Source: Acidobacteriota bacterium
GTDB lineage: Bacteria > Acidobacteriota > Terriglobia > Bryobacterales > Bryobacteraceae
Direction: 5' to 3'
Assembly: GCA_016213775.1 (NCBI GenBank)
Contig: JACQZR010000049.1
Span: forward strand, 1 to 64,000
DNA length: 64,000 bases
Positions 1 through 64,000 of the stretch are shown one piece after another. Numbering within the stretch: the stretch's first letter is position 1; the number at the start of each line of letters is the position of its first letter. The notes under the pieces are model-generated. The model had not been told where the DNA came from. It ran no database searches and saw only the letters and a list, made by a program, of their open reading frames with translations. A program made the translations under genes and the position numbers.

Positions 1-279
1 AAGATGCCGCGGATGGCAACAGCGGATTGTTTTGAGGTCGAGAATAAGGCGCGCAACGCGCGACGCCTAGAACACCAGGCCGACCGCCTTTGAGGCGGCC
101 CAACTCATCAAGCCACCCGCTTCGCGGGGGGTGTCTGACTTAGCGGCGATGCGAAATAGCCGTTGCAGCTAGTCGTAACTCGAGGAGTAACTTGACCATG
201 TCAACAAACACAAACTTGAATCAGGCCAGCAACTCCGGAGCGTAGGCCAACTGGAGAGGCACCCGGCCGTCTACCGGGG
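1..279. other. Intergenic segment with two hairpins and a 15-codon ORF
   Basis: No recognisable gene lies here. Two short GC-rich stem-loops are visible: CCGCC/GGCGG around 80-95, and CCCGC/GCGGG around 116-130. Neither is followed by a clear T-run, so a terminator call is weak. A 15-residue ORF starts at ATG 198 behind a good Shine-Dalgarno (CGAGGAGTAA, 181-190) and ends at TAG 243-245; it begins MSTNTNLN and matches nothing I know. The 3' end of rtcR reads toward this segment from the right. Confidence 0.35.
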
Positions 280-1896
280 TCAGGCGAGTTCCTTTCTCGT
301 ACGCTCCGCCACGCTATCGCCGTGCGCAGCGATCCCCGGCCAATCGAGATCAAATCGCGCTAAGTATTTTCGCAGCCGGTCGGCGTCGTTCGACGTGGTC
401 TTCTTTGCCCGTGACGCGCTGAACAAAACGCGGCCTGCCTCCGACAACGACCGGCTCCGCGTGCACACCGCCAGCACCTCGGCCAATTGCGCCTGATCGA
501 ACAGGTCAATCGCGGCCAGTTGTTTCGCGGAAAAGAATTTCCCGAGGACCCCTCGGCTGGATTGCGCCGGCCCTCGCCACCCCGCGCGCAGCCGCTCGAT
601 CTCCTCGGCTACGACATCGTCGGAAATGCGCCCCCCTGGAGCAAGCGTCGCCATCCGGGCCACCGCGGCATTCAGGTCGCGGAAGTTGCCCCTCCACGCC
701 GATGACGGCGCGAGCGCGAAGCTCAGAAACTTCGCCCGCGCCTCCCGGCTGAACGTGATCCGCCGTCCGGTGCGCCCGGCATACTGTTCGAGTTCGAATT
801 CCAGGTTCGGTTCGATGTCCTCGGGCCGAACCTGCAATCCCGGCAGCGCAAATGTCCAAAGATTGATCCGTGCCAGCAGGTCTTCGCGAAAGCGGCCCTG
901 GTGCACTTCAGTGAGCAGGTCGCGATTGGTCCCGGCGATCAGTTGAAAGTCGCTGCTGGCGTCGCGGTCCGAACCCAGGGGCAGGAATGTCTTTTCCTCC
1001 AGAGCCCGCAGCAGCATGGCCTGCTCATCGAGTCCGAGTTCACCAATTTCGTCGAGAAACAGAACGCCGCCATCGGCAGCACGAAGCAGACCGGGGCGGT
1101 CGCGCAACGCGCCAGTAAAGGAGCCTTTTGTATGACCGAACAACGCCGACATCGCGCCATCACCGCGAATGGTGGCGCAATTGACATCCACGAAATCGCC
1201 CTTCACGGCATGCCGCAGTTTCTTCAGCTCGAAGATCTTGCGGGCCAACCGGGACTTGCCGGCGCCCGTGGGTCCCATCAGCAGCAGCGGGTCGCGCGTC
1301 GCAATCGCCACTTGCTCAATCCGCGCGATCAGGCGATTAAACGCCTTGTTGCGCGTCTCAATGCCGCTCTTCAGAAACGACGCGCCCTCCCGTTGCTCCT
1401 CTTGAAACCGCGAGGCAATACGGTCGTAGCGCGATAGGTCGAGGTCGATGATCTTGATGGTCCCGGGCGCGCTGCGGTCCCGCTCCGGCGAGCACTGCAG
1501 CAAACGCCCGGGCAGCCATCGGGCCTCCGTAAGGAGAAAGAGACAAATCTGCGCGACGTGCGTACCGGTGGTGATGTGGATCAGATAATCTTCCGCATCG
1601 TCAAACCGGTACGCCTTGGCGAAGCCGAACAGCGTGTCGTACACCTGCTCAAAGTCCCAGGGATCGCCGAAATCGACGGCGTGCAGCCGGACCTCGGTCT
1701 CCGGCGATACGGTCTCAATATCGCCGCGGATCAGATGCGCCAGCGCACTCTCCCGCGGACCATGCAGCAGTTCGAAACGCCGCACAATCAAATCCGGTTG
1801 GCGGCAAACAGAAATCGTTGGACGCCAGTTCTGCCAGCGTTCCGGGCTCTTGCCCTGATCGAGTGTGCTGCCGAGAAGTCCGATAACCGTGGCCAT
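280..1896 (-). CDS. rtcR: RtcR, CARF-domain sigma-54-dependent activator of the RNA repair operon
   Basis: This is a transcriptional activator that switches on rtcBA-type RNA repair operons through sigma-54 RNA polymerase. The roughly 185-residue N-terminal part is the CARF-type sensor, recognisable by the RtcR signatures SPETEV and DYLIHITTGTHVAQIC. The AAA+ domain follows, with Walker A GPTGAGKS (208-215), the sigma-54 contact loop as GSFTGA (258-263, a variant of GAFTGA) and Walker B GGVLFLDEIGE. The C-terminus ends in the conserved NDADRLRKYLARF segment. Length (538 aa) and order match Escherichia coli RtcR. The frame could open at TTG 1902, but the ATG at 1896 fits the family N-terminus better. 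It is divergent from rsr, and its target promoter lies in the 128-bp gap. In studied systems the CARF domain responds to damaged tRNA ends; that ligand is only inferred here. Confidence 0.96.
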   Translation of the reverse strand: MATVIGLLGSTLDQGKSPERWQNWRPTISVCRQPDLIVRRFELLHGPRESALAHLIRGDIETVSPETEVRLHAVDFGDPWDFEQVYDTLFGFAKAYRFDDAEDYLIHITTGTHVAQICLFLLTEARWLPGRLLQCSPERDRSAPGTIKIIDLDLSRYDRIASRFQEEQREGASFLKSGIETRNKAFNRLIARIEQVAIATRDPLLLMGPTGAGKSRLARKIFELKKLRHAVKGDFVDVNCATIRGDGAMSALFGHTKGSFTGALRDRPGLLRAADGGVLFLDEIGELGLDEQAMLLRALEEKTFLPLGSDRDASSDFQLIAGTNRDLLTEVHQGRFREDLLARINLWTFALPGLQVRPEDIEPNLEFELEQYAGRTGRRITFSREARAKFLSFALAPSSAWRGNFRDLNAAVARMATLAPGGRISDDVVAEEIERLRAGWRGPAQSSRGVLGKFFSAKQLAAIDLFDQAQLAEVLAVCTRSRSLSEAGRVLFSASRAKKTTSNDADRLRKYLARFDLDWPGIAAHGDSVAERTRKELA

Positions 1897-1983
1897 ATCC
1901 AATATTCTAAGTATTTATTTTATCAGATCGTATGGCACACCGACGAGAAGACGCCAAACAAGCAGAATCAGCAACATACGGTT

Positions 1984-1999
1984 TGGCACATGCGATGCA
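1984..1999 (+). promoter_or_regulatory. Sigma-54 (-24/-12) promoter for the RNA repair operon
   Basis: The sequence TGGCACATGCGATGCA matches the sigma-54 consensus TGGCAC-N5-TTGCW with one mismatch in the -12 element (ATGC for TTGC). The GG at 1985-1986 and GC at 1997-1998 have the exact 12-base register required. The predicted start of transcription near 2010 lies 15 bases before the rsr ATG. It faces away from rtcR, as expected for an RtcR-activated operon. A second TGGCAC at 1933-1938 lacks the -12 GC and is not a promoter by itself. Confidence 0.8.
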
Positions 2000-2024
2000 C
2001 TGCAAGAAAGCGAGGAAACGAAAC

Positions 2025-3578
2025 ATGGCAAGCAAGTCACTGTTCGCAACGTTGCGCGGAGCGCTCATCCCACAAACCAACACCGTCAACTCGCACGGCG
2101 CTTCCGCCTACGGGCTGGCGCCCAAGCAGGCCCTGGCCCAGTACGCCGCAACGGGATGCTTCGGCCGCACCTTCTATGCCACCGCCGGCGAGCAGCTCAC
2201 GCGAGTGCTCCAGTTGTGTGACGCCCTCCATCCGCGTTACGTCGCGCAGGTGGCCATTTACAGCCGTACCAGCTCGCTCATGAAGGACATGCCCGCGCTG
2301 CTCTGCGCCTGGCTGTCCCATCGCGATCCGCGGCTGCACGAGGTCGTCTTTCATAGAGTCATCGACAACGCGCGCATGCTGCGCAGCTACGTTCAGATCT
2401 TGCGGTCCGGTGTGGTTGGCCGGAAATCGTTGGGAAGCGCTCCCAAGCGGCTGGTGAGGGAATGGCTCGCCAGCCGTTCGCCGGAGGCTCTCTTCCGTGC
2501 CGGCGTGGGCCAGAGCCCGTCACTCGCCGACATCGTGAAGATGGTTCACCCGAAGCCGGACAACGCGCAACGCCAGGCCTTTTACGGCTACATGCTTGGC
2601 AGCGGCTACGCAGCCGCTGCCCTGCCCGCTCTCATCACGCAGTTCGAACTGTTCAAGTCAGGCCAATCGAAGCAGGCCCCCGATCTCCCATTTCCCATGT
2701 TGACGGCGCTCCCGTTGACCAAGGCGCATTGGATCGAGATCGCGAAGAACGCATCGTGGCAAACCCTGCGCATGAACTTGAACACCTTTGCCCGGCACGG
2801 CGTGTTCTCGCACGACGGTATGCCGCGGCAGATCGCAAAGCGCCTGCGCAACGCCTCTGAAGTGAAGCGCGCGCGGGTGTTCCCTTACCAATTGCTGACG
2901 GCGTATCAGCATTGCGACGCCGCCGTTCCGCAAGAGGTGCGCGAAAGCCTCCACGAGGCAATGGAGCTCGCAACCGCGAACGTGCCTCGTGTGAAAGGCG
3001 ACGTAGTCGTGTGTCCCGACGTCTCCGGCTCCATGAAGAGCCCGGTATCTGGACACCGCAAGGGTGCGTCGAGCAAGGTTCGCTGCATCGACGTTACCGC
3101 GCTTGTGGCGGCAACCATCATTCGCAAGAACCCCTCGGCGCTGGTGCTGCCCTTTGAGCAGAACGTGATTTCGGTGCGGTTGTCGCCGTCGGATAGCATC
3201 ATGACGAACGCGACAATGCTGGCGTCCATTGGCGGAGGCGGAACCAACTGCAGCGCTCCGTTGCGGCAGTTGAACGAAGCCAAGGCCAAGGCCGATCTGG
3301 TGATCTTCGTGTCCGACAACGAATCCTGGGTGGATTCGGGACGGGGACGCGGAACCGCATTGATGGCGGAGTGGTCCGCTTTCCGCCGCCGCAATCCGCA
3401 AGCCCGTCTGGTGTGCCTGGACATCCAGCCCAACCAGACGACGCAGGCGGCAGAGCGCGCGGACATCTTGAACATCGGCGGATTCGCCGACCCGGTGTTT
3501 GAGGTAATCGCCGCCTTCTCCAGGGGCGAATTGGAGGCGGACCACTGGGTGGAGCGTATCGAAGCAATAGCAGCGTAG
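2025..3578 (+). CDS. rsr: Rsr, Ro60-like TROVE-domain RNA-binding protein
   Basis: Bacterial ortholog of the Ro60 autoantigen, a ring of HEAT-like repeats that binds noncoding Y RNAs and misfolded or damaged RNA and can tether them to nucleases. The TROVE ring covers about residues 1-320. A von Willebrand A domain follows, with a MIDAS motif DVSGSM at 332-337 and an SDNESW motif further on. The length of 517 aa is close to Deinococcus Rsr. An in-frame ATG exists upstream at 1932, but that start would place the sigma-54 promoter inside the gene. ATG 2025 has a GAGG Shine-Dalgarno at 2012-2015 and starts MASKSLF. It is first in the repair operon and is followed directly by its presumptive Y RNA ligand. 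Confidence 0.95.
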   Translation: MASKSLFATLRGALIPQTNTVNSHGASAYGLAPKQALAQYAATGCFGRTFYATAGEQLTRVLQLCDALHPRYVAQVAIYSRTSSLMKDMPALLCAWLSHRDPRLHEVVFHRVIDNARMLRSYVQILRSGVVGRKSLGSAPKRLVREWLASRSPEALFRAGVGQSPSLADIVKMVHPKPDNAQRQAFYGYMLGSGYAAAALPALITQFELFKSGQSKQAPDLPFPMLTALPLTKAHWIEIAKNASWQTLRMNLNTFARHGVFSHDGMPRQIAKRLRNASEVKRARVFPYQLLTAYQHCDAAVPQEVRESLHEAMELATANVPRVKGDVVVCPDVSGSMKSPVSGHRKGASSKVRCIDVTALVAATIIRKNPSALVLPFEQNVISVRLSPSDSIMTNATMLASIGGGGTNCSAPLRQLNEAKAKADLVIFVSDNESWVDSGRGRGTALMAEWSAFRRRNPQARLVCLDIQPNQTTQAAERADILNIGGFADPVFEVIAAFSRGELEADHWVERIEAIAA

Positions 3579-3582
3579 GAAC

Positions 3583-3721
3583 GTGGGCGGCGAATGCCGA
3601 AGGAACTACATGGCTCATAACCCGACGGTTCCCGGTTCGAATCCGGGTCGCGCGATCAATTGCCGCGCGGTAGCTCAATGGTAGAGCATCGACTGTTTCT
3701 TCACACCTTGTCGCCGTCCAC
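3583..3721 (+). ncRNA. yrlA: YrlA-like bacterial Y RNA with circularly permuted tRNA-like module
   Basis: The ends pair in an 11-bp helix (3583-3593 with 3711-3721, one G-U). Inside it sits the Ro-binding element GCCGAAGG (3596-3603), whose AAGG pairs with CCTT (3706-3709); this fits the bacterial Y RNA motif GNCGAAGG. The distal part is a permuted tRNA. It has a T arm CCCGG-TTCGAAT-CCGGG (3631-3647) and a 7-bp acceptor-like stem (3648-3654 with 3664-3670, outer pair U-G) closed by a 9-base loop instead of free ends. Then come UA (positions 8-9), a 4-bp D stem GCTC/GAGC (3673-3676, 3684-3687) with GG in its loop, and a start of an anticodon-like stem (3689-3691 with 3623-3625). The 5-base variable region is canonical. 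It lies between rsr and rtcB, as Yrl RNAs do in Salmonella. Exact transcript ends are not known. Confidence 0.88.
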
Positions 3722-3765
3722 TTTATGGCCACCTATATCGACGACCATAGAAATAAGGAACGAAC

Positions 3766-4998
3766 ATGCCGGAAGCAACCTACAACGTCATCAACACCAA
3801 AGAAGGCGTGCCCATCAAGGCCTGGACCAAGGGCGTCCAGCTCGAAGACCAGGCTCGCCAGCAGCTCATCAACGCCGCCCAGCTTCCGTTCATACACAAG
3901 TGGATCGCGGCGATGCCCGACGTACATTGGGGCGTCGGCGCAACCGTCGGCAGCGTCATCCCCACCAAGGGCGCGATCATCCCCGCGGCGGTCGGCGTCG
4001 ATATCGGCTGCGGCATGATGGCCGTCCAGACCAGCCTCAACGCCATCCATCTGCCCGACAACCTGCGCGGCATCCGGCTCGCTATTGAAGAGGCCGTACC
4101 GCACGGACGCACCAACCATGGCGGCTCCGGCGATCGCGGCGCATGGCACGACATCCCCACGCGCAACCAGAACGTATGGCTCGGCGAGTTGAAGCCTCGC
4201 TACGATGCGATCCTCGCCAAACATCCCAAGCTCGACCGCGGCAACCACGCCAATCACCTCGGCACACTCGGCACAGGCAACCACTTTATTGAGGTCTGCC
4301 TGGATGAAGCGGATCAGGTCTGGTTCATGCTGCACAGCGGATCGCGCGGCGTTGGCAACCGAATGGGCACCTATTTCATCGATCTCGCCCGGAAGGATAT
4401 GAAGAAGTTTTTCGTCAACCTTCCCGACGTTGATCTGGCGTACTTCCCCGAGCGCACGGACCACTTCAACGATTACGTCGAGGCGGTGGAATGGGCTCAG
4501 GACTATGCCCGCCGCAACCGCGATCTCATGATGGCCCAGATTGTCGAAGCCGTGCGCGACTGCGGACTCGTGCCGCCGTTCAACGCCGAATTGAAGGCCA
4601 TCAACTGCCATCACAATTACGTCGCCCGCGAATCGCATTACGGCGAAAACGTCTTCGTCACCCGCAAGGGTGCGGTGCGGGCTCGCCTCGACGATATGGG
4701 TATCATCCCGGGCAGCATGGGTGCGCGCTCCTACATCGTTCGCGGCAAAGGCAACCCCGAGAGCTTCCATAGCTGCAGCCACGGCGCGGGCCGCGCCATG
4801 TCGCGCAACGAAGCCAAGAGGCGGTTCACCGTGGAAGATCACAAGCGCATGACTCAGGGTGTGGAATGCCGCAAGGACGCGGACGTGATCGACGAAACGC
4901 CCGCCGCTTATAAGTCCATTGACGCGGTGATGGCGGCCCAGTCGGATCTCGTCGAGATCGTCCATACGCTGCGGCAGGTAGTGTGTGTCAAAGGGTAA
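3766..4998 (+). CDS. rtcB: RtcB, GTP/Mn-dependent 3'-phosphate RNA ligase
   Basis: RtcB joins RNA ends bearing 3'-phosphate or 2',3'-cyclic phosphate to 5'-OH ends through a histidine-GMP intermediate, repairing cleaved tRNAs and rRNA. Visible active-site elements are DIGCGM with Asp79 and Cys82, GTGNHFIEV, HSGSRGVGN, NCHHNY and SCSHGAGR with the guanylylated His at about 339. The length of 410 aa matches the Escherichia coli type (408 aa). Start ATG 3766 has AAGGAA (3755-3760) upstream. It follows the Y RNA and is separated from rtcA by 12 bases, so translation is likely coupled. No defect is visible. Confidence 0.98.
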   Translation: MPEATYNVINTKEGVPIKAWTKGVQLEDQARQQLINAAQLPFIHKWIAAMPDVHWGVGATVGSVIPTKGAIIPAAVGVDIGCGMMAVQTSLNAIHLPDNLRGIRLAIEEAVPHGRTNHGGSGDRGAWHDIPTRNQNVWLGELKPRYDAILAKHPKLDRGNHANHLGTLGTGNHFIEVCLDEADQVWFMLHSGSRGVGNRMGTYFIDLARKDMKKFFVNLPDVDLAYFPERTDHFNDYVEAVEWAQDYARRNRDLMMAQIVEAVRDCGLVPPFNAELKAINCHHNYVARESHYGENVFVTRKGAVRARLDDMGIIPGSMGARSYIVRGKGNPESFHSCSHGAGRAMSRNEAKRRFTVEDHKRMTQGVECRKDADVIDETPAAYKSIDAVMAAQSDLVEIVHTLRQVVCVKG

Positions 4999-5010
4999 AT
5001 GAGGTGAACC

Positions 5011-6030
5011 GTGGTTCGCATTGATGGTTCGTTTGGCGAAGGCGGAGGGCAGATTCTGCGCTCGTCGCTCACCCTGTCGTTGGTCACTGGCACACCATTT
5101 GCCATAGAGAAGATTCGTGCACACCGGGAAAAGCCCGGTCTGCTCCGGCAGCACCTTACGGCAGTTCTCGCCGCGGCGGAGGTTGGCGGCGCAACTGTCG
5201 ATGGCGCCGTGCTCGGATCCACTTCGTTGCGCTTCACGCCCGGCAAAGTCCGCGGCGGCGAATACCGCTTTGCCGTTGGCACCGCCGGCAGCGGCACCCT
5301 CGTCTTCCAAACCGTGCTCCCTGCACTGCTGCTCGCAGGCGCACCCAGCCACGTCACCATCGAGGGCGGAACCCACAACCACGCCGCTCCGCCGTATCAC
5401 TTTCTCGCCCGCACGTTTCTGCCGCTTGTCGAGCGCATGGGCGCGCAATGCACACTGCAATTCGACAAGTACGGCTTCTATCCGGCCGGAGGCGGGCGCT
5501 TCACCGCCTGCATCACACCAGTGCCGCGGCTCACCCCGATCGTTCTCGGTGAGCGGAGCGAAATCACCACCCGCCGCATCGTCGCCGTGGTCGCGAACCT
5601 CGCACGCCACATCGCGCAGCGCGAAGTGGACACGGCGGGCGGCATGCTCAACTGGTCCCACGACACGCATGTCATCGAATCCACCCGGGAATCCATCGGG
5701 CCCGGCAATGTCGTCATGATCGAGATCGCCACACACGACGTGACCGAGATGTTCACGGCCTTTGGCCAACTAGGCGTTTCGGCAGAAAAGGTCGCCACCA
5801 CCGCCGCTAAGGAAGCCCGCGAATACCTCGCCTCGCGGGCCTCCGCCGCTGAACATCTCACTGACCAACTGCTGCTCCCCATGGCCCTCGCCGGAGGTGG
5901 CGAATTCACGGCGCTCAAACTCAACATGCACGCCCGCACCAACATGGACGTGATCGCCCGCTTCCTCCCCGTCCGCTTTGAGGCCATCGAGCATGATGGA
6001 TACGTACACGTGAAGGTCACCAAGGAATAA
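5011..6030 (+). CDS. rtcA: RtcA, RNA 3'-terminal phosphate cyclase
   Basis: RtcA converts RNA 3'-phosphates (or 2'-phosphates) to 2',3'-cyclic phosphates using ATP through a covalent His-AMP intermediate, and can adenylylate 5'-phosphate ends. The N-terminal family signature DGSFGEGGGQILRSSL is present. So are the conserved REKPGL and GTAGSGTL elements and the HxxTN nucleophile motif at about His307 (HARTN). The length of 339 aa is typical. GTG 5011 is taken as the start because GAGGTG lies at 5001-5006 and the signature begins five residues in. It is third in the operon; the next gene begins 3 bases after the stop. Confidence 0.97.
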   Translation: MVRIDGSFGEGGGQILRSSLTLSLVTGTPFAIEKIRAHREKPGLLRQHLTAVLAAAEVGGATVDGAVLGSTSLRFTPGKVRGGEYRFAVGTAGSGTLVFQTVLPALLLAGAPSHVTIEGGTHNHAAPPYHFLARTFLPLVERMGAQCTLQFDKYGFYPAGGGRFTACITPVPRLTPIVLGERSEITTRRIVAVVANLARHIAQREVDTAGGMLNWSHDTHVIESTRESIGPGNVVMIEIATHDVTEMFTAFGQLGVSAEKVATTAAKEAREYLASRASAAEHLTDQLLLPMALAGGGEFTALKLNMHARTNMDVIARFLPVRFEAIEHDGYVHVKVTKE

Positions 6031-6033
6031 CCC

Positions 6034-7458
6034 GTGCTATTGCACATCACACAAACCGGCTCCAACGCCACCGGCCTCGGCTACCTTCTGCACAAGAATC
6101 CGGCGAATCTGCACGAAGTCAAACTGCCCTTCGGCAAGGCCACCGTCTTTTACCCGGCGGCTACGGATGACCGTTGCACGGCCTGCCTGCTTCTGGAAAT
6201 CGATCCCGTCGAACTCGTCCGCGGCGCGCGCCAATTGGAGGCTTACGTCAACGACCGTCCCTACGTCGCGTCCTCTTATATGACGGTCGCTATCGGCCGC
6301 GTCTTCGGCACCGCGCTGGCCGGCAACTGCGCCAGGCGGCCCGAGCTGGTCCACTGCAAACTACCGCTCCAACTCACGGTGGAAGTGGTCCGAACGCGAG
6401 GTGGTGAAGAAGTGCTGCACAGGCTCTTCCAACCTCTCGGCTACCACGTCGAAGCCAGGCGTCTCCCGCTCGACAACAAGTTCCCCGAATGGGGAGAGAG
6501 CCCGTACTTCCGTCTCACCCTGACAGCCGAGATCACCGTCCACAACGCCCTCACGCACCTCTACGTCCTTCTCCCCGTCCTCGACGATGAGAAGCACTAC
6601 TACATCGGCGAAGCAGAAGTGGACAAGCTGCTCCGCCACGGCGAAGGCTGGCTCAAACAGCACCCTGAACAGCGCATGATCGTCTCACGCTACCTGCAAC
6701 GCCGCGGCGCTCTCACCACGCAGGCCTTTGAACAACTGCTGGAAGAAGAGACCGCCTCCGTGGAAGCAGCGGAATCCAAAACCGAGAAGGCGGCGCAGCA
6801 GGAACGCGAACTCGAGCGTCCCATGACGCTTCACACGCAGCGACTGAATACCGTTGCCGCACGCCTCAAGGAACTCGGCGCTCGCAGCGTCCTCGACCTC
6901 GGCTGCGGCGAGGGCAAACTCCTCCGCCGTCTTCTGGCGGACCGTACCTTCGAACGCATCGTCGGCATGGACGTCAGCCATCGCTCCCTGCAGATCGCCT
7001 CGGCCCGGCTGCGCCTCGACCGCATGCCGGAGCGCCAGCGCAAGCGCATCGAGCTCATGCAGGGTTCGCTGCTTTATCGCGATCAACGGCTGAGCGGTTT
7101 CGATGCCGCCGCCCTCGTCGAAGTGATCGAGCATCTCGATGTCCCCCGTCTCGCCGCACTGGAACGAGTACTGTTCGAATTCGCCCGGCCGCGGCATATC
7201 CTCATCACGACGCCCAACCGCGAATACAACGTCCTCTTCCCTACCCTGCCCGAAGGCCGAATGCGCCACGGCGACCACCGCTTTGAATGGACCCGCGCCG
7301 AATTCGCCGCGTGGGCCACAGCCACAGCTACGCGCTTCGCATATGACGTGAAGCTGGAACCTGTCGGACCGTTGACGAAACGCACGGTGCGCCATCGCAG
7401 ATGGCCGTGTTCACACTGCGGGAGGAATCGCACCAATGAAGACCATCGAAATCCCTGA
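6034..7458 (+). CDS. hen1: Hen1, 3'-terminal RNA ribose 2'-O-methyltransferase, with an apparent 3'-end frameshift
   Basis: Bacterial Hen1 methylates the 2'-OH of the 3' nucleotide of a cleaved RNA before Pnkp reseals it, making the repaired site resistant to renewed cleavage. Residues 1-240 are the Hen1-type N-terminal domain. The C-terminal half is the SAM methyltransferase, with LDLGCGEGKLL near 290, the Mn-binding motif EVIEH (363-367), TPNREYN and the distal His segment RHGDHRFEW. GTG 6034 has AAGGA inside the rtcA stop region. The family C-terminus GAPSQMAVF is encoded one frame off. A single missing base near 7371 would give VDETHGAPSQMAVF and a TGA at 7437-7439 overlapping the pnkp ATG. 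As read, the protein ends instead in an unrelated tail at 7458. The catalytic core is intact. Confidence 0.92.
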   Translation: MLLHITQTGSNATGLGYLLHKNPANLHEVKLPFGKATVFYPAATDDRCTACLLLEIDPVELVRGARQLEAYVNDRPYVASSYMTVAIGRVFGTALAGNCARRPELVHCKLPLQLTVEVVRTRGGEEVLHRLFQPLGYHVEARRLPLDNKFPEWGESPYFRLTLTAEITVHNALTHLYVLLPVLDDEKHYYIGEAEVDKLLRHGEGWLKQHPEQRMIVSRYLQRRGALTTQAFEQLLEEETASVEAAESKTEKAAQQERELERPMTLHTQRLNTVAARLKELGARSVLDLGCGEGKLLRRLLADRTFERIVGMDVSHRSLQIASARLRLDRMPERQRKRIELMQGSLLYRDQRLSGFDAAALVEVIEHLDVPRLAALERVLFEFARPRHILITTPNREYNVLFPTLPEGRMRHGDHRFEWTRAEFAAWATATATRFAYDVKLEPVGPLTKRTVRHRRWPCSHCGRNRTNEDHRNP

Positions 7459-9985
7459 ACTCGCCGTTGTGGCGCTCATGGGCGCCACCGGCTCCGGCAA
7501 GTCCACCTTCGCCCGCGAGCATTTTCGCCCGACGGAGATTCTCTCCTCGGACTATTTCCGCGGCGTTGTCAACGACGACGAGACCGATCAAAGCGCCACT
7601 CAGGATGCCTTCGACGCTCTTTACTATGTCCTCGCCAAGCGGCTGGCGCGTGGCAAGCTCACCGTCATTGATGCCACCAACGTCCGCCAGGAGGACCGCA
7701 GGCGCATCGTCGAAACTGCGCGGAAGTTCCACTGCTTCGCCGTGGCCATCGTCGTCAACACGCCCGAAAAGATCTGCCAGGAGCGCAACGCCCAGCGTCC
7801 CGGCCGCGACTTCGGACCACATGTCGTACGGCGACAGGTTCACGATCTGCGCCGCGGTCTCCACGGTCTCGATCGCGAAGGTTTTCGCTACGTGCACATC
7901 CTCGGCGGCACGGATCGGGTGGAGATCCAGCGCACTCGCATCTGGACCAATCGCAAAGAAGAAACGGGTCCATTCGACATCATCGGCGACCTGCACGGCT
8001 GCGCTCCCGAACTTCGTTTGCTCCTCGACCAACTCGGCTGGCAGCGCCACGACGTCGACCCCGCGGATCCCGTCTGGGGCAGCGAGAGCTTCCAGCATCC
8101 GCAAGGCCGCAAGGCTATCTTCGTCGGCGACCTGGTGGATCGCGGCCCGGGAATCCTCAACTGCGTCCGCATCGTTCGTAACATGGTTCACACCGGCCAT
8201 GCGCTCTGCGTGGCCGGCAATCACGACGTGAAACTCCTCCGCTGGCTGCGCGGCAAGCAGATACAGATGCGGCACGGTCTCGATCTTTCCGCAGCCGAAC
8301 TGGAGCCTCTGCTGCCCGATCACCGCGCCCCCATCGCATCGTTCCTGGATAGCCTCCTCAGCCACTACGTGCTCGATGGCGGCAAACTCGTCGTCGCCCA
8401 TGCCGGACTGCGTGAGGAAATGCACGGACGTACCTCGGGGCAGGTCCGCGAGTTCTGCCTCTACGGCGAAACCACCGGAGAGACCGACGAGTTCGGTCTG
8501 CCTGTCCGCTACAACTGGGCCTCCGAATACCGTGGACGCGCGTCGGTGGTCTACGGCCACACACCCGTACCATCTCCCGAATGGCTGAACAACACCGTCA
8601 ACATCGACACCGGCGCGGTCTTTGGCGGCAAACTCACCGCGCTCCGTTATCCCGAGCGCGAATTCATTTCCGTGCCAGCCGCACGCGAGTACGCTATACC
8701 CGCGCGCCCCCTCGCGCCTCCGCCGGAAAACCGCACCAATCAACAAGTGCTCGACGACGTCCTCGATCTGGAAGATGTCACCGGCAAGCGCTTGATTGAA
8801 ACACGCGTCCTTCGTCACATTACTATCCGCGAGGAGAACGCCATCGCTGCACTCGAGGTCCTGAGCCGTTTCGCCACCGATCCGCACTGGCTCATCTATC
8901 TGCCGCCCACCATGTCGCCGAGTGAAACCTCCGATCGCGAGCACTACCTCGAATACCCGGCCGAAGGCTTTGCCTACTTTCGCAAGAACGGCGTCGACCG
9001 CGTCATCTGCGAAGAGAAGCACATGGGCTCCCGCGCCGTTGTCATCGTGTGCCGCGACACCGCTGCCGCCCGCGAACGCTTCGGTACGTTGGAAGACCGC
9101 ATCGGTGTATGTTACACGCGCACCGGCCGGCCGTTCTTTCCGGATGCCGCCGAAGAGCGCGCATTCCTCGATCGTGTCCACGCGGCCATCACCCGCGCCG
9201 GCCTTTGGGAAGAGTTCCACACTACGTGGCTCTGCCTCGATTGCGAACTGATGCCATGGTCCGCCAAAGCGCGTGAGTTGCTGCAGCGGCAGTACGCTCC
9301 GGTCGCCACGGCCGGGATCGCGTCACTGCAGGCCACCGCGGCCGCGCTTCGTCAAAGCCCCGCGGCGCAACACATGGCTGCGGACTTTGACCAGCGCCTC
9401 GCACGCCTCATGAAGTACCGGAAAGCTTACCAGCGTTACTGCTGGCCCGTCACTTCGATAGCCGATTACAAACTCGCGCCGTTTCATCTGCTCGCTTCCG
9501 AGGGCGCTGTACACACCGACAAGACACACCGCTGGCACATGGACACCCTCCATCGACTGGCTGAGGCCGACCCCGGCTTCCTCATCGCAACCTCCTTCCT
9601 CGACGTAAACCTCAACGACTCGGACGCCGTGGCGCGCGCCGGCGAGTGGTGGGAACAGCTCACTAACCACGGCGGCGAGGGTATGGTCATCAAGCCGCTC
9701 GCTTACCTCTCCAACGGACCCAAGGGACTCATCCAACCCGCCCTCAAATGCCGCGGCCGCGAGTACCTGCGCATCATTTACGGTCCTGAATACACCGCTC
9801 CCGACCAACTGCCGCGCCTGCGCAAGCGGGCCGTCTCTGGTAAGCGATCGATGGCCGCCCGTGAGTTCGCTCTTGGTCTCGAAGCCCTCCACCGCTTTGT
9901 CGCCCGCGAACCGCTCCGCCGAGTGCACGAATGCATCTTCGGCGTCCTCGCGCTGGAAAGCGAACCTGTCGATCCACGGCTGTAA
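7436..9985 (+). CDS. pnkp: Pnkp, polynucleotide kinase-phosphatase-ligase
   Basis: A three-domain end-healing and sealing enzyme that partners Hen1. The N-terminal kinase has P-loop GATGSGKS (16-23) and phosphorylates 5'-OH ends. The central binuclear metallophosphoesterase has GDLHG (from about 183), GDLVDRGPG (from about 231) and GNHD (about 261) and removes 2',3'-cyclic or 3'-phosphates. The C-terminal ligase-like adenylyltransferase has the nucleophile motif EKHMGSRA with Lys528. The length of 849 aa is normal for bacterial Pnkp (about 850-870). The ATG overlaps the ancestral hen1 stop as ATGA, the usual coupling. In this context it supplies a second ligation route, different from RtcB. 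No defects are seen. Confidence 0.97.
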   Translation: MKTIEIPELAVVALMGATGSGKSTFAREHFRPTEILSSDYFRGVVNDDETDQSATQDAFDALYYVLAKRLARGKLTVIDATNVRQEDRRRIVETARKFHCFAVAIVVNTPEKICQERNAQRPGRDFGPHVVRRQVHDLRRGLHGLDREGFRYVHILGGTDRVEIQRTRIWTNRKEETGPFDIIGDLHGCAPELRLLLDQLGWQRHDVDPADPVWGSESFQHPQGRKAIFVGDLVDRGPGILNCVRIVRNMVHTGHALCVAGNHDVKLLRWLRGKQIQMRHGLDLSAAELEPLLPDHRAPIASFLDSLLSHYVLDGGKLVVAHAGLREEMHGRTSGQVREFCLYGETTGETDEFGLPVRYNWASEYRGRASVVYGHTPVPSPEWLNNTVNIDTGAVFGGKLTALRYPEREFISVPAAREYAIPARPLAPPPENRTNQQVLDDVLDLEDVTGKRLIETRVLRHITIREENAIAALEVLSRFATDPHWLIYLPPTMSPSETSDREHYLEYPAEGFAYFRKNGVDRVICEEKHMGSRAVVIVCRDTAAARERFGTLEDRIGVCYTRTGRPFFPDAAEERAFLDRVHAAITRAGLWEEFHTTWLCLDCELMPWSAKARELLQRQYAPVATAGIASLQATAAALRQSPAAQHMAADFDQRLARLMKYRKAYQRYCWPVTSIADYKLAPFHLLASEGAVHTDKTHRWHMDTLHRLAEADPGFLIATSFLDVNLNDSDAVARAGEWWEQLTNHGGEGMVIKPLAYLSNGPKGLIQPALKCRGREYLRIIYGPEYTAPDQLPRLRKRAVSGKRSMAAREFALGLEALHRFVAREPLRRVHECIFGVLALESEPVDPRL

Positions 9986-10010
9986 GCGGGAAGGAGTACT
10001 ATGGCTACAA

Positions 10011-12287
10011 ATGCGCCTCCTTACATTGTTATTGACTATCTTCGCCGCAGACGCAGCCGCGCAACTGCGTCTGGATCGCTCGGCGCCTAACTTCGACAGC
10101 CTCTTGCGATTCGAAGTGGACCACCCAGGTAGCAGACCGTTCGGATGGAGTGGCGGTCCAGGGATCGTCGCGGTGGATAAAGATGTCGTGCACGGCGGTA
10201 AGTGGTCGGCCAGGATCACCCGCCAGCCCGACACCGAAGGAGGCTTCAGCAGCGTCACTACAGGTATCCCGGTGGACTTCGCCGGGAAGGAAATCGTCCT
10301 CAAAGGGTTTCTCAAAACCGAATCCGTCAAGGACTTTGCCGCATTCTGGATTCGGCTCGATGGGGACACTCCGGGCATGGCTTTTGACAGCATGCAGAAA
10401 CTGGGCTTCAACGGGACCAACGACTGGGGCGAGCACTCTGTCCGCATTCCACTCCCCGCCGGGGGCAAACAACTATTCTTCGGCTTCCTGCTGAGTGGTC
10501 CCGGCACTGTCTGGGCAGACGACATAGAATTAATTGTCGACGGCAAGCCGGTAAGCACCCTCCCGAAAGTAGAACGGACTAAGACCGTTCTCGACACGGA
10601 CCGCGAGTTCGAAACATCTTCCGGTATTAATTTCACCGTCCTTTCCGATGTACAGATCCAAAACCTGGCTACATTAGCAAGAGTATGGGGATTTCTGAAA
10701 TACCACCATCCGGATGTTACTTCCGGGAAGCGCCATTGGGATTACGACTTATTCCGCATCCTTCCGGCGGTGCTCGCCGCCGCGGATCGCAACACCAGCA
10801 ACGAGGAGATCCTCAAATGGGTGGATAAGCTCTCACCTGTTCCGCCGTGCACGGCCTGCGTCACGCTCAGCACCGAAAAACTGCATTTCAAACCCGATCT
10901 CGACTGGCTTGGGAACGCATCCCTTCTCGGACCGGCACTCAGCCAGCGCTTGATGTCCATCCAGCGCAACCGCCCCAAACCCGACAAACAATTCTTCGTT
11001 GGACGGAACATGGGCGTCGGCAACCCCGACTTCCAGGTGGAGCCCGGCTACTCCGCCGTCAAATTTCCCGACCCCGGCTATCAACTCCTTGCCGTATACC
11101 GCTTCTGGAACATCATCCAATACTGGTTCCCCTACCGCGATCAAATCGGCGAAGACTGGAGTGCGGTGCTCACCCGGTTCCTGCCTCGGGTCGCACTTGC
11201 CAAGACCAGGGACGAATACCAACTTCAGTTGATGGCTCTCATTGCCACCATTCACGACACGCATGCCAATCTATGGAGTTCGCTTCAAGTGCGTCCTCCC
11301 GTGGGACAGTGCCAGCTTCCGGTGTACCTGCGCTTCCTCGACAACCGTGCCGTGGTCACGGCCTACGCCGATCCCAAGGACGGTCCGGCAAGCGGGATCA
11401 AGATCGGCGACATCATCACCGACATCGAGGGCAAACCCGTGGCCAAGTTGGTGGAAGAATGGCGTCCTTTCTATGCAGCTTCCAACGAGCCCACCCGCCT
11501 GCGCGACATTGCAGGCTCGCTCACCAAAGGCCCTTGCGCCGAAACCTCGCTACGCGTGGAAGGCGTCGACGGTCCTCGCGAAATCAAGGCAACACGAGTC
11601 ACGGTCAAGGGGCGCGAACCACACGACGTGCCCGGCGACAACTACCGCGTTCTTTCCAAAGACGTTGGCTACATGAAGCTCTCCAGTGTCAAGTCCGACC
11701 GTCTGCATTCGTTCATCGACAGCATTGCCTCCACCAAAGGGGTGATCATCGACATCCGCAACTATCCATCCGATTTCGTCACGTTCACGCTCGGCCAACT
11801 GCTGGTGGACAAGCCATCCGAATTTGTCGTCTTCACTTCGGGCGATCAATCCAACCCCGGAGCCTTTCACTACGGCACCCCGCTGACGCTCCAGCCGCAG
11901 ACTCCGCACTACAACGGCAAGGTCGTACTACTGATCGACGAAGTGACGCAGTCCTCCGCTGAGTATCACTCGATGGCGTTCCGCGCATCGCCGCGGACCA
12001 CGGTCGTGGGCAGCACCACGGCCGGCGCTGACGGGAACGTTTCGCGCTTTTCGCTCCCGGGCGGACTCAGCAGCATGATCAGCGGCATCGGTGTCTTCTA
12101 CCCCGACCATAGACCCACCCAGCGCGTTGGCATTATCCCCGATGTACCCGCGCGTCCCACACTCAACGGCGTCCGTGAAGGACGCGATGAAGTGCTGGAG
12201 GAGGGAATCCGCCAGATCCTCGGCAGCGACGCATCGCAATCCACCATCCGCGATCTGGCCCGCCAAGCCCGCGGGACACAACAATGA
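10011..12287 (+). CDS. Secreted S41-family (C-terminal-processing type) peptidase
   Basis: The protein begins with a hydrophobic signal peptide (MRLLTLLLTIFAADAAA). The N-terminal 200 residues resemble a carbohydrate-binding-like beta domain. The middle includes a PDZ-like stretch (ASGIKIGDIITDIEGKPV). The C-terminal S41 protease core contains GYMKLSS, VIIDIRNY and TQSSAEY, with the probable catalytic Ser near residue 648. It is a serine protease presumed to act in the periplasm; the substrate is unknown. ATG 10011 is chosen because the signal peptide starts there; an ATG at 10001 is out of frame. It begins 25 bases after pnkp on the same strand, with AAGGAG at 9991-9996. It may be read through from the repair operon, but a functional link is speculative. 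Confidence 0.85.
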   Translation: MRLLTLLLTIFAADAAAQLRLDRSAPNFDSLLRFEVDHPGSRPFGWSGGPGIVAVDKDVVHGGKWSARITRQPDTEGGFSSVTTGIPVDFAGKEIVLKGFLKTESVKDFAAFWIRLDGDTPGMAFDSMQKLGFNGTNDWGEHSVRIPLPAGGKQLFFGFLLSGPGTVWADDIELIVDGKPVSTLPKVERTKTVLDTDREFETSSGINFTVLSDVQIQNLATLARVWGFLKYHHPDVTSGKRHWDYDLFRILPAVLAAADRNTSNEEILKWVDKLSPVPPCTACVTLSTEKLHFKPDLDWLGNASLLGPALSQRLMSIQRNRPKPDKQFFVGRNMGVGNPDFQVEPGYSAVKFPDPGYQLLAVYRFWNIIQYWFPYRDQIGEDWSAVLTRFLPRVALAKTRDEYQLQLMALIATIHDTHANLWSSLQVRPPVGQCQLPVYLRFLDNRAVVTAYADPKDGPASGIKIGDIITDIEGKPVAKLVEEWRPFYAASNEPTRLRDIAGSLTKGPCAETSLRVEGVDGPREIKATRVTVKGREPHDVPGDNYRVLSKDVGYMKLSSVKSDRLHSFIDSIASTKGVIIDIRNYPSDFVTFTLGQLLVDKPSEFVVFTSGDQSNPGAFHYGTPLTLQPQTPHYNGKVVLLIDEVTQSSAEYHSMAFRASPRTTVVGSTTAGADGNVSRFSLPGGLSSMISGIGVFYPDHRPTQRVGIIPDVPARPTLNGVREGRDEVLEEGIRQILGSDASQSTIRDLARQARGTQQ

Positions 12288-12344
12288 CGTCAGGCCACGC
12301 CGCTCTGGTACGCTGAAAAGTGGTGCGCACGCGCGCAGCCACGC

Positions 12345-13649
12345 ATGCCTCACCTTTGCTTCGGTCTGGATTTCGGAACCACCAACACTTCCCTTGCCTG
12401 GTCCACTGGCGACGGCCGCGTGGAACTAGCGCGATTCGCCCACTCGTCAGGTGAAACGGAAGCGTTCCGCTCGCTGCTCTATCTGGAGAAAGGCGCGAGT
12501 ACGGGCGGCCCCGCCGCCGTGCATTCGTGGGCTGGTCCATCCGGCATTGAACGCTACCTGGAAGCGGATTCGCACGGGCGGCTGATCCAATCGTTGAAAT
12601 CGTTCCTGAGCAGCCGGACGCTGCAAGCCACCGATATTTTCGGCCGCCAGTACACCATTGAAGAACTGATCGCGCGCATCGTCCGGCAAATCCGCGAAGA
12701 AGGCGAACAGCGTGCGGGCGCTCCGATCGACAAAGCGGCAATCGGACGCCCCGTGCGTTTCGTCGGCTCCGAATCTACTGGCGACGACAACCACGCCGTC
12801 TCGCGCCTGACCAAAGCGCTGCACCTGGCCGGCTTCAGCGAAATCCGTTTCGAGATGGAGCCTGTTGCGGCGGCCTACTTTTACGAATCCCAACTCGACC
12901 ATGACGAACTGATTCTGATTGGCGACTTCGGCGGTGGCACAAGCGACTTCTCGCTGCTCCGCGTCGGGCCAGGCGTCCGCCGTCGCGGGCGCGCCGCGTC
13001 GGACCTGTTGGGTAACGCAGGCGTGGGTCTGGCGGGTGACGCATTCGACGCCAAGATCGTTCGCCAGTTGGTCTCGCCTTCGCTAGGCGCGGGGTCGAGT
13101 TTTCGTTCCGGCGACAAATCGCTCCCGATGCCGAACTGGGTTTACCGAAAGCTGGAACGCTGGCATCATCTTTCTTTCCTCCGCAGCTCCGACGTCGCCA
13201 ACATGCTTCGCAGCCTGCACGCCGAATCCGAGGCACCGGAGAAGATCCACGCGCTGCGCCACATCATCAGCGAGAACCTTGGCTTTCAACTCCACAAGTC
13301 CGTGCAGGAGGTGAAATGCGCACTCTCCACTCAGGACCACGCGACCTTTCACTTTGAAGACGGCGCCCTCGTCATCCAGCAGGAAGTGACGCGCGCCGGA
13401 TTCGAATCCTGGGTGGAAGAAGAACTCGCCGCCATTGAGACCTGCGTCGATTCCCTATTTACGTCGAGCGCCGCCTCGCCTAAAGATGTCGACATGGTGT
13501 TCCTCACTGGCGGATCGTCGTTCGTGCCGGCCGTGCGCCGCATCTTTGAATCGCGATTCGGCGCGCATCGCATTCGTACTGGCAACGAATTCACTTCCGT
13601 GGCGCTGGGACTCGCCCTGATCGCAGCGGAGCCGAACCGCAATGCGTAA
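12345..13649 (+). CDS. Hsp70-family ATPase, YegD-like short chaperone
   Basis: An actin-fold Hsp70 relative consisting of the nucleotide-binding domain with no full substrate-binding domain (434 aa against about 640 for DnaK). Phosphate-binding motifs are GLDFGTTNTS at the N-terminus, GDFGGGTSDFSLL in the middle and LTGGSSFVP near the end. The IGRPV segment and a MEPVAAAYFYE segment match the YegD group. The client and any J-protein partner are unknown. It starts 57 bases after the S41 peptidase gene in the same direction, so it may be the last gene of the long repair transcript. The 174 bases between it and the next gene hold nothing I recognise. Confidence 0.88.
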   Translation: MPHLCFGLDFGTTNTSLAWSTGDGRVELARFAHSSGETEAFRSLLYLEKGASTGGPAAVHSWAGPSGIERYLEADSHGRLIQSLKSFLSSRTLQATDIFGRQYTIEELIARIVRQIREEGEQRAGAPIDKAAIGRPVRFVGSESTGDDNHAVSRLTKALHLAGFSEIRFEMEPVAAAYFYESQLDHDELILIGDFGGGTSDFSLLRVGPGVRRRGRAASDLLGNAGVGLAGDAFDAKIVRQLVSPSLGAGSSFRSGDKSLPMPNWVYRKLERWHHLSFLRSSDVANMLRSLHAESEAPEKIHALRHIISENLGFQLHKSVQEVKCALSTQDHATFHFEDGALVIQQEVTRAGFESWVEEELAAIETCVDSLFTSSAASPKDVDMVFLTGGSSFVPAVRRIFESRFGAHRIRTGNEFTSVALGLALIAAEPNRNA

Positions 13650-13823
13650 GGGCTCGTCGTTTCTCCTTGTGACCCGGCTGCCCGGGCGTTGTCGAGGCCG
13701 TCCACAATTGCCAGGCCCGAATCGTGAAAGGCGTGATCTCTCCATTCGTCACAAGGCGGAGCGCTGTCGAACCGGTGCGTCTTAGAGTGCTATGTGATGA
13801 TCCGCGCCGATTGAACCACTACT

Positions 13824-14537
13824 CTAGTCGCGCCGTCCGCCGCCAACGAGGCGCAGCAGCAGATTCAGCACGGCCACAAAAATCTGGAATACGCCGGCGA
13901 AGAGAGAAAGCGCTCCGGGAATCGGACTATCGGCGTTCTCCGAATTCAACACCTCGCTGGTGCTGTAAATAAGAATCATAACGCCGAAGATCCCGATCCC
14001 CGCCGAAATCAGAATTCCAAGAAAGCCGATGTTAAGGAAGCTGTTCAACAGCACGGCGCCCATGATGGCGAAGAACATTCCCGTCATCATCCCCCGCGGT
14101 GCGGAGAATGTCCGCCCAGACGCGAACACATAACCCGTCACGCCGACGAACACCGTAGCCGTGATCCCGAGAGCTGCCAGAATCAGCACCGGCGCGACGC
14201 GCGACGCCACCCACAGCAGCGGCGACAGCACCAGACCCGCGAACAGCCCGTCGAACACGAGCGCCGTGACACCCAGCGCCGGATTATGCCGGCACGCGAT
14301 CGCGATTCGAGGAATCAGGTTCAATCCCAACATCGCCACAATCCAGCCGATCCAGCCGGAAAAGAAGCGCGCCAGCGTCTCCGATGTTGCTCCGAGGTAG
14401 CCACCCGCCAGGGCACAGAAAACGCTGACGCCGAACAGTGTGTAGGTTTGCTTGATCACAGCCGCCTGCTGCGCCGTAAGCGTGGTCGTCCCGGTGAGCT
14501 TGTCCCAGGTGGACATTTGAGGGCGATAGTCTGCCAT
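13824..14537 (-). CDS. Bax inhibitor-1/YccA-family integral membrane protein
   Basis: A 237-residue protein with about seven hydrophobic membrane segments and the family-typical soluble start (MADYRPQMSTW, then TYTLFG). The family includes YccA, which modulates the FtsH protease, and YetJ-like calcium-leak proteins; the precise role here is unknown. The C-terminal region carries LIYSTSEVLN and a final LRLVGGG tail. ATG 14537 is chosen over upstream in-frame codons because AAAGGG precedes it and the upstream residues are arginine/proline-rich with no homology. It is convergent with the Hsp70 gene and divergent from the AraC gene. Confidence 0.88.
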   Translation of the reverse strand: MADYRPQMSTWDKLTGTTTLTAQQAAVIKQTYTLFGVSVFCALAGGYLGATSETLARFFSGWIGWIVAMLGLNLIPRIAIACRHNPALGVTALVFDGLFAGLVLSPLLWVASRVAPVLILAALGITATVFVGVTGYVFASGRTFSAPRGMMTGMFFAIMGAVLLNSFLNIGFLGILISAGIGIFGVMILIYSTSEVLNSENADSPIPGALSLFAGVFQIFVAVLNLLLRLVGGGRRD

Positions 14538-14689
14538 GCCCTTTATGATGCTAGGAACCGGCCGCGGATGCAAGCGGACGGGCCGCGTTGATTGGGAGTC
14601 TGCGGGCGGGCGTTCCTCCGGGGAAGCGCCCAAGCGCCCATTGAACAAGTGACGTCCAGAGAGACTATCCTGATGAAAGCAGGTGATTC

Positions 14690-15469
14690 ATGCTGCTGAG
14701 CCGCCGTCCAGGTTTGCCATTAACGCCGTACGTGGAGTGTATCTGGCACTACGAGAGCGGAGCGCCGCTGGAGGGCAGAGATCGAGTTCTGCCCGATGGG
14801 CGATTTCACCTGATGCTCAATCTGGACGCCGGCGTCGCAGCCGTGGCCGGTCTTCGGTCCCACCATGTCGTCGTTGATCGGGCCCGGATGTTCTCGGTGA
14901 TGGGTGTAGTATTCCGTCCAGGTGCAGCGCGAGCGTTCTTTGCCGCGCCGGCAGTTGATTTTCGAGATCGGGCGGTTCGTCTCGATCTGGTTTGGGGGCT
15001 GGAGTCAGAAGCGCAACTGCTTGACCAGTTGCGCGAAGCGAGGGCGGCGGAGGCACGGTTGCGGATTGTAGAGTCTGCGCTCATCGAGAGAATGCAGAGG
15101 TTCGGACAAAAGCACTTGGAGATCCATCCCGGCCTGCATTACGCTCTCCAGACTTTCCAGAGTGCTCACGAGATGCGCACCGTGGCTGAGGTCAGCCGTG
15201 AGATTGGGTGGAGTCGGCGCTGGTTCAGTCACGCTTTTGCGGAGCATGTCGGAATGACACCGAAACGATATTGCCGTCTGGTGCGCTTCCAACACCTGGT
15301 GCGGCAGGTCGCGTCACAGGAGTCAGTCGACTGGGCCGATTTAGCATTGGCGGGGGGCTTCTGCGATCAGGCCCACCTTATTCACGAGTTTCGTGCCTTT
15401 TCCGGATTCTCCCCGGAGTGCTTTCTAACGTGTGAGCGGCCGTACCGGAATCACGTGCGAGTTGCCTGA
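14690..15469 (+). CDS. AraC-family transcriptional regulator
   Basis: A 259-residue regulator. The N-terminal sensory part (about 1-150) resembles the DUF6597-type domain, with YVECIWHYES, LPDGRFHLMLNL and GVVFRPGAA. A C-terminal pair of helix-turn-helix motifs follows: the first around EVSREIGWSRRWFSHAF, and the second around LALAGGFCDQAHLIHEF with a terminal FSGFSP. The ligand is unknown. Start ATG 14690 has AGGTGA just upstream. It is followed by a VOC-family gene 77 bases later in the same direction; this regulator-VOC pairing is common, and the VOC gene is a likely target. Confidence 0.88.
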   Translation: MLLSRRPGLPLTPYVECIWHYESGAPLEGRDRVLPDGRFHLMLNLDAGVAAVAGLRSHHVVVDRARMFSVMGVVFRPGAARAFFAAPAVDFRDRAVRLDLVWGLESEAQLLDQLREARAAEARLRIVESALIERMQRFGQKHLEIHPGLHYALQTFQSAHEMRTVAEVSREIGWSRRWFSHAFAEHVGMTPKRYCRLVRFQHLVRQVASQESVDWADLALAGGFCDQAHLIHEFRAFSGFSPECFLTCERPYRNHVRVA

Positions 15470-15546
15470 TGCCTGAGCTGGCTTCCCATTTTTACAAGAC
15501 CATTGAGGGTTTGGCGCACTAATCTGAATCGGAAGGAGCGATTCAG

Positions 15547-16035
15547 ATGGCAAGCCAATATAAAGGTGTTCCGGAAGGGGCCTCGGCGATTATCCCGAGA
15601 TTGTACTGTGACGACGTTGAGGCGCAGATCGACTTTTGCTGCGAAGCGCTGGGTGCGGTGGAGGGGGTCCGGAGGCCTGGCCCAAATGGACGAGCCCAAC
15701 ATGCGATGCTGCTCTTCGGGCCGGCGATGCTCATGATCGAAGCGGAGAACCCTGAAGTTCCGAGCCGGCCACCGAATCCGGACGGCAGCTCTCCAGTAGT
15801 GATTTATCTTTATGTTGAGGACGTGGACGCGACTGTCGAGCGTGCGCTCAAGAAGGGTGGCAAGCTTGTGGTACCCGTAGAAACGCATTTCTGGGGAGAC
15901 CGCATTGGATGGGTCCAGGATCCGTCCGGGCACGTGTGGACACTGGCCACACGTGTTGAACAGACAACAGAGGATCAACGGCGGGATCGCTGGTCCAATA
16001 TCTTGTCTGAGGAGCCTGGCGCAACGAGGTCTTGA
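15547..16035 (+). CDS. VOC/glyoxalase-fold (PhnB-like) protein
   Basis: A 162-residue vicinal-oxygen-chelate protein of the PhnB-like type. It contains IIPRLYCDDVEAQIDFC, a MLMIEAENPE strand, VVIYLYVEDVDATVERA, and the C-terminal DRIGWVQDPSGHVWTLATR that normally ends the second beta-alpha-beta unit with its metal-ligand side chain. The substrate cannot be deduced; the family includes isomerases, dioxygenases and resistance proteins. A strong AGGAG lies before ATG 15547. It is probably co-regulated with the AraC gene upstream. Downstream the sequence turns into gene debris. Confidence 0.86.
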   Translation: MASQYKGVPEGASAIIPRLYCDDVEAQIDFCCEALGAVEGVRRPGPNGRAQHAMLLFGPAMLMIEAENPEVPSRPPNPDGSSPVVIYLYVEDVDATVERALKKGGKLVVPVETHFWGDRIGWVQDPSGHVWTLATRVEQTTEDQRRDRWSNILSEEPGATRS

Positions 16036-16199
16036 CAATCTGTTCGGATCACCGCGCATGCGGATATTGCGGTCTGATCCGGAGCGGAATGTCACTTGCC
16101 TTCAGGCCGACGGCGTGCTGGAACGGGGCCGTTGTGGAGAATGGCGCTAGCCCAACACATAGACGCGGCTGGCCTCCAGTGAACTGCCGACGGGAGAAA

Positions 16200-16345
16200 C
16201 CACGCGAACGCCAGTGCTCCAGCCGGTCGCGCAGCGCCTGATCGCGCTCGCGGGTCTCGCGGTCGCGCACGAATTCGACACCGAGCATCAGTCCCTATGC
16301 CACGCAGGTCGCCCACGCACGTCCAGATGCAAGCACTGGCGTCAC
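16200..16345 (-). pseudogene. Degenerate copy of the 3' part of the neighbouring aminotransferase gene
   Basis: About 115 bases (16205-16320) closely match the intact aminotransferase gene at about 17335-17452 in the same orientation. Shared blocks include a run around GCTCCAGCCGGTCGCG, then GTCGCGCACGAA and GACACCGAGCATCAG. The encoded peptide reads MLGVEFVRDRETRERDQALRDRL against MLGVEFVRDQESRVRNQALRDRL. Both sides lose homology and the frame breaks within it. This is a relic of a local duplication or of a deleted paralog. Nothing else is recognised between 16036 and 16374. Confidence 0.75.
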
Positions 16346-16374
16346 GCCGCTTGGCCATCGGGAATCGAACGTGG

Positions 16375-16671
16375 TCACGTGGACAATCGCGGCTCGTACC
16401 GATTCACACGGATACTCGATTCATACACTCGCGCCTGCGATAGATCATAGGCTGCCTGCATACGGATCCAGACGTCGGGCGTCGCGCCAAATGCCTTCGA
16501 AAGCCGAATCGCCATCTCGGGCGAAATCCCGGCCTGACCATTGATCAAACGAGAGAGCGTAGTCCGGCTAACCCCGAGGATCTTCGCCCCCTGGGTCACT
16601 GACAAGCCAAACGGCTCTAAGCAGTTGACCCGAACCGAAAGCCCCGGATGTGGCGGGTTCTTCATCGACAT
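16375..16671 (-). CDS. HigA-type addiction-module antitoxin, without adjacent toxin
   Basis: A 98-residue XRE-family helix-turn-helix protein of the HigA group. It opens [10 protein letters not shown], followed by [40 protein letters not shown] and [14 protein letters not shown], all family hallmarks. HigA normally represses its own operon and neutralises a RelE-like mRNA-cleaving HigB encoded just upstream. No HigB is found upstream on this strand: the 16672-16990 stretch carries only an opposite-strand HigB remnant. It is therefore an orphan antitoxin, perhaps from a decayed module. The C-terminal tail after AYDLSQAR is longer than usual. Confidence 0.87.
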
Positions 16672-16798
16672 AAACCTATACTTCCTCCGGTTTCAATGGT
16701 AGTCAATCAGTTCCACGATAGTCTGTCACCGTACTCCGCCACACCCACCGCAACCGCGAGTCCCCGTGAGCAGCGAGCAGCCAATGATCCCAACTTGA

Positions 16799-17204
16799 CA
16801 TGCGGATGCTGCCGCCTGCCCCGAGGACATGAACCTGCCCGGCTTTCGACTGCATGAACTCAAAGGAACCCTCAAGGGCTTTCCTGCGGTGACCGTTCGG
16901 GCCAACTGGCGCGTAATCTTCCGTTTCGTCGGGCAGGACGTTTTCGATGTGAACTATCTGGACTACCACTAACCAAGGAGAACAACCCATGCCAATGAAG
17001 AATCCACCACACCCCGGCTGAGTGACGCGCACTACTCTATCCGAACTGGTGAATGGGAAACGAGGCATTTCTCCGGAAATGGCCGTCCGGCTCTCCAAGG
17101 TCTTCGGCGGGAGCGCCGAAAGCTGGCTCGTGCAGCAGGCACACTATGACCTTGCACAAGTGCGCACTAACCAACTGAAGCTGAAGCGACTGGTCCTGGC
17201 TTAG
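16799..17204 (+). pseudogene. Broken higBA toxin-antitoxin module
   Basis: The first part (16799-16972) encodes the C-terminal half of a HigB toxin, reading DMNLPGFRLHELKG and NWRVIFRF and ending in YLDYH. An in-frame TGA lies directly before it and no N-terminal half is present. The higA part starts at ATG 16989 (AAGGAG upstream) as [10 protein letters not shown], then hits TGA at 17019 and resumes in the same frame at 17022 as TRTTLSELVNGKRGISPEM. About 22 codons of the recognition region are missing relative to intact HigA. The residual 60-codon ORF from GTG 17022 lacks most of the DNA-binding motif. Both genes are judged inactive. Confidence 0.8.
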
Positions 17205-17205
17205 C

Positions 17206-18549
17206 TCACTCCCGCATCGCTACGCCGATACACTCCTCCAGCACATCCAGCGCGTAATCCGCCTGGTCCCGCGTGATCACCAGCGGTGGGCACAACCGAA
17301 TCGAATTCTGTCCAGCTCCCAGCACCAGCAAGCCGCGCTCGAACGCCAGTTGCTCCAGCCGGTCGCGGAGCGCCTGATTGCGCACGCGGCTCTCCTGGTC
17401 GCGCACGAACTCGACACCGAGCATCAGCCCCATGCCGCGCACATCGCCCACGCACGGGAATCGTTGCTTCCAACCTTCCATCCGCTGCTGCATATGCGCC
17501 CCAACCGCCGCCGCATTCTCAATCAGGCTTTCCTGCAGCAGCTCAATTGTGGTCAGCGCCGCTTCCACGGCAACTGGATTCCCGCCAAACGTCGACGCAT
17601 GCGCTCCCGGCTTCCACTGCATCAGCGCGGGCCGCGCGATCGTCGCACTTAGCGGCATCCCACTCGCAATCCCTTTCGCGACAGTCAGGATATCCGGCAC
17701 CAGTCCAAAATGGTCCGACGCCCACATCTTGCCCGTGCGCCCCATCCCGCTCTGCACCTCATCGGCAATAATCGGAATCTTCAGCCGCTCGGCCACCGCC
17801 TGTAGCTCATCGAAGAACTTCCGCGGCGGCACCACGTACCCGCCTTCGCCCTGCACCGGCTCGAGGACAATCCCGGCAATCTCCTCCGCGGGCAGAATCG
17901 TCCTTACGAGTTGCTCCTCAATTACCTTCACGCATTCCACAGCACACGTCTCCGGCTGCTTGTGATAGGCGCACCGATAGCAATATGCGAAGGGAATATG
18001 GGTCACTCCGGGCATCAACGGCCCGAATCCCTTCCGCTGAATCGACTTGCTTCCGGTCAACGCCAGCGACCCCATGGTACGCCCATGGAAGCCGCCGAAG
18101 AACGCGATGAATTTGTCGCGCCCCGTGTGATACCGGGCCATCTTGATGGCGGCCTCGACAGCCTCGGTCCCCGAGTTTCCGAAGTACACCCGCCGCGGCA
18201 CGTCTCCTGGCGCCAACTCCGCCAACAGCTCCGCCAGACGCACCATGTTCTCGTAATAGAAATCGGTGCCCGACATATGAATCAGCTTCTCAGCCTGCCG
18301 CTGGATTGCCGCCACCACGCGCGGATGGCAATGCCCGGCCGCAACGACGGCAATCCCGGCGTTCATATCCAGGAACCGGTTTCCATCGACATCTTCAATG
18401 ATGGCGCCTTCCCCTTTGGCCACCACCAGCGGATACGGCCGCGTATAAGACGGCGACAACACCGCATGATCACGAGCGATCAGAGCCTCCGCGCGCGGGC
18501 CCGGCAACGCCGTCACCAACCGCGGCAATTCCAAAGAGACGGTGCGCAT
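17206..18549 (-). CDS. Class-III PLP-dependent aminotransferase (acetylornithine/4-aminobutyrate type)
   Basis: A fold-type I transaminase of 447 aa. Landmarks are the N-terminal DGNRFLDMNAGIAVVAAGH, the cofactor-phosphate loop NSGTEAVEAAIKMAR, FHGRTMGSLALT, the PLP-pyridine contact IIADEVQSGMGRTG, and the Schiff-base lysine in LTVAKGIASG. A cysteine-bearing insert (YCYRCAYHKQPETCAVEC) marks the subgroup annotated as acetylornithine aminotransferase family in acidobacteria; the amino donor is not certain. ATG 18549 is preferred over 18570 because GAGGAGG sits 8 bases upstream. A degenerate copy of its 3' end lies about 1 kb away. It is divergent from the FG-GAP gene. Confidence 0.88.
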   Translation of the reverse strand: MRTVSLELPRLVTALPGPRAEALIARDHAVLSPSYTRPYPLVVAKGEGAIIEDVDGNRFLDMNAGIAVVAAGHCHPRVVAAIQRQAEKLIHMSGTDFYYENMVRLAELLAELAPGDVPRRVYFGNSGTEAVEAAIKMARYHTGRDKFIAFFGGFHGRTMGSLALTGSKSIQRKGFGPLMPGVTHIPFAYCYRCAYHKQPETCAVECVKVIEEQLVRTILPAEEIAGIVLEPVQGEGGYVVPPRKFFDELQAVAERLKIPIIADEVQSGMGRTGKMWASDHFGLVPDILTVAKGIASGMPLSATIARPALMQWKPGAHASTFGGNPVAVEAALTTIELLQESLIENAAAVGAHMQQRMEGWKQRFPCVGDVRGMGLMLGVEFVRDQESRVRNQALRDRLEQLAFERGLLVLGAGQNSIRLCPPLVITRDQADYALDVLEECIGVAMRE

Positions 18550-18707
18550 AGACACATCCTCCTCATACAAACCATCGGAACTTTCCTGGGAAATGATTGC
18601 GGGGAAAAAAGGAGAGGAGCCCGGTTAGTCCGAGCCGAAAAGAGACGGCCGCGATTGCGAAGGTACTGCTGCTGACACGCGGATCATAACTCCATTATAG
18701 TGGACGC

Positions 18708-20744
18708 GTGCGCCGATTTCTATGTTTCTTTTTCTGTGCGTCCCTCGCTGTCACCGCCGCAGACCTCTTCCGTGAGGACTTCTCCAAGTTCCCTCCAGGC
18801 TGGCTGTCCACTCCGATCGGCCTGCTCAACGGCGCCATCCAGGAGTATCATTACATCGCCTATCGGGGCACCCCGACCGCTCCATGGCGCAACCCTATCG
18901 CGCACGAAGACGCCTGGTTGATCAGCCACGAATCCGGCGCGCCCTACATCGAGCAGCACACCATCGTCACCGACAGCCGCTACCATCCCCTCTTCATCAC
19001 CGGCGACGAAGAGTGGGCGAATTACACAGTGGAGGCCCGTGTGCGCCCTCTGCAGAAAGAGGACAAGGCCGGCAACGTCGCGGGCATTGTCTTTCGATAC
19101 CGCACTTCGCGACATTACTATCACTTCGCTTTCGTCCGCGGAAACGCCGTCGAGCTCGCGCTCCGCCTCCCCGAGGACCGCGAGTTCCGCAAGTCAGAAT
19201 GGAAGGTTCTCGCCACCAAATCGTTCGCCTACGATACGACTCGCTACTACGCGCTCCGCGTGGAAAACGACGGCCCGAACATGCGCGCCTTCATCGACGG
19301 CCAACTCATCCTGGAAGCATCGGACAATCAGATCCTGAAAGGCGAGGCGGGCCTCACTGCCACCCGCCCAGCGCGCTTCATGCAGTTCCACGTCACCGCG
19401 GCGGACCCGGCCCTGCAACAAATCACTGGCCGAATCAGAACGCGCGAAGCCGAACTCAGCAAACTGCGCGCGGCCAATCCGCAACCCAAGCTCTGGAAGA
19501 AATTCGACACGCCGGGTTGGGGCGCCGGCCGCAACGTCCGATTCGGCGATCTCGACGGCGACGGCCGGGTGGACATGCTGTTCGCGCAAAACATTCCCAA
19601 AGTCATTGGCGACGCCTTCGACACCATCGTGGGACTCACCGCCGTCACGCTCGACGGTAAGATCATTTGGCAGCAGGGCCGCTTCAACCCCGCCCTCGGA
19701 CTCGTCACCAACGACGATCCCTTCCAGATTTACGACCACGACGGCGACGGCAAAAACGAAGTCATCCTCGTGCGCGACTTCCAGCTTCAAGTGCTGGACG
19801 GCCGCACCGGCGAAATCCGCAAGCGCGCCCCCATGCCCAAGGCTCTGCCCAACAATCGCGACATGCTCCCCTACGAATTCAACTCCGGAGACGCCATCGC
19901 ATTCGTCAATCTCTCCGGCGGCCCGCACGCAAAGGAGATCCTCCTCAAAGACCGTTACCGCGGCTTCTGGATCTACGACGCCAATCTCAATTTCCTCTGG
20001 GAAGGCCGCGCCCAAACCGGACACTACCCCTACCCCATGGACATCGATGGCGACGGCCGCCAGGAATTTGTGATCGGCTACGGCATGTGGAACCACCAGC
20101 GCAAGCCCCTCTGGAGCTTCGATGAGAAAATGCGCGACCACCCCGACGCCATCTCCATCGGCAACTTCTCCGGCGACCCCAACGGCCCGATCCGCACCTA
20201 CATCTGCGGCAGTGACGAGGGCTTCGTCGTCATTGAACGCGACGGCCGCATCTTCAAACAACTCCGCATCGGCCACACCCAGACCCAAAGCGTCGGCCGC
20301 TACGTTCCGGAACGCAAAGGCCTTCAGTTAATGATCGCCAACTTCTGGCGCAACCCCGGCATCGTCACCCTTCTCGATCACAACGCCAACATCCTCGCCC
20401 AACGCGAAATGACGCCCGGTTCGACGCACCTGGCTCCTGTCAACTGGCGCGGTGACGGGCAGGAATTCGCACTCTTGTCGGGCAATATCCGCGAAGGCGG
20501 CATGGTGGATGGCCAGCTCCGGCGCGTCGTCATGTTCCCCAACGACGGCCATCCCGACCTCGCCTACCACGTCGCCGACGTAACTGGCGACGCTCGCGAC
20601 GAGATCATTCTCTGGGATAAGAAGCGCGTCTGGATCTACACGCAGTACCGCCCCGCGCAAACCCAAACGGTCTACAAACCCCGCCGCAACCCCGACTTCA
20701 ACGATTCCAACTACCGCGCCACCGTCTCGTTGCCGCAGCGATAA
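18708..20744 (+). CDS. Secreted protein with lectin-like domain and FG-GAP/VCBS repeats
   Basis: A 678-residue exported protein with signal peptide MRRFLCFFFCASLAVTAA. Residues about 20-240 look like a concanavalin-A-type beta sandwich (FREDFSKFPPGW near the start, then VRPLQKEDKAGNVAGIVFRY). The rest is a beta-propeller with calcium-binding-type loops: DLDGDGRVD, YDHDGDGKNEV and MDIDGDGRQEF. Similar architectures occur in polysaccharide-binding proteins and rhamnogalacturonan-lyase-like enzymes, but no catalytic motif can be named. The start is GTG 18708; the signal peptide begins there. It is convergent with the glycosyltransferase gene, with 7 bases between stops. Confidence 0.75.
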   Translation: MRRFLCFFFCASLAVTAADLFREDFSKFPPGWLSTPIGLLNGAIQEYHYIAYRGTPTAPWRNPIAHEDAWLISHESGAPYIEQHTIVTDSRYHPLFITGDEEWANYTVEARVRPLQKEDKAGNVAGIVFRYRTSRHYYHFAFVRGNAVELALRLPEDREFRKSEWKVLATKSFAYDTTRYYALRVENDGPNMRAFIDGQLILEASDNQILKGEAGLTATRPARFMQFHVTAADPALQQITGRIRTREAELSKLRAANPQPKLWKKFDTPGWGAGRNVRFGDLDGDGRVDMLFAQNIPKVIGDAFDTIVGLTAVTLDGKIIWQQGRFNPALGLVTNDDPFQIYDHDGDGKNEVILVRDFQLQVLDGRTGEIRKRAPMPKALPNNRDMLPYEFNSGDAIAFVNLSGGPHAKEILLKDRYRGFWIYDANLNFLWEGRAQTGHYPYPMDIDGDGRQEFVIGYGMWNHQRKPLWSFDEKMRDHPDAISIGNFSGDPNGPIRTYICGSDEGFVVIERDGRIFKQLRIGHTQTQSVGRYVPERKGLQLMIANFWRNPGIVTLLDHNANILAQREMTPGSTHLAPVNWRGDGQEFALLSGNIREGGMVDGQLRRVVMFPNDGHPDLAYHVADVTGDARDEIILWDKKRVWIYTQYRPAQTQTVYKPRRNPDFNDSNYRATVSLPQR

Positions 20745-20751
20745 GGTGAGG

Positions 20752-21903
20752 TCATACCCGGCGCCCCTTCCACCGCACATCCATCCCCATAGCCGCCGTC
20801 AAAATGCTGTGCATCGCAATGCAGCCCGCCAGGTAAATCGTTGGCAGATACAGCAGCACTCCCAACCAGCTCCGGTACCAAGGCTTCAACAACACGACCG
20901 GCCAGACCAACAAAGCCACTAACAACCACATCTGGTGCTCAATATACAACCAGACCGCCACCGGCACAACGCAGAACATCAGGAACCATGTGAGCATCAC
21001 CAGCATAGTCAGCCTGCTCCGCTGCGTGATCAGCAACCACCAGACGCGCTGATAATGGCGCCACAACCCGGAAAGAGCCCGTGGATACCGCACGCTTCCC
21101 AACTCCTCCGCCCGCATCACCTGCATCCGCATCCGGTGGCGCTTCACCACGCCGGCGATTTCGAAATCGTCGAGCACGCTGCGTATCACCGCGCGATGCC
21201 CGCCGAAAAACTCGTACGGCTGCCGCTCAAACAACATGCACTGCCCGCATGCCAGCACATCTCTCGCCAGCGTCTGATTCACCGCCTTCCCGTTCACTCC
21301 CGTGAAATACAAACCGGAGAAATAGGGCACCAGCATGCTCGAGAGCAGGCTGCGGCAATCCTGATGTAGGAACGCGGTCACCAGAATGCTCTCCGTTCGC
21401 TTGGCATGCTGCACGATCGACGGCAGGAACGCCTTCTGGAATCGCGTGTCCGCGTCGGTGAAAAACAAATAGCTCGTCTTCACTCCGGCAGCCCCTGCCA
21501 CCAGCGCATTCGACTTCCCCATCGCCTCCTGGTGCACTGTTGGCGCGTCTATCACCGTCGCGCCCGCTTTCGCCGCCACCTCAGCCGTCTTGTCAGTCGA
21601 ATCGTCGTTCACCACCAGCACCTTTGCTCGCGCAAGGCTCTTGATACAGCTCCCGATCAGCGAAGCTTCATTGCGTGCGGGAATAATGACCGTCACGTCA
21701 GGCATCTCAGCGGAATCCGGCACTTTGGCCAGTTCGGGCAACGCCATGTAATTGCGCCGCGCCTTCCAAAACAGGACCGTCAACGACAGTAGGATGACCA
21801 CCGAAACAGGTATGCTGAACGGGACCTTGAAAAGATCCTCATCCTCAGGCAGTTTGAAATCTAGTGGATGCCAGGTTTGAAGTAGAGCGAAAAGGTAGAT
21901 CAC
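20752..21903 (-). CDS. Family 2 glycosyltransferase with membrane segments
   Basis: A 383-residue membrane-attached glycosyltransferase. One N-terminal membrane helix (about 30-45) is followed by a GT-A domain with VTVIIPARNEASLIG, the VVNDDSTD motif, FTDADTRF as the metal-binding DxD, and a downstream ED-like segment (DDFEIAGVVKRHRM). Three or four hydrophobic helices close the protein. The arrangement resembles HpnB/CrtQ-like enzymes of lipid or carotenoid glycosylation; the substrate is undetermined. The start is GTG 21903 with a weak ribosome site. A 117-bp divergent promoter region separates it from yjbQ. Confidence 0.83.
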   Translation of the reverse strand: MIYLFALLQTWHPLDFKLPEDEDLFKVPFSIPVSVVILLSLTVLFWKARRNYMALPELAKVPDSAEMPDVTVIIPARNEASLIGSCIKSLARAKVLVVNDDSTDKTAEVAAKAGATVIDAPTVHQEAMGKSNALVAGAAGVKTSYLFFTDADTRFQKAFLPSIVQHAKRTESILVTAFLHQDCRSLLSSMLVPYFSGLYFTGVNGKAVNQTLARDVLACGQCMLFERQPYEFFGGHRAVIRSVLDDFEIAGVVKRHRMRMQVMRAEELGSVRYPRALSGLWRHYQRVWWLLITQRSRLTMLVMLTWFLMFCVVPVAVWLYIEHQMWLLVALLVWPVVLLKPWYRSWLGVLLYLPTIYLAGCIAMHSILTAAMGMDVRWKGRRV

Positions 21904-22020
21904 GGGATGCAGTGCGGATGTTTTCTGGAAGAGTCCAAATGAAATTAAACCATGGCACGCGGGTCCAGTCTACTCCTACGGCAGCAGGAATCAGGACTTC
22001 CGCCGTAAACTGAGACAGGA

Positions 22021-22434
22021 ATGAAAGCGCACACCGAATACTTCACCTTCCGCACCGAGAAGCATCGCCAGTACATCAACATCACCGGCAAAGTGGAAGC
22101 ATCTCTGGGCAAGAGCGGCATTCAGGAGGGAATGGTCCTGGTCTCCGCCATGCACATCACCGCCGGAGTCTGGGTGAACGACGCCGAAGACGGCCTCCTC
22201 GCCGACATCGACGATTGGCTCGAGAAACTCGCCCCGTACAAGAAAGACTACCGCCACCACCGCACCGGAGAAGACAACGGCGACTCCCACTTGAAGAGCC
22301 TGCTAGTCCACCACCAAGTCATCGTCCCAATCACCGCCGGCAAACTGGACCTCGGCCCCTGGCAACAGATCTACTACGCCGAATTCGACGGACAGCGCCC
22401 CAAACGGCTGATCGTCAAAGTAATGGGTGAGTAG
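22021..22434 (+). CDS. YjbQ/UPF0047-family protein
   Basis: A 137-residue single-domain protein of the conserved YjbQ family, some members of which show weak thiamine-phosphate synthase activity; the physiological role is unsettled. Family features seen are [19 protein letters not shown], the central [15 protein letters not shown] block with its conserved His/Glu/Asp cluster, and the C-terminal [18 protein letters not shown]. Length is typical. Transcription is divergent from the glycosyltransferase gene. Confidence 0.9.
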
Positions 22435-22977
22435 CCTGTATCAGTGTTCCGGTTCCCAACGCGATCGGTTGCCCGAACCCTCACGCATTTCATAAATCGG
22501 GGCGACCGATCCATAGGGATTTGAGTGTGGTGGTTGCGGGTGGGGAGAAACTGGGACTGCGAGGAAGTCGGTTGATCGGCTGCGGAAGATTGTCGAGTGG
22601 GATCGGATATGGCGACGTTGTTGTACGCCTCCGCGCCCCCACCAGCCATCATCACGCGCCCCAATGCTTTGTGCGCCTCGGCCAATCGGCTGCTGTCGCG
22701 CGCATTACAACTACGGGATGGTGTTGCTTCGTCTGCGGCGCTATGAGGATGCGCAGCGGCAGATGGAGGCGGCTTCGCGGGCGGATCCGAATTTTGGCGG
22801 AAGCGCAGGAGACAGTGACCACGATTCTGGTGAGCAGCTACGGATACGGCCGGGTTCCGATTCCGCGCATCTTGGGTCGGGGACTGTGCCGGCGATGACG
22901 GGAGACCGGCTGGGGGCCGTGGATCATTTGCCTGGGACCGCGTTTGTGAGGACAACTGGTATCACTCGCACGGCGTT
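22435..22977 (+). pseudogene. Gene-free stretch with a tetratricopeptide-repeat remnant
   Basis: No intact gene is found in these 543 bases. Around 22697-22800 one frame reads HYNYGMVLLRLRRYEDAQ followed by AASRADPNF, a recognisable single TPR unit. The frames before and after are not homologous to anything I know and contain stops. This is best read as a fossil of a TPR protein. The stretch also supplies the upstream region of the PPK2 pair, but no clear promoter is visible. Confidence 0.5.
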
Positions 22978-23760
22978 ATGATCAAGGTGGACAGTCCGGA
23001 TCGTATGCTCGAAAAAATAGATCTTTCCCGCACGCTCGCTGAGCCTGAGTATAAGAAGAAGATTCCCCTGTTACGGGCGCAACTATACAGCCTGCAGAGG
23101 CAATGTTGGGATGCACGGCTGCCAGTGATCCTGGTGTTTGAAGGGTGGGGCGCCTCCGGGCGCGGGGATATGGTTAATTTTCTCACGCAGAATCTGGAGC
23201 CGCGTGTTTTCCGGCTGCACATGATTTCCGCCCCGCGCACCTATGAACTCAGCATGCCGTGGCTTTGGCGCTTTTGGGTGAAGGCGCCGAATTACGGTGA
23301 GATGGCCATCTTCGATCAGAGCTGGTACCGGCGCGTGTTGATCGACCGCGTGGAGAAGGCTGTGAAGCGTCTGCAGTGGCAGCAGGCGTTCGAGGACATC
23401 AACGACTTTGAACGGGCGCTGTACGATGACGGGACGCTGATCGTGAAGTTCTTCCTGCACATCGGCAAGGCGACACAGGAGCGCCGAATCAGGAAGCAAG
23501 GCAAGGATCCCATCTCGAAAATGATGCGCGATCCGGAAGACCGTCTGCAGTTGAAGAAGCACAAGGACTATTCGCGCGCGGTGGAGGAGATGTTGATGCG
23601 GACGGAAACGGAGTGGGCTCCGTGGACGATCGTGGAGGCGGAAGATCCGCGGTTCGCGCGGGTGAAAATGTTTGAGGCGGCGATTGCCAGCCTGGAGAAA
23701 GGGCTGGAAGCGAAGACCGGAAAGAAACAGGCAGCGCCGCGCGAGGGAAAGGCAAAGTAG
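22978..23760 (+). CDS. PPK2-family protein, N-terminal half of a polyphosphate:AMP phosphotransferase
   Basis: 260 residues of PPK2 fold. The P-loop is FEGWGASGRG, in which the usual D and K of GWDASGKG are replaced by G and R. The lid/Walker B region reads FDQSWYRRVLIDRV instead of FDRSWYGRVL. In two-domain class II PPK2 enzymes the N-terminal domain is naturally degenerate and the second is catalytic; this gene corresponds to that first domain. The stop is 2 bases before the next ATG, so the two products are surely co-translated and may form a complex. ATG 22978 has little Shine-Dalgarno; ATG 23005 (MLEKIDL) is an alternative. Confidence 0.86.
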   Translation: MIKVDSPDRMLEKIDLSRTLAEPEYKKKIPLLRAQLYSLQRQCWDARLPVILVFEGWGASGRGDMVNFLTQNLEPRVFRLHMISAPRTYELSMPWLWRFWVKAPNYGEMAIFDQSWYRRVLIDRVEKAVKRLQWQQAFEDINDFERALYDDGTLIVKFFLHIGKATQERRIRKQGKDPISKMMRDPEDRLQLKKHKDYSRAVEEMLMRTETEWAPWTIVEAEDPRFARVKMFEAAIASLEKGLEAKTGKKQAAPREGKAK

Positions 23761-23762
23761 CG

Positions 23763-24521
23763 ATGCTGGAAACCGTCGATCTCACACAGAAAATCAGCGA
23801 GAAAGAATATGAGCACGATGTGCCTCTGTTACAGGCGCAGCTTCGCGAACTTGCCTATCAGTTATATCTGCGCAAGCGGTTGCTGGTGGTGGTGTATGAA
23901 GGCTGGGACGCCTCGGGAAAGGGCGGCAACATTCGGCGCGTGACTGCGAGACTCGATCCGCGCGGGTATGAGGTGTTTGCGATTGCGGCGCCGTCGGGCG
24001 AGGACAAGACGCATCATTACCTGTGGCGGTTCTGGCGGCGGATGCCTCCACCGGAAGAGAAGCAGGTTCTGATTTTTGACCGGAGCTGGTACGGGCGAGT
24101 GCTGGTGGAGCGGGTGGAGGGTTTCGCGAAAGAGCATGAGTGGAAGCGGGCGTATCGGGAGATTAATCACTTTGAACGGCAGTTGACGGACGCCGGCGCA
24201 GTGGTGGTGAAGTTCTGGGTGCACATCAGTCCCGAGGAGCAACTGAAGCGGTTCAAGGAGCGCAAGGACAAGCCATACAAGACGTGGAAGCTCACCGATG
24301 AGGATTGGCGGAATCGCGACAAATGGGGCGAGTATCAGGCGGCGGCCGAGGAGATGCTGGTAAAGACCAGCACGCTGCGCGCGCCGTGGACGATTGTGGC
24401 TGGGAACTACAAATGGTACGCGCGCGTGAAATGCCTGCGCACGTTGGTTGAGACGCTGAGCCGCGAATTGGACTACAAGCCGAAGAGACCACCCGCTGGA
24501 AAAAACGGCAAACCGGAATAA
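23763..24521 (+). CDS. PPK2-family catalytic subunit (polyphosphate:nucleotide phosphotransferase)
   Basis: The catalytic half of a class II PPK2. It has an intact Walker A (YEGWDASGKGG), the HHYLWRFWRRMP lid region, Walker B FDRSWYGRVLVERV, and the C-terminal NYKWYARVK seen in the family. It is expected to transfer phosphate between polyphosphate and AMP or another nucleotide. At 252 aa, together with the 260-aa preceding gene, it matches the roughly 500 aa of fused polyphosphate:AMP phosphotransferase. The ATG lies 2 bases beyond the upstream TAG. A glycogen debranching gene follows after 42 bases. Confidence 0.9.
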   Translation: MLETVDLTQKISEKEYEHDVPLLQAQLRELAYQLYLRKRLLVVVYEGWDASGKGGNIRRVTARLDPRGYEVFAIAAPSGEDKTHHYLWRFWRRMPPPEEKQVLIFDRSWYGRVLVERVEGFAKEHEWKRAYREINHFERQLTDAGAVVVKFWVHISPEEQLKRFKERKDKPYKTWKLTDEDWRNRDKWGEYQAAAEEMLVKTSTLRAPWTIVAGNYKWYARVKCLRTLVETLSRELDYKPKRPPAGKNGKPE

Positions 24522-24563
24522 ATTGGGCGCTGGCGGGATTAGCCTTGGCAGAAGAGGTATCCC

Positions 24564-26579
24564 ATGATAAATGCCACGATTGCAGTTGAGACGGGAGCGG
24601 AACCCATACGGATTGAGGGGCCCCGGTGCCGTGATTGGGCGCAGGCGAGCGAACTGGAATGGCTGGAGACGAACGGGCTCGGCGGGTTCGCGATGGGGAC
24701 AGTGGCGGGCGCGAATGTGCGGCGGTATCACGGCTTGCTGGTGGCCGCGTTGTGTCCGCCGTTGCAGCGAATGATGCTCCTTTCGCGCGTGGAGGAGGAG
24801 CTGCTTTGCGAGGGCGAGCAGACGATACTCGGGGCGGCGCAATATCCGGGGACGGTGAGTCCGGCGGGATTCCGTTTTCTCGAGGGATTCCGGCTGGATC
24901 CGTTTCCCGTGTGGACGTACGGCAGCGGGTGCGCGCAGGTGGAGAAGGCTGTGTTCCTGTTGCAGGATCAGCACACGGTGGTGCTGCGCTATCGTGTGGA
25001 CCGGCGGTGCCGCCTGCGGGTGCGGCCGTTTCTGGCGTTTCGGGACTATCATTCGCTGCAGCATGAGAACGGGTCGTTTCGGTGTGCGGTGGAGGAGGCG
25101 GGAGCGCGGCTAACGGTGCGTCCGTTTGCGGATTTGCCGGCGATGCACCTGCATCACAACGCCGAAGGGTTTGTGGGGGCAGGGCATTGGTACGGCCGCA
25201 ACGAGTATCGCAAGGAGATGGAACGCGGGCTCGATTTCCAGGAGGATCTGTACTCGCCGGGATGGCTGGACTTTGAGCTGAAGGGTGGGGAAACGGCGTT
25301 TGTCGCGGCTACGATTGAAAGCCTGGATGCGGTGACGCTGGAGATGGTTGCCCAGTGGGAGCAAGGCGAGCGCGAACGGCGTCGCGTGAACCCGGGTGGC
25401 GGTGATTGGGGCGAGTTGCGCGCGAGGTTGGAACTGGCGGCGGATCAGTTTCTGGTGCACCGGGCAGATGGCTCGCCGACGATCATTGCCGGCTATCCGT
25501 GGTTCACCGATTGGGGCCGCGATACGATGATCAGCCTGCCGGGGTTGTTGATCGCGCGCGGAGGGATTCGCGATGCAGAGCGGATTATCGCGGGGTTTCT
25601 GGCGCACATGGATCGTGGGGTGATTCCGAACCGGTTTCCCGATTCGGCGAGTGAGCAGCCGGAGTATAACACGGTGGATGGGACGCTGTGGTTGTTTCCG
25701 GCGGCGTGGGCTTTGCAGCAGGCTGGTGAGAGCGAACATTTTCTGCGGGAGACGTTCTATCCGGCAGCGAAGGAGATTCTCGACTGGCACGTGCGAGGGA
25801 CGCACTACGACATCAGGGTTGATGCGGCGGACGGGCTGCTGTCGGCGGGCGGAGCGGGCACTCAATTGACTTGGATGGATGCAAAGGTGGGGGACTGGGT
25901 GGTGACTCCCCGGCATGGGAAAGCCGTGGAGATCAACGCGCTTTGGTACAACGCGCTGCGCATGATGGCATGGTGGGCCGGGCGGATGGGCGAGTTCGAT
26001 CAGGCGCTGGAATGGGCGTCGATGGCGGACCGCGTACAGCGGAGTTTCCGCGTGGCCTTTGTGGATGAAGAGCACGGAGGGTTGTATGACCGGATTACGG
26101 CGGATGGGCCGGATGACCGGGTGCGGCCGAATCAGGTGTTCGCGCTGAGTCTGCCATTTGCGTTATTGGAGGGGGCCGCGGCGGAGAGCGTGCTGCGGGT
26201 GGTGGAGGAACGGTTAGTGACGCCCTTCGGATTGCGGACGCTAGAGGCGGGGCATCCGGAGTATCGCGCGCGGTATGAGGGGGGACCTCGCGAGCGCGAC
26301 GGGGCTTATCATCAGGGCACGGTGTGGCCGTGGTTGATCGGGCCGTTTTTGTCGGCGCGGTTGCGCGTGTATGGGGCGAGTGAGGAGAACCTGGAGTTCG
26401 TGAAGGAGCGGCTGTTGCGGTTCGGTGGGGAGATGTCGCGAGGGTGTTTAGGAACGGTGGCGGAGTTGTATCACGCAGAGGCTCCACAAACACCGACAGG
26501 GGCAATGGCGCAGGCGTGGAGCGTGGCGGAGTTGTTGCGGGTGATGGCGGAACTGGAAGCCTGCGCTAATGGCCAATGA
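24564..26579 (+). CDS. Glycogen debranching enzyme (amylo-alpha-1,6-glucosidase type)
   Basis: A 671-residue enzyme of the archaeal/bacterial GDE type. The N-terminal beta domain carries WLETNGLGGFAMGTVAG and NVRRYHGLLVAA. The C-terminal (alpha/alpha)6 barrel carries GYPWFTDWGRDTMISLPGLL, with the likely catalytic acid in that block, and NTVDGTLWLFPA. The barrel closes with HQGTVWPWLIGPF. It hydrolyses alpha-1,6 branch points of glycogen-like storage glucan. AGAGGT lies upstream of ATG 24564. Its position behind the polyphosphate genes suggests a shared energy-storage theme (inference). The gene ends at TGA 26577, immediately followed by an integrase remnant. Confidence 0.92.
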   Translation: MINATIAVETGAEPIRIEGPRCRDWAQASELEWLETNGLGGFAMGTVAGANVRRYHGLLVAALCPPLQRMMLLSRVEEELLCEGEQTILGAAQYPGTVSPAGFRFLEGFRLDPFPVWTYGSGCAQVEKAVFLLQDQHTVVLRYRVDRRCRLRVRPFLAFRDYHSLQHENGSFRCAVEEAGARLTVRPFADLPAMHLHHNAEGFVGAGHWYGRNEYRKEMERGLDFQEDLYSPGWLDFELKGGETAFVAATIESLDAVTLEMVAQWEQGERERRRVNPGGGDWGELRARLELAADQFLVHRADGSPTIIAGYPWFTDWGRDTMISLPGLLIARGGIRDAERIIAGFLAHMDRGVIPNRFPDSASEQPEYNTVDGTLWLFPAAWALQQAGESEHFLRETFYPAAKEILDWHVRGTHYDIRVDAADGLLSAGGAGTQLTWMDAKVGDWVVTPRHGKAVEINALWYNALRMMAWWAGRMGEFDQALEWASMADRVQRSFRVAFVDEEHGGLYDRITADGPDDRVRPNQVFALSLPFALLEGAAAESVLRVVEERLVTPFGLRTLEAGHPEYRARYEGGPRERDGAYHQGTVWPWLIGPFLSARLRVYGASEENLEFVKERLLRFGGEMSRGCLGTVAELYHAEAPQTPTGAMAQAWSVAELLRVMAELEACANGQ

Positions 26580-26582
26580 TGA

Positions 26583-26652
26583 ACCCATCAGGTGTTGCTC
26601 GGGCATGCCCGCATCGACACCACAGCACGCTATACCAGGGTGACCACTAAGT
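26583..26652 (+). pseudogene. C-terminal scrap of a tyrosine recombinase (integrase)
   Basis: Directly after the debranching-enzyme stop the same frame reads HQVLLGHARIDTTARYTRVT. This is the catalytic C-terminus of phage/transposon-type tyrosine recombinases (LLGH motif and the nucleophile Tyr in TARYTRV). Only about 22 codons remain. It marks the former edge of a mobile element. The rest of the stretch up to 26796 shows nothing recognisable. Confidence 0.7.
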
Positions 26653-26796
26653 GGCATTGGGCTTCAGCCCGCGCGGGAGTTCAGCCCCGGCTTCGGTCCG
26701 ATTGACAATCGGCCCCCCGCACTGCGGTGACGTGGCTTCCAGGAACTCGTCCAATCTGCAACCTCTTCAATCAGCACCTGGACGGTCGCCACCACT

Positions 26797-27705
26797 TCAA
26801 TTCACCGCAGCAGGCAGCTCAGCCACGAAGACGTTGCCGAGGAGTTTCTCCGCGGGGCCAGTCACCATCGTGTAGGCAAGACGTTTGCCGCCTGCGTCGA
26901 TTTCCAGATCCTGCAGCGTTGCTCCTTCGCCTTCCGATACGGCGTCGGGTGCGGCCTTGGCTTTGCGCGTGGCCGAGTCGCGAGTCAACCGGTACATGCC
27001 TTGGGCCTTCTTGCTTGCCGATGCGAAGAAGTAAACGGTCAGTCCATCGGCGGCGTAGACGAACGAAGTCGGCGCGGGGTCGCCTTCGGTCACCTGGATC
27101 AACTGCTTCGATTCGACGTTGAGCTCCCACATGCGCTTGCCGCAAATGAAACCGAGGTGTTTCTTGTCGGCGCTGAAGTGCGGAGCCACATGTTCCCCTT
27201 CTGGTTCGCCTGCTTTGGTGATGGGTTCGGCGTCGCCGCCAGCCAACGCGCTCGACCACAGCCGGCCTTGATCCGAGAAGACGACCCGCGACGAGTCGGG
27301 CCACCATGACGGGGATGTGCCGGAGGCAGCGACCTTGCGTGGCTCGCCCCCTGCCGCCGCAATCACAAACAGGCCGCCGTGATGCGAGCGGTACGCGATC
27401 CACTTCCCGTCGGGAGACCACGCCGGCTCGACATTCTCATGACCGTCGCTGGTGAGAGCGCGGTCTGGTCCTCCGCTCACGGGCTTGACGAACAATTCGA
27501 AGCGCCCGCCACGATTGGACGAATACACCACGGCACTCGCATCGGGCGAAAACGAGGGGTGAGCGTTCATGCCGGTCTCTGTGGTGAGTTGGCGCGGCAC
27601 GGGCGGCGGCGGCGCGTTCTTCATCCACAACTTCACTGCGGGCATTACGTAGGCGAGCCCGATGGCGATGAAGACGCCGGCGGGCACCCACCAATTGACT
27701 TTCAT
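26797..27705 (-). CDS. Membrane-anchored WD40-like (PD40/TolB-type) beta-propeller protein
   Basis: A 302-residue protein beginning with a transmembrane segment (NWWVPAGVFIAIGLAYV) and then a PD40-type propeller. Its blades carry the repeated pattern HPSFSPDASAVVYSSN, PAWSPDGKWIAYRS and PSWWPDSSRVVFSD. Such domains bind partners or sugars in the periplasm; the function is unknown. ATG 27705 is the only good start near the membrane segment; upstream in-frame codons fall in the gamma-glutamyltransferase gene, which ends 13 bases earlier. It is likely the last gene of a trmH-ggt-propeller operon. Confidence 0.72.
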   Translation of the reverse strand: MKVNWWVPAGVFIAIGLAYVMPAVKLWMKNAPPPPVPRQLTTETGMNAHPSFSPDASAVVYSSNRGGRFELFVKPVSGGPDRALTSDGHENVEPAWSPDGKWIAYRSHHGGLFVIAAAGGEPRKVAASGTSPSWWPDSSRVVFSDQGRLWSSALAGGDAEPITKAGEPEGEHVAPHFSADKKHLGFICGKRMWELNVESKQLIQVTEGDPAPTSFVYAADGLTVYFFASASKKAQGMYRLTRDSATRKAKAAPDAVSEGEGATLQDLEIDAGGKRLAYTMVTGPAEKLLGNVFVAELPAAVN

Positions 27706-27718
27706 CTGCGTGGACAAA

Positions 27719-29497
27719 TCACCTGCCAAAAATGAAGCGCCAGCGGCGCGGGTCGGCTGCGCCATCGAGAACGCCGTCGCTGATCCTGATTACTGTTGGT
27801 GCGGAGGAGTTGCTCCAATCAGCGGCGGCAGTCACGCGGTGGCCTTTCGCCGCCATTGCCTCGATGACGCCTTTGCCCATGCGGCCTTCGAGATTCAACC
27901 GGCCGGGAACGAATTCGTGATTGGCGAACGAGCTGTAGAAATGCTCGGTTTGGAAGCGTGGCGCTTCGGCGGCCTCCTGTGGTCCCATGCCAAATTCGAT
28001 GATGTTGAGCAGCACCTGCACCATCGCCTGATCCTGGTTGTCGCCGCCAGGCGTGGACATCGCAAGGAACGGCTTTCCGTCCTTCAATACAAGCGTCGGG
28101 CTGAGAGTGACTCGCGGCCGCTTGCCGGGCCCAAGTTGATTCGCGTGCCCCGCCGTGATGACGAACGACTGCAGGCGCGTGCTCAGCGGGATACCGGTGT
28201 TGCCGGCGATCACCGAAGGCAGCCAGGCGCCGCTGGGGGTCGCTGAGAAGACGTTGCCCATGCGGTCGACCACGTTGATGCAGGTGGTGTCCTGCGCCTG
28301 CGACGGCGTGGTGGTTGCCGATGGAGCGGGCAGTGGTGGCAGGAACGATCCGGGCCTGTGATCCATTGATGCCTTGTCCGGGTCAATTTGTCTACGGCGC
28401 TCAGCGGCGTAATCCTTGGAGAGCAGCGTCTCGGCCGGGATCTTGCTGAACTTCGGGTCGCCGTAGTAGCGGTCGCGATCGGCAAATGCGAGCTTCGCCG
28501 CTTCCACTACGGTGTGGAGATACGCCGGCGTGTTGTGCCCCATCTTCTTCAGGTCGTAGCCTTCCAGGATGTTGAGCATCTGGACCATCACGGGGCCCTG
28601 CGTCCAGAAGCCCGGCTTGCAGACTTCATACTCACGATAGGGCGCGCAGACGGGCTTGTCTTCCTCGGCCGCGAAGGAGGCCATGTCCTGGCGCGAGATG
28701 AGTCCGCCGTTGGCTTCGGAGAATTCAGCCAAGCGGCGCGCGAGGTCGCCCTTGTAGAAATAATCACGGACGGCGGTGAGTTTCTTCTGGCGATTGCCGC
28801 GGGCCTTCTTCTCGGCGGCAACGAGTTCGCGCAGGGTCTTGGCAAGCCCGGGCTGACGGAAGATCTCGCCGCGCTTGGGGGCTTTGCCACCCGGCATGAA
28901 GAACTCCGCTGAAGTGGGCCACAGGTTCAGCAGACGCTGGTTGCGCACGATGAAGCTGACGAATTCCTCGCCGATGGGGAAGGCGTCGGCGTATTCGATA
29001 GCGGGCGCGGCGACTTCAGCGAACGACTTCGTTCCATACTTGCGCAGCGCGAGCACCAGACCATCAAAGAGGCCGGGGAGGATGGCGGAGCGGATGCCCT
29101 GGCCGGGGATGGGCGGCATGTTGCCATTGCGTTCCCACGCCTCAGCCGAGCGCTTATTGTAGTAGTCCACTGTGGCTCTGGCGGGCGCGGTACCGACGCC
29201 GCTGATGATGGTCGGTGTCTTGCCGGACATCTTGACGATGAGCGGCATTTCGCCGCCGAGTCCGACGCGCGACTGTTCAGTGACGGTGGCGGCGAGCACC
29301 CCCGCGACTCCCGCATCCACGGCATTGCCGCCCTGCGAGAGAAGACGGAAGGCGGCTTCCACTTCGAAGTTGTTCGCGCCGGCCGCCATTTCGCGCGTGC
29401 CGCGGACGGGTGGAAAGAAAGTGGGCTGTTGCTGTGCGGCAAGGGTTCCGGCGCACGCAAGCCAGCAGATCGCAGTTCGAAGGGATTGCCGTTTCAT
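27719..29497 (-). CDS. ggt: Gamma-glutamyltransferase, exported
   Basis: A 592-residue N-terminal-nucleophile hydrolase that cleaves or transfers gamma-glutamyl groups, e.g. from glutathione. A signal peptide precedes AQQQPTFF. The large-subunit signature GGNAVDAGVAGVLAATV and SRVGLGGE are visible. The autoprocessing site is DTTCINVVDRMGN with the likely nucleophile Thr404, followed by the small subunit with STPGGDNQDQAMVQVLLN. The ATG overlaps the stop of the upstream TrmH gene as ATGA (29494-29497), so the two are translationally coupled. The C-terminus runs to 27719. Confidence 0.92.
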   Translation of the reverse strand: MKRQSLRTAICWLACAGTLAAQQQPTFFPPVRGTREMAAGANNFEVEAAFRLLSQGGNAVDAGVAGVLAATVTEQSRVGLGGEMPLIVKMSGKTPTIISGVGTAPARATVDYYNKRSAEAWERNGNMPPIPGQGIRSAILPGLFDGLVLALRKYGTKSFAEVAAPAIEYADAFPIGEEFVSFIVRNQRLLNLWPTSAEFFMPGGKAPKRGEIFRQPGLAKTLRELVAAEKKARGNRQKKLTAVRDYFYKGDLARRLAEFSEANGGLISRQDMASFAAEEDKPVCAPYREYEVCKPGFWTQGPVMVQMLNILEGYDLKKMGHNTPAYLHTVVEAAKLAFADRDRYYGDPKFSKIPAETLLSKDYAAERRRQIDPDKASMDHRPGSFLPPLPAPSATTTPSQAQDTTCINVVDRMGNVFSATPSGAWLPSVIAGNTGIPLSTRLQSFVITAGHANQLGPGKRPRVTLSPTLVLKDGKPFLAMSTPGGDNQDQAMVQVLLNIIEFGMGPQEAAEAPRFQTEHFYSSFANHEFVPGRLNLEGRMGKGVIEAMAAKGHRVTAAADWSNSSAPTVIRISDGVLDGAADPRRWRFIFGR

Positions 29498-30042
29498 AAC
29501 CGTATTCCTCGATTGTCCAACAACCAGCGGTACTTCCGCAGAAGCTCGTAGAGGATGACCCCTCCGGCAGTGGCTACATTGAGCGAGTGCTTGGCCCCGA
29601 ACATCGGTATGCGGATGTGCATGTGGCAGCGCGCGAGCACCTGCGGCTGGATGCCGTCCACCTCGTGTCCGAACACGACGCAGACCGGAAAGCGTGGCTG
29701 CCAATCGAAAAGGTCCACCGCATGGACACTGGTTTCGATGGCGGCGATTTCGTGGTCGCGGGCGGCGAGCGCATCGAGCACCAGGGGCGCGTCCCAGGAG
29801 TGCTCCCACGGCACGGTGTCCTCCGCGCCGAGGGCGGTCTTGGTGATGGCTTTCTTCGGCGGCTTGCTGGTGATGCCGCAGAGGTACAGCTTCTCGATGC
29901 CTACCGCGTCGGCGGTGCGGAAGAACGATCCGACGTTGTACATGCTGCGTACGTTGTCTAACAACACGGAGACCGGCAGTTGCGTCAAACCTTGATAGGC
30001 CTGCGAGGCGGCGGTGGCGAGATAGGGAACCCGCTCGCTCAC
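29494..30042 (-). CDS. TrmH/SpoU-family RNA 2'-O-methyltransferase
   Basis: A 182-residue SPOUT-fold methyltransferase with the three knot motifs: DNVRSMYNVGSFFRTADA (motif 1), VCVVFGHEVDGI (motif 2) and IPMFGAKHSLNVATAGGVILYE (motif 3). It methylates a ribose in tRNA or rRNA; the target nucleotide cannot be assigned. It starts at GTG 30042, has no N-terminal extension and is short for the family. It overlaps ggt by 4 bases. It is divergent from the small secreted-protein gene, with only 51 bases between the two starts. Confidence 0.92.
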   Translation of the reverse strand: MSERVPYLATAASQAYQGLTQLPVSVLLDNVRSMYNVGSFFRTADAVGIEKLYLCGITSKPPKKAITKTALGAEDTVPWEHSWDAPLVLDALAARDHEIAAIETSVHAVDLFDWQPRFPVCVVFGHEVDGIQPQVLARCHMHIRIPMFGAKHSLNVATAGGVILYELLRKYRWLLDNRGIRL

Positions 30043-30093
30043 GGAAACTTTCCCTGCGAAAATGTGTTCAGAACTCCAGGAGCAGACACGAAC

Positions 30094-30492
30094 ATGAAAA
30101 GACTATTCTCCACTATCTTCCTCACTCTCCTCAGCACGGCGCTTTTTGCCGGCCCCTTGGATGGGCGTTGGAGCTTTGATTCCAAGGCCGAAGGCCAGAA
30201 GGGCAAGGGCAAGCGCGCCGGGAAGACAATCCAGACTGTGCTGGATTTGAAGGCAGAGGGCGAGACGCTCACCGGGCATCTTTCCGCCAACGCGGGCAAA
30301 CGCGCGCGGACCATCGATCTGACGGAAGGCAAGGTAAACGGCAACCAGATTTCCTTCACCACCGTGCAGAAGAGCAAGAACGGTGAGCGGAAGCTCGTGT
30401 GGAGCGGCGTGCTAGACGGCGACCAGTTGAAACTTACCCGCAAGCGCGAAGGCGGCAAGCGCGGCCAGGAAGTAGTGGCCAAGCGGCAATAG
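30094..30492 (+). CDS. Small secreted protein of unknown function
   Basis: 132 residues with a signal peptide (MKRLFSTIFLTLLSTALFAG). The mature part is rich in alternating beta-strand patterns (GRWSFDSKAEG, TIQTVLDLKAEGETLTG, LVWSGVLDGDQLKLTRKREG) and very basic, suggesting a small lipocalin-like barrel. No family name can be given. ATG 30094 has AGGAG upstream. The 170 bases that follow, before the BACON gene, show a strong Shine-Dalgarno for that gene but no assigned riboswitch. Confidence 0.65.
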   Translation: MKRLFSTIFLTLLSTALFAGPLDGRWSFDSKAEGQKGKGKRAGKTIQTVLDLKAEGETLTGHLSANAGKRARTIDLTEGKVNGNQISFTTVQKSKNGERKLVWSGVLDGDQLKLTRKREGGKRGQEVVAKRQ

Positions 30493-30662
30493 CCCGCGCG
30501 TTGCAATGCGCTGGCGTGGGTTGACCGCAGGGGCGCCTTGATTCTGGATCGATTCGCGCATGCAACGCTGAAAAGTCGCGCGTATAGTATACACCAGGAA
30601 GGTGTCACTCATTTCTGCCGGCATACGCTTGGAAGAATGAAAGCCTTCGAGGAGTATGCATC

Positions 30663-33600
30663 ATGCGGCTTACCTTATTCATTCTGTCCCTATTGGTTCT
30701 TGGCTCTGCTGATCTGCTCGCTAATTGCGCCACGCAGCCTTACTACTACCCGGCGTTTCCGCCCAGCTTCAGCACGTACTCAATCCCAATTGAGGTAACC
30801 AGCGTACCGTGTAATTGGTCAGTGGCCCAGGTAGCGCCCGCCGTTGGGTGGATCACGTTCCCGGCGACGTCCGGCACCATCACAACCCTCGGTTCGCATA
30901 ACATCGGTACCTACAATGTCGCTGCCAACGTGGGCTCCACGCCACGGCACGGCGGCATCAGAGTGACCTTCAACGGCGTGACCAGCAGTTCCTTCCCAGT
31001 GGATCAGAACTCGCCCAATTGCAATTGGGCGGTGTCGCCATCCGCGTCCCCGCTACCGGTGTCAGGAGGGCAGTTCACCTTGAGCCTTGTGCCGTCGCCG
31101 TCCGATTGCAGCACCTGGACCGGGGTTGATATGCCGTCGTGGGTGACCTATGTTTCGGGCCCGAATCCGGCGATCAACTCAGGGGGGATTGTCACCTACA
31201 ATGCCGCCGCCAATCCCGGGGGCGCGAGGTCGGGCAGTATTCGGGATACGGGCACCGGATTCAATTACCTGGTGACACAGTTGGGTGTAGCATCGTCGAT
31301 CAGTTCCATCACACCAACGTCGATACCGGCTGGTTCCGCGGGCTTTACTCTCACCGTTGATGGAAGCGGTTTCTCGGACGCATCCGTCGTCCGCTGGAAC
31401 GGATCATCGCTGCAAACCACGTCCGTCAGTTCCACGCGGTTGACGGCCCTTGTCCCGACCAGTCTGATCGCGAGTCCGGGAACCGCCACCATTACTGTTT
31501 ACACTCTGGGCAGCGAATCGAACTCCCGCACACTGACGATCGTGTCATGCACTCCCGCGCTCAGTCCGCTGAGCGCGTCATTTACTGCATCAGGCGGAAG
31601 CAGGACCATCTCCGTGACGACCCCATGCAGTTGGACTGCCACCACTACTACGTTTTGGATTACGATCACGGGAGGCGCCACCGGGAACGGCAACGGAACC
31701 GTCACTTACACGGTAGCGGCAAATTTACAGTCACAGAACCGTTCGGGTGCGATCATCATCAACTCGCAGGTGTTCGACGTCACCCAGAGCGGCCAATGCA
31801 GTCTCACGCTCAGCTCGGCCACACCAGGCTTCAATGCACCGGGCGGGAACGGCACTCTGTCGGTCGCTGCGCCAACCGGTTGCAGTTGGAGCGCCACGAG
31901 CAATGCCTCGTGGATCACGCTTGGCCAAGCTACCAGTGGAACGGGCAATGGGAATGTGGCTTTCACAGTCGCGTCCTACAGCGGAAGCCAGTCGCGATCG
32001 GGGACGATCGGCGTTAACGGGCAGTTGTTCACGATCACTCAGAATGGGGGAAACTGTACGTTCACGCTGTCGTCCACCACGCAGAATTTTATGAGCAGTG
32101 GAGGCACGGGAAGTATCACCGTGACGACGGCGGCGGGTTGCGGCTGGACCGCTTCGACGACCGACAGCTTCCTCACCATCACATCGGGAGCAAACGGTAG
32201 CGTCAATGGACGGGTTACTTACCTGGTGGCGCCCAACCCCGGAGGGCAGCGTAACGGTACGCTCCGCATCGCCGGGCAGACTGTGACCGTGACCCAGAAC
32301 GGAGGCTGCGGGTCTCCAACTTTGTCCACCGCTCAAGCGTCATTCTCGTCGGCGGGGAGCTCCTCGGCGAGCGTAACGCTGAATACGGGCGGCGCCTGCT
32401 CCTGGACGGCGACGGCCAACCAGAGCTTTCTGCACCTCGCCGGCGCGTCGAGCGGCTCCGGCCCCGCAGCCATCGCCTACAGCGTGGATGCGAATAATAC
32501 CGGATCTTCACGCAGCGGTTCGCTGACGATCAACGGGCTAACCCTGGCTGTGCATCAGGCGGCAGCGCCGGTCTGCGGGCCGCAGAATCTCTCGCTGTCG
32601 GCGACCGGCATTGCATTGCCCGCGGCCGGTGGCGGAGCATTTGTGGGCGTGGATGCGCCCGCCAATTGTGGATGGCAGGTGACCAACAACGCGAGCAGTT
32701 TCGCAGCGGTCTCGCCATCCACCGGAACTGCCTCGGGCACGGTTCAGATCAACGCGGCGGCGAATGGGACGGGAAACGTCCGGACAGGCTCCATAGCTAT
32801 CGGTGGACTGACCGTGAACGTTACGCAACCCTCTCTCCAGAGCTTCGGCTGCACCTTCCAATCCATACAGCCGGCGCAGGTTCGCCGCGAGAGCATGACC
32901 GAACTGTTGCCCGAGCTGAGCCTGAGTTGTAGCGGTTCCGCGGCGAGGGACATCTACGGCGATGTGCTGGTACAGATTTCGAACACGAATTTCACATCAA
33001 GGAAACTGGATGATCTCACGGCGGTGGACGCCGTGCTTCTCATCAACGACGCCAATCCGGTCCTTGGACAGCAGGTTGCCAACAACCTGATTCGTTTTGC
33101 CAATGTCCTGGTGGCGCCTGCTGGATTGGTTGCAAGCCGCGGTTTCAAACTCCGGAACCTGCGTATTGATGGCAACGCATCGGAGGGAACGAGCTTCCAG
33201 GCAAACATCGAGATTGTCACGCAAGGCGCGCCGGTCGCAGTAGCGATTAGCCGCCAGACGGTGGCTACGAACGCCCGATCCATCCGTACCACGATTGGTG
33301 GAGCCGTCGCGGCCGGCCAGCGAACGAATCTCGCGTTGACGTTCACGGAACTGTTGGCCGGTGCATTGCGGACCAAAGCCCAGGAAGCGGGCTATCAGAA
33401 CGTAAGCCTCGGCGCGCTGGTGGGGGCCGCCGATTCTGCCACCCGCCTGTTCGTTCAGATCCCGAACGTCCCTAGCGGTGTCACTGTACTCGCGCCCGTC
33501 TACTCGAATGAGCAAAACGCCCAGTTGGTGGCGCAGGACCCCAATGGCGCGGGAGTTGGACTGCTCACCGGCAATCCAGGCTCCGTACAACCGTTGAGCG

Positions 33601-35720
33601 TCGGGAACGGTTCGGCTGTCGCCACATGGGAAGTCCTGACCGGTTCCAGCACTACGCTTGAGGCGGCTAATCTTACGCTCGCTTTTGAAGGTACAACCGT
33701 TGCCGTGGTGAATCAGCTTGCCGCGGGTATGATCGTGCAATTGGCCCCGGTGAACAGCGCCGCAACCAGCAATGCGGTTCCGCGATTCGCGGCTATCAAC
33801 GCACCCGCGAGGGTAATCTCCAAACTGCGTGTCAAGGGCGCGATCCAGACGTCCGGCGGCGGGCGGCGGCCAGTGACGGCACGCGCGCCCATCAACCTGC
33901 CGCCGGGAACACCCCCCGATTGCGCGAGCTGCCGGCTGGTGGATCTCGATGTCACGTTGACCAACGAGGATGCCGCAAAAACAACCACCAGCACCATCAT
34001 CGGAACGCTCCCACAGGGGAGCTACTATGCCAATATCTGCGAAGCCGGAGACGGCGGGGGAACGTGTAACGGCGGACTGCCGGAGGAGGGGCAGAGTCTG
34101 CCGGCTTGCCCCAACTGCCGATCAGTCGTCTTCTCCTACCCTCGTCTGGATCAAGGGGGGACGGTGACGACGCGGTTCACCGTGTGGCTGGACGATAACG
34201 CGCCGATCGGCAGCGACATGCAACTCGACGTAAGCGCGAACAACGATATCACGACGGTACGCGATTCGGTGCGCGCCTGCCTCAGCGGGTTCGGCACTGC
34301 GCCGCCGCTGGTGGCCAACGGGCAGCCCGCAACCATCCTGATCTACAACTGCGGGGATTGGACCCTGACCAGCGACTCTCCGTGGCTGACATTCGACCTC
34401 GCTTCGGGGACGCGCACCACATTGAACGGCACAGGCAACATGGTGGTGACCTTCACGGTGCAGACCAATCCAGGCACGCCGCGCACGGCGACGCTGACAT
34501 TGGGAGGGCGCACGATCAACATCACGCAGCCGGGGCTCCTCCCGGGTTCGGCCGGCTACCGGTTTGTTCCCCTGACACCGTGCCGTGTGATGGAAACGCG
34601 GGCGGCGTACAACTTTGAAGGGCGCACGGGGGCCTTCGGACCGCCGTCGCTGAATGGCGGTGAGGTGCGCACGCTGAACCTTCCGGTATCGAACGTATGT
34701 AGCATTCCGGCGGCGGCGAAAGCATACGTCGTGAACGTCACGGTGATCCCCTCGAGCACGGTGGACTACGTGACGCTATGGCCGGCGGGCGATCCGCGGC
34801 CGAACGTCTGGACGATTCGCTCGCCCGACGGGCAGATCGTGGCGAACTCCGCCATCGTCAAAGCGGGGACGCTCGGTGGGATCAGTGTGTACGCCTCCGA
34901 CAGGACGGATCTGTTAATTGATATCAGCGGGTACTATACGGACTCGACCGCGGTGACTGGCTATGCCTATTACCCGCTGACCCCATGCCGCGTCATCGAC
35001 ACGCGCCTGTTGTACCGTTCTCCCCCGGGTCCGTTCGGACCGCCTTCCATGGCCGCGCGGCAGGCACGCAGGTTCCGCTTCCCGGCGACCCCCTATTGTC
35101 AGGTGCCGGGCGCGGCGGCGTATTCGGTAACCGTGACTGTGGCGCCGCCGGCGGCTCTGGCATATCTGACCGCGTGGCCATCGGGGCTCAGCCAGCCCAA
35201 CGTGTCGAGTATCAATTCCTTCGCCGGACGGGTTCTGGCCAACACCGTGATCATCCCGGCGAGCGCCGACCGCTCGATCGATGTGTTCACATACGATGCC
35301 ACCGATTTCCTCGTCGACATCAACGGCTACTATGCGCCCGACGACGGAAGCACGGGGCAGTTCTACTTCCCGGTGAAGCAGTGTCGCGCCGCCGATTCGC
35401 GAGTGAGCGGCGGGGCCTACCCGGACGATTCCGTTCGCACGATCGGCATTCCAAGAGTGGCAGGATGCCAGGGCATTCCCGAAAGCGCACGCGGCTATGC
35501 CATCAACGTGACCGCCCTGCCGAACGGGAACCCAATGCCGTTCCTGACCGCCTATCCCACCGGACAGCCTCGGCCGAACGCGTCGATTCTGAATGCGTTC
35601 CAGGGCCAGGTGGTGACTAATGGCGCGATTGTTCCTGCCGGCGTGAATGGAGGGATTGAGATTTATGCTTACCGCAGGACCGATGTCGTGGTGGAAGTGA
35701 GCGGGTACTTCGGCCGGTAG
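30663..35720 (+). CDS. Large secreted BACON/IPT-domain protein with three C-terminal repeats
   Basis: 1685 residues with signal peptide MRLTLFILSLLVLGSADLLA. The N-terminal two thirds hold several BACON-type beta sandwiches, recognised by a C-x-W opening (CSWTATTTTFWITI, CSWSATSNASWITL, CGWTASTTDSFLTI) and a closing VTQxG. One IPT/TIG domain (SITPTSIPAGSAGFTLTVDGSG) is included. A middle region of about 400 residues has no name. The C-terminus has three repeats of about 125 residues (34558-34947, 34963-35338, 35359-35717). Each opens near PxxxCR and closes in D/E-x-S/N-GY-Y/F. It is probably a surface or extracellular glycan-binding or adhesive protein. AGGAG precedes ATG 30663. Confidence 0.82.
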   Translation: MRLTLFILSLLVLGSADLLANCATQPYYYPAFPPSFSTYSIPIEVTSVPCNWSVAQVAPAVGWITFPATSGTITTLGSHNIGTYNVAANVGSTPRHGGIRVTFNGVTSSSFPVDQNSPNCNWAVSPSASPLPVSGGQFTLSLVPSPSDCSTWTGVDMPSWVTYVSGPNPAINSGGIVTYNAAANPGGARSGSIRDTGTGFNYLVTQLGVASSISSITPTSIPAGSAGFTLTVDGSGFSDASVVRWNGSSLQTTSVSSTRLTALVPTSLIASPGTATITVYTLGSESNSRTLTIVSCTPALSPLSASFTASGGSRTISVTTPCSWTATTTTFWITITGGATGNGNGTVTYTVAANLQSQNRSGAIIINSQVFDVTQSGQCSLTLSSATPGFNAPGGNGTLSVAAPTGCSWSATSNASWITLGQATSGTGNGNVAFTVASYSGSQSRSGTIGVNGQLFTITQNGGNCTFTLSSTTQNFMSSGGTGSITVTTAAGCGWTASTTDSFLTITSGANGSVNGRVTYLVAPNPGGQRNGTLRIAGQTVTVTQNGGCGSPTLSTAQASFSSAGSSSASVTLNTGGACSWTATANQSFLHLAGASSGSGPAAIAYSVDANNTGSSRSGSLTINGLTLAVHQAAAPVCGPQNLSLSATGIALPAAGGGAFVGVDAPANCGWQVTNNASSFAAVSPSTGTASGTVQINAAANGTGNVRTGSIAIGGLTVNVTQPSLQSFGCTFQSIQPAQVRRESMTELLPELSLSCSGSAARDIYGDVLVQISNTNFTSRKLDDLTAVDAVLLINDANPVLGQQVANNLIRFANVLVAPAGLVASRGFKLRNLRIDGNASEGTSFQANIEIVTQGAPVAVAISRQTVATNARSIRTTIGGAVAAGQRTNLALTFTELLAGALRTKAQEAGYQNVSLGALVGAADSATRLFVQIPNVPSGVTVLAPVYSNEQNAQLVAQDPNGAGVGLLTGNPGSVQPLSVGNGSAVATWEVLTGSSTTLEAANLTLAFEGTTVAVVNQLAAGMIVQLAPVNSAATSNAVPRFAAINAPARVISKLRVKGAIQTSGGGRRPVTARAPINLPPGTPPDCASCRLVDLDVTLTNEDAAKTTTSTIIGTLPQGSYYANICEAGDGGGTCNGGLPEEGQSLPACPNCRSVVFSYPRLDQGGTVTTRFTVWLDDNAPIGSDMQLDVSANNDITTVRDSVRACLSGFGTAPPLVANGQPATILIYNCGDWTLTSDSPWLTFDLASGTRTTLNGTGNMVVTFTVQTNPGTPRTATLTLGGRTINITQPGLLPGSAGYRFVPLTPCRVMETRAAYNFEGRTGAFGPPSLNGGEVRTLNLPVSNVCSIPAAAKAYVVNVTVIPSSTVDYVTLWPAGDPRPNVWTIRSPDGQIVANSAIVKAGTLGGISVYASDRTDLLIDISGYYTDSTAVTGYAYYPLTPCRVIDTRLLYRSPPGPFGPPSMAARQARRFRFPATPYCQVPGAAAYSVTVTVAPPAALAYLTAWPSGLSQPNVSSINSFAGRVLANTVIIPASADRSIDVFTYDATDFLVDINGYYAPDDGSTGQFYFPVKQCRAADSRVSGGAYPDDSVRTIGIPRVAGCQGIPESARGYAINVTALPNGNPMPFLTAYPTGQPRPNASILNAFQGQVVTNGAIVPAGVNGGIEIYAYRRTDVVVEVSGYFGR

Positions 35721-35779
35721 GTGAGTCGCCGCCCGCTCCCGTCATGGAGTACCGGCGAAGTGCAATACTACTTCTTAGA

Positions 35780-36004
35780 ATGATCCAGCAGATCGAGATC
35801 GATCCCCGGCGCTGCAATGGGAAGCCGGTGATTGCGGGCACGCGCATTCCGGTTACGGTGATTCTTGACCAATTGGCTGAATCGGGCTCAGTGGATGCGG
35901 TCGTCCGCAAGTATCCGGAACTAACGCACGATACCGTTGTGGCAGCGCTGCAATATTGCCATTTGGTGATCGAGCGGACGGAGTTCGAGCCGCAGCCGGC
36001 ATGA
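35780..36004 (+). CDS. DUF433 antitoxin (copy 1)
   Basis: A 74-residue DUF433-family protein, a small winged-helix-like antitoxin usually encoded directly before a DUF5615 PIN-like toxin. Typical features are IEIDPRRCNGKPVIAGTRIPV and the LTHDTVVAALQYC helix. ATG 35780 is chosen because the family consensus begins there; an upstream in-frame ATG at 35744 only adds unrelated residues. Its stop overlaps the ATG of the following toxin gene (ATGA), but that toxin is broken. Confidence 0.87.
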   Translation: MIQQIEIDPRRCNGKPVIAGTRIPVTVILDQLAESGSVDAVVRKYPELTHDTVVAALQYCHLVIERTEFEPQPA

Positions 36005-36377
36005 GTGTGTTTCGCCTTCTGCTCGATCAGATGCCCGACGAGGAGGTCGCGCAGAGCCTTCGCAATGCTGGGCATGATGTCATCCGGGTCAGCGAAATCG
36101 GATTTGCCATGGCGGATGATGCAGTCATCCTCGAACACGCCGTCCGCGATGATAGGACACTGGTGACGTTGGACGAGCATTTCGGAGACTAGGCGGTCCT
36201 CCCACTAACGCACCACCCCGGTGTGATTCGGATCAAGGCAGATCCGACCACCACGGTAACGTTCTTGCCGTACTGCTTCCATTCCTTGCGAAGTCTCAGG
36301 GCCGGGTGTTGCGGGATCAACTCGTCATCGTACGGCCCACTGGCGTCCGGTGGGTCCGGACAGGACTGCATCGCTGA
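36001..36377 (+). pseudogene. DUF5615 PIN-like toxin, inactivated (copy 1)
   Basis: The frame from ATG 36001 encodes FRLLLDQMPDEEVAQSLRNA and LVTLDEHFGD, the first half of a DUF5615 PIN-like toxin, and stops at TAG 36190-36192. The same frame then continues with the expected AVLPLTHHPGVIRIKADPTTT. Near 36253 a one-base shift is needed to read on as LPFLAKSQGRVLRDQLVIVRP up to TGA 36375-36377. Two independent lesions (amber codon and frameshift) show it is dead, while its antitoxin partner remains open. Confidence 0.8.
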
Positions 36378-36404
36378 TCAGCGCCTGGTTTCCCGTCCTC
36401 GCGG

Positions 36405-36530
36405 ATGCATGTTCTGGCAATGGCAAAAAACAATCACGGCAACGCGCGTTGCGCTTACCGCAACAACAACTACGCGGCGAATCGTAACAACAATTTATCG
36501 GGTTTCGTTGCTCCAGTACATCACTACAGA
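36405..36530 (+). other. Asn-codon-rich remnant resembling a diversity-generating retroelement repeat
   Basis: One frame reads NARCAYRNNNYAANRNNN followed by a GF pair, with nearly all variable positions as AAC/AAT codons. This is the pattern of template or variable repeats of diversity-generating retroelements, which encode the ligand-binding C-terminus of C-type-lectin/formylglycine-enzyme-like target proteins. No reverse transcriptase, accessory gene or second repeat is visible in the window. The frame runs on through non-homologous sequence into the next DUF433 gene. It is best read as an orphan repeat or the tail of a lost target gene. The rest of 36378-36707 is not recognised. Confidence 0.45.
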
Positions 36531-36707
36531 GCCGGAAGGCCGCTGTTCACGGACGGCGGTTGCGCGCGCCGTGATGTCCAGGCTGTTGGTCCCGCGCCGC
36601 CTCACCGTGCCGTAGGCGGACAAAGAGCAAAGGCGATCCGGCGGCGGACCAGATGGCTGGTTGGCGCCGCGTTGGGGGCCCTGCCGCAACGCGTCATAAT
36701 AGAGCGT

Positions 36708-36950
36708 ATGAACCTCAAGGCGCCATTCGACCGGATTACCATCGAGCCAGGGAAGATGGGGGGGCGGCCCTGCATTCGCGGGTTGCGGCTGACAGTGCGC
36801 CGCGTGCTGGAGATCCTGGCAACCTACCCCGACCGCAAGGAACTGTTTGCGGACTATCCGGATCTTGTGGAGGAAGACCTGCGTCAGGCGTTAGCGTTCG
36901 CGGCGGCGACTGTGGACGGGACCATCGATCTTCATCTCGACGCCGCGTGA
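36708..36950 (+). CDS. DUF433 antitoxin (copy 2)
   Basis: 80 residues of the DUF433 family: FDRITIEPGKMGGRPCIRGL, the VRRVLEILATYPD helix and LVEEDLRQALAFAA. It is only distantly similar to copy 1, so this is not a recent duplicate. The ATG at 36708 is where family homology begins; the frame is open far upstream but there encodes the repeat-like remnant. The stop TGA overlaps the ATG of the next gene, giving a coupled antitoxin-toxin pair. Confidence 0.87.
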   Translation: MNLKAPFDRITIEPGKMGGRPCIRGLRLTVRRVLEILATYPDRKELFADYPDLVEEDLRQALAFAAATVDGTIDLHLDAA

Positions 36951-37315
36951 TGCGGATCCTGTTGGATCAGGGCCTGCCGGCAACCGCATCCGAACTGCTG
37001 CGGCGGGACGGATGGGACGCTCTGCACGTGCGGGAAATCCAAATGCGCGACGCTTCCGACGACGGCATTCTCGCCTACGCCGCGCGCGAATCCCTGGTGG
37101 TATTCACGCTCGATCGCGACTTCCCTGAAATTCTGGCTCTTACCGCGGCAATCCGGCCATCGGTTGTGCTGATCCGTCAACAGCGGCTACACGCTGCGCA
37201 GGTGGCAGCGCTGATCACATCGATCTGCCGGGAGTACGAGGCCTTGCTTGAGCAAGGGTGCGTCGTTAAGGTTGGCACCCGTGGAACCAGACTGCGTTTG
37301 CTCCCCCTCAAATGA
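36950..37315 (+). CDS. DUF5615 PIN-like toxin (copy 2, intact)
   Basis: A 121-residue PIN-like protein of the DUF5615 group, a putative ribonuclease toxin. It begins MRILLDQGLPATASELLRRD and carries HVREIQMRDASDDGIL, ESLVVFTLDRDFPEIL with the acidic pocket residues, and RPSVVLIRQQRL. It has full length with no interruption, unlike the copy 900 bases upstream. ATG 36950 overlaps the antitoxin stop. The C-terminus ends 7 bases from the convergent VWFA gene. Confidence 0.86.
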   Translation: MRILLDQGLPATASELLRRDGWDALHVREIQMRDASDDGILAYAARESLVVFTLDRDFPEILALTAAIRPSVVLIRQQRLHAAQVAALITSICREYEALLEQGCVVKVGTRGTRLRLLPLK

Positions 37316-37321
37316 GAGCGT

Positions 37322-39424
37322 CTACTGCACCACCAGGTTGGTCCTCGGAAACGCAAACTTGCGGCCCACCTCGTCCACCACGTTCACCTGACAAACATAC
37401 TTCCCCGGCGCGACGTCCTTGAGCGGCACCTGGATCTGCACGGGAATCGCTTCCGGCCGCGTCCCCACCAGTTGATTCGCTTCCAGCGGCCCCACCTCGA
37501 ACGCCTTCGCGCCCTTCGCATTGAACCAACTGATGCTCACCCGGACGCGCCGCGACTTGCGGTTGGCCGGATCGGGGCGCGCGTCGTAGACATCAAAAGT
37601 CACGTAGAGGTTCTGGCTGCGGCGAAACACGCGGGTAATGTTGGGTACAATCTTCTCCTCGCCGAGGATGAGCGGATTCGCGATCGTGTCTTTCTTGGCG
37701 CCCTTCTCCGCAGCGCCGACAGCCGTTTTCATCGGCTCCCGCTGGCTGCTCCACACCACCGAGCTGAGCTTCAACCCCGACGTATCGGCGCTCAAATCCG
37801 GCACCAAGAAGCGCGTTTCAAACGTCCCCATCTTGCCGGAGATGTTCTCGCGGACGAGGAATTTCATGCGGTATCGGCCCGGCGCGAGCACGAAGCCGGC
37901 ATCGTACTGATAGCTCTTGCGGCTCGACTTGGCGGCGCTGCCCTGATCCAGTTTGATGTTGATGTGGTCACGCACGTTGCCGGCGACATTCTTCTGTTCA
38001 TCCTGAATCTGCCCGGCGAAATCGAGCTGCGTCACCGAGCCGCCCCCCTTGGCCGCCAGCGCCACCGCCGATCCAGGGATCTTGATCGACACCGGAACAT
38101 AGTAGTTCGTGGGAGAGATGCGGAAGTAGTTCACCTGAAGAGCGAGCGGCAACTCGGTCAATGGCTCGCCCGCCGACAGGGCTTCCTGCATCTGCTGCTC
38201 CTTGTCGTTGCCGCTCATCTTGGTCCACACCTTGTTGGCGAAGTAGCCGGGGCGGTGTTCGAGCTTGGCCTGCAGCTTGCCGTTCAGCTTCACGGTGATC
38301 TTTCGGTAGCGGCCATCCTCAGCCGAATTGCCGCTGTAATAGCCAAGGATGTAGTAGCTGCGGATATCCTGCTGCGCCTGGGTGATTCCGGCGACGATCT
38401 CGTTGCTGTCGAAGAAAGCTTTACCGCCGGTATCGGAAGCGAGCGTCGCCAGAGTCTCCTGCGAGTTGTTGATGTTGGAGCGCTGGGAATTGTACGCAGC
38501 ACCGCTGAAGATGCCCGCGCCCTTGCTGCCTGCTTTCGCTGCGCCGCCGCCGGGAGGTTCCGCCATCAGGCCGCGCGTGTCCACCGGATAGATGGAGAGA
38601 TTCGCTTTCACCGCCGCGTTGATGGATGCCTCCAACTGCGCCTGATTGTCCGTGCCCGTCTTGCCGACGCCGGCGGAGAAGTAGATCATCGCCTTCTTTT
38701 CCGGCAGCGCGCCGAGCATCTTTGCCGCTTTCTGGATCGCCGCGAGTTTGCGGTCCGCATTGTAGAGGTTGAATTCGCTTTCGTCGGCAACGAAGGCAGC
38801 GCCAGTGTCCTCTCCGTTCTCGTCATCGGTCTCGGCCATGTCGGCCAGTTCGGCCATCTCACCAATGGGGAGCGTCTTCACAACCGTGGCGAGGGCCTGG
38901 CGGTCACTGGTGAAGTCGCTGAGCACGTTGATGCCGCTGGCATAGAGCAGAACGGAGATCACATCGTCCTTGGTGATCTTCTTGTCGAGGTACTCCAGGG
39001 CAGCTTCCTGGGCGCGCAACTGCTCAGGGATTCCCATTGACGAGAAGTCGAAGAAGAACACCAGCAGCCGTTTGTTGTGATACTGCACTTCGCCCGGCTT
39101 CTGCACCGTGATTGTCCTCTTCGGCGTTTCGGGAAGCGCAAGCTGGTCGTTCAGAGAGAGTGGCGGAGGCGGGTCCGGCTCGCTCGACAACTGCATGAAC
39201 TCGAACACACCGATCTTCTGCGGCTTGCCATCCTCCAGCACGGTGAAGTCTTCCTGTTTGAGACCTTCGATGACCTTGCCGCTTTTGTCCTTCACCGACA
39301 CGTCCACCACGACGAGACTCGTAGTGGAGGTGAACTTCGGAATGCCGGGGTCGTTCCCGGGCTGTTGACCGGCGAGGCTCGCTACCAGAAGAAGCGCGAT
39401 TGCGGGAGTGCGGCGGCTCGCCAT
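37322..39424 (-). CDS. VWFA-related acidobacterial secreted protein
   Basis: 700 residues with a signal peptide (RTPAIALLLVASLAGQQ). It then has the acidobacterial VWFA-related domain: TTSLVVVDVSVKDKSGKVI, QEDFTVLEDGKPQKI, LLVFFFDFSSMGIPEQ as the degenerate MIDAS strand, and MIYFSAGVGKTG. The C-terminal half (about 400-700) is beta-rich, with VPVSIKIPGSAVAL and RYRMKFLVRENISG. Such proteins are abundant and secreted in this phylum; no activity is known. It starts 1 base after the stop of the TonB-receptor gene, so the two are a tight operon. Confidence 0.87.
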   Translation of the reverse strand: MASRRTPAIALLLVASLAGQQPGNDPGIPKFTSTTSLVVVDVSVKDKSGKVIEGLKQEDFTVLEDGKPQKIGVFEFMQLSSEPDPPPPLSLNDQLALPETPKRTITVQKPGEVQYHNKRLLVFFFDFSSMGIPEQLRAQEAALEYLDKKITKDDVISVLLYASGINVLSDFTSDRQALATVVKTLPIGEMAELADMAETDDENGEDTGAAFVADESEFNLYNADRKLAAIQKAAKMLGALPEKKAMIYFSAGVGKTGTDNQAQLEASINAAVKANLSIYPVDTRGLMAEPPGGGAAKAGSKGAGIFSGAAYNSQRSNINNSQETLATLASDTGGKAFFDSNEIVAGITQAQQDIRSYYILGYYSGNSAEDGRYRKITVKLNGKLQAKLEHRPGYFANKVWTKMSGNDKEQQMQEALSAGEPLTELPLALQVNYFRISPTNYYVPVSIKIPGSAVALAAKGGGSVTQLDFAGQIQDEQKNVAGNVRDHINIKLDQGSAAKSSRKSYQYDAGFVLAPGRYRMKFLVRENISGKMGTFETRFLVPDLSADTSGLKLSSVVWSSQREPMKTAVGAAEKGAKKDTIANPLILGEEKIVPNITRVFRRSQNLYVTFDVYDARPDPANRKSRRVRVSISWFNAKGAKAFEVGPLEANQLVGTRPEAIPVQIQVPLKDVAPGKYVCQVNVVDEVGRKFAFPRTNLVVQ

Positions 39425-39425
39425 C

Positions 39426-42400
39426 TTAGAACGTAAACCTCATGTACAGATTGACGGAGCGAGTAGCCTGGGCAGCGGTGGGCAGGCCGTACGTGTTGGA
39501 GTTGACCGTAGTGCCGAACGCAGTGATAGCCACGTGGTTCAACGCGTTGTTGGCGGACACGCGGAACTGTATGTTGCGCCGTGTATCGCCGATGCGGATG
39601 GTGCGCGTCAACGATCCGTTGAGCGACATGATGAACGGCCCGGTGATGGTATTGCGACCGGCGTTTCCGTAGAAGCCCGACGGCGGCGTCGTGAACGCTT
39701 GCAGGTTGAAGTAAGGATAGTTGCCGTCGTGGATGTTGAGCCCGGTGGCCTGCGCACGGATGCTTCCAAATGCCGCGGTGCCGCCAATGTTGGCGAGGTT
39801 GCCGCTGACGCGCGCCGTGAGCGGCTGCCCCGCATTTGCGCTATACGATCCGCTGAGAAACCATCCGCTGAGAGCCTTCCTGCTCCAGCCGCCGTTCTTG
39901 AGCCAGCCGCGGGCGCTCACCGGCGAGGCCAGCAGGAATCCCGTCTGCAAGCGATGCCGCTGATCGAACTGCGACAGGCCGCGCTCCAGGGCGAGGTTGT
40001 CGTTGAACTGAACCAGCGTTCCGCCCGTGCCGTTGAAGCTGGAGGCGTTGTCGATGGCTTTGGAGAACATGTAAAGCGCGTTGGCGGAAACCCCGCGAGT
40101 GAACCGTCGCGTGAGCCGCACCTGACCGGCGTGATACGCGGAGTTGGCGTGCGAAGTCTGGTAGTTGAATCCGGTGGCATTCGGGATGGGCAACTGCGTC
40201 TGCGCATTCAGCAGCGACGCACCTGCCTGCGCCCGGTTGGGCTGCGTCACGATGCCGAGGTTCGTTCCCTTGGTGCCGATGTATTCGAGCTCCACCACCA
40301 CTGCGTGCGGAAGGGTGTTTTGCACAGCCATCACCCAGGTTTGCGCATACGCCAGTTTGAAATTGGGATCGATGGCGAACGTGTTGGTGATGGTCTGGGA
40401 CGGCACGGCTGGGAATCCCCTCTCGATCGTCAACGGCAGGCTCGCCGACGTTGTCAGCGATGTAGTGGTGGCGAACGGTGGCTGCGACGCCAACTGCGTG
40501 GCGATCTGCTGGTACGACGAGCCTGTATAGAAAATGCTGTAGCCGCCGCGCAGCATCAAGCCACGTTTGCCTCCCGGGCGGTAGGCGAAGCCGAAGCGCG
40601 GCGAGAGATTGTTGCGGTCGGGGTGGATGAGGCTTTCCGGCAATTCGCCGGAGAACAGCCCCGGCTGCTGCGGCGTGACGACGTTTACCGCGGTGCGCGT
40701 TGGGCTCAACTCCAGATTCGCGAGGTGTCCGCGCAGTTCATGGAATGGCGAGAAGTACTCGTAGCGCAGTCCGAAGTTGAGCGACAGTCTGCGGTTGACG
40801 CGCCAGTCTTCCTGTCCGTAGAAACTCATCGAGCTGCCGCGGAAGTAGTTGTTGTCGCTGCCATAGCGGAGCGAGCTCGATTGCGGAAGGCCGAGCAGGA
40901 AATCCGCGAAATCAAAACCGGTGCGCGCCAGCGGACGGCCGTTCTGGTCAAGGGAACTCGTGAGCAGGCCGCTGAAGCTGAACGCTCCGCGCGCGTTCTG
41001 ATAGGCGAGGGCGTTCTGCTGCATCCTCCGGTAGCTGAAACCGAAAGTCAGATTGTGCTTCTTCTTGAGAACGTAGGTCATGCCATTGGTGAAGCTCACG
41101 GTTTGATTGCGGCTCACCGACGCCGACCCGTCCGTCAGGGCGCCGAAGTTGGTAAAGGAGAGATTCGGCGGGCCCCAGTTGATGGGGTCGAGCGAGACGC
41201 CGGTGATGCCCAATGCCCCCGCGATGTTCTCGCGATTGGCGAAGTAAGGCAGGGACGTGTTGTTGTTGCGGCTGAGACTGAGGCTGGCATTGTTGTTGAG
41301 GCGCGATCGGAAGCTGTGGCTCCAGCTCACCGACGCCGACAGGCCGGACCCGTTGGAGGCGTCGCGGAAGCCGTACAACTGCTGCGTTTCCGAATCGCGC
41401 GACTGCGTCTGTACATTGAACGACAGGCGATCCTTGCGAGAGATGGGTGCGTTGAATCGGACGCCGATGCTGTGGCTGTCGTTCGGAGTGGAGCGCACGA
41501 TCTGGTAGTTCTGCACCAGGCCGCCGTAGCTGGGCAGCGGAATGTACTTGAGCAGTCCCACGGAAGCCGCGCTGAAACGCGATGCGGGAACAATGTTCCC
41601 GGCGAAAGGAAGTTGACTGAGCGGATCGAAGATGGTGACAGGTGTGTTGGTGCGGGCTTGAGAGAAATCGCCGGCGCGTTCGGCGGCGGTGGGTACGGAC
41701 GCCACCTGGCTGCGACCCGTCTGATTCAACGATCCAGAATAGGTGAACGAGACGCTCGAGCGAGGATACGTGAACAGCTTGGGGATGCTGAGCGGACCAC
41801 CGATGTTGAAGCCGAAACGATTCTGCGACAGCGACGGCTTTTCGATCGCCTTGCCGTTCAGCGAATAGGGCGCCGCATTGAGCGCCGAGTTGTTCGCGCT
41901 GATGTACAGAGAGCCCGTATACATTGGCTGCTGCCGTTTGTTACCGAAGCTGGTGAAGCTGCCGCCGCCGCGAGTGGGACGGCGTCCGCGGTCGCTGCCC
42001 CGCGTCGCCGCTCTGGCGGCAGGAGCCCCACGAGCACCAGCCACCCCTGCCACGGAACCTCCGCGTGCGCCACCGGGAACCGGTCCACCGCGGCCGCCAC
42101 GATCGAAACCGCCACCACCCGGATCACCTGCCGGCCCCCCGCCAAAGCCACCGCCGAATCCGCCGTTGATGGCGCTGGCGCCGAAGCCGCCGAGTCCAAC
42201 GCTGTCGCCGCCAAAGCCACCGCCCATACCCGGAGGCAATCCAGGGCCGCCCCCCGGACCACCCATCCCCGGACCGAAATCGCCGCCGCGCTCCATAGAT
42301 CGCTGGCGTCTGGACTCCTCGTCGAGCGATGCGCCCAAGCCGCCGCTGGTGCTCCCGTTGACGACGAAGGATTCTTCCGTGTCCTCGGCATGCTCCAGCA

Positions 42401-42911
42401 CAGGCGCGGCTCCAACTTCGGAGAGAGCCTGCTGGCCTTCTTCGGTCGCCTTGGCGGTTGCGCTCTGGAAGGAACCGCGGGGGGGGCCGGGACGCGGCCG
42501 TCCTCCAGCGGCAATGGAGGGCATCGCTTTGGGTGAATCGGACTTCTTCTTCTCCGGCTTCGGCGCAACCGCAGCAGATTCGGCCTTCACCGCCGGTTCA
42601 GCAACGCGAGGCATCTCCAGCACCCAGTCTTTGGGCGGCTCGTTGGCCGCGACAATGATCGACTCTTTGATTGGTGCAAACCCGAGGATCTCCACCTGCA
42701 CTTCCCATGTCCCCGGATCGAGATCGAGCACGTACCGGCCGTTCTCGTCGGTATAGGTGACATGCTTCACATCGCCCTTGCGGGCAGTGACGGCGGCGCC
42801 CGGCAGAAACTGATCCGCAGCCCGCACCGTCCCCACGTGTTGACCAGCCGTCAACAACACGGGCGAGCAGAAGGACACGAATAGTACGAGAACGGCGCGC
42901 GAGACTTGCAC
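39426..42911 (-). CDS. Oar-like TonB-dependent receptor with a glycine-rich insert
   Basis: 1161 residues. A signal peptide leads into a carboxypeptidase-regulatory-like beta domain (VTYTDENGRYVLDLDPGTWEVQVEI). An Ala/Pro-rich stretch follows, then a glycine-rich segment at about residues 205-322 (GMGGGFGGD and GGFGGGFGGGP repeats). The remainder is an outer-membrane barrel with acidobacterial Oar hallmarks (AAERAGDFSQ, LSPRFGFAYRPGGKRG, FDQRHRLQTGFLLASP) and a terminal aromatic strand, LYMRFTF. It probably imports large substrates or takes part in surface adhesion. GTG 42911 is the apparent start with a weak ribosome site. It is upstream partner of the VWFA gene. Confidence 0.87.
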   Translation of the reverse strand: MQVSRAVLVLFVSFCSPVLLTAGQHVGTVRAADQFLPGAAVTARKGDVKHVTYTDENGRYVLDLDPGTWEVQVEILGFAPIKESIIVAANEPPKDWVLEMPRVAEPAVKAESAAVAPKPEKKKSDSPKAMPSIAAGGRPRPGPPRGSFQSATAKATEEGQQALSEVGAAPVLEHAEDTEESFVVNGSTSGGLGASLDEESRRQRSMERGGDFGPGMGGPGGGPGLPPGMGGGFGGDSVGLGGFGASAINGGFGGGFGGGPAGDPGGGGFDRGGRGGPVPGGARGGSVAGVAGARGAPAARAATRGSDRGRRPTRGGGSFTSFGNKRQQPMYTGSLYISANNSALNAAPYSLNGKAIEKPSLSQNRFGFNIGGPLSIPKLFTYPRSSVSFTYSGSLNQTGRSQVASVPTAAERAGDFSQARTNTPVTIFDPLSQLPFAGNIVPASRFSAASVGLLKYIPLPSYGGLVQNYQIVRSTPNDSHSIGVRFNAPISRKDRLSFNVQTQSRDSETQQLYGFRDASNGSGLSASVSWSHSFRSRLNNNASLSLSRNNNTSLPYFANRENIAGALGITGVSLDPINWGPPNLSFTNFGALTDGSASVSRNQTVSFTNGMTYVLKKKHNLTFGFSYRRMQQNALAYQNARGAFSFSGLLTSSLDQNGRPLARTGFDFADFLLGLPQSSSLRYGSDNNYFRGSSMSFYGQEDWRVNRRLSLNFGLRYEYFSPFHELRGHLANLELSPTRTAVNVVTPQQPGLFSGELPESLIHPDRNNLSPRFGFAYRPGGKRGLMLRGGYSIFYTGSSYQQIATQLASQPPFATTTSLTTSASLPLTIERGFPAVPSQTITNTFAIDPNFKLAYAQTWVMAVQNTLPHAVVVELEYIGTKGTNLGIVTQPNRAQAGASLLNAQTQLPIPNATGFNYQTSHANSAYHAGQVRLTRRFTRGVSANALYMFSKAIDNASSFNGTGGTLVQFNDNLALERGLSQFDQRHRLQTGFLLASPVSARGWLKNGGWSRKALSGWFLSGSYSANAGQPLTARVSGNLANIGGTAAFGSIRAQATGLNIHDGNYPYFNLQAFTTPPSGFYGNAGRNTITGPFIMSLNGSLTRTIRIGDTRRNIQFRVSANNALNHVAITAFGTTVNSNTYGLPTAAQATRSVNLYMRFTF

Positions 42912-43079
42912 ATACTATTGCTACTGAATTAGGAGAGCAGTGTCAACGACGAGTGGAACCAGACAATGGCGTCTGAAACCCTGGCAGATTCGTTCGCTCA
43001 CGGCAGACCCTCCGTGCAATCGGCGAGCAGCTTCGGCCAGCCTGCCCCAACGCCCTGCACATCAGCTCACGCTAAACCC

Positions 43080-44894
43080 CTACCAACCGGAGGCCTTCCC
43101 CTTATTCTGCTCATCCAGCCATTTCTGCAGCGGCGCGAAGTAATCCAGAATCGCCGTCGCGTCCATTTGCTTCCCTCCCGTGACCTCGGCCAACGCCTCC
43201 TGCCAGGGCTTGCTGATGCCCATCGCGAGCATGGCGCTCAGTTTCTTACCGGCCTCCTTGTTGCCGTAGATGGAGCAGCGGTGGAGCGGCGTCCCACTTC
43301 CCTGCGCGGGGCAGCCCGCCACCTGCGCCAGCGCGCGATGAAACTGAAACTGCAAAATGTGCGCAAGGAAATAGCGCGTGTAGGGTACGTTGGCCGGCAC
43401 ATGATACTTGGCGCCGGGATCGAAATCCGCCTCAGTGCGATCACCACTCGGCGCCACGCCCTGATACTTCAGCTTCAATTCCCACCAGGCCTTGGTGTAG
43501 TTCTCGGGCGTAATCTCGCCGGAGAAAACCTTCCACCGCCACTGGTCGATCATCAGGCCGAACGGCAGAAACGCAACCTTCTCCAACGCCCGGTGCATCA
43601 GCAACCCGATATCCTTCGACGCGTCCGGAGCCTTCCCAATGAAGCCAAGCTTCACCAGATACTCGGGTGTTACTGACAAAGCGATTGTGTCGCCAATCGC
43701 CTCGTGGAACCCATCATTGGCGCTGTCGCGAAACAGCATTGGCTGCTGGTTGTAAGCGCGCTGATAGAAGTTGTGGCCCAGTTCGTGATGGATGGTTACG
43801 AAGTCTTCTTCATTGATGTCGATGCACATCTTGATCCGCAGATCGTTCACGTTGTCAACGTCCCAGGCGCTGGCGTGACAAACCACGTCGCGGTCACGGG
43901 GCTTCACAAAAAGGCTCCGTTTCCAAAACGTTTCCGGCAGTTTCTCAAACCCCAAAGAGGTGAAGAAGCCTTCGCCATGGCGCACCATCTGAAGCGGCTC
44001 CGTTTTGCGATTCTTCAGGATCGCCGACAAATCAAACCCTGGATCGGCACCCGCCGGCGCAGCCAGGTTGTAGACATTCCCCCAATCCTGCGCCCAGAGA
44101 TTCCCCAGCAAATGGGCCGGAATCGGGCCTTTCTCCGGAACAACATTCGGTCCGTACTTCTCCCGCAACCGCCCGCGCACATAGGAGTGAAGCGAAACAT
44201 ACAACGGACGCACCTGCTCCCAAAGCCTGTCCAGTTCTTTGGCAAAATCATCCGGTGGCATATCGTACTTCGACCGCCACAGTGCGCCGGTGTCCTTGAA
44301 GCCCAACTCGCGCGCGCCCTTATTCGACAACTCCACGAAGCGCGCGTAATCCTTGCGCATCGGCTTGGCGATGCTGTGCCACCCTTTCCATACGTCGAGC
44401 AATTCCGCTGCGTTGGTGCTCTTGGCCATCGTGCGCTCGATCATGCCGATGTCCATGCACGGTTTCGCATCGCCATCGGGACAATACCTTCCCTTCCCAT
44501 AAGCGCCCTCAAGAGACGCGGCCAACCGCGCAGCCTCGGCGCTTTCCTTGGGATCGGCGGGCGCGGGCAGAGTCAATCCCGTCTTCAGCAGATTCATCTT
44601 GCGCCGCATATCCGGCGGCAGATCGAGATTGTCAAAGCGCTTGGCTTGCTTGGCGAGACTCACGCCGTAATCGGTGGCGCGCTGATTAGCAAGGGCCGCC
44701 TGCGCTTCCGTGTCGTCGGTGATGAAATTGGACTGAATCCATTGGGCGCGGCTGGCTTCTTTGCCCAATTCATCGATCTTCTTCTCCGCTTCATCGAGAA
44801 ATTTGGTGGCATCCTCGCGGCTGACGGAACCGCTGCAACCAACAAGCAGAACGGCAAAGGTGAAAGCGATGCAGGTGCGCATAGAATTGTCCAT
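43080..44894 (-). CDS. M2-family (ACE-like) zinc metallopeptidase, lipoprotein
   Basis: 604 residues with an N-terminal lipoprotein signal (AFTFAVLLVGC lipobox) and an angiotensin-converting-enzyme-like helical fold. The zinc motif is HHELGH (HEXXH at 370-374) followed by NFYQRAYNQQP, matching the M2 pattern. The downstream zinc-ligand Glu lies in DGFHEAIGDTIALS. It is a peptidyl-dipeptidase-like enzyme acting outside the inner membrane. ATG 44894 is given; ATG 44882 (MRTCIAF) is an equally plausible start, with no convincing Shine-Dalgarno for either. It is 25 bases downstream of the deacetylase gene and probably co-transcribed. Confidence 0.88.
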   Translation of the reverse strand: MDNSMRTCIAFTFAVLLVGCSGSVSREDATKFLDEAEKKIDELGKEASRAQWIQSNFITDDTEAQAALANQRATDYGVSLAKQAKRFDNLDLPPDMRRKMNLLKTGLTLPAPADPKESAEAARLAASLEGAYGKGRYCPDGDAKPCMDIGMIERTMAKSTNAAELLDVWKGWHSIAKPMRKDYARFVELSNKGARELGFKDTGALWRSKYDMPPDDFAKELDRLWEQVRPLYVSLHSYVRGRLREKYGPNVVPEKGPIPAHLLGNLWAQDWGNVYNLAAPAGADPGFDLSAILKNRKTEPLQMVRHGEGFFTSLGFEKLPETFWKRSLFVKPRDRDVVCHASAWDVDNVNDLRIKMCIDINEEDFVTIHHELGHNFYQRAYNQQPMLFRDSANDGFHEAIGDTIALSVTPEYLVKLGFIGKAPDASKDIGLLMHRALEKVAFLPFGLMIDQWRWKVFSGEITPENYTKAWWELKLKYQGVAPSGDRTEADFDPGAKYHVPANVPYTRYFLAHILQFQFHRALAQVAGCPAQGSGTPLHRCSIYGNKEAGKKLSAMLAMGISKPWQEALAEVTGGKQMDATAILDYFAPLQKWLDEQNKGKASGW

Positions 44895-44919
44895 GATAGC
44901 GCCGGCGAGCCGGTGCGGG

Positions 44920-45867
44920 TCAGCGCAGCGGAACAGCGTGCTGTTTGATGTACTCTTCCAGGCGCTTGTTCATCGCCGCGCCCGGGCCGATGTAGTGGAA
45001 CGCCTCGGCATACTCCACCCCGTACTGCTTTCCTAACTCGCGGCTGCGTGCCATGACGAACTCCTTGATGTAGGCGCGGTCCGCGGCGATGTCATCGTTG
45101 CCCAGCAGCGGCAGACGGAGATTCCGTTTCGCAAGCTCCGCCTTCAACTGCGAACCATGACGGCCCGCGGGCCCCTTGGCAACATTGGCGCGATTGGCCT
45201 CCACCTTCTTGTCGATCTGTTTCGAGATATCGACAACACGAGTGATCTCGGGGCGGCGCGCATAGTAATACTTGTCGGCGACGGTCTTCACCGCAAGCCC
45301 GGCGGCAACCTGCTCGGGATAGTCGTGCGCCCGTCCTGCCATCCAGCATGCCGCCTCGACGCCGCGCGCAATCATCGCATGATCCGGGTTCTCTTCGTCG
45401 TGCGCCCACGGGTCCCAGCACATCACCGTGTCCACCTTCAAATACCGGATCAGAAAAATGAGGCGGCAGATCAGTTCGTTCAAGGAGACATCGCCCATGC
45501 GGTGGTTGTTGTAGTTGAAGTTGAACACGCCTTTGCAGCCGAGAGCGCGCGCCACTTCATCATTGTCCCGTTGATTGCCGAGCACGTGATCGCCGATGGT
45601 TCCCGTGGTCCCAAGGCCGGGCGCATCGCCCATATCGTCATTCGTGGCCCGCAACAGGTAGCCCGTGTACCCTTCTTCAATCAGCTTCGCCACGGTTCCC
45701 GCCGACGACAGCGGAATATCGTCCGAGTGCGCCTGCACCGCGAGTAGTACTTTCCCTCCATGCGGCTGCCCAGTGGCGCCGCGCTCAAAGAACACGTTCG
45801 CCTGTTGCGCGGTAATTTGCGGCAACAGCGAACCGGCAATAGTGGGAAGGAAGCAGCGTCGAAGCAT
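44920..45867 (-). CDS. PIG-L/LmbE-family deacetylase, exported
   Basis: 315 residues with a signal-like start (MLRRCFLPTIAGSLLPQITAQQ). The zinc-dependent deacetylase core has LLAVQAHSDDIPLSSAGT (the AH-x-DD motif) and the distal HDEENPDHAMIARGVEAA with its His ligand. Family members remove N-acetyl groups from GlcNAc-containing conjugates; the actual substrate is unknown. It is followed by the M2 peptidase gene. A 30-base gap separates it from the receptor gene on its other side. Confidence 0.87.
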   Translation of the reverse strand: MLRRCFLPTIAGSLLPQITAQQANVFFERGATGQPHGGKVLLAVQAHSDDIPLSSAGTVAKLIEEGYTGYLLRATNDDMGDAPGLGTTGTIGDHVLGNQRDNDEVARALGCKGVFNFNYNNHRMGDVSLNELICRLIFLIRYLKVDTVMCWDPWAHDEENPDHAMIARGVEAACWMAGRAHDYPEQVAAGLAVKTVADKYYYARRPEITRVVDISKQIDKKVEANRANVAKGPAGRHGSQLKAELAKRNLRLPLLGNDDIAADRAYIKEFVMARSRELGKQYGVEYAEAFHYIGPGAAMNKRLEEYIKQHAVPLR

Positions 45868-45897
45868 GGGGAGATTATAGTGAAACCAGCCGGTGCG

Positions 45898-48516
45898 TTA
45901 CCACGACGCCGTCAAAGTGAAACGGAACGTCCGCCCGTCATTCAACGTGTTGGTGATGGTCCCAAACTCCGGATTCCCGATCACGCTGCCCGGCTCGGCG
46001 AATTGCGGTGAGTTCGTCAGATTGATCGATTCCACTCGAAGCGAAAGCTTTTTCTCACCCCACAGCGCCCACATCTTCGTGAGCGACGCATTCAGATTGT
46101 GAATGCCGCCGCGCCGAAACGTATTGACTCCCAGATTGCCTGCGTGATCGGTGGGCTTCATCGGCGAGAACGCGGTCTGCGGAAGCAGCCTCCGCGATGT
46201 GTCCGGATTGCCAATCACTCGCCCTAGAACCTGCAAATCCGTCAGATTCGGACGATCGTTTCCGCTCCCATCCACGTTGCCAAATCCGGGACTGTCCAGC
46301 GCCGTCACCGTGAACGGTGTGCCGTTGCGAAACAACAGCACACCGGAAGTGGACCACCGGTTGAGCAACATGCCGGGCCACCCGCGATGCTTGCCCGGAA
46401 GATCATAATTCATGCGAAGTAGAAACGTGTGCGGCTGATCGAATCGCGACAATGCCCGCCGGTCCTTGTGCGTCTCCATCTCCCACTGGCTGCGCGACTG
46501 GCGTGAATCGGCGTCATAAGCCGTGTTCGTGTAGTCAGCCCCCAAGTCAATCGCTTTACTCAGCGTGTACCCAGCCTCCATCGCAAGGCCGTGCCAACGG
46601 GGCGCAATCACCGTCGCGCGTGCAGCATCAAAATACCCGCGCGAACTATTCAGCACATAGCGGATCTCGGCGAGGTCCGGCTGCTGCCGCCGCGCATTGA
46701 TGGTGGCCGTGGTTTGCGGAATGCCCGGCACCGGTTGCGCACGGTTGAGATACCACATGATGAGCAGCTTGTGCGACCGGCTGCCGGCGTAGCCCAGTTG
46801 CAGCCGCCAGCCCGCAAACACCTCTGTTTGCCAACTGAAGTTGTACTGGTGCGAATACGGTGTCACTAGATTAGGATCTAAAAGGTACAAATTGCCGCGC
46901 ACGTCCGGTGCTTCCCCGCCCTGCTTGAACCCACCGAAGGGGTTTAAGAGGTCGGGCGTCTGTACCACAAGCTTCACGCTTCCGGGCGGCGAGAAACGCA
47001 CCTGCGAATACGTCACCGGAAAGATGTCGCCATAGTGCAGACCATACGCCGCGCGTACTACTCCCCATCGCGACGGCAAGCGATAGGCAAGCCCAAACCG
47101 CGGCGCGAAATTATTACAGTCGCAGCCATACGGAATCGTGTTGAGGCGGTTCACTTCGACAGGCCTTCCCGCGAGTTCAAAGCGCAATCCGAAATTCAGC
47201 GTGAGACGGCCATCTACCTTCCATACATCGCCCGCATACAACTCCGGCATCCATTGCCGGAACCCGCGATGCACATCCCCCACCGAGCCGATGTATTGCG
47301 AAGGCGTCCCGGAACGGAGGTTGTCGATACCGCTCCTGCCAAAGTCGCCACTGAAGGAAAAGTAGCCGCGGTGAGCGTCCACTTCCGCTCCGTTGTCCTG
47401 CCGCCTTAGGAGCCCCACGCCCACGTGCAATGTATGATTGCCGCGCAAACTGGTGACTCCGGATTGCGTACGGATCGTGTTGAACGCACGGTTGATGGGA
47501 ATGATCGCTGCCGGACCGAGAGTCGTCAATCCGGAAACCGCAATGGTGGGCCCGGGCGAAGTCGCGTCAGGAACCAGCAGGGAGCGCAACCGGTCGAATC
47601 CACCGGAAACAGATACTGTGGTCCCGCCACTCATCTGATGGATCCACGTCAGCCGCGCGCGATGCGACTTGGTATCGGTGTTGGGATTCTGGCCGGCGAC
47701 GAATTGAAACGCATCCACCACCTGTCCGGTGAATTGATAGCTGGCCATGATCCGGTGACGCGTGGAGGGGTCCTGTTCCAGTTGCAGAGTGGCATCGCGT
47801 CCGTCGATCTTCTGCGGCGCGTTGGTGTTCAGTTGCCGCGGGTTGATATCGAGACGGTTGGGAAGCGCCGTGGGATAGCCCGACAACAAGTTCGTCACAA
47901 AGTTGCGGAGGCCCGGATCGACAACAAGTGGAATCCGTTCCGCCGGCAGTGGCACCAGCACGTTCCCGTTCACACTGCCGCGAATATTGTCCTGGCCGGC
48001 ATGGATAGACACGAAGCCGCGCCGCCACGGCACAAAGCCCGTGGTGAACCCGTAGCGGTTATCATGCGCCGGCTGTACACCGCCCGCCTGAAAGAACGAG
48101 CGTGCCGAAAACACGCTGTTCTGATGACTCTCAAAGAGATTGCCGTGCCACTTTGCAGCCGCGAACGGCTTGAGGTGGAGTACCGCCGAGGCGGGACGTC
48201 CGAACTCGGCGGCAAAGTAGCCCCTGTCCGGCAGAAACACCTCGACGATGGTGGCAGTGGCTCCCAGCCGGACGTTCAATTCCTTTAGAGCATTGTTGTC
48301 GATGAGGTTGAACTGGATGTTCTCATTCCGGCGGCTCTCGCCAGTGGAGGCGTCTTCCTTGGCAAGCAGATTCAGATCGAGCCTCTTGCGCGTGTCCGGC
48401 GTATCAGAGGGCGCGGGTTGGGGCGCCTTCTCGGATTGCTGCGGCTGTTGCGCAAACACCATTGATGCCGCTATAGAAAGGAGTATGCACATGAACGACC
48501 AGGAGGTCTCGAGCAT
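45898..48516 (-). CDS. TonB-dependent-receptor-like outer-membrane protein
   Basis: About 870 residues from the chosen start. A signal peptide (FMCILLSIAASMVFAQQ) and a short Pro-rich segment precede a plug-like region (LNVRLGATATIVEVFLPDRG). A long beta-barrel follows, with Oar-family hallmarks RFGLAYRLPSRWG, ALSRFDQPHTFLLRMNYDLP, FTLTASW and a final aromatic residue. No carboxypeptidase-regulatory domain is evident. The start is uncertain: ATG 48570, 48516 and 48492 are all in frame and none has a good ribosome site. 48516 gives the most normal signal peptide. Longer upstream frames would overlap the divergent iscA-type gene and are rejected. Confidence 0.82.
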   Translation of the reverse strand: MLETSWSFMCILLSIAASMVFAQQPQQSEKAPQPAPSDTPDTRKRLDLNLLAKEDASTGESRRNENIQFNLIDNNALKELNVRLGATATIVEVFLPDRGYFAAEFGRPASAVLHLKPFAAAKWHGNLFESHQNSVFSARSFFQAGGVQPAHDNRYGFTTGFVPWRRGFVSIHAGQDNIRGSVNGNVLVPLPAERIPLVVDPGLRNFVTNLLSGYPTALPNRLDINPRQLNTNAPQKIDGRDATLQLEQDPSTRHRIMASYQFTGQVVDAFQFVAGQNPNTDTKSHRARLTWIHQMSGGTTVSVSGGFDRLRSLLVPDATSPGPTIAVSGLTTLGPAAIIPINRAFNTIRTQSGVTSLRGNHTLHVGVGLLRRQDNGAEVDAHRGYFSFSGDFGRSGIDNLRSGTPSQYIGSVGDVHRGFRQWMPELYAGDVWKVDGRLTLNFGLRFELAGRPVEVNRLNTIPYGCDCNNFAPRFGLAYRLPSRWGVVRAAYGLHYGDIFPVTYSQVRFSPPGSVKLVVQTPDLLNPFGGFKQGGEAPDVRGNLYLLDPNLVTPYSHQYNFSWQTEVFAGWRLQLGYAGSRSHKLLIMWYLNRAQPVPGIPQTTATINARRQQPDLAEIRYVLNSSRGYFDAARATVIAPRWHGLAMEAGYTLSKAIDLGADYTNTAYDADSRQSRSQWEMETHKDRRALSRFDQPHTFLLRMNYDLPGKHRGWPGMLLNRWSTSGVLLFRNGTPFTVTALDSPGFGNVDGSGNDRPNLTDLQVLGRVIGNPDTSRRLLPQTAFSPMKPTDHAGNLGVNTFRRGGIHNLNASLTKMWALWGEKKLSLRVESINLTNSPQFAEPGSVIGNPEFGTITNTLNDGRTFRFTLTASW

Positions 48517-48659
48517 TTCGAACCATCGTATCAGTCGCGGCTGCAACTTTTTCCAGGCGTCTGCATCCATACTAGTGGCGCGGTTGCGGCTGATACCTGC
48601 CTTTTTGATATAGTTTAATTTGGGCTTTTGATATATTGGGAAAGAAGGAGACTCTTGGA

Positions 48660-48983
48660 ATGATCCAACTGACGGAACGAGCAACGGAAAAAGTGAGGGA
48701 AATCCTCGATACGCAAGAACCCAAGCCCGCTGGGCTGCGCATTTCGGTTGTGGGCGGCGGCTGTTCCGGCTTCAGCTATTCGATGGCTTTCGAAAACACG
48801 CCGAACATGCTGGACAAGACCTACAACTACGGCGGCCTGAAGGTGTTCGTGGACCAGGCAAGCCTGCTCTATCTGGAGGGTGCCGAGGTAGATTACGTCG
48901 AAACTCTCGAAGGGTCCGGCTTCAAGTTCAACAACCCGAACGTCAAGTCGACCTGCGGCTGCGGCAGCTCGTTCAGCGCCTGA
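48660..48983 (+). CDS. HesB/IscA/ErpA-type iron-sulfur cluster carrier
   Basis: A 107-residue A-type carrier that receives Fe-S clusters from the scaffold and passes them to apo-proteins. The three invariant cysteines are present: Cys35 in VGGGCSGFSY, and Cys99 and Cys101 in STCGCGSSF. AAGGAG (48645-48650) fixes ATG 48660, which starts MIQLTERATEKV; an in-frame start at 48636 would add an unrelated octapeptide. AT-rich sequence just upstream (48601-48640) may hold its promoter. A strong terminator follows at 49020. Confidence 0.93.
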   Translation: MIQLTERATEKVREILDTQEPKPAGLRISVVGGGCSGFSYSMAFENTPNMLDKTYNYGGLKVFVDQASLLYLEGAEVDYVETLEGSGFKFNNPNVKSTCGCGSSFSA

Positions 48984-49019
48984 CCGTTCTGGTGCGCGAC
49001 AATAAGAGTTCCCTGGAAG

Positions 49020-49051
49020 GCCCTTCCCCCCGCGGGAGGGGCTTTTCGTTT
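49020..49051 (+). terminator. Rho-independent terminator
   Basis: A 9-bp stem GCCCTTCCC/GGGAGGGGC (one U-G pair) with a 5-base loop spans 49020-49042 and is followed by TTTTCGTTTT. It ends the iscA-type transcript just before the murQ start at 49059. Confidence 0.85.
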
Positions 49052-49058
49052 TCTAACC

Positions 49059-49955
49059 ATGCTTGAGAAGATCCTCACCGAACACGCCAACCCCGCCTCA
49101 GCCAACATCGACAGCGTCTCCACAGTGGAGATGATGCGCATCATAAACGCCGAGGACCAACTCGTCGCCGCAGCCGTGGCCGCTCAAATCCCCGCGATTG
49201 CGCGCGCCGTAGATGGCATCGCCGCAGCGGTAAGTAATGGTGGACGGCTGCTGTACATCGGCGCCGGAACCAGCGGACGGCTGGGCGTACTCGACGCCAG
49301 CGAATGCCCGCCTACCTACAACGTTCCCTACGGTGTCGTTGTCGGCATCATGGCTGGAGGCGAAGCCGCGCTCGCGCGCGCAACTGAAGCCAATGAAGAC
49401 GACCCGTCCAGTGGGGTGCGCGATCTCGAAGCCTACGCCTTCACACCAATAGATGTGTTGTGCGGAATCGCCGCCAGCGGCCGTACGCCCTACGTCCTCG
49501 GCGCCATCGAGCATGCTAACGCTTTGGGCGCTCTCACCATCGGTATCAGTTGCGTGCCCGATTCGCTGTTGAGCGCGGCTGTCAGGATACCCATCACCCC
49601 GGTCACTGGACCGGAAGTGGTCACCGGGTCCACGCGCATGAAGGCCGGCACCGCCACCAAGCTCGTGCTGAACATGCTCAGCACGGGAGCCATGATCCGT
49701 CTCGGCTACACGTACGGCAATCTGATGGTGAATGTTCAGCCGAAAAATGAGAAGCTGGTCGATCGCGCGCAACGCATCGTTGCCTCCATCGCCGGCGTCA
49801 ACCGCGACGAGGCCGCGCGCCTGTTGGATCAGTCGGGACGCAGCGTCCGTACGGCCATTGTGATGTCGCGCCTCGGTCTCGACAGGAACGCCGCTGAAGC
49901 ACGGCTCGCCGCCCACGGCAACGTTGTGTCCAAGGCGCTGGGTGCGTTGGAATAA
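49059..49955 (+). CDS. murQ: MurQ, N-acetylmuramic acid 6-phosphate etherase
   Basis: A 298-residue SIS-fold lyase that removes D-lactate from MurNAc-6-phosphate during recycling of the organism's own or scavenged cell wall. Signatures are [41 protein letters not shown] with the catalytic Glu region, [15 protein letters not shown] and [19 protein letters not shown]. Length is normal. The ATG lies 17 bases after the terminator hairpin and no clear Shine-Dalgarno is visible. murA starts 14 bases after the stop, so recycling and new synthesis enzymes appear linked. Confidence 0.96.
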
Positions 49956-49969
49956 TAAGAGCGACTCAA

Positions 49970-51226
49970 ATGGATAAATTTGTTATCGAGGGCGGTGCGC
50001 CGCTCGTAGGGGAAATCGAAACCAGCGGCGCGAAGAACGCCGCGCTGCCTGCCCTGGCGGCATGCCTGCTGACTGAGGACACCGTCACTCTCCATCGAAT
50101 CCCGCGCGTCAAAGACATCACCACCATGACCAGTCTGCTCCGCTCTATCGGCGCAGCAGTCGATGCCGACGGCGGCACTGTGCGCGTCGAAGCGCGGCAT
50201 GTCGAAAAGCCCGAAGCGCCATATGAGCTGGTGAAAACCATGCGCGCCTCCAGCCTCGTCCTGGGCCCGTTAGCCGCGCGCTTCGGACGCGCCCGCGTGT
50301 CGATTCCGGGCGGTTGCGCGATCGGCGCCCGCCCCATTAACCTCCACATCAATGGACTGGAGCAGTTGGGTGCGCAGGTCACGCAGACGCATGGCTATAT
50401 CGAAGCGGTTGCGCCGCCGGAAGGTCTTCGCGGATCCGTCGTCACCTTCGACCGCATTACAGTCACTGGAACCGAAGATCTGATGATGGCGGCGGTACGC
50501 GCCAAGGGTGAGACCATTCTGGAAAACGCCGCCCGCGAGCCCGAGGTGCAGGACCTCGCCGACCTGCTCATCAAGATGGGCGCCAAAGTCGAGGGGGGCG
50601 GCACTTCCACCATTCGCATTGAAGGCGTGCCATCCCTGCACGGCGCCGAACACGCCATCATTCCCGACCGTATCGAAGCCGGTACGTTCCTCATCGCCGG
50701 GGCAATCACGGGCGGCAATCTGCTGGTGACTGCCTGTGAACCCGAGCACCTCAACGCGCTCGTCGCCAAACTGCGCCAGTGCGGTGTGACGGTGGAGCAG
50801 GAGGGCCCCGGAGCGTTGCGCGTTCGCCGCACTGGAACGCTGCGCGCGGTCGACATGATCACCGAAGAGCACCCGGGATTTCCCACCGACCTGCAGGCGC
50901 AGTTCCTGGCACTGATGACGCAAGCCGACGGCATCAGCATCATCACCGAAACCATCTTCGAGAACCGGTTCATGCACGCCTCTGAGTTGATGCGCATGGG
51001 CGCCAACATCCGCATTGAAGGCCGTCAGGCGATTGTCGCCGGCCCGCGTGAGCTCTCCGGCGCACAGGTGATGTCGTCCGACCTGCGTGCCAGCGCGTCG
51101 CTCGTTGTGGCGGCGCTGGTTGCGCGCGGCGAGACAGTGATCGACCGCGTCTATCACATCGACCGCGGATACGAGGCGATTGAAGCGAAGCTGGTCAAGG
51201 CCGGCGCAAGAATCCGGCGAGTCTGA
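49970..51226 (+). CDS. murA: MurA, UDP-GlcNAc 1-carboxyvinyltransferase
   Basis: 418 residues. It catalyses the first committed step of peptidoglycan synthesis, adding enolpyruvate from PEP to UDP-GlcNAc in the cytosol. Lys22 lies in SGAKNAALP. The active-site loop [11 protein letters not shown] contains Cys116, the residue attacked by fosfomycin, so this is the fosfomycin-sensitive form. The C-terminal half includes [11 protein letters not shown] and [17 protein letters not shown]. It lies downstream of murQ, with a rhodanese gene 18 bases further on; the three probably form one operon. Confidence 0.97.
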
Positions 51227-51244
51227 CTTCAGGAGGCTAAAATA

Positions 51245-51622
51245 ATGCAAGGAAAAGCGCACAATCCGGGCTTTCTCGCCCTGGTGAACGACGCCAAATC
51301 GCGCGTCAAGGAAAGCGGCATCAGCGAGTATCTCAAGATGCGTGAGGCAGGCGAACCGCACGTGCTCGTCGATGTCCGTGAGGAGAGCGAATGGGCCGCG
51401 GGCCACGCCGCCGGCGCCATTCATCTGAGCAAGGGAATCATTGAACGCGACATTGAATCGCGCGTGCCCGATCATTCCGCTACCATCGTGCTCTATTGCG
51501 GTGGCGGCTTCCGCTCCGCAATTGTCGCCGACAACCTCACCAAAATGGGCTATGTCAATGCGATTACCCTGGACGGCGGATGGCGGGCCATCCAAGCCTC
51601 GGGTATTCCCCTGGAAAGTTAG
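51245..51622 (+). CDS. Single-domain rhodanese-like protein
   Basis: A 125-residue rhodanese domain with VLVDVREESEWAAGHAAGAIH and the active-site loop YCGGGFRSA containing Cys85. It is a probable sulfurtransferase or persulfide carrier; the sulfur acceptor is unknown. AGGAGG sits before ATG 51245. It is last in the murQ-murA direction and overlaps the convergent membrane-protein gene by 4 bases at the stops. Confidence 0.9.
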   Translation: MQGKAHNPGFLALVNDAKSRVKESGISEYLKMREAGEPHVLVDVREESEWAAGHAAGAIHLSKGIIERDIESRVPDHSATIVLYCGGGFRSAIVADNLTKMGYVNAITLDGGWRAIQASGIPLES

Positions 51623-51933
51623 CCGGATCCGAAAACCGCGCTGATGAAGCGGATGATCACGTACACCAGAATCGCAGTCTCGACAAACTGCAGCACCTTC
51701 ACAAACCAGCCGCCGAGAAACTCAAAGCGCAGCAGCGTCGCGCAGATGATCGCCAGGAGAACATAGTTAAACTCCAGCACTGTATCGAATTTCCGGGTGT
51801 ACAGCACCAGGCCAAGGTAGTAGAACAGCGGCCAGTTGTTTTCCAGCCGCGTGCGGTAGCGCGAGTTGATACTCCACACAGTAAGGGCCAACATGATCAG
51901 CGTCGTGATGTTGAACGCGGTTGGGAGGATCAT
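51619..51933 (-). CDS. Small three-helix membrane protein
   Basis: 104 residues with three or so hydrophobic segments (TTLIMLALTVWSI, WPLFYYLGLVLYT, VLQFVETAILVYVIIRFI) and a conserved-looking aromatic loop between them. I do not recognise a named family. The stop overlaps that of the rhodanese gene. About 80 bases separate its start from the end of the MtrB-like gene upstream on the same strand, so it could be the last gene of the cytochrome operon. Confidence 0.65.
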   Translation of the reverse strand: MILPTAFNITTLIMLALTVWSINSRYRTRLENNWPLFYYLGLVLYTRKFDTVLEFNYVLLAIICATLLRFEFLGGWFVKVLQFVETAILVYVIIRFISAVFGSG

Positions 51934-52012
51934 CGCTAGCCTCTTCTCACCATCTGCTCATGATTGCGGTACGAGGCGCAATACGGCGGGCACCCTAGTT
52001 TACCTTAACAAA

Positions 52013-54022
52013 CTAGAACGACCACAACAAACTCGTGTATCCCGTATGCGCCCGGTAGTTCTGATAAGTGAAGGTGTAGAAGTCCTCGTGATAGCCGTAG
52101 AACTGGTAACCCGCGTTCCATCGCAACCGGTCCCGCAGTCGAATGGACAGCCGGGCCTGCGGCGACTGATACGTCAGAGGGAAAGTCTGCGCCCGCTGGA
52201 ACGGAGCGAAGGTGTCATCGGTGGACGTGGACAGCACCGGCCGCCCGTCGCCGGCATCGCGGACGATGGAATATCCCAGGTAGAGGTCGGCCCGTTTGAG
52301 CACCGACAACCGCACCCCAAGATTCCCGGCATGGAGGTTGCTCAGGTAGAGCGACCTGTTTTTCTCCACCAATTCACCGGCAGCGAAGTAAGCAAGTCCG
52401 CTGAGTGTATCCAGGTGCAGTTTGGAATAACCTGCGTCCAGCGAAAACCAGGACTTCGGCGTCCAACTGGCATCGTAGCCATACTGCCGCGAGCGCGCGC
52501 TGTAGGAGAACAGGTTGTTCGAATTCGTGTTGTACAGCGTCTTGGTCAACGCCGTCAGGAGCACGGACTTCATCTTGTACTGCACCCGGGCGTTCAACGC
52601 GTGGTAGTTCTTTTCCGCGATGGGAAGGAAGGGGCGGTCCGAACGCCCGATTTCGGCGTCCAGTTGAATGGTGAGCGGCTTCAGCGGCCGTAGCCGGATA
52701 CCGGCGAGCCCGGAGTGCAGTTTGTTCTCCTGGGTGAAGCGCGTCACATCGGTGAAGCCGGCGATGGATTGGCCTTCGCGCGAAGTGATCTCGCGCCACG
52801 AGTAATGATAGCCCGCGTACAAGCTGGCCCATTTGTTGACGGCGAAAGTGGCATCGGCTAGGGTCTGCACCGTTTTGATGCCGAGAAACTGGAAGTTGTA
52901 GATGGAGTCGTTGGGGAACGTGTTGTTCACTTCCAGGTACGTGTTGTTGCCGTCCATCCGCGTGTTGCTGAAGCTGGTGTGGCTGGTGAGGGTCAGCTTT
53001 TCTGCCGGCAGAAAGCTCAGATTGAGGCTCGCGGTGGTCACCGGGCGGCGGCCGGTTCCTGACACGCCGACCTGCCGGTTGGAGGAAGCGCCGAAACGCG
53101 CCGTCCCGGTGGCCGTCTCAGCGAAGACGAAATCGCGCGTCCCGCTGACGTTGGTGTACCGGGCATTCATTCCGAACCGCCGCGCATTGCGCGACAGGAC
53201 GATCCGCCAGTACGGACTATCGCCCTGATACGGCTCGGATCGCTGGAAGGCCGTCAGCGTATTCGTATCCGTGAGGTTGTTTCCCGCCTGCGTTCCCGCT
53301 CCCGGCAGGCTTGTGATGCTGCTTTCCCTGAAGTTGTCCCAGCCGCGCATGACGTTCAGACGGAACCCGGCGAAAGCGCCTTCCGCCCCAAGCCGGTATT
53401 CGTTGCGCTTGCGGTTGATGTCCATGAACAGCGGGTATTCGTCGCCGCGCGAGTCAAAGAGCTGGATCGTCGTCAGCGCGGGCCCGGATTGTGAGTTGCG
53501 CGTGTAGCCGAGAAACACTTTGAAATTGGACTGCGGAAACAGCGTGAAGTCGTGATCCTGAAACCGCCGCGTCGTGTTCATGAAGTGCTGCCCGAAGGAA
53601 ACCGTCAGCGCCGGATTGAAATAGTCATTGGATCGCCAGGACAGGTCGTAGCGGTACAGGCCGTTCTTCTCGATCCGCAGCGACGCATTCTGATAGGGAT
53701 CAGCCCCCAGGCCTTGCGTATTGAGAGTCAGTTCATCGAAAAGGCCTCCGTGGCCTTCGCGCGAGAAGATACGAAGCTGGCTGCCCAGCAGCCGCACGCC
53801 GTTGCCATAGTTGACGTCGCTCCGGTATTTGCCGATGTTGCCGTCCACCGTGCGCCAGCGGTAGCCGAGCTCAAATGAGTTTGTAATGTTGTAGCCGCCC
53901 TTGTTCTCACCTCGTGGAGTGCCCACCTCTTCGCGCGTAGGCGCCACCGGCGGCTGTGCAAGTACACCCGGTGTGAGTAACGCGGCCCAAATGGATGCTG
54001 CAAGAAATTTGTTCTTCCGCAT
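52013..54022 (-). CDS. MtrB/PioB-like outer-membrane beta-barrel
   Basis: 669 residues with signal peptide (ASIWAALLTPGVLAQ) and a barrel built of many alternating strands. It has no cysteines and a C-terminal Phe (YTSLLWSF), as expected for an outer-membrane porin. Local features such as NSFELGYRWRTVDGNIGKYRSD and YSWREITSREGQ resemble MtrB/PioB sheaths, which hold a periplasmic multiheme cytochrome inside the outer membrane. The call rests largely on context: the gene starts 3 bases after a decaheme cytochrome gene. The length fits the family (about 650-700). No outer-surface MtrC-like cytochrome is encoded nearby. Confidence 0.78.
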   Translation of the reverse strand: MRKNKFLAASIWAALLTPGVLAQPPVAPTREEVGTPRGENKGGYNITNSFELGYRWRTVDGNIGKYRSDVNYGNGVRLLGSQLRIFSREGHGGLFDELTLNTQGLGADPYQNASLRIEKNGLYRYDLSWRSNDYFNPALTVSFGQHFMNTTRRFQDHDFTLFPQSNFKVFLGYTRNSQSGPALTTIQLFDSRGDEYPLFMDINRKRNEYRLGAEGAFAGFRLNVMRGWDNFRESSITSLPGAGTQAGNNLTDTNTLTAFQRSEPYQGDSPYWRIVLSRNARRFGMNARYTNVSGTRDFVFAETATGTARFGASSNRQVGVSGTGRRPVTTASLNLSFLPAEKLTLTSHTSFSNTRMDGNNTYLEVNNTFPNDSIYNFQFLGIKTVQTLADATFAVNKWASLYAGYHYSWREITSREGQSIAGFTDVTRFTQENKLHSGLAGIRLRPLKPLTIQLDAEIGRSDRPFLPIAEKNYHALNARVQYKMKSVLLTALTKTLYNTNSNNLFSYSARSRQYGYDASWTPKSWFSLDAGYSKLHLDTLSGLAYFAAGELVEKNRSLYLSNLHAGNLGVRLSVLKRADLYLGYSIVRDAGDGRPVLSTSTDDTFAPFQRAQTFPLTYQSPQARLSIRLRDRLRWNAGYQFYGYHEDFYTFTYQNYRAHTGYTSLLWSF

Positions 54023-54025
54023 GGC

Positions 54026-55009
54026 TCACCTCAGGAACAGATTGCTCGAATTCGAACCGTGGATGCGCACATGGCACGTCGTACAGTTCTGATAGCGCGG
54101 GTTGCGCATATCGTGAGACGCGGACTGCGTCGGGACGCCATCGCCCGTCCGGCCAAAACCGGGGGCGCCGTTATGGCATTCCAGACAGACCGTAAAGGTG
54201 GAGGTACGTTTCAGCAGCTTGGCGTTGGTTGATCCGTGCGGGTTGTGGCACGATTCGCAGCCATCCACGCGCACGGCAGCGTGTTCAAATGCGAAAGGCC
54301 CTCGCTTGTCAGTGTGACACTTGAGACACGGCTCTTCATTACCCAGCGCCTGCGTCACCATTCGCGGACGGATGCCCATCCGCCAGCTTGCCGCGGCCGT
54401 GCCATGCGGGTTGTGACAATCCGTGCAATTCATGAAGCCTTCATTTACACGGTGCTTGAACGGCATGGAAAACTGCGCGCGGACGTTCGCGTGGCATTGA
54501 TAGCACAACTCGCGCTGCTGCTCTTTCGCCAGCAGCGCCTTTGACGACCGCGATTTATGGATGGAGTGGCAGGAGTTGCAGACGACGTCTTCCTGGGAGT
54601 GCGACGAACGCCGCACATCGAGCCGCGAGAGGTCTTTAGCGTGGCATTTCAGACAGGTGTCGAGGACCTTGCGCGGCGTAAGCAGAGAGAAAGCCGCCTG
54701 GATCGTGGTCTTCCCACCACGAGCTTCGACATGTCCCTTCGCCGGGCCATGGCACCCCTCGCAGCCTGTTTGTTCAGGGGTTTCCTTTCCACTCGCAAGG
54801 CTCTTGTAATGCGGATTCTTGAAAAAGTTCTGCCAGACATCGGGATGACAAACCCGGCATACCGAACTGCCGACGAATCCTCCAGCTTTGGCGGCGGCTA
54901 CGGCATCCGCAAGCGGCTTGGGCAACTCTCCTGGCGGTGAAGTTGGTGTCTGCGCCGGCAACAGAGAGAGGGCCAGCAATGCCGGCTGGAACAGGTAGAA
55001 AACTCCCAC
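54026..55009 (-). CDS. DmsE/MtrA-type decaheme c-type cytochrome
   Basis: 327 residues with an N-terminal signal and exactly ten CxxCH heme-binding motifs: CRVCH, CEGCH, CLKCH, CNSCH, CYQCH, CTDCH, CLKCH, CESCH, CLECH and CTTCH. Their spacing and the repeated CHNPHG are typical of the MtrA/DmsE/PioA periplasmic decaheme family, which conducts electrons across the outer membrane inside an MtrB-type barrel. It starts at GTG 55009. The stop is 3 bases before the barrel gene, so they are one operon. The direction of electron flow and the external partner are unknown. Confidence 0.93.
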   Translation of the reverse strand: MGVFYLFQPALLALSLLPAQTPTSPPGELPKPLADAVAAAKAGGFVGSSVCRVCHPDVWQNFFKNPHYKSLASGKETPEQTGCEGCHGPAKGHVEARGGKTTIQAAFSLLTPRKVLDTCLKCHAKDLSRLDVRRSSHSQEDVVCNSCHSIHKSRSSKALLAKEQQRELCYQCHANVRAQFSMPFKHRVNEGFMNCTDCHNPHGTAAASWRMGIRPRMVTQALGNEEPCLKCHTDKRGPFAFEHAAVRVDGCESCHNPHGSTNAKLLKRTSTFTVCLECHNGAPGFGRTGDGVPTQSASHDMRNPRYQNCTTCHVRIHGSNSSNLFLR

Positions 55010-55085
55010 GATTCTCTAAATCCCCTTTGTAGGCTCTGGAACTATGATAGTGGACCAGGGGGGCTCGAGACAAAACCTCCAGGGT

Positions 55086-55132
55086 GTCAAAAAAGCAAAG
55101 ACCCGGAGGGTCTCGAAGGAACCCCCGGGTCT
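55086..55132 (-). terminator. Rho-independent terminator of the beta-barrel gene
   Basis: On the minus strand an 8-bp stem AGACCCGG/CCGGGTCT (55125-55132 with 55099-55106) is followed by TTTGCTTTTTTG. It lies about 30 bases beyond the stop of the outer-membrane protein gene at 55162. Confidence 0.8.
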
Positions 55133-55161
55133 GATCCGGTTCCAGACGATTCCAACGTGGA

Positions 55162-55803
55162 TTAGAAGACGTAAGAGACGCCGAGCAGCGGTACAAAATT
55201 ATGGAACCATCCCGACAGGCTGGCGCCCCGGTTGGGCGCAATCACTTTCGAAGGAGCCGGCGTGATGTAGTCCTTGAACTCGATTCGGATGTTCGATTTC
55301 GGGCTCACGCGGAACTTCACGCCAAAACCCACGCTCGCCATCGGGGTGGTATCGGTGGTCTTCGTCAGAATCGCGTAGTTCGACAACGGTTGCGACAATA
55401 CTTCATTGCCGGTGCCTTGATAGTGCCGCACACCCGCCCCAAACGAAATGTACGGGCGAGTCTTCTGACCCGGAGGCGCAAAATGCAGCAGAAAGTCGTA
55501 CTGGATGGTGTGCGACTGCGCCCCGAAGTTCACCGTAGAACTGTTGCCCGAAAGTTGCGCGTCATTCCGCATGAAGGTGTAGCGGATGTCTCCACCAAGA
55601 TAACGCCCGATTTCGTTGCCCAGCACGAACCCTACCGCGAAGCTTGGAGCGAATTTGGCTTCCACGGAGTTGCTCCCCAGCGTGACGTCGGTCTTGGTGT
55701 AGAACGAGCCTCCACCTACGGCTCCGATCTCCCATTTCTGCGCAAACGCAGTCACGGAAACCGAGGCCAGAACGGGGATCAGAATCATTTGCCGTATTTT
55801 CAT
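55162..55803 (-). CDS. Small outer-membrane beta-barrel protein
   Basis: 213 residues with signal peptide (ILIPVLASVSVTAFAQ) and an OmpA/OmpW-like eight-stranded barrel pattern: EIGAVGGGSFY, ALSRGD-free strands such as YLGGDIRYTFMRND, YISFGAGVRHYQG and a terminal VPLLGVSYVF. It is probably a structural or transport barrel; the function is unknown. AAGGAAAG lies before ATG 55803. The 183-base leader upstream holds two GGAAAGCC copies 10 bases apart on the minus strand but no riboswitch I can name. Confidence 0.75.
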   Translation of the reverse strand: MKIRQMILIPVLASVSVTAFAQKWEIGAVGGGSFYTKTDVTLGSNSVEAKFAPSFAVGFVLGNEIGRYLGGDIRYTFMRNDAQLSGNSSTVNFGAQSHTIQYDFLLHFAPPGQKTRPYISFGAGVRHYQGTGNEVLSQPLSNYAILTKTTDTTPMASVGFGVKFRVSPKSNIRIEFKDYITPAPSKVIAPNRGASLSGWFHNFVPLLGVSYVF

Positions 55804-55986
55804 GATGCTTTCCTTTCAAAGCACGGTTCCTGGCTTTCCCTCTTGGTGCGGCTTTCCATCTTGGCGCCACCAGGCCAACCGCGTAGTCTCCACTTGGGCG
55901 CGCAGGGGACTTCCATACCGAGTGGAATCTCTATCCACCTCGCGCCCGGTATCCGAATAACAAGCTTGATTGTTGCGAGTCCTTAC

Positions 55987-58900
55987 TTAGTCAACGACCC
56001 GGACCGCGATTGTTGTGGCGCTGGTGCCTTGGGTGACATTGAGCGGCATGTCGAAGCCCGGCGGCACCAGGTCAGTGACACGCACCGAGACACGATACAC
56101 TCCGATTGTCCCAGGCACGAGTTCCGCCGAAACCAACGGGATGGCAACGCCGCCCAGCGATACGGTTGGCTCCACCAACACCGCCGGTGCCGGATCGCCC
56201 GGTGCCGGTACGCCCGCGTCCACCGCTGGCGATGTGCGGCCCAAACCCGTCAGGAAGATGTTGATCACATCGCCGCGGTGTACCGGGTTGGAGTCCGTCA
56301 CCAACAAGCCGTTCGAAGCGCGGTAGACCGCCGGCAGATCGCTCTGCGCGCCGGCTACACCATTGCGGAAGACGCCCGGTGCGTTCGGCAGGATTGTCAG
56401 GTTGAACGTGTCACTCACGCCGCCAGGCGTGCGCAGCACCATCGAAACATTACCATCCACCTGGAACGGGATCTGTCCGTTGATCTGCCCCGGCGAAACG
56501 AACACCACCGGAAGGGGCAGTCCGTTCACCGTCAGGCAGCTCTCGCCGAGCGCCGTCGGTAACGGAGTCTGCTGCGTCGCCTGATTGATCGGGCTCAGTG
56601 CCGAACCATAGATCGAAACCAGCGAGCCGGGCGCCACCGGAGCGGTGCCATCGGCTGCGTTCACCACGCGTTCGATACGCGGAGTGGCCACGGCTGCGTC
56701 GAAGTTCCACGGCAGCACCGTGAATCCCGAAGTGGTCAGTGCCACCACAGCATTGCGATTGTACAGTGGCGCCACGGTGCGGGTGAACACGAGCGTGTCA
56801 ACCCCATCCGCCGAAGTCGTCGAAGGCAGCAGCGGAGCTTCCACCATGCGCGTTGCCTGGCTCGGTCCCTGTGAGGTCACGCGGGAAATCACACCCGGGC
56901 TTGAGGCATCCGGCGCCGTCACACGCAATCCTCCCTGATCGAAGAATGCGAATCCCGCGCTCTTTCCCGTGCCCGTCTCAAAGGTTCCCACTGGAACCAG
57001 CGAAGCGTTCAGCAACGAATTCCCGATCACGAACTGATCCAGGCTGGATGCCGCATATGGACCGTTCAGGATAGTGAAGTCCTTCCGCGAAACCGTAAAG
57101 GTGTCGGAGTTGGCGTTGTAGAGGTAGAGGCTTCCGTTGGCCTGCGCCAGCATGATGGAGCTGCCGTTCGGGGAGCCAATCAGGACCGCATTGTAGTCGA
57201 TGTCTTTGTTCTCATAAACACCGAGGGAAGGCAGGAATGAGGCCGTGCGCGACAGGAAGTCCACCGTCAGGATCTTGTTCCCGCCGAGACACCAGCCCGC
57301 TACCAGAATCGCCTTCCCGCTGGCGGCCACCGAGTAGGGCGCGCAGCCGGGGATACGGACCGGCAGCGATTCCTCGAGAGTCTCCAGGTCGAAGACCTTC
57401 AGCACCTGGGCGTTGCGATGGGCAACCATCAGATACCGCCGGTCGAAAGTGATCGCCAACTGCGTCGGGTGGTGGCCGGTGCGGAAAGTGGCGACACGGG
57501 TCTGATTGCCACCCTCATACACCTGCACTTCATTCTGATCGTGCCGCAGAACGTAGAAGCGGTCGCGGATCGGATCCGCCAGCAGATCCCACAATTCGCC
57601 GGATACGCTCACCGAGGTTCCGCGCTGGTCCGGCTCGCGATTGTTCACCAGCACTCGAATCGGCTTGCTCACGTTCACGGCGCGAGCACTGGCGATCGTG
57701 ATCTTCGCCGTGGTGGTACCCTTCTTGTTTTGGAAAGCAGCCGGGTCCACATTGATGCGCACCGTGGCCGGAGTGACACCGCGAGCAGGCGTAACCGTCA
57801 CGCCAGGAGTATCCACCGTCAAGGTGAAATCGGCATTGCCGCCGCTCGGGTCGAGGATCGTGACATCCTGCGAACTCGGCCGGCGATCACAGAAGTTCCC
57901 GCGAAACACAACATCTTCCTTGCTCGCGGTAATGCGCGAGATCCGGTTGTTGTCCGCCACCGGAATGATCATGAGCCCGCTTTCGGAGAGTCCGTAGAGC
58001 ATAGAGCTGTCGGAGTTCAGAATGCTCTTTCCGGTGAAATTCTCCGGCAGTTGCAGCCTTTCGCGTTCGCGCAGATTGTCGGCGTCCAGCACCAACAGCA
58101 CCGGCGTCTTTGTAGACGTCGACACGCCCGTACCTGACTTCTCCACAAACTGAGCGTATATCGACCCTCGCGTCTGATCGAAAACATGCGTACCGGACAG
58201 GTCGAGATTCTGTACGTGATAGAACGACAGCGCCAGCTCATGCGTACGGTCATACAGTGCCCAGGCGCTCATATGCAGCGAGCCGTCGTAGTTGCTGCTT
58301 ACCGTCCGCGGCCCTGGAATCGTGCCCCAGATCCACAGCGCGGCTTTCAGCGACTTCGTCGTTACGTCATAGGCGTACTCAATGGTCTGGGAGCCGCCGC
58401 CGGTACCACCCGTACCGCCGCTACCACCAGACGCGAGCGCCGAGCCGAAAATCCACAACCCGTCGCCGCTAGCCGTCATCGACGCCCCAACGATGCTGTT
58501 CGGGAAGGTAGCCACCGGCACCGGCAGTGACTTCGTCGTGATGCCGGAAACCGCGCCTACGGTCTGCGCCATACCTGTGGCCGGATCGAAGGAGAGAAAC
58601 TCGGTCGCCGTCGCCACCAAAGCCCGGCCGTCGATTCCGAATGCCACGCTGAACGGCGCGCTGCCCAGTACAAAGGTCTGACGCGAGTTCGCGTTGAGAT
58701 CGATCACCGTCAGTCCGTTGCCTGGCGAATTCGGCGGTGTGAAGTTCCCGTAGTGGGCCACCACCAGGTAGCGGCCGTCGGGGCTCAGCGCCACCGAAAC
58801 CGGCTGCGAGGCAACGTTCATGCTCGATTGAATCGAACCGTTGCTGGCGGAAACCACGTCGATCTTGTTGCCCGTGAAGTTCGCCACATAGACCACTCCG

Positions 58901-59070
58901 CGAGCCTCATCCAACGCCAGATCCGACGACTGCCCGCCAATCGCCACCACCTTGCCTACGGTGCCGCCGAACAGCGACAGCGCTGAGGTCAACAGCAGTA
59001 CTATGGTTCCTGCCGCCCTGCCGCACCGGCCCGGTGTGGTCGCGCTCCAGCAAAATGTGCTATTCATCAT
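55987..59070 (-). CDS. Secreted beta-propeller protein with C-terminal TIGR03437 domain
   Basis: 1027 residues. A signal segment (AGTIVLLLTSALSLFGG) is followed by a YncE-like propeller (EARGVVYVANFTGNKIDVVS, PVSVALSPDGRYLVVAHYGN). A central immunoglobulin-like stretch and a second propeller-like part (GHHPTQLAITFDRRYLMVAH) follow. The C-terminus of about 230 residues is the Solibacter-type TIGR03437 domain (VNAADGTAPVAPGSLVSIYG, VFVSPGQINGQIPFQV). It is extracellular with unknown role. ATG 59070 is chosen because GGAG lies 8 bases upstream. The 244 bases upstream of 59347 show no other gene. Confidence 0.85.
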   Translation of the reverse strand: MMNSTFCWSATTPGRCGRAAGTIVLLLTSALSLFGGTVGKVVAIGGQSSDLALDEARGVVYVANFTGNKIDVVSASNGSIQSSMNVASQPVSVALSPDGRYLVVAHYGNFTPPNSPGNGLTVIDLNANSRQTFVLGSAPFSVAFGIDGRALVATATEFLSFDPATGMAQTVGAVSGITTKSLPVPVATFPNSIVGASMTASGDGLWIFGSALASGGSGGTGGTGGGSQTIEYAYDVTTKSLKAALWIWGTIPGPRTVSSNYDGSLHMSAWALYDRTHELALSFYHVQNLDLSGTHVFDQTRGSIYAQFVEKSGTGVSTSTKTPVLLVLDADNLRERERLQLPENFTGKSILNSDSSMLYGLSESGLMIIPVADNNRISRITASKEDVVFRGNFCDRRPSSQDVTILDPSGGNADFTLTVDTPGVTVTPARGVTPATVRINVDPAAFQNKKGTTTAKITIASARAVNVSKPIRVLVNNREPDQRGTSVSVSGELWDLLADPIRDRFYVLRHDQNEVQVYEGGNQTRVATFRTGHHPTQLAITFDRRYLMVAHRNAQVLKVFDLETLEESLPVRIPGCAPYSVAASGKAILVAGWCLGGNKILTVDFLSRTASFLPSLGVYENKDIDYNAVLIGSPNGSSIMLAQANGSLYLYNANSDTFTVSRKDFTILNGPYAASSLDQFVIGNSLLNASLVPVGTFETGTGKSAGFAFFDQGGLRVTAPDASSPGVISRVTSQGPSQATRMVEAPLLPSTTSADGVDTLVFTRTVAPLYNRNAVVALTTSGFTVLPWNFDAAVATPRIERVVNAADGTAPVAPGSLVSIYGSALSPINQATQQTPLPTALGESCLTVNGLPLPVVFVSPGQINGQIPFQVDGNVSMVLRTPGGVSDTFNLTILPNAPGVFRNGVAGAQSDLPAVYRASNGLLVTDSNPVHRGDVINIFLTGLGRTSPAVDAGVPAPGDPAPAVLVEPTVSLGGVAIPLVSAELVPGTIGVYRVSVRVTDLVPPGFDMPLNVTQGTSATTIAVRVVD

Positions 59071-59347
59071 ATGCTTCACTCCGCTCGTGAAAATCAATCT
59101 CATAAATCCTGAATTACCGGGCCTTCTCGCGACCCTGGCACCGGCCTTTAAGACTCGGCCCGAACTACAAACCGTCTCCGCCTATCAATCGCCTCCGCCG
59201 GAACCTAGCGGGGAAACTGGCGCAAAACGCGCCAGCTCCACACGCCGATTCCCTTGCACACTTCCAGCGAGCTACTCCGCCGCCGGCACCTGACTGCCGC
59301 GCCGAATCCGCCGCCGGGCTTCTCACGCAACCGCAACCAGCGCGCCG

Positions 59348-59440
59348 TTACTCAGCGCTCTTCTTGCGGCGCATTACGATGAGACCCAAAAACAGGGCCG
59401 CCAGTACCGCGCAAACGATCCGAACCATTGAGCTATCCAT
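59348..59440 (-). CDS. Thirty-residue single-span membrane peptide
   Basis: A short ORF with a strong AAAGGAGA 8-10 bases before ATG 59440. It encodes a 30-residue peptide that starts MDSSMVRIV, has one hydrophobic span (IVCAVLAALFLGLIVM) and ends in a basic tail, RRKKSAE. It lies between the TadC gene (66 bases upstream) and the TIGR03437 gene. It does not resemble Flp pilin. It may be a genuine micro-membrane protein of the pilus operon, but nothing beyond composition and the ribosome site supports it. Confidence 0.5.
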   Translation of the reverse strand: MDSSMVRIVCAVLAALFLGLIVMRRKKSAE

Positions 59441-59505
59441 CGCATTCTCCTTTCAAACTTCCTTCTTACATAACTGGCGCCGCCCGCAACGACGGCACCT
59501 TTTCC

Positions 59506-60429
59506 TCAGATGTTATTCATCATGGGGAGCAACTCCCTGACGATTTTTACCGCCACCGGCCCCACCGTCACCACAAACAGCGACGGCAGGATACAAAAGA
59601 AGATGGGGAAGACGAGCTTCACGCCGAGCTTGGCAGCTTTCTCCTCCGCAATCTGTCTAGCCTGCACACGCATATAATCGGCATGTCCGCGCAAAGACTG
59701 TGCAACACCGGTGCCGAATCTGTCGGCCTGAATCAAAACCGCGACAAGTTTTTTCAGATCATCCACCGCCGTACGTTCGGCCATGTTGCGTAACGCTTCA
59801 CTACGCCGCTTACCGGCCTTCAATTCCAGGTTTACTAGTGCGTATTCTTCGCTGATCTCCGGATGCGCTGACTCCAGGTCCTTGGCCACCTGCAGAATCG
59901 CCTGATCGAGACCGAGTCCCGATTCCACGCAAACCACCATCAGGTCAAGCGCATTCGGTAGCGCGCGCCGGATCTGCTTCTGACGCCGGCGGACCCGCAG
60001 ATTGATATACTCGTTCGGCCCAAAGAATCCCAGCCCTGCCGATGCCGCCACCGCCAGGAACTTGTTCGCCGGATCCGAATCGGCGCGCATCACCACCAGA
60101 GTCATAAGGACTGGAAGCACAATGGACAGCAGCAGCTTGCTGCCGTACAACATAGTCAGGGCCTTCTCCGTCCGGAACCCGGCGCGGATCAGACGCCGTT
60201 GCATGATAGTGACGTCTTTGGGCGATTGCGGAGCGATTTTCCCGAGCTTCTCCACTACGTCCCGCAGAACCAGACTCGGGTGCCGCGGAGTTTCCTCCTG
60301 CATGCCGGTCATTCCCACACCAGCCACGCGCTCGATCACTTCCTGCTTCACCACCCATCGCCGGGTGAGAAAGTAGTTGATCGTCACGGCTACTACGACG
60401 AAAATCAGGATGCTGAAAAAGAGTGCCAT
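59506..60429 (-). CDS. tadC: TadC-like type II secretion F-domain inner-membrane protein
   Basis: 307 residues. Membrane helices lie at the N-terminus, near 110-150 and at the C-terminus (LVFPIFFCILPSLFVVTVGPVAV). One GspF/T2SF cytoplasmic domain contains LPNALDLMVVCVESGLGLDQAI and RRSEALRNMAERTAVDDL. It forms the inner-membrane platform of the Tad/Flp pilus with TadB. The start ATG is 3 bases after the tadB stop. Confidence 0.9.
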   Translation of the reverse strand: MALFFSILIFVVVAVTINYFLTRRWVVKQEVIERVAGVGMTGMQEETPRHPSLVLRDVVEKLGKIAPQSPKDVTIMQRRLIRAGFRTEKALTMLYGSKLLLSIVLPVLMTLVVMRADSDPANKFLAVAASAGLGFFGPNEYINLRVRRRQKQIRRALPNALDLMVVCVESGLGLDQAILQVAKDLESAHPEISEEYALVNLELKAGKRRSEALRNMAERTAVDDLKKLVAVLIQADRFGTGVAQSLRGHADYMRVQARQIAEEKAAKLGVKLVFPIFFCILPSLFVVTVGPVAVKIVRELLPMMNNI

Positions 60430-60432
60430 GGC

Positions 60433-61404
60433 CTATACCTCGATGGAAACGATTTTCTTGATCACAAGGTAACCGATTATTTGCAGCGTGATGGCTGCAG
60501 CGGCCATGATGTGGCCAATCTCGTCGGTGAAGAAGAACTTGGCGTACTCCTCATTGGCATAGAACAGGATCACTGCGACGCCAATGGGAATACAGGTCAG
60601 CGCCAGCCCGGTCATCTTTCCGTGGGCGCTCACCGCGCGGATGCGGCCACGCAGTTTGAACCGTTCGCGAATCACATATGCCAGCTTGTCGAGGATTTCC
60701 GCCAGGTTGCCGCCCGTCTTCTTTTGCAGCAGAACCGCCGAAACAAAGAAGTGGACGTCGAGCATCGGCACGCGCCGGGAGAGTTTCGTCAACGCCGCGT
60801 CAAGCGGCAGCCCAAGGTTGTGCTCTTCGAAAGTGCGCCGGAACTCGCCCGATAGCGGCTCCTGAAACTCACGGTGCAGCATTTCGAGCGATACCGAGAA
60901 GGCGTGGCCGGCACGCATCGAGCGCGCGACAAATTCCAGGCTCTCCGGAAACTGCTCTTCAAACTTTCGCATCCGCAGCGTCCGCTTACGGAATACAAAG
61001 ACGAAAGGAATGCACCCGGCGATCAGCCCCGCCACCAGCGCCAGGCTGCGAAAATCCGCAAGCATCCACACCACCAGATATCCACCCAGGAAACAAGCCA
61101 GACAGGCGTGTACCAGTCGCGCCACATGCCAGCGCAATCCTGCCTGCTCGAGGACTTCCTGCAGCCTGTCCTGGATCTTGTACTTCCGCAGCAGCCGTAC
61201 CGTCACCCGGCCCGTGTGTTTGTCTTCGGTCTGGAACAGTTGTGCTGGCGCGGGCGCATTGGACTCCTTCTTCTTCGATTTGGTGGTGCCGGTGAGGCGC
61301 TGTTTGATCTTGTCCACGTCGGCGTTGCGCAGCGCCGCGCTCACCGCGTACCAGAGCACAACCGCGCCGAACCAGATCACGAGAACGATCGCAACAAATC
61401 CCAT
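60433..61404 (-). CDS. tadB: TadB-like type II secretion F-domain inner-membrane protein
   Basis: 323 residues. An N-terminal helix (VAIVLVIWFGAVVLWYAVSA), a basic linker (KSKKKES) and two further helices near residue 100 precede the T2SF domain (FPESLEFVARSMRAGHAFSV, KTGGNLAEILDKLAYVIRER). Two C-terminal helices close it. It is a platform protein of Tad pilus assembly and partner of TadC. It lies 12 bases downstream of cpaF. Confidence 0.9.
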   Translation of the reverse strand: MGFVAIVLVIWFGAVVLWYAVSAALRNADVDKIKQRLTGTTKSKKKESNAPAPAQLFQTEDKHTGRVTVRLLRKYKIQDRLQEVLEQAGLRWHVARLVHACLACFLGGYLVVWMLADFRSLALVAGLIAGCIPFVFVFRKRTLRMRKFEEQFPESLEFVARSMRAGHAFSVSLEMLHREFQEPLSGEFRRTFEEHNLGLPLDAALTKLSRRVPMLDVHFFVSAVLLQKKTGGNLAEILDKLAYVIRERFKLRGRIRAVSAHGKMTGLALTCIPIGVAVILFYANEEYAKFFFTDEIGHIMAAAAITLQIIGYLVIKKIVSIEV

Positions 61405-61416
61405 AGTTAACCTCGC

Positions 61417-62775
61417 TTACACCTCGGCAACTTCGTCAAACAGATCGGGTCTGAGGCGAATACCCGCCGCCAGAAGCTTCTCGTAAAACTTCGGACGGAT
61501 ACCCGTGGCCGCAAAGCGGCCGATCACTTTGCCTTCCGGAGACAGACCACGCTTTTCGAAGACGAAGATGTCCTGCAGCGTGACCACCTCGCCTTCCATA
61601 CCCGTCACCTCGGTGATGCTTGTCACGCGGCGCGAACCATCCGAGAAGCGTGACGCCTGCACAAATATGTGCACCGCGCTGGCAATCTGCTGTCGTATGG
61701 ATATCAACTGCATGTTGGAGTTCGCCATCGACACCATCACCTCAAGACGTGACACCGCATCGCGAGGCGAGTTGGCGTGGACGGTGGTCAGCGATCCGTC
61801 GTGACCCGTGTTCATCGCCTGCAACATGTCCAGCGCTTCCGAGCCGCGAACTTCGCCCACCACGATGCGGTCGGGGCGCATACGCAGACTGTTGACCAGC
61901 AGTTCCCGCTGGCGGACCGCGCCATGGCCTTCCAGGTTTGGCGGCCGCGTTTCCAACCGTGCCACGTGGGGCTGTTTCAACTGCAATTCCGCCGCGTCTT
62001 CAATCGTGACGATCCGTTCCTTGGGGCTGATGAAGAAGCTGAGTGCGTTCAAAAGCGTCGTCTTACCGGCGCCGGTCCCTCCGGCGATCACTATGTTGAG
62101 CTTCGCCTTCACGCCGGCTTCCATGAGTTCCATCATGCCGGGCGTCATCGCCTTGCGCTCCACAAGGTCGGCCGGCATCAGTTTGTCGGTCGAAAAGCGG
62201 CGGATGGACATCAGCGGGCCGTCCACCGCCAACGGCGGGATCACGGCATTGACGCGCGATCCGTCGGCAAGGCGGGCGTCCACCATCGGGTTTGATTCGT
62301 CGATGCGGCGGCCCACCTGCGAGACGATCTTGTCGATGATGCGCAACAGGTGCTGGTCGTCGCGAAAGGTCACGCTCGTCAATTCGAGCATGCCGCGCCG
62401 TTCGATGTAGACCTGCTTGTGCGTGTTCACCAGAATGTCGCTGATGGTGGAATCCTGCAGCAGCGGCTCAAGCGGTCCCAATCCAAATACCTCGTCCAGA
62501 ACCTCTTCGCAGATCTGTTGCTTCTCGAGCGAGCTGAGCAGCGTCGGCTCGTTGTCGATCAGCGAAAACAGCGCCTGGCGGACTTCACCACGTACCCGCT
62601 GGTTGTCGATTGTCGCCAGTGCCTCGAGGTTGATCTTGTCCAACAGCTTGCGGTGGAGCGTGAACTTGAGCTCCTGATACTCGGGCTTCAACGCCGTCTT
62701 TGGCCGTCCGGCGTTCTTCAGCAGGCGCTGTTCCCAGGTGAGTTGCTGTTGTTTGTTTTCAATCGATGGCAGCAT
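61417..62775 (-). CDS. cpaF: CpaF/TadA secretion ATPase
   Basis: 452 residues. It is a hexameric type II/IV secretion ATPase that powers Tad pilus extension and retraction at the inner membrane. The N-terminal domain includes [19 protein letters not shown]. The catalytic part has Walker [17 protein letters not shown], the acidic box [13 protein letters not shown], Walker [20 protein letters not shown] and the His box [13 protein letters not shown]. Full length with no defects. It is second in the visible pilus operon. Confidence 0.95.
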
Positions 62776-62801
62776 AGTTTGCTCTTGTCTCGGTATTCCG
62801 G

Positions 62802-63989
62802 CTAGCCCTCCGACAGCGCGGGCTTAGCGTGCAGAACACCTCCCATACGTTTCTTCTCGGCGTTCGCGCCACCAACCAGCCGCCCGGCGAGCGATTCGAC
62901 AGCCCGGCCCAGTTCACAGTCGTTGGCAAGTGGGCGTCCCAACGTGATCACCCGGTGAAGTGAGAAGTAGTCGTTGGGGAAGCTCGCCTGGACGGGGCAA
63001 TCAAACAGTTTCCCAAGGTCGCCGCCGGCAAGCCCATCCTTTTTACTCACGCGGTTCACCACAACCTGGACCCGGTCCTTCGCAAATCCAAGCTGGTTCA
63101 GAAGCGACACCGCCTTGCGCGTCAGATGCAGGCTCGGCAGTTCGCTCGTGGAAACCAGAAACGCCCGCTCCGTCTCGCTCAACGCCAGCAGGCTGATGCG
63201 GTGAAAGATCGAAGGCAGGTCAACGATGACCCAGTCGTAGAGGAACCGCATGTATTGAATCGACTCCTGCAACCGCATTGGGTCAATGTGCTGCAAATGC
63301 GGCTTGTCCGGAGCGGTGAGAATGTCCACTCCTCCGCACGACACCGTATAATCCGGCCAGCGGGAAGTATCGAGTTCACCATTCGACATAACGTCCAGCA
63401 GGGAATGCTGCTGGTTCAGCTTGAGAAAGAACCCGACAGTCCCTCCGGCAAGATCGAAATCGGCCAGTAGCACGCGTTTTCCCGTAGCGCGTTTCAATGC
63501 GAAAGCCGTTTGCGTCGCCAGTGTCGAAGCACCCGATCCGGGCTTGGCGCTCGAGAATGCGACGATCCTGCCCGCGTTGGCTTCCTGTGACGTCTCCGGT
63601 TGCCGCAACCGCCGCAGCCGCGCAATCGCCTCCAGTTGAATCGAGGGATCGAATGGCGCGTACAGGAACTCACAGGCTCCCGCGCGGACCGCTCGCAGGA
63701 TCGCCTCCGAATCATTGTGCGAGTGCAGCGCCACAACATGCACCGGAGGGCGGAACGCGGCCAGGTAGGCGATGAGCTTAACGGCCGCATCCACGTTGGT
63801 CGCCACGTCAATCAGCGCCACCTCCGGCTGCAACTGATGCAACCGGATCTCCAGCGTCTGCTGTGTCGGATAGGTACGCATATCCGCGAGAATCTGAAAC
63901 CCGTGAATCTGCGGGACAGTCGAGAGAAACGACTCAGCCATCTCGCGGTCCGGGGAGACGAGCAAGGCGGTGAGTTCGGTTTCTCGCAC
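62802..63989 (-). CDS. cpaE: CpaE/TadZ-like ATPase, pilus localisation protein
   Basis: At least 395 residues. The N-terminal receiver-like domain ([35 protein letters not shown]) is followed by a MinD/ParA-type P-loop domain with [18 protein letters not shown] (deviant Walker A), [11 protein letters not shown] and [13 protein letters not shown]. It is believed to position the Tad apparatus. GTG 63989 is the first start inside the window, but the frame stays open to the edge 11 bases away, so the true start may lie outside. Confidence 0.88.
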
Positions 63990-64000
63990 TGGTCTGCGTG

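Follow-up and report, generated by a model that had tools for sequence, protein, structure and literature searches.

A probable composite RNA-repair operon joining rtcBA and hen1-pnkp beside an RtcR-type regulator in an acidobacterium

Gene content of the locus

The window analyzed here, a 64,000-nucleotide stretch of a contig from a member of the Bryobacterales, carries at positions 280–9985 the gene for an RtcR-type regulator and, on the opposite strand, rsr (Ro), a YrlA-type Y RNA, rtcB, rtcA, hen1 and pnkp. A first-pass annotation had placed seven features at this site, and all were found with family profiles and Rfam. Together with a promoter-like site, they are arranged as follows.

280..1902, minus strand: rtcR, a CARF-AAA+ sigma-54 activator; start at TTG 1902 or ATG 1896
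1984..1999, plus strand: sigma-54 promoter-like site, TGGCACATGCGATGCA; starts 41 nt upstream of the rsr ATG
2025..3578, plus strand: rsr, a Ro/TROVE-vWA protein; open frame from 1932
3587..3720, plus strand: YrlA-type Y RNA whose T and D arms resemble those of tRNA; RF02553, 70.9 bits
3766..4998, plus strand: rtcB, a 3'-phosphate/5'-OH RNA ligase; PF01139, 431 bits
5011..6030, plus strand: rtcA; TIGR03399, 383 bits versus 250
6034..7458, plus strand: hen1, a ligase-activating N-domain plus 3'-terminal ribose 2'-O-methyltransferase; TIGR04074, 669 bits
7436..9985, plus strand: pnkp, kinase, metallophosphatase and ligase in a single 849-aa chain; TIGR04075

The divergent regulator contains CARF, AAA+ and C-terminal regions, with its Walker lysine at K216, and matches the NCBIfam equivalog NF038308 at 795 bits (cut-off 650), Pfam RtcR at 266 bits and the PADLOC RtcR CARF_AAA_HTH model at 824 bits; just one of the 27 matches in the genome lies above the cut-off. 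For rsr, ATG 2025 is the most likely start, since the sigma-54-like site sits within the first part of the open frame 1932–3578. The product passes two Pfam cut-offs, with 60.7 bits for vWA_Ro60 and 26.9 for TROVE, carries the metal-site motif DVSGSM at D332, and has Deinococcus Rsr (2nvo; E=4e-19, residues 21–503) as its nearest solved structure by sequence. Judged by its profile scores it is a divergent Ro, outside the narrow Rsr equivalog NF041674 (78.7 bits against a cut-off of 900). The Y RNA scores just above the Rfam gathering score of 69, with no other YrlA match reported among the 150 of 614 first-look candidates in the genome that were scored, and its structure is accompanied by two-sided changes at 13 of 23 consensus pairs across nine aligned copies.

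With respect to the repair enzymes, RtcB is the only match to its family in the genome and, while above no NCBIfam cut-off, retains the metal and guanylate-site residues of a solved enzyme to which it was aligned. Hen1 scores well over the TIGR04074 cut-off of 340, with a further 352 bits to Hen1_L, and has E363, E366, H367 and H412 in place (solved homologues 4dqz and 3jwh). Pnkp reaches 1345 bits against TIGR04075 (cut-off 750) and preserves K22, D185/D232/N262/H322/H375 and K528 across its domains; its solved homologues are 4gp6, 4j6o and 4drf, and the name given to a solved homologue is 'polynucleotide 2',3'-cyclic phosphate phosphodiesterase / polynucleotide 5'-hydroxyl-kinase'. The individual residues that had been singled out earlier, namely RtcB His339, RtcA His307 (aligned with solved RtcA 1qmh), the Hen1 EVIEH motif (E363–H367) and Pnkp Lys528, are all present in alignments to solved enzymes. 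The six protein genes look to be under purifying selection, with dN/dS of 0.05–0.15 against one or both of two related loci (L156 and L169) at dS near or past saturation; the value for pnkp against L156 was not computable.

Two side candidates were set aside. ARAGORN called a tRNA-Asp at 237–311 (plus strand), overlapping the 3' end of rtcR; cmscan reported no tRNA there even at E<=3, scans of further RtcR loci gave no counterpart, and the call is probably false. As to a known anti-phage system, PADLOC recognized RtcR as such, and matched Hen1 and Pnkp weakly to mads_2 and mads_3 (31.8 and 17.3 bits).

Promoter and proposed mechanism

The site at 1984–1999 is the top sigma-54-like site in the rtcR–rsr spacer, and its score, from weights of our own based on the sigma-54 consensus, was equalled by none of 500 shuffles. 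Across loci with a divergent rtc gene, the best such site had a shuffle p<0.03 in 18 of 21 (window included), and the genome encodes a single copy of rpoN. The genes downstream are closely packed, with gaps of 12 nt between rtcB and rtcA and 3 nt between rtcA and hen1 and a 23-nt overlap of hen1 and pnkp, in agreement with the spacings first reported. This spacing and overlap, along with the lack of other promoter-like sites (zero sigma-70-like promoters in 1850–10300 versus 2.0 expected in a simple consensus scan), point to a single transcript. A similar scan of the same interval gave six terminator-like sites versus 6.9, no excess over chance. A second sigma-54-like site within rtcA (5088–5103) scores 14.3 versus 14.5 at 1984–1999, making an internal transcript start possible on sequence grounds; this site is kept in none of 11 relatives checked. 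The initial proposal of one sigma-54 promoter for the locus applies to rsr and the genes downstream, and not to rtcR, which is transcribed oppositely. Anatomy and comparison favor one operon with RtcR as its likely regulator, and a genuine union of the two repair modules. We also considered sigma-54 control of unlinked hen1, and rejected it: upstream of 35 hen1 genes (linked included), only that of L157 fell below p=0.05 (0.047), which is at chance level.

Overall, we consider it likely that the locus is a composite, damage-inducible RNA-repair operon in which Hen1/Pnkp stands under the RtcR damage switch of RtcBA. By analogy with Salmonella and E. coli, the RtcR CARF domain would bind RNA fragments, probably of tRNA, with 2',3'-cyclic phosphate ends, and RtcR would fire the promoter at 1984–1999; the sensing of damaged RNA proposed at the outset draws here on homology to the Salmonella system as described in PMC7790460 and PMC9879122. 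The transcript suggested by spacing, overlap and promoter scan would supply Ro, Y RNA, RtcB, RtcA, Hen1 and Pnkp. If these proteins follow the established chemistry of their families, RtcA would maintain 3' ends as cyclic phosphates for traceless rejoining by RtcB, and Pnkp would strip the cyclic phosphate, phosphorylate the 5' end and seal, with its ligase requiring Hen1. Hen1 would in turn place a 2'-O-methyl group on the mend, blocking the same nuclease from recutting. As in Deinococcus, Ro and Y RNA may pass irreparable RNA to PNPase, for which the genome has one full-scoring gene.

Within this framework, Hen1/Pnkp could also act as an off-switch: by removing 2',3'-cyclic phosphates and adding a methyl group to the 2'-OH, it would destroy the RtcR inducer and prevent its return. 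Such a role is possible but less likely than not. It accords with RNA bearing a 2',3'-cyclic phosphate end being the RtcR signal described for Salmonella (PMC7790460, PMC9879122), and with the active-site residues present in Pnkp and Hen1, and co-expression through RtcR would close the loop; however, RtcB consumes the same ends, and in the order 9 of 14 genomes with rtcR gave no hen1 match. A fuller version, in which RtcR senses ends, RtcBA reseals rapidly and reversibly, and Hen1/Pnkp confers both immunity and RtcR shut-off, is rather doubtful as a whole; it would cast as extra repair components X1 and X2, two genes without known domains found in a subset of these operons (X2 at L169:3500-6151).

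A division of labor by end chemistry, as first suggested, appears unlikely. In such a division, RtcB/RtcA would take 3'-phosphate or cyclic-phosphate plus 5'-OH ends and Hen1/Pnkp others, such as 3'-OH/5'-phosphate. The Pnkp ligase does seal 3'-OH/5'-phosphate ends, which RtcB is not known to join, and active-site residues are intact in both modules. RtcB itself joins 2',3'-cyclic-phosphate or 3'-phosphate to 5'-OH ends (PMC3973293). Pnkp nonetheless retains a kinase and a phosphatase, which convert cyclic-phosphate/5'-OH ends of the RtcB type, so the substrate ranges overlap; both pathways can begin at the same break, which renders the split doubtful. Overlap, competition or sequential use of the two ligases is as likely as division.

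Occurrence and origin of the join

Among 257 genomes searched in the order, rtcR was found in 14, hen1 in 23 and both in five (Fisher p=0.004, uncorrected for kinship), and rtc genes are physically linked to hen1-pnkp in five genomes from five genera. The survey of relatives that had been suggested recovered the same gene order in G517 (locus L156), where rtcA and hen1 abut and the overlap of hen1 and pnkp is 4 nt. G488 (L169) and G625 (L201) share this order but for two additional genes, and in G625 a contig edge cuts hen1. That some related bacteria retain the arrangement suggests that it is real, and a unique composite can be rejected. In a phylum sample of 396 genomes, rtcR and hen1 occurred together solely in the source genome, a chance-level result (p=0.35). 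The statement that the two systems usually occur apart is borne out by the phylum sample, but since the combination recurs in the source organism's own order and elsewhere, the composite is less singular than first thought. The join is also optional: within the order, the sequence read around hen1 contains no rtc gene at 18 of 23 loci (contig ends leave only 0.1–3.1 kb before hen1 in five of the 18), and 9 of 14 rtcR genomes, one of which has a pnkp piece, lack a hen1 match. In G482 the two modules lie on separate contigs, and G518, of the same genus as the source, has the operon with no hen1 match.

A second acidobacterial lineage shows a separate joining with another layout, and joinings in other lineages are those of L036, L044, L037/L049, L063, L078 and L108; the RtcR rows of L038 and L074 are the AAA+ part alone and hence not RtcR. 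Overall, rtcB lies near hen1 in 7 of 80 hen1 loci, compared with 0–1 of 80 for 28 window ORFs, a crude background of ORFs not selected to match the spread of RtcB. In the Hen1 tree, for which the duplicate rows L042/L024 and L157/L032 had been reduced beforehand, the family's linked hen1 genes are interspersed with unlinked ones and that of L036 falls in another clade; trees of RtcB, RtcA, RtcR and Ro likewise do not separate linked from unlinked loci, and many forks are weak. A single joining followed by vertical descent is therefore unsupported, since no one clade unites the linked hen1 genes; one old joining within the family with several later losses is possible.

An alternative is that hen1-pnkp is a mobile cassette that landed behind rtcA and is expressed by readthrough or from its own promoter with no cooperation with RtcBA. 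The dispersal of linked copies across the Hen1 tree and the many hen1-pnkp loci of the order without rtc genes favor this view, as does the presence of hen1-pnkp on plasmids (21 PLSDB records matched), where four of the five annotated neighborhoods have flanks without annotated RtcB, in tables that are themselves incomplete. The Salmonella RtcR regulon similarly takes in a downstream dinJ-yafQ module (PMC9879122). We nonetheless regard the cassette as improbable, given the recurrence of joinings in several lineages above the crude background and coding ends that abut or overlap both in the window and in L156. On a Skermanella plasmid, an RtcB-PrfH pair lies 4.7 kb downstream of hen1. No hen1 match was found in 50,697 phage records, and composition gives no clear sign of a recent foreign island (G+C of 62.4% versus 60.6% in the rest of the window).

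Comparison with known systems

The composite operon is assembled from known parts. Wide shuffling of RNA-repair modules, including Ro/Y RNA, RtcB, Hen1, Pnkp and nucleotidyltransferase, has reportedly been described by Burroughs and Aravind in 2016. The locus offers a natural experiment on the control of Hen1/Pnkp and on the reason for having two mends of one break. Both routes apparently answer to a single regulator, the signal for which has been worked out in Salmonella, and close relatives, including G518 of the same genus, carry the operon minus hen1-pnkp. RtcR-dependent, damage-induced methylating repair is predicted, and the interplay of scarless and marked repair becomes testable.

Several repair systems share elements with the island. 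The Pnkp1-Rnl-Hen1 complex has genes for Hen1-dependent methylating repair in common with it, but in that complex the ligase is a protein of its own and hen1 sits at a different location (PMC4411300), whereas the island has kinase, phosphatase and ligase in one chain encoded next to hen1. The RtcB2-PrfH repair module likewise includes a ligase of the RtcB family (PMC9223846), yet PrfH is not among the six proteins of the island, and the island RtcB falls far below the cut-offs for release-factor-associated RtcB (174.9 versus 407; 143 versus 272). Another is the bacterial Pnkp/Hen1 pair for repair with immunity, described in PMC4411300 as having hen1 directly upstream of a three-domain pnkp and Hen1 built from Hen1_L plus methyltransferase; in the island, too, hen1 adjoins a three-domain pnkp and the catalytic residues are kept.

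For the remaining half of the locus, the counterpart is the Salmonella rsr-yrlBA-rtcBA operon, which as presented in PMC7790460 and PMC9879122 has a divergent RtcR, a sigma-54 promoter, a Ro homologue first, and a YrlA-type RNA followed by rtcB-rtcA. The island has the same order of rsr, Y RNA, rtcB and rtcA as other RtcR-controlled operons, but a single Y RNA was detected in the window, against two in Salmonella. No hen1 or pnkp is described for the Salmonella operon in those accounts, whose main texts do not contain 'Hen1', and its downstream module is dinJ-yafQ (PMC9879122) in place of hen1-pnkp. In the literature available to our search, we found no report of Pnkp/Hen1 under RtcR or joined to rtcBA, and a text search found no paper with both 'RtcR' and 'Hen1' as whole words. 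The RtcR-rsr-Y RNA-rtcBA half is already known, and the new element is hen1-pnkp behind rtcA, by which Hen1/Pnkp appears, from gene arrangement, to come under RtcR and to share substrate ends, and possibly an inducing signal, with RtcBA.

Composition of the island

The island (window 280-9985) consists of two divergent transcription units, with rtcR on the minus strand and rsr, a Y RNA, rtcB, rtcA, hen1 and pnkp on the plus strand. All of its proteins exceed the curated cut-off of their Pfam family, and the NCBIfam equivalog cut-offs are passed by RtcR, RtcA, Hen1 and Pnkp but not by RtcB or Ro. Ro itself is a divergent member, scoring 78.7 bits where the NCBIfam Rsr equivalog demands 900; its residues 21-503 nonetheless align with Deinococcus Rsr (2nvo, E=4e-19), and it contains a DVSGSM motif. 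RtcB, RtcA, Hen1 and each of the three Pnkp domains have their active-site residues in place, these being the positions that, following the enzyme literature, we take to be catalytic. The tight spacing described in the first-pass annotation was likewise observed, at 12 nt for rtcB-rtcA, 3 nt for rtcA-hen1 and a 23-nt overlap for hen1/pnkp, and purine-rich stretches resembling ribosome sites, read by eye, lie upstream of the rtcA, hen1 and pnkp starts.

The source is an acidobacterium belonging to the class that includes Terriglobus; G281, a genome of that class, gives the same Hen1 as the Terriglobus albidus locus L042. The source genome consists of 314 contigs totalling 10.96 Mb. The window begins at a contig end, leaving the locus visible only from rtcR onward. 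Two further features flank the island:

237-311(+), tRNA-Asp called by ARAGORN, probably false
9861-12287(+), S41-type peptidase gene

The tRNA call lacks covariance-model support, overlaps the rtcR 3' end and has odd anticodon and T loops by eye. The peptidase gene, which shares its strand with pnkp, seemingly starts about 25 nt past it and might be transcribed by readthrough; at the related locus L156, the gene following pnkp encodes a radical-SAM protein on the opposite strand.

The Y RNA was matched to YrlA by cmscan at 70.9 bits (gathering 69), the sole match reported by a scan of the source genome that scored 150 of 614 first-look candidates. Between rsr and rtcB of related loci, YrlA reaches gathering in L169, L181 and L182, weaker YrlA-like matches occur in L156, L179, L184, L130 and L134, and L131 has a weak YrlB only. 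No YrlA was found at the gathering threshold in L129 or L139, or at E<=0.5 in L036 or L159. When nine copies were aligned, two-sided changes that preserve pairing were seen at 13 of the 23 predicted pairs. The L156 matches are four tandem YrlA-like RNAs at 9712-10301(-) (65.8, 52.3, 38.0 and 32.2 bits, all below gathering).

Distribution of the join

Among 396 genomes drawn evenly from the phylum, hen1 over cut-off was found in 11, RtcR at E<=1e-100 in 15, and both in the source genome only (Fisher p=0.35); the other ten hen1 loci have hen1-pnkp but, over the 7-20 kb read, no rtc genes. Within the order (257 genomes; hen1 at E<=1e-50), RtcR occurs in 14, hen1 in 23 and both in 5, namely the source genome (G000), G482, G488, G517 and G625, with p=0.004 when relatedness is ignored and with linked genes co-occurring by construction. 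A family draw of 150 genomes gave 9 with RtcR, 21 with pnkp (partial copies counted) and 5 with both (p=0.003). Physical linkage of rtc genes and hen1-pnkp was observed in five genomes of five genera, including the window.

Joined loci in relatives of the source genome
G517, L156: gene order as in the window; rtcA and hen1 abut; rtcR in two frames
G488, L169: rtcA separated from hen1 by two extra genes, at 3500-6151(-) and 6133-7020(-)
G625, L201: rtcA separated from hen1 by two extra genes, at 270-2927(-) and 2909-3769(-); hen1 split at contig end (87 residues, the remainder opening another contig, L232)
G504, L159: rtcB-rtcA-hen1-pnkp; frameshift in rtcA; rtcR without a match genome-wide, rsr absent from the 20 kb read

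The survey for the same gene order suggested in the first-pass annotation thus recovered it in G517 and, with two extra genes, in G488 and G625, but no rtc gene was seen near hen1 in the sequence read from the other 18 of the 23 hen1 genomes, in five of which (G474, G632, G511, G417 and G506) the contig ends about 0.1, 1.3, 2.3, 2.7 and 3.1 kb ahead of hen1. The same-genus genome G518 (L181) has rtcR divergent from rsr-Y-rtcB-rtcA and no hen1 match anywhere, a layout that is a pre-join or post-loss state.

The extra genes of G488 and G625 (two genera), X1 (~290 aa) and X2 (883 aa), are 63% and 69% identical between the two genomes. Searches against Pfam, NCBIfam and PADLOC gave no match for either protein, and for X2 the sequences of solved structures and the plasmids gave none either. 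A third near-full-length X2 of the order (44% identity) lies in G538 at L243:9190-11775(-) and is followed, 1.2 kb downstream and on the same strand, by an rsr-rtcB-rtcA locus; pnkp is 3.2 Mb away and the genome has no RtcR match; in six more genomes the X2 matches are partial and C-terminal only. X1/X2 is a candidate new RNA-repair component.

Transcription and a model for repair

A sigma-54-like site at 1984-1999 is the best in the rtcR-rsr spacer, its score reached by 0 of 500 shuffles (our own weights, single-base shuffles). It falls within the longest Ro reading frame, and the Ro start is therefore most likely ATG 2025. A divergent rtc gene is present at 21 of the 23 loci tried, the window among the 21, and in 18 of these the best site has a shuffle p<0.03; L138 (0.042) and L036 (0.054) are weak and L136 is at chance (0.51). 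The source genome carries a single rpoN and a single PNPase gene of full score. A scan of 1850-10300 found no sigma-70-like promoter, where chance predicts 2.0, and about as many terminator-like sites as chance would give. One reservation is a second sigma-54-like site of nearly equal score within rtcA, at 5088-5103; it is not kept in the 11 relatives checked. We infer that rsr through pnkp form one transcript, that hen1-pnkp is under RtcR control and that RtcBA and Hen1/Pnkp act jointly.

RtcR of other bacteria has been shown to react to RNA ending in 2',3'-cyclic phosphate (PMC7790460, PMC9879122), and activation in E. coli to need RtcA and RtcB, both of which bind the RtcR CARF domain (PMC9650030). 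Pnkp ligase is disabled without Hen1, and 2'-O-methylation makes repaired RNA resistant to re-cutting (PMC4411300); in Deinococcus, Y RNA tethers Rsr to PNPase (PMC7790460). The first-pass annotation had the two ligases handling different end chemistries. Pnkp retains kinase and phosphatase and can therefore convert RtcB's own substrate ends, which favors two outcomes of the same break over different ends. One break would then receive either scarless or methyl-marked repair, and Pnkp and Hen1 might further erase the RtcR signal, helping to shut the operon off.

Other lineages and known systems

In a species-genome collection, rtcB lies near hen1 in at least 7 of the best 80 of at least 574 confirmed hen1 loci, many of which end at contig edges, making the counts lower bounds. 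Of 28 other window ORFs, 27 match 0/80 and one matches 1/80, a contrast that is indicative only, these ORFs not having been picked to match RtcB's spread.

Other unions of hen1 and rtcB
L036:5724-15700, acidobacterium: rtcA-rtcB divergent from rtcR-hen1-RlaP-RlaP-pnkp
L044:364-8133, alphaproteobacterial MAG: Ro and weak YrlA (46 bits, below gathering) divergent from rtcB-hen1-ankyrin protein-pnkp; no RtcR seen on the 8-kb contig
L037:40-7789 and L049:3413-13914, two acidobacteria: rtcB and hen1-pnkp amid 18 and 25 tRNA genes
L063, L078, L108: rtcB near hen1; RtcB more distant (29-34% identity)
L188:8001-15909, Skermanella rosea plasmid pSR-1, not one of the seven: hen1-pnkp plus RtcB-PrfH pair, all within 8 kb

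Thus hen1-pnkp and rtcB seem to have been united repeatedly, in dissimilar layouts, the strongest case being L036 versus the window's family. In L036 hen1-pnkp comes after rtcR, not after rtcA; its RtcR and RtcB cluster with those of the window's family, and its Hen1 belongs to another, well-supported clade of the Hen1 tree. Judged from these sequences, L036 is a second composite, separately formed. The Skermanella plasmid, with its RtcB-PrfH pair 4.7 kb downstream of hen1, carries a mobile RNA-repair cluster. L037 and L049 look like tRNA-replacement and RNA-repair islands; in Anabaena, the repressor TrcR governs a stress-induced tRNA array and also rtcB (PMC10272220).

Burroughs and Aravind (2016) is a broad survey of RNA-repair modules that reportedly emphasizes modular shuffling. 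Our literature search, which did not extend to that survey or to Das and Shuman (2013), returned no paper naming both RtcR and Hen1 or describing the joined operon. The RtcR-rsr-Y RNA-rtcBA half and the hen1-pnkp half are each known, and within that search their join is a new variation on them.
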